Positions 1 to 27,729 of a stretch of 27,729 bases of DNA are shown in pieces. Made by a program: the position numbers and the translations under genes. A model generated the notes under the pieces. The model saw nothing but the letters and a program-made list of their open reading frames with translations. It had not been told where the DNA came from and searched no databases. Position 1 is the stretch's first letter, and each line of letters opens with the position of its first letter. Source of the stretch: a virus; IMG/VR virus record IMGVR_UViG_3300025120_000417, positions 1-27,729 of that record; one strand, given 5' to 3'.

Positions 1-746
1 CTTTGAACTGTATTTTGAGCTTCTAATCCTTGCATTACCCCTAACACAATACTCATAGTTAAAAGACCTTTTCTAGAGTAATCTTTAAATTTATCTATAA
101 CCCTAGTTGCAGTAGCACCTTCAGAAATGTTTGATAGTATATCATTTACTATTTCTTGTTCTTTATCATCTAATTCAATTTCTTTATCTTCATTTAATGA
201 ATCTGTTTTAAAAATTGATAAAAAATCATCTACATTTATTTGATATGGGATATAATCTTTAATTGTATCTAAATCTTTATCCCTAATAGCTTGTCTTAAA
301 TTAGTAGCAGAAAAATCACCTATTGTACCAGCATCAAATACTTCAACGTGGGGGTATTTTTCTTTATCTAATAATGATTTAAATCTTTCTTCTTCACCTT
401 TACCAAATACTGCTCTTATGTCATGAGTAGGGTTATCCTTAGCATAATCATAAACAGCTTTTACGGGGGTTGGAGTTGGGTGTATTTCAACTTTTTCTAG
501 TTCTGGGATGTTTGTCTTATATAAATCCCATACTTTTTTAGCTTCTTCAAAATCAATATCTTCTCTTTCTTTAGTTGACATAAAAATAATAACTTTATCT
601 GTGCTATCATCCATAGATTTTAAAGCTGTTTCAACATGTCCCTTATGAGGAGGTTTAAAAGCACCTGGGTAGATAGAAACTGTTTCAGTTATTTCCTCTA
701 ATAAGATTCTTTCTACTATTTGTTGGACTATTTTTTTTAGGTTCAT
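1..746 (-). CDS. NMNAT-like nucleotidyltransferase, 3' end outside window
   Basis: I translated 248 codons from an ATG at 746 with no stop before the left edge, so the C-terminus is missing. Residues 27-37 read PGAFKPPHKGH, the GxFxPxHxGH signature of the nucleotidylyltransferase superfamily (catalytic H34, G36, H37). Residues 146-151, SATNLR, match the second (S/T)xxxR nucleotide-binding motif. By family knowledge such enzymes transfer an adenylyl or cytidylyl group; NMN adenylyltransferase (NAD synthesis) is the likeliest activity, with pantetheine-phosphate or other substrates possible. The first 20 residues form an amphipathic leader (IVERILLEEI) ahead of the first strand. After about residue 175 there is an acidic linker and then a second segment with a hydrophobic stretch (GLLTMSIVLGVMQGL, residues 227-241), which is not part of a minimal NMNAT. 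The start overlaps the upstream kinase stop by 4 nt (ATGA), implying translational coupling. No Shine-Dalgarno sequence is visible. Confidence 0.82.
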   Translation of the reverse strand, partial: MNLKKIVQQIVERILLEEITETVSIYPGAFKPPHKGHVETALKSMDDSTDKVIIFMSTKEREDIDFEEAKKVWDLYKTNIPELEKVEIHPTPTPVKAVYDYAKDNPTHDIRAVFGKGEEERFKSLLDKEKYPHVEVFDAGTIGDFSATNLRQAIRDKDLDTIKDYIPYQINVDDFLSIFKTDSLNEDKEIELDDKEQEIVNDILSNISEGATATRVIDKFKDYSRKGLLTMSIVLGVMQGLEAQNTVQ

Positions 747-1543
747 GAGAAAAACTGTTTTACTTTAGTTTTAGCTTCGTCTTTTGATACTGAATTGGAT
801 TTAATATTTTCTACTTTATCAGAGTTAATAAAATCTTCAATTTGTTTGTTTAATTCTGCTTTTTGTTGATCAGATTTTTGTTGTTGTTTATCTGTCTTAG
901 GTTTAGTATCTGTTGGTTTATAAGGAGTAACATATTTGTCTAGTAGATTTTCTAATGATTTTTGGGGTTCACCTTTTTTTAACGCTTTATCATTTATTAC
1001 AGAAACAAAATTACTACCAAACTCGTTTTTATATAAGTCATAATTTTGAGTTATATTATTCCAAGTTCTCAATACAATAGCAGGTGATAAACTTCTATCC
1101 CCACCTTGTGAACGTTGAAATCTTGTTTCATTTCTATCTAATGCTTTTTCTAATGAGGCAAATACATACACCATTAAAATATCATATCCTAAATCTTCTA
1201 GTTCCTTTTTTAACCTTAATGTAGGTTTTGAATTAGCTGCTGTACCATCTAATATAAAATTTTTCTTTCCTAATATAATATCTTTCATATAAGGTCGAAA
1301 TTCTTTATTTGCAGCGGCCATAGCTGATGCTGCTTTGCTTCTTGCCTCAGCATCTGCGTTTTTTAAATCTAAAGATACTCCCATATCTTTTAAATTACGC
1401 ATATAATAATCATCAACATTTAATATTAAGGCATTATTGACATCTTCAATAAATGAAGATTTACCTGCACCTGGGGAGCCAGCAAGAATTAGGGCTTTAG
1501 GATTAACCGAGCGTTCAAGTAATATATCACGTAATTTATACAT
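743..1543 (-). CDS. Zeta-toxin-like P-loop kinase
   Basis: This 266-residue protein has a clear Walker A motif, GSPGAGKS, at residues 22-29 after a hydrophobic strand (ALILA). An acidic DDYY follows at 44-47 and a second strand ending FILDG at 96-100. An arginine-rich lid-like region, RNETRFQRSQGGDR, spans 137-150. This layout fits the zeta-toxin/AAA_33 group of small-molecule or nucleotide kinases; the substrate cannot be read from sequence. Residues 205-235 are a Lys/Gln/Asp-rich low-complexity linker, and a short charged tail ends in VKQFFS. The N-terminus, MYKLRDILLERS, is a short amphipathic leader with an LLE site just before the P-loop domain, resembling T4 capsid-targeting peptides. 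It is the first gene after a 52-nt gap with a promoter-like element and is coupled by a 4-nt overlap to the NMNAT-like gene. A toxin role is possible but no antitoxin-like partner is seen. Confidence 0.8.
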   Translation of the reverse strand: MYKLRDILLERSVNPKALILAGSPGAGKSSFIEDVNNALILNVDDYYMRNLKDMGVSLDLKNADAEARSKAASAMAAANKEFRPYMKDIILGKKNFILDGTAANSKPTLRLKKELEDLGYDILMVYVFASLEKALDRNETRFQRSQGGDRSLSPAIVLRTWNNITQNYDLYKNEFGSNFVSVINDKALKKGEPQKSLENLLDKYVTPYKPTDTKPKTDKQQQKSDQQKAELNKQIEDFINSDKVENIKSNSVSKDEAKTKVKQFFS

Positions 1544-1560
1544 AGAGTTATATTGTCAAC

Positions 1561-1571
1561 ATATAAATATA
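1561..1571 (-). promoter_or_regulatory. Putative late promoter element before the kinase gene
   Basis: On the transcribed (minus) strand this reads TATATTTATAT, ending 17 nt before the kinase ATG at 1543. The same 11-mer occurs at matching distances at 11447-11457 and 26156-26166. The position fits a -10 element with a very short leader. The core TATTTATA is the reverse complement of the T4 late box TATAAATA, so the reading as a gp55-type promoter is an inference. Confidence 0.42.
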
Positions 1572-1573
1572 CG

Positions 1574-1604
1574 AAAAAATAGCGAGGGAGACAAGTTAAT
1601 TGTC
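1574..1604 (-). terminator. Weak candidate terminator after the oxygenase gene
   Basis: On the minus strand a 5-bp hairpin (GACAA, loop TTAAC, TTGTC; 1604-1590) overlaps the oxygenase stop codon. A run of six T (1579-1574) follows about ten bases later. The stem is short and the spacing to the T-run is longer than in a standard intrinsic terminator, so this is only a possible end to the primase-nuclease-oxygenase unit. Confidence 0.2.
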
Positions 1605-2264
1605 GGGAAATATTGAATTTATTCTTTTTAAAGGAGTTGTATCACTATATATATCTTTTATATACCCTACCAAAATTAATCTATCTTCTTCAGTTCCTGT
1701 ATCTAATAGGTTTGCTGAGTGGGCATGGGGTGAAGGAAAAACTAAAAGTCTATTAAATTTAGAGGGAATATCTAATTCTTTAATATATTGAGAATTTATA
1801 TATTGTCTAGCTTCCTTTCCTTTAGTGCTAATAGTTTTATTTTTAAAATCTTCTGATTTAAGTGATGTAAAAGGTCTTGGATCTGGTACTCCTATGTGGT
1901 TATTTTTTAAACTATATAAACTGGTGCCACAATTTTTAAAATATTGGTGGTTTAAATAAATTATAAAAGATATATCCGCAGGATCTCTATGTACCCATCC
2001 TTCTTCGTATTTGTTTTTTTCTATTGAATCAAAATAAGCTTCAACATAATACCTACTAGGGATGTATTGATAAAAAATACTAAGTATTTTTTTAGATAAG
2101 GAAGACATAAAATTAAAATCTATTTCACCTAAATTTTTGGTTCTTACCCCAGGGTATCTTAATAAAGGGTCTGTTTCATATTTAAGAGAGTGAGCCCATT
2201 TAACTACCTCATTAGGGTTTATAAAAAAATCATCAATTATAGTAATAGGGTAAGAAAATTTCAT
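1596..2264 (-). CDS. 2-oxoglutarate/Fe(II) oxygenase-like protein (DUF6445-like)
   Basis: This 222-residue protein starts with ITIIDDFFINPNEV, a pattern typical of phage and bacterial 2OG-Fe(II) oxygenases of the DUF6445/prolyl-hydroxylase-like type. An HxD metal motif is visible as HRD (H92, D94) in GWVHRDPADISFIIYLN, followed by CGTSLY near 112-117. A distal histidine lies in PSPHAHSAN (H180 or H182), and a candidate 2OG-binding arginine (R195) follows in EDRLILVGY. The order H-x-D, H, R matches the double-stranded beta-helix fold. The substrate is unknown; hydroxylation of a protein, nucleotide or modified base is conceivable. The start overlaps the nuclease stop by 4 nt (ATGA), placing it last in a primase-nuclease-oxygenase operon, so a role tied to DNA metabolism is plausible but unproven. 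Confidence 0.72.
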   Translation of the reverse strand: MKFSYPITIIDDFFINPNEVVKWAHSLKYETDPLLRYPGVRTKNLGEIDFNFMSSLSKKILSIFYQYIPSRYYVEAYFDSIEKNKYEEGWVHRDPADISFIIYLNHQYFKNCGTSLYSLKNNHIGVPDPRPFTSLKSEDFKNKTISTKGKEARQYINSQYIKELDIPSKFNRLLVFPSPHAHSANLLDTGTEEDRLILVGYIKDIYSDTTPLKRINSIFPDN

Positions 2265-3028
2265 TTTCTTTTAATTTTAGTGGGCCATTTTTCTGAAATA
2301 GGTTTAAGGTTAGGGTTTTCTAAATCAAATAAAGCTCGTACATGAGAGTACAGTTTTAGGTTTTCTTCCATAGTACGAGGTGATTCATGCACCTCCCATT
2401 TTTTTCCTTTAAGTTTTTTACCAGTTTTATCTGGTCCTCTTGATTTGGATTTAAGCCAAAGCACACCAACTCTATCTACTTTTTGATCATAGCATTCTTC
2501 GAAACAACGCGTATAAATCGCTGTTTGTAGATCGTACGTCGTCTGTAGGTGGTTTGAGGTTTTTAAGTCGATTACCCACAATTCCCCGTTGATTTTACAT
2601 ACAAGGTCGCATGTCCCTGCTACATTAAGTGTATCTGAGTATAGAAATACTTCTGTTTCTATAAGTTCAGCCCCACTAGTTTCCCAAAATTCTACAAAAG
2701 CTAAAAACATTTTCCAAACCTTTAAATCATATTTAGGATTACCATTGTCATCCATTAATTTAATTTCTTTATCTAATAGGTATGCTTCAGCTAGGTTATG
2801 GACTATTGTACCTTCATCTGCTGATTTTTTAGCGATATAATCTGCTGACATTCCTACTTTTTTAAGCCATTCTTCAAAATGTCTACCTTTAGGGTAGTAC
2901 TGTAAAACATAAGTTACAGAAGGATAAGTTTTTTCTCCGTCTTCGTAAAAACGAGAATCATTTGTTGTTATTTGCGTAAATGTTCGATTATACTCCTGTT
3001 TAGGAAAATTCGCTTTACGTAAAATCAT
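2261..3028 (-). CDS. PD-(D/E)XK nuclease (RecB/Cas4-like)
   Basis: This 255-residue protein has the order of conserved residues of RecB-family nucleases: H77 in GTIVHNLAEAYL, acidic residues E124/E126, D141 in VAGTCDLVCKI, and the core D154-L-K156 in WVIDLKTS. A QTAIYT motif-IV-like helix follows (about 168-173). No cysteine cluster for an Fe-S centre is evident, so it is closer to a stand-alone exonuclease than to a classical Cas4. Phage proteins of this type act in recombination, repair or DNA processing. The C-terminal 60 residues are Lys-rich and may bind DNA. It lies between primase and oxygenase genes with 4-nt ATGA overlaps on both sides, supporting co-expression with replication genes. 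Confidence 0.82.
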   Translation of the reverse strand: MILRKANFPKQEYNRTFTQITTNDSRFYEDGEKTYPSVTYVLQYYPKGRHFEEWLKKVGMSADYIAKKSADEGTIVHNLAEAYLLDKEIKLMDDNGNPKYDLKVWKMFLAFVEFWETSGAELIETEVFLYSDTLNVAGTCDLVCKINGELWVIDLKTSNHLQTTYDLQTAIYTRCFEECYDQKVDRVGVLWLKSKSRGPDKTGKKLKGKKWEVHESPRTMEENLKLYSHVRALFDLENPNLKPISEKWPTKIKRK

Positions 3029-3954
3029 ATGGATAGTTTTAAGTTAATTAGTGATGAAAATGAAAATTCCTGAGATTGTTGGATTTTACTTGTAAATAAA
3101 GTAAATCCCATATCAGCAGGGTCTTTATCATCTAAATCTACTACAAATAGTTTTTTTCCCGCTTCTAATAATTGTTTAGCTATTTTATAAGTAGCCTTAA
3201 CAGCATCTTTATCTAAAGCTAAATAAATTTTTTTAATATCAGATTTAACTAATTTTTTCATTAGTTTATTAGATATATTTTTACCAAATAGAGGTATAGC
3301 ATTTCTTTTTATAGCTATAGCATCAAAGGCACCTTCACATAAAACAACAGGAATATTCCAGTTTATCATATTTTCAAACCCTATAATATTTTTATCTGAG
3401 GAGGGTGCATCATATTTTCTTGAAGGTTCTCTTTCAAATGAACGTGCTATAAAATAATCTAAAATACCCTCATTATTATAAGTAGGTATGATGATTTTAT
3501 TAGCATAACGTCCATTTTCACAATACCCAATTTGATATTTTAAGATATCAACCATTGTTAATCCTCGTTTTTTTAAATAAGCTAAAGCATGTCTAGCATT
3601 TATATCTGATTTGGTGAGGTTATACAAAGGTTTATATTCTTTTGGTAATTCTACGTTACTACTAGCTACTACAGTATCATATTTATCTGTTGTTCCTAGT
3701 ATATCTTTTAATTGGGTGCGTTTTTGTGTTGAAACTTTTAAACGTTTAAATAAACTAAATAAAGTTTTACCTTTTGCATCACAAACCCAACAATGCCATA
3801 AGTTTTCGTTCTTTTTATTTGGAATTAAATTTATTTCTAATTTGGGATTTTTATGATTACATAAAGCACATTTAAAAGCATGGTTACCTCTTGCTGTGGG
3901 GTTACTCTTACCTAGAACGGATTCTACTAACCCAAGTAATATTTGGTTTACCAT
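3025..3954 (-). CDS. DNA primase (zinc finger plus TOPRIM; T4 gp61-like)
   Basis: This 309-residue protein is a small DnaG-type primase. A zinc ribbon is formed by C29-x2-C32 and C55-x2-C58. A TOPRIM domain follows from about residue 200: the catalytic glutamate is E207 in VVLCEGAFDAI, and the metal-binding DxD is D248-K-D250 in IYLALDKDA. A further acidic patch (DLDDKDPADMG) lies near 273-283. The length is close to T4 gp61 (about 340 residues) and shorter than bacterial DnaG, with no helicase domain. It would make RNA primers for lagging-strand synthesis with a phage helicase encoded elsewhere. The ATG at 3954 follows a 30-nt gap with a promoter-like element, and the gene ends in a 4-nt overlap with the nuclease gene. 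Confidence 0.88.
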   Translation of the reverse strand: MVNQILLGLVESVLGKSNPTARGNHAFKCALCNHKNPKLEINLIPNKKNENLWHCWVCDAKGKTLFSLFKRLKVSTQKRTQLKDILGTTDKYDTVVASSNVELPKEYKPLYNLTKSDINARHALAYLKKRGLTMVDILKYQIGYCENGRYANKIIIPTYNNEGILDYFIARSFEREPSRKYDAPSSDKNIIGFENMINWNIPVVLCEGAFDAIAIKRNAIPLFGKNISNKLMKKLVKSDIKKIYLALDKDAVKATYKIAKQLLEAGKKLFVVDLDDKDPADMGFTLFTSKIQQSQEFSFSSLINLKLSI

Positions 3955-3970
3955 TTAAAAAAACTCAGTT

Positions 3971-3982
3971 TATAACAATATA
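3971..3982 (-). promoter_or_regulatory. Putative late promoter element before the primase gene (variant)
   Basis: The minus strand reads TATATTGTTATA, ending 16 nt before the primase ATG. It resembles the TATATTTATAT element of three other gaps with a one-base insertion and sits at the same distance from the start. It is the weakest member of the set by sequence but is supported by position. Confidence 0.3.
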
Positions 3983-3984
3983 CA

Positions 3985-4425
3985 TTAAATATTTGGGTTA
4001 ACCAAATCTTTTCTAAAAAACTTACCAAGTATATTATCATTTATATATTTTGTATTTTCTAATACTTTTCTTTTAAATAAATACCTAGTTTCTAGGTAGG
4101 TTAGATGTTTTTTATTAAACGCAAATTCTAAAATTGTTCTCTTAAAATCATTATGTTTATTTTCTTTTAAGAGTTTTTTAATTTTATCATGGCTGCCATA
4201 ATATGTTAGCCAATCACTTTCTTTTACTATTTTTCTTTTACGTTTAAATCCTTTTAAAGGAGGTAAAGTTCTATTAAATTGTAATACTTTTTTACCTATA
4301 TATTTTTCATTGGTTGGAATATAAATAACTTCGTATACAAACCCAAATGTGTTTTTGGGCATATCTTCAATTGAATTTATTGGTTTTAATGTAAAACTTT
4401 TTTTGTGTTCTTTATATGTCCACAT
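3985..4425 (-). CDS. SegE-like GIY-YIG endonuclease
   Basis: The 146-residue protein contains GFVYEVIYIPTNEKYIGKK (residues 28-46), which fits the GIY...YIG core (G28-F-V-Y31, Y42-I-G44) in the form typical of phage SegE-type proteins. It also has ESDWLTYYGS (69-78) and a downstream glutamate in YLETRYLF (E112), consistent with the catalytic acid. It is basic overall. T4 Seg proteins are free-standing homing endonucleases that cut related phage genomes and spread their own gene. Here it sits between the adhesion module and the replication genes, directly abutting the 99-residue gene (TAAATG junction). No intron, intein or disrupted gene is visible, so it appears free-standing. Activity is not certain from sequence. 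Confidence 0.75.
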   Translation of the reverse strand: MWTYKEHKKSFTLKPINSIEDMPKNTFGFVYEVIYIPTNEKYIGKKVLQFNRTLPPLKGFKRKRKIVKESDWLTYYGSHDKIKKLLKENKHNDFKRTILEFAFNKKHLTYLETRYLFKRKVLENTKYINDNILGKFFRKDLVNPNI

Positions 4426-4725
4426 TTATTGATCGTATTTAATAACAAAAGTTGTATCTATATCATTAGATATAGGAATAGGTTGACTAAACTTACCAAC
4501 CATTAACAATTCATTATTATCATTATATAAACCTATTGTTGTTGAGTATGGCATAAAATCTGAGCCAGTAGCAAAATCTCTTAAGGATCCAGAGCTATTA
4601 GTAGTAATAGTTGGGTTTTGGCTCATATTAAATTCAGTAGCACTAACAGTACATACAACCTCATTTTCATAGATTGTATAATTATTTTTGAATAATATTT
4701 TATTTGGTCCTACTTCTATTGCCAT
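4426..4725 (-). CDS. Small structural protein, paralogue of the 348-residue protein's C-terminus
   Basis: The 99-residue protein matches the last 80 residues of the 348-residue structural protein encoded at 9723-10769. Both share the order NP(T/S)...TTIGLYND-x-NELL-x-V-x-K-x-S-x-P and a final beta-rich segment. Similarity is also visible in DNA: 4508-4543 and 9805-9840 differ at 3 of 36 bases. It therefore looks like a stand-alone copy of a fibre or baseplate attachment domain. It lies 10 nt after the 575-residue adhesin gene and could act as a tip, cap or adaptor for that protein. There is no signal peptide or membrane segment. Confidence 0.7.
   Translation of the reverse strand: MAIEVGPNKILFKNNYTIYENEVVCTVSATEFNMSQNPTITTNSSGSLRDFATGSDFMPYSTTIGLYNDNNELLMVGKFSQPIPISNDIDTTFVIKYDQ
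4508..4543 (-). repeat. Dispersed paralogous repeat, copy 1
   Basis: This 36-nt segment matches 9805-9840 with 3 differences. It encodes the TTIGLYND-x-NELL core of the paralogous domain. The match reflects gene duplication or recombination rather than a mobile repeat. Confidence 0.6.
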
Positions 4726-4735
4726 AATTTATTTA

Positions 4736-6463
4736 TTAACATGGATCTGCTCTATCAATTATTTCACCTTTATTAAAGTTAACATAGTCTCCCTCTGTTG
4801 TCTTATACCAACGTCTTCCTAATCCTAAGGGAACATAAGCATAAGGGGTATCGACATGATAATAAACTACTCCTGAAGGGCCAAGTGAGTATGACTTTAA
4901 GTTGTTACTACATACCCTATTTAAAGTTCTTGGGTTAATTATATCTGGGGTTTGTAAAGGATAAGATGAATTTGGAAATCCTATACTACCAAATTGTACT
5001 GTAGTTAATTCTGTTCCACAAGTTTCATACCCTACAATACGACCTCCACTTAAAATAACATTACGTCCACCCCTTGCTGGTGTTCCACTATATAATGGGT
5101 ATCTTCCGGATAAACCTGATCCTACTAATCTGTTATCTTTATAAGAAAATGTAGTTCCTGTAGCTTTTTTTCTTCTACAAGCGGATTCTTGGTTAGGGAA
5201 TGATCCTTTAAGGGTAAATATATCAAGTGTAGGTAAAATACATCCTCCTCTGTTTTGTAAATATCCATCTTGGTTAACTATTAAATATACAGTTGAATCA
5301 GTAAGGATATAATTTTTAGTAAATGGAAATGTTGCCTTTGTATCATCTAAAGCATCAGCTCTAGTATCGTATAGGTATCCATTTCTTTTATAATATGTTT
5401 TTTCTCTAAAATTTACATTAGTAGCAGCACAGGCTTCATCTTGTGTAGCATAAGGTGTAGAACCAAATTGGAAAGCTACATAAGGTGTAGGATTTGGAGC
5501 GGGGCCAGGGCCTGGAGCTGGAGCAGGTAATACTACTGGAACCGGGGCTGGTGGTGTTTGGGTTAATAAAGTAAAAGTTGTTGTTGAAATTGAATCATCA
5601 GTGGGTATAACTAATTGTCTAATATCAAATGTTATTCCCTTATCAGGTGTAAAAATTGAACTATTGTCAGTATTATTTGTAGGGGAATCATATCCTCCTC
5701 CTGTAGTATAAACTTCTTTTTCTACTCCTATAGATGTTCTTTGAACAAAATTACCATAAGTACTTCTAGACCCTCCTTTTATAGTAACTTTTAAATCGTC
5801 AGATCGACCTGTAGCAGTCCATGCACTAGCATCTGGGGCTGTACTATAGTCATAGGTTATAGAATTTCCAGATAATATTTTATAATTTGCGTTACCTCTG
5901 GTGCTACGGATTAAAACTTCCATGGGTGATGAAAGGTTATTTTTAAACACAATATTTACACTACCAGATGATATACGTGGTGGTAATAAATCATATGTAA
6001 AAGATAAGGGATCAGAATTAGGAGAGGGATCTGGGCCACTACAAGAGGTAAAGGCTTTAAAATATATTGTACCACTTGTAAAAGAGGTTGAAACTGGAAT
6101 TATAGAGTCTATTGAAGAGGAAAATATTTCTGATGTGCCAAAGTTTGGATCATTAGAAACAGAAGCTGTAATATTATTAGCTGGGTTAAAACCAGATTGT
6201 GTTACATAATTTATACCAAATCTTCCTCTACGAGAACCTGTTGTTAAACTAGTTAAAAGTGGAACTAAACAATCTTCAAACCCCGGTTCACAATCAATAG
6301 GATTAAATGCTCTATAAAAATAATCTTCATTATATAATGAGGCACTAAAAGGGGCTACAGTTAAATCCTGATCAAAAGATGAAGTTACTACACTACCTGA
6401 ATCTGGTCCAGAAGTGAAGTATTGCCTTACTGTAGGTGATATTTGGTAGCCTGTATTAGCCAT
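4736..6463 (-). CDS. Putative adhesin or tail-fibre tip with Pro-rich hinge and Cys-containing repeats
   Basis: The 575-residue protein has three parts. Residues 1-300 are Ser/Thr/Gly-rich and beta-like, with a fibronectin-like stretch around 95-160. Residues 303-328 are a Pro/Ala/Gly hinge (such as PAPAPGPGPAPNPTP). Residues 331-575 hold three diverged repeats of roughly 70-85 residues. Each has a FGS- or KGS-type start, an internal cysteine and a Tyr/Gly-rich middle, and ends in a G-x(2-7)-C pattern (GGC 406-408, ETC 480-482, DPC 573-575). By resemblance these are like short Cys-containing repeats I associate with Bacteroidetes surface and phage tail proteins; no database check was made. 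It probably contributes to receptor binding. Its start overlaps the upstream fibre gene by 8 nt. Confidence 0.65.
   Translation of the reverse strand: MANTGYQISPTVRQYFTSGPDSGSVVTSSFDQDLTVAPFSASLYNEDYFYRAFNPIDCEPGFEDCLVPLLTSLTTGSRRGRFGINYVTQSGFNPANNITASVSNDPNFGTSEIFSSSIDSIIPVSTSFTSGTIYFKAFTSCSGPDPSPNSDPLSFTYDLLPPRISSGSVNIVFKNNLSSPMEVLIRSTRGNANYKILSGNSITYDYSTAPDASAWTATGRSDDLKVTIKGGSRSTYGNFVQRTSIGVEKEVYTTGGGYDSPTNNTDNSSIFTPDKGITFDIRQLVIPTDDSISTTTFTLLTQTPPAPVPVVLPAPAPGPGPAPNPTPYVAFQFGSTPYATQDEACAATNVNFREKTYYKRNGYLYDTRADALDDTKATFPFTKNYILTDSTVYLIVNQDGYLQNRGGCILPTLDIFTLKGSFPNQESACRRKKATGTTFSYKDNRLVGSGLSGRYPLYSGTPARGGRNVILSGGRIVGYETCGTELTTVQFGSIGFPNSSYPLQTPDIINPRTLNRVCSNNLKSYSLGPSGVVYYHVDTPYAYVPLGLGRRWYKTTEGDYVNFNKGEIIDRADPC
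4739..5473 (-). repeat. Three tandem Cys-containing protein repeats (adhesin C-terminus)
   Basis: This segment encodes residues 331-575 of the 575-residue adhesin, about three units (331-408, 415-482, 489-575). The repeats are visible in protein but too diverged to be obvious in DNA. The Pro-rich hinge just upstream is encoded at 5480-5557. Confidence 0.5.
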
Positions 6464-9400
6464 AAATTACGTTATCTATAAAATATTTTCCAATTGATAT
6501 TGCTCTATTATCCAATTGGGTTTGTGATCCTGATGTTGCTATAGGAGACATAAATAAATAATAAACCCTATTAACATCTCTTATTAAATTTAATTTTCTT
6601 GAGAAAATTTCTCCACCTCCTAACCCCGTAGGTAAAGGCATGTCTGCAAATTCATCTTCATTTATTATCATAACATACATAAGGTCATGTTCCATTCGTT
6701 GAGATCCGGCATATATATTATAATCTCTATAACTTCCCGTTGTATTTGCTCTTATTCCTATTGGGTCATTTGAATATTGTTCAGCATCTGTATAAGAAAA
6801 AACTTCTAAATAATTGATATTATCTACATCTGCAGTCATTAACCATACTTTATCTGTTCTTTGAGTAAAATATTGTGAATTTTCTCCTCCAAAATAACTT
6901 GAAGAAACTGAACCACTGAAAATAGACCCACTAGTATATTCTAGGTTTGAACCAGATATAGTATTAATTATATTTCCAAAACTATAATTTTCTCTAAATA
7001 AAAGTGAATTAGGCCCTATAAAGCTACCTGTATTACCATATACTGTATCTATAAATTCATTACTACGGGCTATAAAGTTACTACCTGAACCATCTACTAT
7101 ATTTGTTCCTCCACTTCCTGTTAGTGATAAATTTGTAGCACTACCTGTAAATAAATCTCTAATTTCATCTAAACCAACTTGCTTATCAAATTTAAAATTA
7201 ATATTGGTAGTTAGATCTTCTGTATTAATTTTTGATGCTGTTAAATGTAAAGAATTTATAGAATGGCTAGTACCAAATGCTAAAGAAACATCTACATTTT
7301 GTTCAAAGAAATCCATCCTACCATTACCTGTAATAATTGCAGAGTTTGTTACTTCACTTCCTGTTAAATTAGCAGGAACACCAACTACATCACTAGAACC
7401 ACTAAATTCTCTTCTTAATGTAAAATTATGATTTGAGCCTGTAAATATGTCTATATATAAAGTATCATTTACATTCCAAGCATAACTTCCTGTTGCACTG
7501 CCAGAAGTATCTAATTGTACAGGGGTTTCACTTCCAGAATGTATTCTAACTGATACATGTTCAGAGCCTGTTTTTTGATAAAAATTAAGGTTACGTTGTG
7601 CTACGCTACCTGTTCCATCTTCACAAAAGGATTCGCTTACTTCCCATGTTCTACCATAAATTTCTAATGTTTGTATTGGGGATGTACATCCTAAATCATC
7701 TATTATTTCTATACTACAAGAACCGGAATTTAAACCTTCACCTGTAAGAGCAATTTCAAAATCTGAAACATTACTACTAGAATATTGTGATAAATTGGTA
7801 GTTATTTTAGTATTATAATTACTTACACCTCCTGTTAAATTTGTAAAAACAAGAAAGGGATAGTCTACACTTTGAGTATAATCTAGAGAAGCTGTATAAG
7901 ATATTGGGGTTGAAGAAGTAACTTCATAATTAAATGTGTAACTACATCCATCAGCATCAAACATGTTTAATATATAGGATCCACTAGCTGCGTTAATAAC
8001 ATTTTGAGATGAAGTTGAAAACCCACTAGGTCCGGCCCAACTCCAAGTTAAAGGTTCAGTACCCCCTGTTAAGAAATATTCTGAGGCACTATCTTCTGAA
8101 TCTAATTCATCTAATATAATTTTACCACTATTAGTTGCAAAACAATCTACGTGTGTAATTGTATAACTTGCTGTTACTGGTATTGTTTTAGTTACTTCTA
8201 TTAAAGAACTACTAGTACATAAATTAGAATCTTTAAAATATACGGTATATGAACCTACATTTAAATTTGTAAATTCATTTGGTAATGCAAGAGAATTTGA
8301 AAATGATGCTGATAATGATGCTGATATAGTTCCAGTTGCTCCACTACCACTTATTATAATACTACCATCATTTGTTCCACAGTTTGAAACATCGTTTTCC
8401 CAAACTTTTCCATCTATAGGTATAAAGGAAGTATTTAATGATTGAGTTACAACTTTACCATCATTATCTTTAATACTTAAAACTAATGAACGAGTTGGTG
8501 TTAAAGATGCACTTAATATAGGTTGAAATAAATCGTTTGTTGGGGTATAATTCGTTCCATCTATAGACCAACTATAAGGAGGTTGACCTTTATCAATTGA
8601 AAAAGTTACGGAAGAAGATAGATTTCCTTCAAAACAAGATTGAGTTATAGATTCAATTGAAGATGATAAAGGTTCTGATGTAATATTTAAAAATATTGAA
8701 GCGGTATTACTAGTTAGTCCTAAAGTATTATCTACAGTATACTGTAAACGATATTCACCAGTTGTAACACTGTTTATGTTTGGAGTAATAATTATTTCTC
8801 CACTTCCACTTGTACTAAAATCTGGGAATGAATATCCTTCTGGTAAAGAAGTTAGAACTGATCCGGTATTTAAACTAACACAGTCATCAAAATCCCCTTG
8901 TAGTGGGGTTAATTTTTTATTTTCTTGGGTGTTTAAAATTGTAATATAATCATTTCGAGCTACAGGAGTACCTTCTATAAAACAAAGATAATCTGAGTTT
9001 GTAATTACTGCTATACCATGATTATAAAATATATTTCCTACGGGTATCGCTAAATTTTCACCTGAATAATATCCAGGAGAGGCTGCGTAAAAAGGTTGTC
9101 CATATTTAGCAATTACTTTTATATAATCATATATGTTTCCTTGTCCATCATCTGCCATGAAAAAATTAGACCCAGATATAACAAAAGAATTAGGTTGAAC
9201 TCCTTCACCATATTTGTCTTTTGGAATTGAAACTACTCTAATTTTGGCTGCATTTTCTATAAAATAAATTGCACTACCAAATAAAGCGGCATCATTATCA
9301 AAGTCATATTCTACACTTTTAAAGTAAGGGAAATTTCTAAAATTCGGGAAGCTCCCCGAAGCCATTGTGTTTTGAAGATAATTATCAAATGAAGATGTAT

Positions 9401-9719
9401 GCCAAAATTCATTTACATTTTCAGGATATATTAAACCATCTCTTTCAGGATCTTGATCAATTGAAGAAGCAGTTATATAATTTTGATAATATAGATGACG
9501 AATTGATTCATAAATCAAACGTCTATAATTTCCATCAGTAGTTATATTATCGTTTACAGGATCAAAAGGTTGATCTGTATTAATAGGAATGTATTCTCCT
9601 ATATAAGTTTGGATATTATTTTCTGCATACGAAGATGAATCATACTCATACTGTTTATTCGCAGTATAAGGTACTGATTTTATTTCAGCAGGATTTAGTT
9701 TTTTGTATGCAAAACCCAT
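6456..9719 (-). CDS. Large tail-fibre protein with SprB-like repeats
   Basis: The 1087-residue protein begins with about 270 residues that look like a virion-attachment region (MGFAYKKLNPAEIKSVPY; later VGNIFYNHGIAVIT near 227-240). An Ig-like segment follows (about 300-350). Four SprB-like units then lie between about 355 and 690. The clearest (520-602) has VDCFATNSGKI, GGTEPLTWSW, ASGSYILNMFDADGC, which is the C..G.I / GG..P..WS / G.Y...V.D..GC pattern of the SprB repeat family. Residues 700-1087 are Ser/Gly/Asn-rich and beta-like, with no recognised domain. SprB repeats are known from gliding adhesins of flavobacteria, so this fibre may bind the host surface or carry host-derived modules. 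It starts 3 nt after the 348-residue protein gene and is followed by the adhesin gene. Confidence 0.75.
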   Translation of the reverse strand: MGFAYKKLNPAEIKSVPYTANKQYEYDSSSYAENNIQTYIGEYIPINTDQPFDPVNDNITTDGNYRRLIYESIRHLYYQNYITASSIDQDPERDGLIYPENVNEFWHTSSFDNYLQNTMASGSFPNFRNFPYFKSVEYDFDNDAALFGSAIYFIENAAKIRVVSIPKDKYGEGVQPNSFVISGSNFFMADDGQGNIYDYIKVIAKYGQPFYAASPGYYSGENLAIPVGNIFYNHGIAVITNSDYLCFIEGTPVARNDYITILNTQENKKLTPLQGDFDDCVSLNTGSVLTSLPEGYSFPDFSTSGSGEIIITPNINSVTTGEYRLQYTVDNTLGLTSNTASIFLNITSEPLSSSIESITQSCFEGNLSSSVTFSIDKGQPPYSWSIDGTNYTPTNDLFQPILSASLTPTRSLVLSIKDNDGKVVTQSLNTSFIPIDGKVWENDVSNCGTNDGSIIISGSGATGTISASLSASFSNSLALPNEFTNLNVGSYTVYFKDSNLCTSSSLIEVTKTIPVTASYTITHVDCFATNSGKIILDELDSEDSASEYFLTGGTEPLTWSWAGPSGFSTSSQNVINAASGSYILNMFDADGCSYTFNYEVTSSTPISYTASLDYTQSVDYPFLVFTNLTGGVSNYNTKITTNLSQYSSSNVSDFEIALTGEGLNSGSCSIEIIDDLGCTSPIQTLEIYGRTWEVSESFCEDGTGSVAQRNLNFYQKTGSEHVSVRIHSGSETPVQLDTSGSATGSYAWNVNDTLYIDIFTGSNHNFTLRREFSGSSDVVGVPANLTGSEVTNSAIITGNGRMDFFEQNVDVSLAFGTSHSINSLHLTASKINTEDLTTNINFKFDKQVGLDEIRDLFTGSATNLSLTGSGGTNIVDGSGSNFIARSNEFIDTVYGNTGSFIGPNSLLFRENYSFGNIINTISGSNLEYTSGSIFSGSVSSSYFGGENSQYFTQRTDKVWLMTADVDNINYLEVFSYTDAEQYSNDPIGIRANTTGSYRDYNIYAGSQRMEHDLMYVMIINEDEFADMPLPTGLGGGEIFSRKLNLIRDVNRVYYLFMSPIATSGSQTQLDNRAISIGKYFIDNVIYG
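7650..8657 (-). repeat. SprB-like repeat block in the tail fibre
   Basis: This encodes residues 355-690 of the fibre, about four units of 75-90 residues. Paired cysteines fall near unit starts and ends (C362, C447, C501, C526, C592, C668, C678). The third unit, at 7914-8156, is a near-textbook match; the others are diverged. Confidence 0.65.
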
Positions 9720-9722
9720 TCA

Positions 9723-10769
9723 TTAAAAATCTAATTTTACTCTTACTAGAGCTTCTTTAGTGAAATCTTTTACTAATGGTTTTGATAATTTAGCTACTGA
9801 TAATAATTCATTACCATCATTATATAAACCTATAGTTGTTATAAAAGTTTGTGGATTATTAATTAAACTTGAATATACAAATTCTCCACTACCACTAATC
9901 ATAGAAGGGTTAGTTGAATAATTAAAATCAGTATTTCTTACCCTAACAAAAATATAATCAGAAGTAACTGTTTCTTCTGAATTAAGTGAAAAAGTTTGTG
10001 CTAATTTAATTGATTCAAATAATTGGCTGTGGTTAGCTACAAGTGCTTCATCTGTTAAGTCATTATTAATGGCTAATCCTAATCCTCCTTCAGACCCAGA
10101 TAAAGTTAAAGCTCTAGGATTTAATACAATTAAACCAACGTCTGGTAGATATTTTCCATAAGATCCAGAAGGTGTATATCCTGCAGTTGTAGTAGATGCT
10201 GAAATAGGTACAGCTGATGTAGCTGAACCATTAGATCCACTTACAATATCAAATACACGACCTGCGTCCGTATAAGTTAATGTAGTTACATCTTTAGAAT
10301 TATCTGTTAATTGTAAGCGTGTTACTTCTGTTCCATCTGAACCAGATAAAACAAGATTAAAGGTACCAGGGAATAGTTTTTCTTTATATCTTGCTCTATT
10401 AACATTTAATACATAAATGTCTCTTGAATTTGTATTTCCAGTTCCAAAACTGAAATTTGTATTTTCATCTCCATTTATTAAAGTTCTAAACTGACCATAG
10501 GTTACTTTAGATGGAGAACTTCCTGTTACTAGATTATTATAAGGAGCAGACCCTGAACCTTCTGTTTCTCCATATGCAATTGCAAATTGTACTTCAGCAT
10601 CACTACGGAGTGAACCTGTTTGAAAAACATCTAAATATGTGTTAAATGAAGATGTGGCTGAAGATGTAAAGAATTGGTTTAAGGTAGGTGTTTGACCTGT
10701 CCATAGAGTAGAAGTAATCGAATCTGCACTTACTACAAAATCACTAGCGTTTAAACTTACAAAGCTCAT
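9723..10769 (-). CDS. Structural protein of the fibre/baseplate module
   Basis: The 348-residue protein is Ser/Gly/Thr-rich and mostly beta-like, with no membrane segment or enzyme motif. Its C-terminal 80 residues (269-348) form a distinct domain with RNTDFNYSTNPSM, TFITTIGLYNDGNELLSVAKLSKPL and a closing VRVKLDF strand. This domain recurs as the separate 99-residue protein at 4426-4725. I recognise this type of protein as common in T4-like phages from aquatic metagenomes but know no assigned function. Its place between the 219-residue protein and the large fibre suggests a fibre-base or wedge-associated role. It is 1 nt from the upstream gene's stop and 3 nt from the downstream start. Confidence 0.7.
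   Translation of the reverse strand: MSFVSLNASDFVVSADSITSTLWTGQTPTLNQFFTSSATSSFNTYLDVFQTGSLRSDAEVQFAIAYGETEGSGSAPYNNLVTGSSPSKVTYGQFRTLINGDENTNFSFGTGNTNSRDIYVLNVNRARYKEKLFPGTFNLVLSGSDGTEVTRLQLTDNSKDVTTLTYTDAGRVFDIVSGSNGSATSAVPISASTTTAGYTPSGSYGKYLPDVGLIVLNPRALTLSGSEGGLGLAINNDLTDEALVANHSQLFESIKLAQTFSLNSEETVTSDYIFVRVRNTDFNYSTNPSMISGSGEFVYSSLINNPQTFITTIGLYNDGNELLSVAKLSKPLVKDFTKEALVRVKLDF
9805..9840 (-). repeat. Dispersed paralogous repeat, copy 2
   Basis: Partner of 4508-4543 (33 of 36 bases identical). It encodes the TTIGLYND-x-NELL core within the C-terminal domain of the 348-residue protein. Confidence 0.6.
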
Positions 10770-10770
10770 A

Positions 10771-11430
10771 TTATGATGTTATTTTTGTTATGTTAAGTGG
10801 GATTGTTAATCTTGCTCCTGAATCTCTACCTGTTACTGTTAAAATAGTATTTAAAGTATTTGATGTTCCAAATAATGTATTAACTGTGGTTGCAGTTAAA
10901 TTAATTGTAGTACCAATTACTGTTCTAGATACATTTGTACCTACAGTAGTTGTTGCGTTTAGATTAGCAGCTGTAGCTGTATTTACACCTACTCCTTCAA
11001 AATTAGATAAAGTTCTTGAATCTCCGATTGTGGCTGTGTATCCACTTGCTTCGAATGTTGAATCTGTACCTAAATAATTTAATGATTGTGGTGTAATAGA
11101 TAATGAAGCACCTTGTTTTAGAGTAATAGTTGTATATCCTAACTCTAATACAGGTAGTTTAGCTGTTCCTCTAGGTAGAGTTAACAACTTATATTTCATT
11201 GTTTGTGTTTCATCAGGGAATGCTTCAAGAATAGGCATATTTTCTATTGCCTCTCCATAAAAAGCAGAACCAGATGGGTGGTTTGGATTATACAAGGTAT
11301 AATCAATTTCGTCATCCGCTAAAGAGAATTGTGTAATTCTAAATGAGCCATCATTTCGTGCTAACAGTTCTCGCCCTTTTTTAGTAAGGATGGCATCAAC
11401 AGTAACTGTATTATTATTTAAATATCCCAT
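10771..11430 (-). CDS. Conserved phage structural protein with Thr-rich beta C-terminus
   Basis: The 219-residue protein has a conserved-looking N-terminal half (VTVDAILTKKGRELLAR at 9-25, then DGSFRITQFSLADDEIDY) followed by a Thr/Asn-rich half of alternating beta residues. The end (ILTVTGRDSGARLTIPLNI) resembles an Ig-like or BIg-like domain. The N-terminal pattern is familiar from structural proteins of T4-like aquatic phages, but the exact role is unknown. It is the first gene after the 41-nt gap that follows the giant wedge gene and has its own promoter-like element, so it probably opens the adhesion-module transcript. The start is fixed by the ATG at 11430 in the leader GAAAATAAACC, with no Shine-Dalgarno sequence. 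Confidence 0.68.
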   Translation of the reverse strand: MGYLNNNTVTVDAILTKKGRELLARNDGSFRITQFSLADDEIDYTLYNPNHPSGSAFYGEAIENMPILEAFPDETQTMKYKLLTLPRGTAKLPVLELGYTTITLKQGASLSITPQSLNYLGTDSTFEASGYTATIGDSRTLSNFEGVGVNTATAANLNATTTVGTNVSRTVIGTTINLTATTVNTLFGTSNTLNTILTVTGRDSGARLTIPLNITKITS

Positions 11431-11446
11431 GGTTTATTTTCGTTGT

Positions 11447-11457
11447 ATATAAATATA
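11447..11457 (-). promoter_or_regulatory. Putative late promoter element before the adhesion module
   Basis: The minus strand reads TATATTTATAT, ending 16 nt before the ATG at 11430. The 41-nt gap holds nothing else recognisable. It is identical to the elements at 1561-1571 and 26156-26166. Confidence 0.42.
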
Positions 11458-11471
11458 GTGTTTTTTAGATT

Positions 11472-14400
11472 TTATGATATTAAATTCTGTGATTTAAGTT
11501 CTTTTACAATATTACCTGCTTTATCTTGTAAAGATTTAGGTATATCGGCAGGTAGTACAATTCCTGAAGAAGTTCTACCTGGTTGTTTTGCAAAATCAAG
11601 TACAATATTTGTTTCATCTTGCACTTTTTTTAGTATAACAAACCTTTTTATTTGTTTAGCATCTTCAGGTAAAGTTGCTCCTGGAAAATCTTCACAGGCT
11701 CTAGCTGGGATGTCTTTGTCAAACTCAATTGCTAAACGGTTTGTATTTGTTACTTCGTCTCTTGGTATAACGTTTACACGTTTTACTTGACGTTCAAATT
11801 CTTTAGGAAATATTCCACTTCCTGTTCCTGGTTCGCCTGCACCTACATCTACAAACCTAAATAAATCTCCTTTTTGAATTGAAAAAGCTTCATCTATCAC
11901 ACCATATGAATCTGAACCACTAATAAAGACTGATGAGGTTTGGATTATGTTTTCATACCAATAAGACATTGAAACAGAGGCAGTTAATATATTAAATGAA
12001 CCTGTATTATTTCTTACAAAGAAAGCATCATTTTCAGCATTATCACCACCGTCTGTAATACTTGAAGTTAATGAAGTTACAGGGTCAGAAGGGAAATAAT
12101 AGGTAAATTTAGGTTCTGAATGGTTAGCTGCCTCTTGACCTATAGTAATTGAAGCACTTATAATTTGTGGAGTTGAAAAACTGGTTTCAAACCTACCACC
12201 CATAGCAGAAGGTGAATCATTTATTATAGCTGATATTTCATTTGTGTTTTTAGGTAAGATAACAGAATTAGTTACATGATACGTAGCTTTTAATAAAGCA
12301 AAATCACCTAAATCAGTTGATGAAGATAGTATAGGTTGTGAACCATTAAAGGGATTCCAAGTTATATCGTCAAATGAAGCTGATGTGTTTTTAGGAATGT
12401 TAATTTCAAGTTCAACTTGACCCTCAACATTAATTAATAGATCATTATCCCACCAAATTGTAGATTGGTTTATAGGGGCATTTCGAGTTAATTTTATAGA
12501 AGGATAACCTCCTACATTAACTACATTACTACCACTTGTTATTTTAACCGTACCTAAATTAAAGTTTCCTATTTGGATAAAATCTCCTCCTAGACTAGTA
12601 GGTACTTCTCTTAAATCTTCTTTTGTAATATTTGATACAGATCCAGAAGTAAAATTATATATTAAGCTAGAACTTCCCGTTGGGTTTTGTAAACAAGGCA
12701 AATATCTAAAGCCACCAGCATACACAGGTTTTAACCCATCAAGGTATTTTTGGTCTGAAAATAATTGGTTATCATCTAAGGATATATTGGCTTCTTTATT
12801 AGCATTAAATATATTTTGTACCTCAAATATTGTTTCATTTTTACGAGTTAATTCAGTAACATTTGATCTTCCATCAATTAAATATTTTATATAAACATTT
12901 GATCTATCTGGGAAGAATGATCCTGTTTCTACTACTTCTTGGAAGTAAGCAAATTTAAGTGAGTTTAGATCAATTGCAGCTGTTTGACCGTATGAACTAT
13001 CCCCTATAGTATAAACATTATATAATTGGGATATATTTTTACTACCTAAATAACGAGGATTAATATTACGTAATAAAGTATAGTTACTATCTTGAATGGG
13101 AGCATCTAAAAAGGGTGTATCGGCTTCTGTTATTTCTCCAAAGGATCTACTTGTAATAAACCCAATATTAACTGGTGTTATTATGTTAGAAGAATAATCT
13201 AAATCCATATATTGGGTAGATTTTCTAGCTTCTGAAATGTTATTAAGGGTTGGGTTTAATGGTATAGCAGAGTAAGATAGTGAAGAACTAAAATCAATTT
13301 TAGTATTAAAATAACTTAGTTCTGTTACTATACTTGTTGTAGGTTGAGAATAGACTGTTAATTCACTACCACTATATTCCCCCGTAAAAGGTTCTCTATT
13401 GTCTGTAAAGTTATAAACTACACCCGAAGCTGTAATTGTATTTGCAGAACTTGATGGGATTAAAACTTCACCTGTATAGGTTGTGTTTAAAGGTATTCCC
13501 ATTGGGGTTGAACCTGTTATACTAACTACTTCAAAAGACCCACTATGATCTACATATGTAAATGAAGGTTCAAAACGTTGTTGTTTAGTTCTTTCTAAAA
13601 TTGTAGGTTTAATTACTAAACCAGTATTAAGTTGTGTTTTAGCAGGAACAAAATCCTTTAGCATTTTAAATAAAGAACTATCAAAATAAGATAGTAATTT
13701 AACTGATTCTAAAACACTAGTTTTTTTATAATATTTTTTAAAGTAAAAATCTTTTAACTCCTCTAATTTAGGGTAAGTTAATGAACTTGAATTTGTTGGA
13801 TCACCTATATAATCATCAATATCAAACCAACCCATTTGGTTTTCTATATCTCTATCTACACTATCTTGTGGTGAAATAGCAATTTGAGCTACATCTAAAT
13901 CAGCAGTATAATCTATACGTGAACTACTTAAAGTGTTTTGTTGTACAGAAACGTAAGCTGAAAGTGTTGAACCTGAAATTATTTCATTATTTGTTATTCT
14001 AATTTTATTTTCATTTGGGGTAAAAGCACCTATATCAGGACCTTGAATTATATCTATTTTACTTTCCGATACAAAACTATTTGTTGTAAAATTAGTTATA
14101 ATACCATAATTTACAGTTGAAGACCCCGTACCTAGAAAAGATGCTGTAGGTGCAACTGACCCAGTAACCATAGGGTGTACTGAGGTTACTTTATTATCTC
14201 CATCTGAGCCCGAAATGAAATCATAATTACCTAGAGGTAAACGGTATATTAAATCATAATATGAAGAGGTAATATTATTACCAGCATATGAGGTTGGGTT
14301 TAGTACATGTTGGTCAAATGCTGATTGGGATATGTTTGTAATCCAATATCTAAATTCTTGATATTCACCGTCAAAAATAACTCCATCAGGTGCTATAACG

Positions 14401-16844
14401 TTACTACTACTTGCTCCTCCTAAATAACCATGTAATTGTTGGTTGCCTGAGGTAAATGTATAATTTGACCATCCTTCATTATATGAAGCGGAGGTTGTTC
14501 CACTTATAAATAAACTTGAAGATCCCCATTGTTCTATAAATCCACTATGTCCATCATATTTACCTTGTTTTACTATAAGTTCATATTGTGCATCTGAACC
14601 TGTATCATTTAAATTCATTTTAGAAGGTCTTCTATCTAATTTTAAATTAAAAAAACTACCAGTAAAGAAAGGTAAGAAAATAGGAGATGTAGAGGTATGA
14701 CCTTGTGAACCAGATAAAATAAATCTTAATTCTCCATAATGATCATAAACACCACTTGAAGTAGCAATTGATTCAGAAGGATATAAAAGTTGAATACCAA
14801 ACTGAGATGATGAATCACTATTATTTACTTGAAATATAGATTGTGTATGGTGAGAAGCAGAAGGGATACTAGATGCTTTAAATCTAAATTCAATTGTGTC
14901 TGGTACTTGATCTTCAGCTAATACTCCGTTCCACCAACCTTCAATGTTGTTCCAATCGACATCCATTTCCTCCCATTTATCTCCTACCATAGGCATAATA
15001 GCAGGTAACCAAGGAACTTCAACTACACTAGAAGTATTTGTAGATAAAGCGTAAACATGGTTCTCATAAAATTGAGTAGGTTGTTGTACATTTTTTTCTA
15101 TACCACCATACTCTTGTATTCTTAAAATAGTATCTTCAATACCAAAACAGTTTAAAAGTGCTCTTAAACCTCTATAGGATCCACGAGTTTTTAAAAGATA
15201 AGGTAAATTATGATATATACGTTTATATATTTCTTTATTTACATCATCATATAAAATAGGTTCGTTGGAAGCAGATATATAATTTTCTATTCTGTAAGAT
15301 CCAGTTTCGGGAACTATTGATCCTGAAGGGCCTAATCCTGTAAAAGCAGAGAATAAATTATCATTTGTTTTATTTGAAGTGTATAATTTAATACCTAAAG
15401 AGCGAAGTGAATCAGCTACTAAATCTTTTGAAATACCATGATCTATCCTATTATCTGCATCTTTTAAATCTCCAATTGCTCTAGTGTAGGTCCAAATGTA
15501 GTCAAAATGTTGACCTAACATTGCTACAAGTAGCTCTAAGTTTTGGTTTTGGGGATCTTCTTTTACATATGCTGGGAGAGTGTTCCAGATATAATTTCTA
15601 TTGCTTCCATCATATAACGAAGCGGATAATATTTGTCCTCCATAATAACCATTTTCTTCATCTATTGATCCATACCATTCAAGTGAAGCAGTAGCAGATA
15701 TAGTTAAATTATTATAAGGTAAAGTATTATTTGATTTAGGCCAAGCTTTACTTCCAGATTCAAAGTATAGGTAATATTCATAGTTATCAAACTGCTCAAT
15801 TAATATATCTATATTTTCTTGAATTGTGGCTTTAGAAGCTGAAATAGCAGATTGGTCTGTTAAAGGATCAAGAGCATTTAATTGGTTTAAATCACTTTGA
15901 TAATTTTGTACTTGAGTTAATTTATATTTAAAGTTTTCTAACCTTTCATATGCAGAAGAAAAATGTACAAAATTAGTATAGTTAGTATGGTTAATATTAA
16001 TACTAACACTTTTTTCTTCTAATATGGATTTTACTTGTTGATACGAAGAAGTTAATTCTGTATCTAATATTTCATTTAAATTAAAATAAGTAGTAGGTAC
16101 ATTAGTTGTACTGTTTAATTCAATATTAGTATTTGGACCTCTTAAATATTCAGATTCTTCTTCTTCTTCAGCTTCAAATTCAATATTAACATTAAAGGCA
16201 TAAGGATCAGATACTTGTTCTACAATCCATAAAGTATCTTTTATATTATAATTTGATGGTAGAGGTTCATATAGTTTAATAAAAATACCAGGTTCAGAAG
16301 TATTATTAGTATCTAATAAACTATTAACTCCAATTACTGTTTCGTTATTTCCAAAGTTAAGAAGGAAATCAGAATAAAAACTCTTTGAATTTTTAGAAGT
16401 AAGATAATTTAAATAAGAAGTACTTACAGCATTATAAGATAAATCATTTGTAACAATTTTAATCTCTGTTCTGTCTGAAGATATTTCTTTAATGTAATAT
16501 CTAGTACTTGGATTACTTAAAAATATAGGTCTATAAAAATAATATACAGTATTGTATTTTCCTATATCAAATCCTGAATTTTTAGTGTCTTGAGAAGGAT
16601 CTAGATATACTGTATCAAATAAATTTGAATCTTCAACTGTGTTTTGGATTCTATAATTCTTAAAATCATAGTTTATTGCTAATAATTGATTGGTAGCAGA
16701 ATAAATTTGATATTCTACTATATCCTGTTCAGCACCAAATTCACGATTGATAGAAAACTCATTTAACAAGTTAACATCCTGTGTGGTATAGTCCTGTGAA
16801 ATATAAGGATCTAATGGGTTGTATACAACACTCGTTTTTTCCAT
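11472..16844 (-). CDS. Giant baseplate wedge-like protein (tail protein I-like segment plus LamG-like domain)
   Basis: At 1790 residues this is the largest product. Residues 1-220 are beta-rich, and an acidic run (EAEEEEESE) lies at 224-232. A helical, coiled-coil-like stretch spans about 290-360 (ERLENFKYKLTQVQ). Residues 415-590 include QNLELLVAMLGQHFDYIW and then KRIYHNLPYLLKTRGSYRGL and LNCFGIEDTILRIQEYGG. The latter resembles the P2 tail-protein-I/wedge pattern in which a short-chain segment precedes a glycine-rich turn. Residues 645-850 look like a concanavalin/LamG jelly roll (IEFRFKAS, YGELRFILSG, FFNLKLDRR, YQEFRYWITNISQSAFDQHV). The rest is beta-rich with no recognised domain. By position after gp6 it may play the part of T4 gp7 (about 1030 residues) with added carbohydrate-binding material. 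This assignment is inferred from context. Confidence 0.7.
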   Translation of the reverse strand: MEKTSVVYNPLDPYISQDYTTQDVNLLNEFSINREFGAEQDIVEYQIYSATNQLLAINYDFKNYRIQNTVEDSNLFDTVYLDPSQDTKNSGFDIGKYNTVYYFYRPIFLSNPSTRYYIKEISSDRTEIKIVTNDLSYNAVSTSYLNYLTSKNSKSFYSDFLLNFGNNETVIGVNSLLDTNNTSEPGIFIKLYEPLPSNYNIKDTLWIVEQVSDPYAFNVNIEFEAEEEEESEYLRGPNTNIELNSTTNVPTTYFNLNEILDTELTSSYQQVKSILEEKSVSININHTNYTNFVHFSSAYERLENFKYKLTQVQNYQSDLNQLNALDPLTDQSAISASKATIQENIDILIEQFDNYEYYLYFESGSKAWPKSNNTLPYNNLTISATASLEWYGSIDEENGYYGGQILSASLYDGSNRNYIWNTLPAYVKEDPQNQNLELLVAMLGQHFDYIWTYTRAIGDLKDADNRIDHGISKDLVADSLRSLGIKLYTSNKTNDNLFSAFTGLGPSGSIVPETGSYRIENYISASNEPILYDDVNKEIYKRIYHNLPYLLKTRGSYRGLRALLNCFGIEDTILRIQEYGGIEKNVQQPTQFYENHVYALSTNTSSVVEVPWLPAIMPMVGDKWEEMDVDWNNIEGWWNGVLAEDQVPDTIEFRFKASSIPSASHHTQSIFQVNNSDSSSQFGIQLLYPSESIATSSGVYDHYGELRFILSGSQGHTSTSPIFLPFFTGSFFNLKLDRRPSKMNLNDTGSDAQYELIVKQGKYDGHSGFIEQWGSSSLFISGTTSASYNEGWSNYTFTSGNQQLHGYLGGASSSNVIAPDGVIFDGEYQEFRYWITNISQSAFDQHVLNPTSYAGNNITSSYYDLIYRLPLGNYDFISGSDGDNKVTSVHPMVTGSVAPTASFLGTGSSTVNYGIITNFTTNSFVSESKIDIIQGPDIGAFTPNENKIRITNNEIISGSTLSAYVSVQQNTLSSSRIDYTADLDVAQIAISPQDSVDRDIENQMGWFDIDDYIGDPTNSSSLTYPKLEELKDFYFKKYYKKTSVLESVKLLSYFDSSLFKMLKDFVPAKTQLNTGLVIKPTILERTKQQRFEPSFTYVDHSGSFEVVSITGSTPMGIPLNTTYTGEVLIPSSSANTITASGVVYNFTDNREPFTGEYSGSELTVYSQPTTSIVTELSYFNTKIDFSSSLSYSAIPLNPTLNNISEARKSTQYMDLDYSSNIITPVNIGFITSRSFGEITEADTPFLDAPIQDSNYTLLRNINPRYLGSKNISQLYNVYTIGDSSYGQTAAIDLNSLKFAYFQEVVETGSFFPDRSNVYIKYLIDGRSNVTELTRKNETIFEVQNIFNANKEANISLDDNQLFSDQKYLDGLKPVYAGGFRYLPCLQNPTGSSSLIYNFTSGSVSNITKEDLREVPTSLGGDFIQIGNFNLGTVKITSGSNVVNVGGYPSIKLTRNAPINQSTIWWDNDLLINVEGQVELEINIPKNTSASFDDITWNPFNGSQPILSSSTDLGDFALLKATYHVTNSVILPKNTNEISAIINDSPSAMGGRFETSFSTPQIISASITIGQEAANHSEPKFTYYFPSDPVTSLTSSITDGGDNAENDAFFVRNNTGSFNILTASVSMSYWYENIIQTSSVFISGSDSYGVIDEAFSIQKGDLFRFVDVGAGEPGTGSGIFPKEFERQVKRVNVIPRDEVTNTNRLAIEFDKDIPARACEDFPGATLPEDAKQIKRFVILKKVQDETNIVLDFAKQPGRTSSGIVLPADIPKSLQDKAGNIVKELKSQNLIS

Positions 16845-16845
16845 A

Positions 16846-17193
16846 CTATATTGTAGTACTTAAGTTTACAATTTCTTGTTGTGAAGTTATTAGTTGAGTT
16901 CTTAAATCATTAATTTCATCAAGTAAAGCTTGAATCTCTTCTGATTGTCCAACTACACCTACATATCCTGCACTTCTGTTTATTAATTCTTCATGAGAAC
17001 CAAAACTGCCTTTTTGTGGTATTTCAAAAAATAAACGATCATATTCAGCAAAAAATTCAGCAACAGTTATAGGGTCTTCAATAACTACTTCTTGTTCATT
17101 TTGAACTAATTGTTTAAATTCTATGTCTACAACATTAGGGTAGGATACTTTTCCAAATACCTGTTTGTTAAGCTTTGCTTCTTGTTTAGCCAT
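16846..17193 (-). CDS. Small conserved phage protein with C-terminal coiled coil
   Basis: The 115-residue protein has a basic start (MAKQEAKLNKQVFGKVSYP), an acidic middle (VVIEDPITVAEFFAEYDRLFFEIP) and a C-terminal heptad-like helix (EEIQALLDEINDLRTQLITSQQEIVNL, about 84-110). There is no signal peptide or enzyme motif. It lies between the 353-residue structural gene (1-nt TAATG overlap) and the giant wedge gene (1-nt gap), so it is probably a small baseplate component or assembly partner. I do not recognise a named family. Confidence 0.65.
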   Translation of the reverse strand: MAKQEAKLNKQVFGKVSYPNVVDIEFKQLVQNEQEVVIEDPITVAEFFAEYDRLFFEIPQKGSFGSHEELINRSAGYVGVVGQSEEIQALLDEINDLRTQLITSQQEIVNLSTTI

Positions 17194-18254
17194 TATCTAA
17201 TTATTTTAAAATAATTACCTTTATCCTCAATTACTAGAGTTTCATCTCCAATAATAGTCTTAATCATTAATTGGTAGTATCTTTCGGGTTCTAACCCATC
17301 CATATAAACCGTAAAGTAATTACTCCCACTATCAGCACTTATTTTAGTATATGAAGTATCAAAATCAACCACCATTTCATCTGTTTTAGCATCTTTTAAT
17401 CCCCAATATGAAGATGTAGGTAGTGCTTTAGCATTTAAATATACTGAACTGGTTTGGAAAGTCCTAGTAGGATATTTGTCTCTTGCTTTTACTCTAAAAT
17501 TATATATCCCACTGTCTTCAAATTCACTTTTTAGGTTTGTGAAAGAAACTACAACATCACTTGAAGTTACTAAAGGTAAGGGTGTAGCATGTGAACTATC
17601 ATCCCATTTAAACTCAACTTCAGGTGGGTATATAGTATGAGTGTCCATAGAGAAATATTGAGTTTGAACATATGAAGATGAAAATTCAATACTTGCACTA
17701 TGTTTAACAATAAATCCATCATTTACTACTGATCCACTATTCCATTCTTGGATAATATTAGTAACATCCATTGAGATATCTTTATCACTTACATAAGTAA
17801 AGTCTTGAGATGCGGATGATTTATTTGTATACCAATCCCCCCCATTTGAAGTCCAAGCTCTTGAACCAGATTCTCCTTTCCAACCCCATGAACATCCATC
17901 TTTTGTTTTAGGATTATCATTTACTCTACCAGTTCCCATATCCCATGTTCCTGAAATAGGATACGATTCTAGGGTATAATTTAATGGTGCATTTTCAGCA
18001 TTTGCAAGGTATAATTTTAAGTTACTTTGGAATGCCGAACCACTTATTGTATTGTTTATAATATTGCTTATATCCGTTGATTTGAATTGAATTAAGGCAC
18101 GTGTAACAGCAGGTAAGTCTCCTGCAGCTGAAGAGTTAATGTTAATTCCATTATAATTGGAAATGTCTAATATTTCATCTCTACCGGTGTTTTGAGCAGG
18201 GTATTGAGATAATATAAAAGTATCTTTTTCGGGAAATATTTTATATACTGCCAT
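17193..18254 (-). CDS. Structural protein with DNRLRE/CBM96-like domain
   Basis: In the 353-residue protein, residues 1-185 resemble the DNRLRE/CBM96 fold: YKIFPEKDTFILSQYP at the start, TRALIQFKSTDI near 51-62, LKLYLANAE near 79-87, a Trp/Gly-rich segment (DGCSWGWKGE, GGDWY), and DVTNIIQEWNSGSVVNDGFIVKH at 163-185. In bacteria this fold occurs in surface and polysaccharide-binding proteins. Residues 220-353 look like one or two Ig/fibronectin-like beta domains. The gene follows gp6 by 4 nt in a wedge-gene operon, which suggests a baseplate-rim or short-fibre component, perhaps binding glycans. The poly-A leader before the ATG (CTAAAAAA) is typical of SD-less initiation. The domain call is by eye only. 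Confidence 0.62.
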   Translation of the reverse strand: MAVYKIFPEKDTFILSQYPAQNTGRDEILDISNYNGININSSAAGDLPAVTRALIQFKSTDISNIINNTISGSAFQSNLKLYLANAENAPLNYTLESYPISGTWDMGTGRVNDNPKTKDGCSWGWKGESGSRAWTSNGGDWYTNKSSASQDFTYVSDKDISMDVTNIIQEWNSGSVVNDGFIVKHSASIEFSSSYVQTQYFSMDTHTIYPPEVEFKWDDSSHATPLPLVTSSDVVVSFTNLKSEFEDSGIYNFRVKARDKYPTRTFQTSSVYLNAKALPTSSYWGLKDAKTDEMVVDFDTSYTKISADSGSNYFTVYMDGLEPERYYQLMIKTIIGDETLVIEDKGNYFKIIR

Positions 18255-18258
18255 TTTT

Positions 18259-20130
18259 TTAGTTTGTTACTATTCGTCCTTTAATATCACTTTCTGGGTA
18301 TCTTAATTCAAATATTGAAGGATCTAAAGATGGATATAAAATTCCATTTATAGTTGATCCTTTTATATCATAAGCATATTTTGAATAACCCATAGATTCT
18401 CCTACTTTATTTATAATTTGTAAAGATTTAACAGTTTGAACACCTTCTATATTATCAAGTACATTAAGAACACTATTCATTAATATAGGTTGATTAATTT
18501 GCCATTTATTAGTATTAAAATAATCTTTAAGAGCATCAATACAATTATTAATAATTAACCTATTATTAAAATTAGGTTGAATTATAACATCAAATTCAAC
18601 TCCAATATTAATTACAAATGCATCTTTAATTCTAAGAGCATCAGTTAACATTCTATATTCACCTAAAAATGTTCTTAGGTTTTCTTTTAAAGCGGGATCT
18701 GCAACTACAAGATTATCTTGAGAATTATTAGATAAAAGATATAATGTTAATGCATTTGTGTCATATCTTTCTTCTTGTGAAGTTGTTTTATTATTATTTT
18801 CTTGTGTTACATATACTTTAGAAACTTTTCCGAATTTTGGAGGTAAGGATAAAGCCCTAATAGCATAATCATCTTTAGTTACTGTTCTTAATTGGGTAGG
18901 ATATTGAGCTATTGATTTTCTTCTTATATCTTCATTTGTATCTCCATCTCCTCCTCCAATAGCTGGTTTTGTATTGGTAAATGCTAATGAGCTTCTAACT
19001 GTAGATTGTAAGGTTGAATCTAAATTAGATCCAAAAAATGTTACGGTACCAGAAGATAATATTGTTAGAGATTGTGCTGTAACATTAGAGGTAGCTCCTC
19101 CTCCTACAAGGTATTCTATAGTCAATGTAGTATTTGAAGGTGCTAAACCATAAGTTTTAGTATATAAAAAATTGGCTGGATCCCAAGCTGTTGTTAATTT
19201 TTCTGTTCCATAAGGTAATCCTAAACCTATATTGTCTGAATTAGGTGTTATAATTTCATCTGGGTTTGAAGAAACTCCTGGACCAAATTGTATTTCTAGT
19301 GATTGATTTGTTTTAAAACGTTTGATAAATCTACGAGGAACTTTCTTAATTTTTAAAAGATAAGGTGTAGTTTCATCATATTGGTTTAATATTGGGTCAT
19401 TGGATGCTATATTAGTTACAGGGTCAAAAATTGTTTCTTGGGCTAGATAAGGTACTTCATACCATCTATTTGAATCACTATCTGTAACTTTAACTACCTC
19501 AATTATATTAGTATCTTCTACATCAATAGTAGAAAATTTTTGAGGATTAGTAAATGAAAAAGTTTTAGTTTTAAGTGTACCAGCAGTTGCCTTTGCTTTT
19601 TTCTTTAATAAATAAAAGTTAGGTTGATTATTTGAATCTATAGAGTAAACAGATATATCCGTTGGATCTGCACTTCCAGATATTGTAAAATCAACTTTAT
19701 TTTCTATGTAAAAATAAACACTTGTATCATTTGAAGATTGTAATTGTGCACCTTCAGATAATATCATTGCATAATTAAAATCAGGTTGAACTAAACCCCC
19801 TTCTGTAGTTGAAGGTAAAGTTTGATAAATATCTACATCAACAGTAGATGCATTTGTTACTTGAGGAAAATAACCATTAGTATAAGCTAAAGAAAGTAAA
19901 CTATCTCTTTGCTTAGCATATTCTAAAAAATTTTCTTGAATTTGGTTATCACCATAGTAAGATAAAACATCTCCTACATAGGAAGCCATTTCAATTAACA
20001 TCAACCCAGCAGATGTATCTGAAAAGTCATTATAAGTTTCTGGGTAATAGACTTGAGCGAATTCAAGTAATTTTTGCTTAAATCCGTCAAAATCTTTATT
20101 TAAATATTGTATCTGTTTAGACTCCGCCAT
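18259..20130 (-). CDS. 6: Baseplate wedge protein, T4 gp6 / J-like
   Basis: The 623-residue protein opens with IQYLNKDFDGFKQKLLEFAQVYYP and then DFSDTSAGLMLIEMASYVGDVLSYYGD (about 37-63), the hallmark N-terminus of T4 gp6-type wedge proteins. Residues about 395-460 (IGGGDGDTNEDIRRKSIAQYPTQLRTVTKDDYA) and a late segment (LMNSVLNVLDNIEGVQTVKSLQI) match the baseplate J-like core. The length is close to T4 gp6 (660). In T4, gp6 dimers form the ring that holds the wedges around the hub and rearranges on contraction. The start overlaps the gp25 stop by 14 nt; the gp25-gp6 order is conserved in contractile injection systems. Confidence 0.92.
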   Translation of the reverse strand: MAESKQIQYLNKDFDGFKQKLLEFAQVYYPETYNDFSDTSAGLMLIEMASYVGDVLSYYGDNQIQENFLEYAKQRDSLLSLAYTNGYFPQVTNASTVDVDIYQTLPSTTEGGLVQPDFNYAMILSEGAQLQSSNDTSVYFYIENKVDFTISGSADPTDISVYSIDSNNQPNFYLLKKKAKATAGTLKTKTFSFTNPQKFSTIDVEDTNIIEVVKVTDSDSNRWYEVPYLAQETIFDPVTNIASNDPILNQYDETTPYLLKIKKVPRRFIKRFKTNQSLEIQFGPGVSSNPDEIITPNSDNIGLGLPYGTEKLTTAWDPANFLYTKTYGLAPSNTTLTIEYLVGGGATSNVTAQSLTILSSGTVTFFGSNLDSTLQSTVRSSLAFTNTKPAIGGGDGDTNEDIRRKSIAQYPTQLRTVTKDDYAIRALSLPPKFGKVSKVYVTQENNNKTTSQEERYDTNALTLYLLSNNSQDNLVVADPALKENLRTFLGEYRMLTDALRIKDAFVINIGVEFDVIIQPNFNNRLIINNCIDALKDYFNTNKWQINQPILMNSVLNVLDNIEGVQTVKSLQIINKVGESMGYSKYAYDIKGSTINGILYPSLDPSIFELRYPESDIKGRIVTN

Positions 20131-20575
20131 TGTTAAGATTTATTTGTATTTCGTCTTCTATATTTGTGTTAACTACAGTATATTTTAAATATATCATAAT
20201 AGTTTTTGAATCAGGTTCTAATTCAATATTTAAATTTTCTACTGTAATTGTAGGAAAATATAAATCTATTCCACCATAAATTAAATTTTCAATTTCATCT
20301 ACCCTTGCTTCTGTTATTTGATTAAACAATGTTCCAGGTTCACCAATTGGATCGTCTAAAGAGGGTGCTAAACCAAGTAACCCAGCTCCAAATCCAGGGT
20401 TCATTACTCTTTCTCTTTTACCTGTTAATATAAAATTTAATAGGTTAGATTTAATAGCATCTTGAGTGGTATAGGTTGAATTAATACCTGTAGGACCATT
20501 AAATGGAATAGATATTCCTACACCCGTAGATGGTTTTAAATCTAAAACGTCAATATTTTTAAATATATAAGCCAT
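20117..20575 (-). CDS. 25: Baseplate wedge protein, T4 gp25-like
   Basis: The 152-residue protein belongs to the gpW/gp25 family. TTQDAIKSNLLNFILTGKRERVMNPGFG (36-63) includes the characteristic TGxRER...P-x-FG signature, followed by a helix with RVDEIENLI and a C-terminal beta-rich tail (VENLNIELEPDSKTIMIYLKY). T4 gp25 (132 residues) joins wedges to the hub and helps start sheath assembly. The start overlaps the previous stop by 1 nt (TAATG), and the gene overlaps gp6 downstream by 14 nt. Confidence 0.92.
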   Translation of the reverse strand: MAYIFKNIDVLDLKPSTGVGISIPFNGPTGINSTYTTQDAIKSNLLNFILTGKRERVMNPGFGAGLLGLAPSLDDPIGEPGTLFNQITEARVDEIENLIYGGIDLYFPTITVENLNIELEPDSKTIMIYLKYTVVNTNIEDEIQINLNNGGV

Positions 20576-21054
20576 TATATTTTACCTGATTCTTTCATTT
20601 TGCCCATTAAACCTGAAAAGTCTGGTACAGCATCAATTGATACTTGGTTTATATCAGATGTTTTAGGTTGTGAGGCCATCATTTCATCTACAGAATTAAC
20701 TACTTTTGTAGGTGCCCCAGGCATACCGCCTTGGAATCCTACAGCATCTTGTGATGACATTCCACCATTAAGATTTCTCCACCCTCCTTCTTCATGGGTT
20801 TGGTTTAAAACACTAGCTAAAGCACCAACTCCTTCAAATAAAGGTGCTGTTGGTTTTTTAGGTTGTTGAGGAGTACTTTCTTGAATTGTTTCTGTTAGTT
20901 CAGATAATGACTGTTTTTGAACTTTTTGTTCTACAACCGGCTTCTGAATTGTTTTATTTTTAGTGATAGGAGTACTCATAATTAATGAAAGTTCTTCTTT
21001 AATTACACCTCTTACCTCTTCTCGAATTATTTTTCTAAAAGCTTCTATTTTCAT
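20575..21054 (-). CDS. Small virion-associated protein with IREE-type leader (unknown function)
   Basis: The 159-residue protein starts with an amphipathic helix, FRKIIREEVRGVIKEELSLI, with three (L/I)xE-type sites in 20 residues. A low-complexity Gln/Lys/Pro linker follows (about 30-70), then a Gly/Met-rich segment (GGWRNLNGGMSSQDAVGFQGGMPG, about 89-112) and a short helical end (FSGLMGKMKESGKI). No enzyme motif is seen. It sits between the 1009-residue structural protein and gp25, so a baseplate assembly or internal virion role is possible. The leader resembles those of the kinase and NMNAT-like proteins in this window. Its ATG lies only 3 nt after an AT-rich palindrome. Confidence 0.6.
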   Translation of the reverse strand: MKIEAFRKIIREEVRGVIKEELSLIMSTPITKNKTIQKPVVEQKVQKQSLSELTETIQESTPQQPKKPTAPLFEGVGALASVLNQTHEEGGWRNLNGGMSSQDAVGFQGGMPGAPTKVVNSVDEMMASQPKTSDINQVSIDAVPDFSGLMGKMKESGKI

Positions 21055-21057
21055 GAT

Positions 21058-21071
21058 TATAAATATTTATA
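21058..21071. promoter_or_regulatory. TATAAATATTTATA palindrome, possible promoter
   Basis: A perfect 14-nt palindrome in the 19-nt gap before the 159-residue gene. It carries both TATTTATA, the core of the other elements, and TATAAATA, the T4 late box, on the transcribed strand. In the T4 reading the -10 box ends 9 nt before the ATG, so the transcript would be almost leaderless; in the other reading it is 3 nt away, unlike the 14-17 nt elsewhere. Confidence 0.3.
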
Positions 21072-21073
21072 TA

Positions 21074-24000
21074 TTATTTTTTTCTTCCGCGTTTGCGTTT
21101 AACTTTAACTTTAGTTCCATCTATAGTAATACGATATTCTTCTCTAATTTCTTCTTGAGAAATACCAAATTCAACCTCTGTTTCAGTATATCTTTGTCTT
21201 AAAAGTAATCTTATCCATTTTGGTAATTCTTGTTCTACAATTGTTTCAAAATATTCTTCAAAAGGTGGTGGTGTTGTTTTAGTACCTGCAGACCTAGCTA
21301 CTAAAATTTCCCAATCACTTCTTGCTTTTCCTTCTAAACCACCATACCATTGTGTTGTTTTTCTATTAATTTCATTTACTTTATCCGGGTTTGGATCTAT
21401 TTCACTTAAAATCGACTCTTTTAAAGTAGCTATAAGTTCTGCCTCGGATAAATTTTCTACTCCAGGTTGACTTAAAATTGATGAAATTTGATTAGATGAA
21501 GCTCCACTTAAAATATTATATGAATTTTGAATTTTTGCTAATGATGGGTTAGATGCAATAAATTCATTTAATGGTTCTTGTATTAAAACTTGTGTATCAA
21601 TTGGTCTTTGTTTAACTGAAGGGTTTGGGGTTGAAGAAGCAGGGATTGTTCCTTCAGCTGCCATTGGAATATAATCTTCATTTCCTGTTCTTATTTCCGT
21701 AGGAGTAACATCATTGTTATTTTTAAGTCCAGGTAAAGAGGCTGCCCTATTTGATTGTTCTGCTTTAAGGTTAGATATAGCTAGGGAGTTTGCCCCTGTT
21801 GTTTTTGCTAATTCAATTGCTGAATCGTCATCTATTTGGTTAGAGTCTTTATCTGGGGTGTTAATTCCCATAGTACCATCATTTGTATTACGTTTTAGCT
21901 GAAGTTTTAATTCTTGGATTATGGTTGAAATATCAGTTGAAAAAGTAAGTTCAGTAGCAACTGTTATTTTACCAGCTGAATCTAAAGCTATACCTCTTCT
22001 TCTAATTAGAGAATTACTATTTTTATCTATAGGTCTTTCTTCTTGGATTTTTAAGGTATATCCTAAATAAAATTCTGCAAAATTACCAAATCTATCTTCA
22101 GGGTCAGCGGGCTTAGGTTGTATTTTAAAGAAATTCTCTTCCGCTGCTTCAAGTAATCCTCTATTTTTATCAGTAAATTTATTATAAGTATAATACTGAA
22201 GTTGATTACCTTCAGCAAATAAATCTCTTAAATCCTGACCTCTAGCATCATCAAATACAATACCGGTTGCTCCAGAAGTTAACTTTCCATTAAATACTAT
22301 GTTTCCATCTCCATCAAACCCGTAAACTGATCCTGGTAGAAACATTAGGGATCCATCCTCTAGTGTTAAAATGGTTACATTATCATCAGTAGCGTTAATT
22401 AAGTTAGTTACGGCTTGAGATTGTTGGAAGGTTTTTACTCCTTTATTTGGTGTAACTGTAAGTAATGATTGTAAAGCTGTAAAAGAATTTCTTAAAGCAC
22501 CATTTAAGGAATTAGTTAATTCTTCAGGAGTATTATTACAACTATCTAATTTTTCTTGAAATTTAGCAGTTTCTTTAATGAATACTGTTAGAAATCTTTT
22601 AATTAATTCTAAACTGCTTATTAAAGCATCTACAATTTTTGCTGCTTTATCTAAAAAATCAATGGCCGTTCCAAGGGCTTGTTCAACCCATTCTAGTTTT
22701 TCTGTTATAACTTGAATAGCTCCTACAGGTATAAAGGCGGCTGGTAAGAATTTTATAACAGCTTTTACTACTTTAATTACTATCTTTAGTACCTTAAGTA
22801 TAGTTGAAATTGTTTTTAAGATTTGGCTAACAGTACGTAGTAAAGCTAAAACCATAGTAATAGTTCCTTCTATAAACTTAGCAAACTTAACTATAATACC
22901 TACAAATGCTGCTAACTGATCGTAAGGTATAGCATCTACTAAAAGGTTATTTACATCTTCAATTTCTTTTTTAAATTTTTCTTCTATAAAAGAAGTTACA
23001 TTTGTAAAAGGAAGAATTTTATTTTGAAGATCTTTTAAAACTCTTACCCTATCGATTACTTCTTGAGCCGAAAGACCTCCAGCTAATGCTGCTTGGACTC
23101 CTCCCGCTTCAGTAGCTACAGCTCCAAGTGTAGGTGAAGTTTGATCAACTGAATTTAGAAATACTTGAAAAGGTTCTTTAAGTTTGCCTATAAAAGGAAT
23201 TGTACTTGGTAATGCATTAACATTATTTCTTAGATCTTCTACTCCTAGTTCTCTTATAGCATTATTTAACCCATTTAATTCAGTAGCTAATTCCCTTACA
23301 TCTGTAGCAGAGGGATCAGATTCAAATTCAATTTTAAAAAATTCAAATCCTCTAGGAATTGGATCCTTATTAGCATCTACTTGGGTATTTCCATTTTTAT
23401 CTTTTATATAAGGAGGTTCTGCAGGTGATATACTTGTTACTTCAATTTGATATCCAACCCCAAAGGCAGAATCATCAAGCCCTCCTACATCTTCAGATGT
23501 AATAGGGAAAGACCTTAAAACGTTACCTATCATTTTAGATCCTACTTTAGGGTCATCAACTTGTTTAACTATTACTTGTGATCCTTTATGAATAGGAGCT
23601 TGTATATCTCCTCCAGGTTGATCTGATGTTATTACTACAGCTATATTTCCTATTTGAAAGGGGATTAAGACAGGGGCATCTGGGTCTAAAGGATCAGGGA
23701 TACCAAAAACTCCTTCTGCATTTTGATTTCCTTGTATAAATTGAAATTTTTTAAATAGGTTTAATAAATCCCCTACTTTACCTTCAAACTTAGCTATTCC
23801 ATCAGCAACTTTACTTCCTGGAGGGAAGGCTTGTGTGGCAAGAAATTGGAGTGGACTACATACATTATATGTATTAAATACTTTAATTGTGGATGTTATA
23901 GGGACAATTCCGGGGTTGTTTCTAATATTTTTAATCCCTTTTATAAATTGTTGTCTTTCTTGTGAATCTGAAAAATTAACAAAGGTTGTTGCAGTTTTTC

Positions 24001-24103
24001 CTTTACCATAAATGATCTCTGTAGTAGTACGTTTAAGTCCTTTTATAAACTTAGTAGTAGAATCATCTGCTTTGTTAACTGATTTTTTTAGTCCGTTAGG
24101 CAT
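21074..24103 (-). CDS. Large baseplate-hub region structural protein with hydrophobic helical core
   Basis: The 1009-residue protein begins with a basic segment and a predicted mixed domain (about 50-265). A long nearly continuous helical region follows (350-520) with a strongly hydrophobic part at 395-465 (such as IIVKFAKFIEG, TMVLALLRTVSQILK, VLKIVIKVVKAVIKFLP). Then come a beta-rich segment (about 560-740), a low-complexity region and a very basic tail (KVKVKRKRGRKK). The hydrophobic helices recall tape-measure or pore-forming proteins. The location, between the beta-helical spike gene and gp25, is that of hub genes in contractile phages. T4 gp29 (590 residues) is the nearest functional comparison, but I see no direct sequence match. 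Its start overlaps the spike stop by 1 nt (TAATG). Confidence 0.6.
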   Translation of the reverse strand: MPNGLKKSVNKADDSTTKFIKGLKRTTTEIIYGKGKTATTFVNFSDSQERQQFIKGIKNIRNNPGIVPITSTIKVFNTYNVCSPLQFLATQAFPPGSKVADGIAKFEGKVGDLLNLFKKFQFIQGNQNAEGVFGIPDPLDPDAPVLIPFQIGNIAVVITSDQPGGDIQAPIHKGSQVIVKQVDDPKVGSKMIGNVLRSFPITSEDVGGLDDSAFGVGYQIEVTSISPAEPPYIKDKNGNTQVDANKDPIPRGFEFFKIEFESDPSATDVRELATELNGLNNAIRELGVEDLRNNVNALPSTIPFIGKLKEPFQVFLNSVDQTSPTLGAVATEAGGVQAALAGGLSAQEVIDRVRVLKDLQNKILPFTNVTSFIEEKFKKEIEDVNNLLVDAIPYDQLAAFVGIIVKFAKFIEGTITMVLALLRTVSQILKTISTILKVLKIVIKVVKAVIKFLPAAFIPVGAIQVITEKLEWVEQALGTAIDFLDKAAKIVDALISSLELIKRFLTVFIKETAKFQEKLDSCNNTPEELTNSLNGALRNSFTALQSLLTVTPNKGVKTFQQSQAVTNLINATDDNVTILTLEDGSLMFLPGSVYGFDGDGNIVFNGKLTSGATGIVFDDARGQDLRDLFAEGNQLQYYTYNKFTDKNRGLLEAAEENFFKIQPKPADPEDRFGNFAEFYLGYTLKIQEERPIDKNSNSLIRRRGIALDSAGKITVATELTFSTDISTIIQELKLQLKRNTNDGTMGINTPDKDSNQIDDDSAIELAKTTGANSLAISNLKAEQSNRAASLPGLKNNNDVTPTEIRTGNEDYIPMAAEGTIPASSTPNPSVKQRPIDTQVLIQEPLNEFIASNPSLAKIQNSYNILSGASSNQISSILSQPGVENLSEAELIATLKESILSEIDPNPDKVNEINRKTTQWYGGLEGKARSDWEILVARSAGTKTTPPPFEEYFETIVEQELPKWIRLLLRQRYTETEVEFGISQEEIREEYRITIDGTKVKVKRKRGRKK

Positions 24104-24786
24104 TACTTGGTAAAATTAGTTTTTGATAATATGTCTGATAACCCATCGTTTAGACCCTTAAATGCTTTTTCCATACCAACTGCTGCTGTTACTACTGATG
24201 TTATTTGTGTATTGTTACTATCAACTGCCTCTTTCATATCCCTTACTACTAGTTCTGTCATAATAATACAAAATTCATTTAATAGATTTGCTAATTCATC
24301 TCCTTTTACTAAGGGGTGTGAAGCATCTAAACCTAACCTAATTTCAGGTGAATTTATAATACACATACCATTACTATCCAAATTAATAGTTCCACTAGAT
24401 GATATACCTACTGCTTTTTTTCCTATAATAAACGTTGAATCTTCCTTTGAATTAATTAAAACTCTACCTGAATCTATAATTATTTGGTTACCTCTATAAG
24501 GAAATTCAGGTTGATATGGGGTAATCTTTTTAGTAGGTGTTTTTTCTTTTACTTTGGCTTGGCTAGTTGCTTTAGTAGCTTCTGCTTCATTAATAGGAAC
24601 ATCAGAGGACTCTAATTCAGGCACTTCTATTTCAGGAACATCTACTGTTAAGTTTTTTGTTTTTGCTAAAGCTTTTTTTCTTTTTCTTGATCCAAATAAG
24701 GCATATGTCATTCCCTCAGGCACACCTAAAGATTGTTGATAAAAATCAACTAATTGGTTAAATATGTCAAATATAATATCAATCAT
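24103..24786 (-). CDS. Baseplate spike protein, beta-helical (gp5 C-terminal/gpV-like)
   Basis: In the 227-residue protein, residues 99-152 are short alternating beta strands (NQIIIDSGRVLINSKEDSTF, KKAVGISSSGTINLDSNG, CIINSPEIRLG). This is the pattern of membrane-piercing spike proteins such as T4 gp5 C-terminus and P2 gpV. It is followed by HPLVKGDELANLL, a segment often seen after such spikes, and a helical tail. Residues 1-30 are helical and hydrophobic, and 45-95 form a Pro/Glu/Lys linker. There is no lysozyme domain. It overlaps the upstream OB-like hub gene by 8 nt, suggesting the two make one spike complex. Confidence 0.68.
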   Translation of the reverse strand: MIDIIFDIFNQLVDFYQQSLGVPEGMTYALFGSRKRKKALAKTKNLTVDVPEIEVPELESSDVPINEAEATKATSQAKVKEKTPTKKITPYQPEFPYRGNQIIIDSGRVLINSKEDSTFIIGKKAVGISSSGTINLDSNGMCIINSPEIRLGLDASHPLVKGDELANLLNEFCIIMTELVVRDMKEAVDSNNTQITSVVTAAVGMEKAFKGLNDGLSDILSKTNFTK

Positions 24787-25780
24787 TAGATCCTGTATTT
24801 TCTGTTGGTTCTTTTGGTTCTACATTTACTATATCAGAAACACTACCTGTAGAATCTGCTTCTTTTGCACTTATAGTAGGACCATTTAATGGTATTTCTT
24901 GCAATATTTTCGTAGTACTAGCAATAGGTGTAGCATCTACACCAAAAGATGCGAAATTTGTTGAAGCTAATGCAACTGGTATGGTTTGTCCTGAAGTGAG
25001 ATAAATTGATGAATCGTCAGTTTGAATGTCTTCATATATAGGAAACCAATTATTGAAAGCATCTTCTACACCTTGTCCGTTTCTTAATATAGTAATAGGT
25101 TTTCCATCTGAACCTTCTTGACTCCATGGACTTTGAGTATTACTACCTGATACTCTAGCTGTAGATGAAAATCTTAATGAATTTCCAAAACGCCCTTCCA
25201 TTAAAACATCACCTTCTACAGGATATAAATTACGTATTGTAGATTTTTCTACAAAAGTTTTACCAGGTAGGGGTTCTGTTATTACTTGTTCTTCTGTGTT
25301 TTGAATACCTTCTGCTACAGTTTCTGTATTAATATTATTTTTAGTATCTGAAGCTGAGCTATTAATTGAAGGTAACATATTTAGGTGACTTCTATTCCAA
25401 ACGGTAGTTGTTGAATAAAAATATTGGATAGAATCACTATCTCCAGATTGGAGTGATTTTGGAGAAGGGCCTGAATGTATTAAGACAATCTCATGTAATG
25501 CAGGGATTTTTTTTATATTATTATCTAAAGGAATAGCTATACTACCTTGTGGGAAAGTAGTTCCGGGGTTATTAGATGAACGGTTTAAAGTTTCAAATTT
25601 AATACACCCAATATTAGCCCAACCACCTGAGGTTTGGAATATAGATTGTCCTTCACCCGATGGTTCTATATTAACATCAATAACCCTAGCAAAAAATGAT
25701 TTACTACTATCTAAATTTGATAGTAAAGGGGTTTTTGAGGCAATAGCAGAGTTCCCTAAAGTAGGAAAATTTTTACTCAT
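24779..25780 (-). CDS. Baseplate hub/spike protein with OB-fold-like N-terminus
   Basis: In the 333-residue protein, residues 27-103 (KSFFARVIDVNIEP, IGCIKFETLNR, AIPLDNNIKKIPALHEIVLIH) look like an OB fold of the gp5/VgrG type. A linker rich in Asn/Thr/Glu (about 135-170) is followed by NLYPVEGDVLMEGRFGNSLRFS (185-206), KPITILRNGQG and DDSSIYLTSGQTIPV (about 255-269). These motifs are familiar from hub proteins of T4-like aquatic phages. No lysozyme residues are visible, unlike T4 gp5. It probably docks the beta-helical spike encoded next to it. It overlaps the neighbouring genes by 8 nt at both ends. Confidence 0.62.
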   Translation of the reverse strand: MSKNFPTLGNSAIASKTPLLSNLDSSKSFFARVIDVNIEPSGEGQSIFQTSGGWANIGCIKFETLNRSSNNPGTTFPQGSIAIPLDNNIKKIPALHEIVLIHSGPSPKSLQSGDSDSIQYFYSTTTVWNRSHLNMLPSINSSASDTKNNINTETVAEGIQNTEEQVITEPLPGKTFVEKSTIRNLYPVEGDVLMEGRFGNSLRFSSTARVSGSNTQSPWSQEGSDGKPITILRNGQGVEDAFNNWFPIYEDIQTDDSSIYLTSGQTIPVALASTNFASFGVDATPIASTTKILQEIPLNGPTISAKEADSTGSVSDIVNVEPKEPTENTGSND

Positions 25781-26141
25781 TAGCTATTTGTTCTATTTTT
25801 ACTTCTTCTACTTTTTGATCTAATTCTTGGAGAGAGCTAAATAACATTTCTTTATCTTCATCTGAAAGAATTTCATCGGTATCAGCCATTTTACTATTCA
25901 TAGCACGTTGGACAATACCAGCCATTTTAATTAGAGCATCATCATTTTTAATAGCCAACTCCATATATTCTTTAATTAATGGAACAATCATTGTTGCTTC
26001 ACCAGGGGAAGTAATTAAGGGTTTTAATCCTTCTATTAAAGAACGAAGTTGAACCTCTTTGTCTTTTTGGTTTACGTGTATTTCTTTTAGGAGATCAGAG
26101 AAACTTTTCTTCCCAAATAACGTTACTTGTTGAAAATCCAT
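25773..26141 (-). CDS. Helical phage protein of unknown function
   Basis: The 122-residue protein appears almost entirely helical, with an N-terminal FQQVTLFGKKSFSDLLKEIH, a central LRSLIEGLKPLITSPGEA and IKEYMELAIKNDDALIKMAGIVQRAM, and an acidic coiled-coil-like C-terminus. There is no metal site, signal peptide or membrane helix. It opens the hub-gene unit after a promoter-like element, so a virion assembly or chaperone role is likely. Similar proteins are, to my recollection, widespread in T4-like aquatic phages without an assigned function. Confidence 0.62.
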   Translation of the reverse strand: MDFQQVTLFGKKSFSDLLKEIHVNQKDKEVQLRSLIEGLKPLITSPGEATMIVPLIKEYMELAIKNDDALIKMAGIVQRAMNSKMADTDEILSDEDKEMLFSSLQELDQKVEEVKIEQIANE

Positions 26142-26155
26142 AAGCTGTGCTTTGG

Positions 26156-26166
26156 ATATAAATATA
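26156..26166 (-). promoter_or_regulatory. Putative late promoter element before the hub operon
   Basis: The minus strand reads TATATTTATAT, ending 14 nt before the ATG at 26141, in the 39-nt gap after the late sigma factor gene. It is identical to the elements at 1561-1571 and 11447-11457. Confidence 0.42.
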
Positions 26167-26180
26167 GATATATTAGAAGT

Positions 26181-26990
26181 TTAATACCTCATACTAACAT
26201 ACCCATGTTCAACATATTGGACCATTAGTTTTTTATATATCTTCCTCATTTTTTTTATTACTTTAGTAATTTGTGGAGTAGCTTGATCTGTCATTTCCCT
26301 TATATAGATGTATATAGCTTTTTTATTAAATAATTCTATATTTTCTCTTTTACGAAATAATTCTATTATAGCGTCAGCTGTTTTAGCATCTTCTTCTTTT
26401 GGGAAATGAGAAAATAAATGTAAATCCATATATTTAATTAAAAATTCTATAAATTCAGTTGCTTCATCTTTATTTTTATCAAGAAACTTTGAATTGTTAA
26501 CTAGGTCAATTGTTATTGATTGGTCTTTATCAATTGCATCTACTTCGGCTCTTTGTTTTAGTTTTTTATAATTGTTGTTATTATAAAGAATTAAATAGCG
26601 TTTTGCTATAGTACCAAAATATGAAAAAGCCTTACCTTTTTCTTGCTTATATAAGTGAAGTTTCTCTAAAAGAAAAGCAGTTACTTCATGTTGCAACTCA
26701 CCTATGGTATCTACTTCTGTATAGTAGAATTTGAATGTGTGAATAATATTTTCTGTTAACTTATGAAAACCATACCATATACGTTCATTATATATTTTAT
26801 TACGTTTATCTTGGTCTTTAGTATTCAAATACTCTATAATAGCTTCTTCAGTATCAGCAGTAAAGTATTGGTTTTTAGTTTTAGGTCTTCTTTGTCTTAA
26901 AGTACCTTTTTTTGTATATTGGGGTCCTTCATCTTTTTGAGGTACAGCTAGAATTTTACCCTCAAGAGATTCGTCTAATGGTGCAATCAT
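26181..26990 (-). CDS. 55: Late-transcription sigma factor, T4 gp55-like
   Basis: The 269-residue protein has a sigma-70 region-2-like core at about 70-137. It contains YGFHKLTENIIHTFKFYY, GELQHEVTAFLLEKLHLY and KGKAFSYFGTIAKRYLI, where the last segment is the conserved gp55-type signature. A basic C-terminal helix pair (about 222-256, KKAIYIYIREM...ITKVIKKMRKIYKKL) could act as a DNA-binding or RNA-polymerase-binding element. T4 gp55 (185 residues) recruits host RNA polymerase to TATAAATA late promoters with the sliding clamp; this protein is longer because of a basic N-terminal extension. No obvious gp55-type clamp-binding tail is seen at the end. It abuts the upstream membrane-protein gene (TAAATG). 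Confidence 0.82.
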   Translation of the reverse strand: MIAPLDESLEGKILAVPQKDEGPQYTKKGTLRQRRPKTKNQYFTADTEEAIIEYLNTKDQDKRNKIYNERIWYGFHKLTENIIHTFKFYYTEVDTIGELQHEVTAFLLEKLHLYKQEKGKAFSYFGTIAKRYLILYNNNNYKKLKQRAEVDAIDKDQSITIDLVNNSKFLDKNKDEATEFIEFLIKYMDLHLFSHFPKEEDAKTADAIIELFRKRENIELFNKKAIYIYIREMTDQATPQITKVIKKMRKIYKKLMVQYVEHGYVSMRY

Positions 26991-27287
26991 TTATTTGTTA
27001 ATATTGTACTCGTTTATAAGCTCTTGAATCTCTTTTATGCCTTTAAAAAACCACCCTATTTCATCATCTGATTCAAATATTTGTTTTGAATCAATTTCTT
27101 TAATTTTACGATCTGATTCGGACATTATAGTAGATATAGTTTCTATATAAGTGTCCCTTTTAACTATTGCATCTTCTAGTTTTTCATTTTTTTTCATCAA
27201 ATTCCAAATAATATAGGAAATTGTTCCGAAAATAAGAAGGCCAACATTAATTAAAATCAAATTGTAAGTTTGGATAATTTCTAACAT
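26991..27287 (-). CDS. Small membrane-anchored coiled-coil protein
   Basis: The 98-residue protein has one N-terminal transmembrane helix (about 8-30, ILINVGLLIFGTISYIIWNL) followed by a charged helical region (KKNEKLEDAIVKRDTYIETI) and an acidic C-terminal block (FESDDEIGWFFKGIKEIQELINEY). The layout resembles an i-spanin or other small phage membrane protein, but no outer-membrane partner is seen. The DDEIGWFFKGIKEI segment looks conserved and could bind a partner. It abuts the HD-hydrolase-like gene and the late sigma gene, both at TAAATG junctions. Confidence 0.62.
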   Translation of the reverse strand: MLEIIQTYNLILINVGLLIFGTISYIIWNLMKKNEKLEDAIVKRDTYIETISTIMSESDRKIKEIDSKQIFESDDEIGWFFKGIKEIQELINEYNINK

Positions 27288-27729
27288 TTAGAGATTCTTT
27301 ACTAAATTCATTAAATTGTCATTATTAGAACCTATTTTATCTAAGTTATTATTAACTCGATCTTGCTTTGTTTGTTTTGGTTTTGGTTGATTACTGAAAG
27401 TATCTAACCATTCCCTTTCAAATTCAATCCTAGCAGCCATAAGGTCTGCTTGGTGTAGAATAAAAGGGAGTGAAGTACGTGGTTTAGTTTCGGGCATATA
27501 TCCTTTAAGATAAGGTTGGTTTGCCTCATCATATAAACCATCGTGTGTTTTAATAGCAATCCATTCGTTTGTAGTTAATTGGATTCCTGCTTGTTGTAAT
27601 AAGAATAAACCTCTGTCTGGGACAGTCATATATTCATTTGATGTATTGAAGGTGTACATCTCACCTAAATTTTTCTTCCTCCATTCATCCTTAGATGGAA
27701 AAACAGAAGTATGTTCTAAAGAACCAATT
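27288..27729 (-). CDS. HD-type phosphohydrolase-like protein, 5' end outside window
   Basis: The reading frame is open through the right edge: the 23 codons upstream of the ATG at 27659 have no stop (LEHTSVFPSKDEWRKKNLGE precedes that Met). The true start therefore lies outside the window, and the ATG at 27659 is internal. Visible parts include VPDRGLFLLQQAGIQLTTNE, IAIKTHDGLYDEANQPYL and PFILHQADLMAARIEFEREW. This is the C-terminal half of a phage HD-domain protein (the HQAD helix supplies late metal or phosphate contacts); the HD pair itself would be upstream. A Lys/Gln/Pro linker and a short helix end the protein. Nucleotide or ppGpp hydrolysis is possible, and the substrate is unknown. 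Confidence 0.65.
   Translation of the reverse strand, partial: IGSLEHTSVFPSKDEWRKKNLGEMYTFNTSNEYMTVPDRGLFLLQQAGIQLTTNEWIAIKTHDGLYDEANQPYLKGYMPETKPRTSLPFILHQADLMAARIEFEREWLDTFSNQPKPKQTKQDRVNNNLDKIGSNNDNLMNLVKNL

Follow-up and report, generated by a model that had tools for sequence, protein, structure and literature searches.

The 1087-residue fibre protein encoded in a 27,729-base IMG/VR virus record (hereafter the window) contains four tandem Ig-like units whose homology to the SprB repeats of Bacteroidota is confirmed by profile comparison. The last of these units is a sharply bounded, single peak of amino-acid change in the window's clade. We consider it fairly probable that the fibre is a modular tail-associated protein of a contractile-tailed Bacteroidota phage, with an SprB-type stalk and a host-facing unit 4.

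The window carries a tail and baseplate cluster on one strand, comprising baseplate-wedge homologues (PHROGs), proteins of 1790, 219, 348 and 1087 residues, a 575-aa ORF and a 99-aa ORF, after which come a small gene with PHROGs matches to 'NAD synthetase' and homing-endonuclease families and the genes for a primase and an exonuclease. The genes are collinear with those of Flavobacterium phage immuto (76% for the 219-aa protein, 46% for the wedge protein); a looser collinearity is seen with Mel-JY01, a Microcystis phage, and with an uncultured huge phage of 484 kb. After the primase and exonuclease, two ORFs (window 3-1543, minus strand) resemble by eye a nicotinamide-nucleotide adenylyltransferase and a P-loop kinase; at a comparable position immuto carries a gene annotated as NadR.

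The fibre gene has the features of a tail fibre: it lies in the tail and baseplate cluster, its N-terminus is conserved and its distal parts are exchangeable, the shared N-terminus being paired with differing C-termini across relatives. The N-terminal domain is probably an attachment domain. It is partly matched by the N-terminal part of immuto's 357-aa protein and is also found in the wider family. The 99-aa ORF matches the same immuto protein further along (40.7% across residues 249-356, E 1.9e-21), an arrangement as if inserted modules had split an ancestral gene. Between the N-terminal domain and the repeats, Pfam gave sub-cut-off matches among family members to Bact_surface_Ig-like (0.025) and Big_9 (0.027). 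Two relatives (L035, 6474-10343; L058, 9715-14286) have the same N-terminal domain and long Ser/Thr-Pro repeats in place of the Ig-like units. Some fibre orthologues carry, at three different positions, a roughly 115-residue module that ends in YYYCxNHSxMGG and that the window copy lacks; it gave weak Pfam matches only and no sequence match in the PDB.

Table 1. Features of the fibre gene and related elements. Positions are those of the window unless residues are given; the boundaries of the four units are our own choice.
Feature	Position	Strand	Basis
Tail-associated fibre protein, 1087 aa, whole ORF	6456..9719	minus	ORF in sequence; same gene order in orthologues
N-terminal domain, residues 1-250	8970..9719	minus	common to relatives of very different length
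Probable Ig-like domain, residues 251-355	8655..8969	minus	weak sub-cut-off Pfam matches among family members
SprB-type unit 1, residues 356-435	8415..8654	minus	hhalign 91.6%, HMM 5.3 bits
SprB-type unit 2, residues 436-515	8175..8414	minus	HMM 30.7 bits, hhalign 97.7%, Hoc-like profile 22.5%
SprB-type unit 3, clearest, residues 516-605	7905..8174	minus	HMM 24.3 bits, hhalign 99.2%, Pfam SprB E 0.036
SprB-type unit 4, hypervariable, residues 606-690	7650..7904	minus	HMM 4.1 bits, hhalign 95.0%, pN/pS
C-terminal region, residues 691-1087	6459..7649	minus	conserved in the window's clade; unmatched in L044 and L185
99-aa ORF	4426..4725	minus	matches C-terminal third of immuto 357-aa protein
YYYCxNHSxMGG module in fibre ORFs (residues)	L015 485-600 and 1210-1326; L016 1085-1201; L020 1067-1180; L014 1080-1195; L019 791-902		

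Scanned directly against Pfam, NCBIfam and PHROGs, the fibre was assigned to no SprB family. The Pfam model PF13573 matches the window protein twice, both times in unit 3 and below threshold (E 0.036 and 8.8), and in a direct search the protein reached 9.7 bits against a gathering cut-off of 28 bits. Sub-threshold matches were found in 11 of 12 relatives (best E 1.1e-5, none above the cut-off). Two orthologues, L185 (55.5 bits) and L292 (32.1 bits), exceed the cut-off, and the passing L185 protein sits in the same gene slot within the same gene order. Since the Pfam model was indecisive in the window, we built a full-unit profile from bacterial sequences. The bait was an idealised SprB unit composed from family knowledge and used solely to fetch sequences; the resulting HMM covers 69 positions and derives from 1146 units at 80 bacterial loci, all titled Bacteroidota except L126 (Rickettsiales), L130 (Deltaproteobacteria) and L161 (Methylococcales). 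The fetched repeats sit in long multi-repeat proteins, and nothing shows a restriction of these repeats to gliding adhesins.

With this profile the fibre scored 44 bits (E 9.4e-13 among 1018 proteins), a significant match to the family proposed by the first-pass annotation. The repeat region alone reached 63 bits, compared with 8.9 for the best of 1000 composition shuffles and 9.2 for the best reversed protein. By unit, scores were 30.7 and 24.3 bits for units 2 and 3 and only 5.3 and 4.1 bits for units 1 and 4. Profile-profile comparison with hhalign supported all four units, at 91.6, 97.7, 99.2 and 95.0% from unit 1 to unit 4, while 80-residue control segments off the array (residues 1-320 and 721-1040) stayed at or below 8.3% and segments overlapping it gave 46-96%. 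The earlier assignment of residues 355-690 (window 7650-8657, minus strand) to about four SprB-type units is borne out, as is the choice of unit 3 as closest to the SprB pattern: it has the top hhalign probability, and the motifs quoted for it are present in the sequence. About 12 extra residues separate the halves of this unit. Two conserved cysteines are visible in units 2 and 3; in L014, L015 and L016 they are missing from one side or from both.

Ig-like domains are also familiar from Hoc-like head decoration proteins and phage tails, which share the fold and a detectable profile relation with the fibre units. In enterobacterial phages, the best Hoc-like and tail Ig domains reach 27-40 bits with the SprB profile, which shows that they are related to SprB repeats; the Hoc and SprB profiles match each other at 98.4%, and the A3 profile retrieves Hoc and decoration proteins from the PDB. 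The units might accordingly be nothing more than phage Ig-like domains, of the Hoc or tail-Ig kind, with no particular kinship to SprB, but this appears improbable. In a comparison of equal depth (9 sequences each), which covered Hoc-like and tail Ig domains as the other families, the fibre obtained 29-39 bits with SprB profiles and 6.6 with the Hoc-like profile. The latter gave unit 3 93.2%, with a much weaker E-value, and units 1, 2 and 4 just 0.9-23%; moreover, orthologues pass the Pfam SprB cut-off. Compared at the level of profiles, Hoc-like domains account for the match much less well than SprB does, and the fibre gene sits in a baseplate cluster.

A first AlphaFold model of residues 250-700, made with 12 phage sequences, was too poor for use (pLDDT 48). 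Units 2-4 (residues 436-690) were then modelled as confident β-sandwiches with a pLDDT of 90.4; the alignment behind this confidence combines phage and bacterial units and consists mostly of bacterial repeats. Fragments of the Aureispira grappling hook protein A (GhpA) were the top Foldseek matches (2e-8), ahead of many Ig and fibronectin domains, and GhpA also came first by VIA-align (Z 10.2 across 229 residues). By sequence profile and fold, GhpA is the closest solved structure of tandem units, yet it is a bacterial protein of 5898 residues and not part of a phage. In the viral structure library the top match was A0A6J5LD72, an uncultured phage protein annotated 'SprB repeat'. A phmmer search of the fibre against PDB chains gave nothing up to E 1. 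As the β-sandwich fold is common, function is not deducible from it.

Used as a single query against viral contigs, the fibre retrieved no relative, but a scan with an alignment located 91 related sites in these contigs, among them about 30 orthologues with SprB-type units at matching positions. Scanning with the idealised unit yielded 88 viral loci. In about 20 of them, all outside the window and including near-duplicates, a baseplate-type gene (gp6-like or 1790-aa-like) is close to the SprB-bearing ORF. One 642-kb uncultured phage record (L251, LR756502.1) has a 1670-aa ORF at 6647-11656 with 14 SprB-profile matches and 848 bits.

This distribution bears on the earlier suggestion that the phage had captured host surface modules, considered here as a recent capture that would enable mimicry of, or docking to, the gliding adhesin machinery. 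The SprB repeat is widespread in Bacteroidota, and gliding proteins are important in flavophage adsorption, with SprB and RemA suggested as possible receptors (PMC13288928, PMC7345892). However, the array is common to about 30 orthologues down to 33-39% identity and is therefore old in this phage lineage, which contradicts a recent capture. Nothing ties the repeats to the gliding motor or points to shared host glycans, and of the type IX secretion signal families neither CHU_C nor Por_Secre_tail was found by Pfam in the window protein at E 10, whereas CHU_C was present in a bacterial control (L110). We regard recent capture with such a role as very improbable; a modular stalk is likelier than a gliding or glycan function for the repeats.

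The phage probably infects a Bacteroidota, Flavobacteria-like host, as indicated by the collinearity with immuto together with the missing Shine-Dalgarno sites. Shine-Dalgarno-like motifs precede 1 of 23 starts in the window and 1.5% of starts in the orthologue loci; they are likewise scarce in two flavobacterial phages, but reach 41% in a SAR11 phage and 27% for Mel-JY01. A Prochlorococcus phage also has few (2 of 14 starts, near the value for its shuffled sequence), which keeps this clue from being decisive by itself. The repeats had been put forward as the best host clue; the host they pointed to is likely right, but they are a weak clue by themselves because the SprB profile also scores the enterobacterial phage Ig domains, and immuto collinearity and Shine-Dalgarno usage are stronger.

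Among 12 close orthologues (21 pairs), unit 4 showed a pN/pS of 0.85 and a dN/dS of 0.76, and the other regions a dN/dS of 0.17-0.30, by counting methods that are near saturation and at which diversifying selection and relaxed constraint are inseparable. In 30-residue windows pN/pS rose to 0.96 in unit 4 and ranged from 0.09 to 0.63 clear of it. Relaxed constraint or alignment noise could also cause the high unit 4 pN/pS. In the closest pair, L258/L259, pS too is raised in unit 4 (0.63 vs 0.22-0.32), which points to exchange between alleles, and unit 4 has probably been exchanged in this pair. A diversity-generating retroelement was considered as a source of the variation and set aside: no RVT_1 match was found in six relatives, of which three are contigs of 161-173 kb, although the records may be incomplete, and the substitution spectrum of unit 4 closely resembles the one outside it.

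These data could also be read as showing a mere spacer, in which the whole array including unit 4 only bridges a distance, unit 4 varies because little constrains it, and the C-terminal region or a different protein binds the host. In four sister clades it is the C-terminal region that varies and the array that is better conserved, the unit 4 pN/pS stays at or below about 1, and the raised pS in L258/L259 would fit as well. In the window's own clade, however, the C-terminal region is conserved (dN/dS 0.2-0.3), unit 4 is the sole peak of amino-acid change, and its framework positions (GG and the LEIYGR edge) persist. We judge the spacer explanation rather unlikely. In the modular fibre that we favour, the conserved N-terminal domain would attach the protein to the baseplate, followed by the Ig-like domain, the four SprB-type units and the C-terminal region; units 1-3 would most likely form the stalk that extends the fibre, and the fast-changing unit 4 would most likely carry the host-facing surface. 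The phage repeats presumably descend from the bacterial ones. A further step, that a single SprB-type unit has become a variable domain dedicated to recognition, its diversity arising from selection and allele exchange and not from a diversity-generating retroelement, and that its neighbours form a conserved stalk, is possible but tentative.

Compared with the SprB repeats (PF13573) of large Bacteroidota surface adhesins, the fibre units are alike in length (70-90 residues), tandem layout and predicted β-sandwich, and share the pattern C..G..dG..GGt.PYtYsW..GtYtv.VtDanGC. Unlike those adhesins, the fibre has only four divergent units, flanked by N-terminal and C-terminal parts of phage type, lacks a detected type IX secretion signal and falls below the Pfam cut-off. 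The published parallel is the BACON repeat, which occurs in tandem in crAss-like phages and other gut phages (PMC6949934). BACON repeats are likewise an Ig-like family typical of Bacteroidota surface proteins and found in tail-associated phage proteins, but they belong to another repeat family and another phage lineage, and in the fibre variation peaks in one unit. SprB repeats in uncultured phages are already known by automatic annotation (A0A6J5LD72 and A0A6J5LDA4, uncultured Caudovirales), and a search of the open literature, with most subscription journals outside its scope, found no paper on them in phage fibres; what is new here is the sharply bounded hypervariable unit 4.

The fibre thus adds, beside BACON, a second Bacteroidota adhesin-type repeat family to phage tail proteins. 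The phage lineage is large, one neighbouring gene having at least 596 matching places in IMG/VR, and the bounded unit 4 offers an 85-residue candidate stretch for host recognition.
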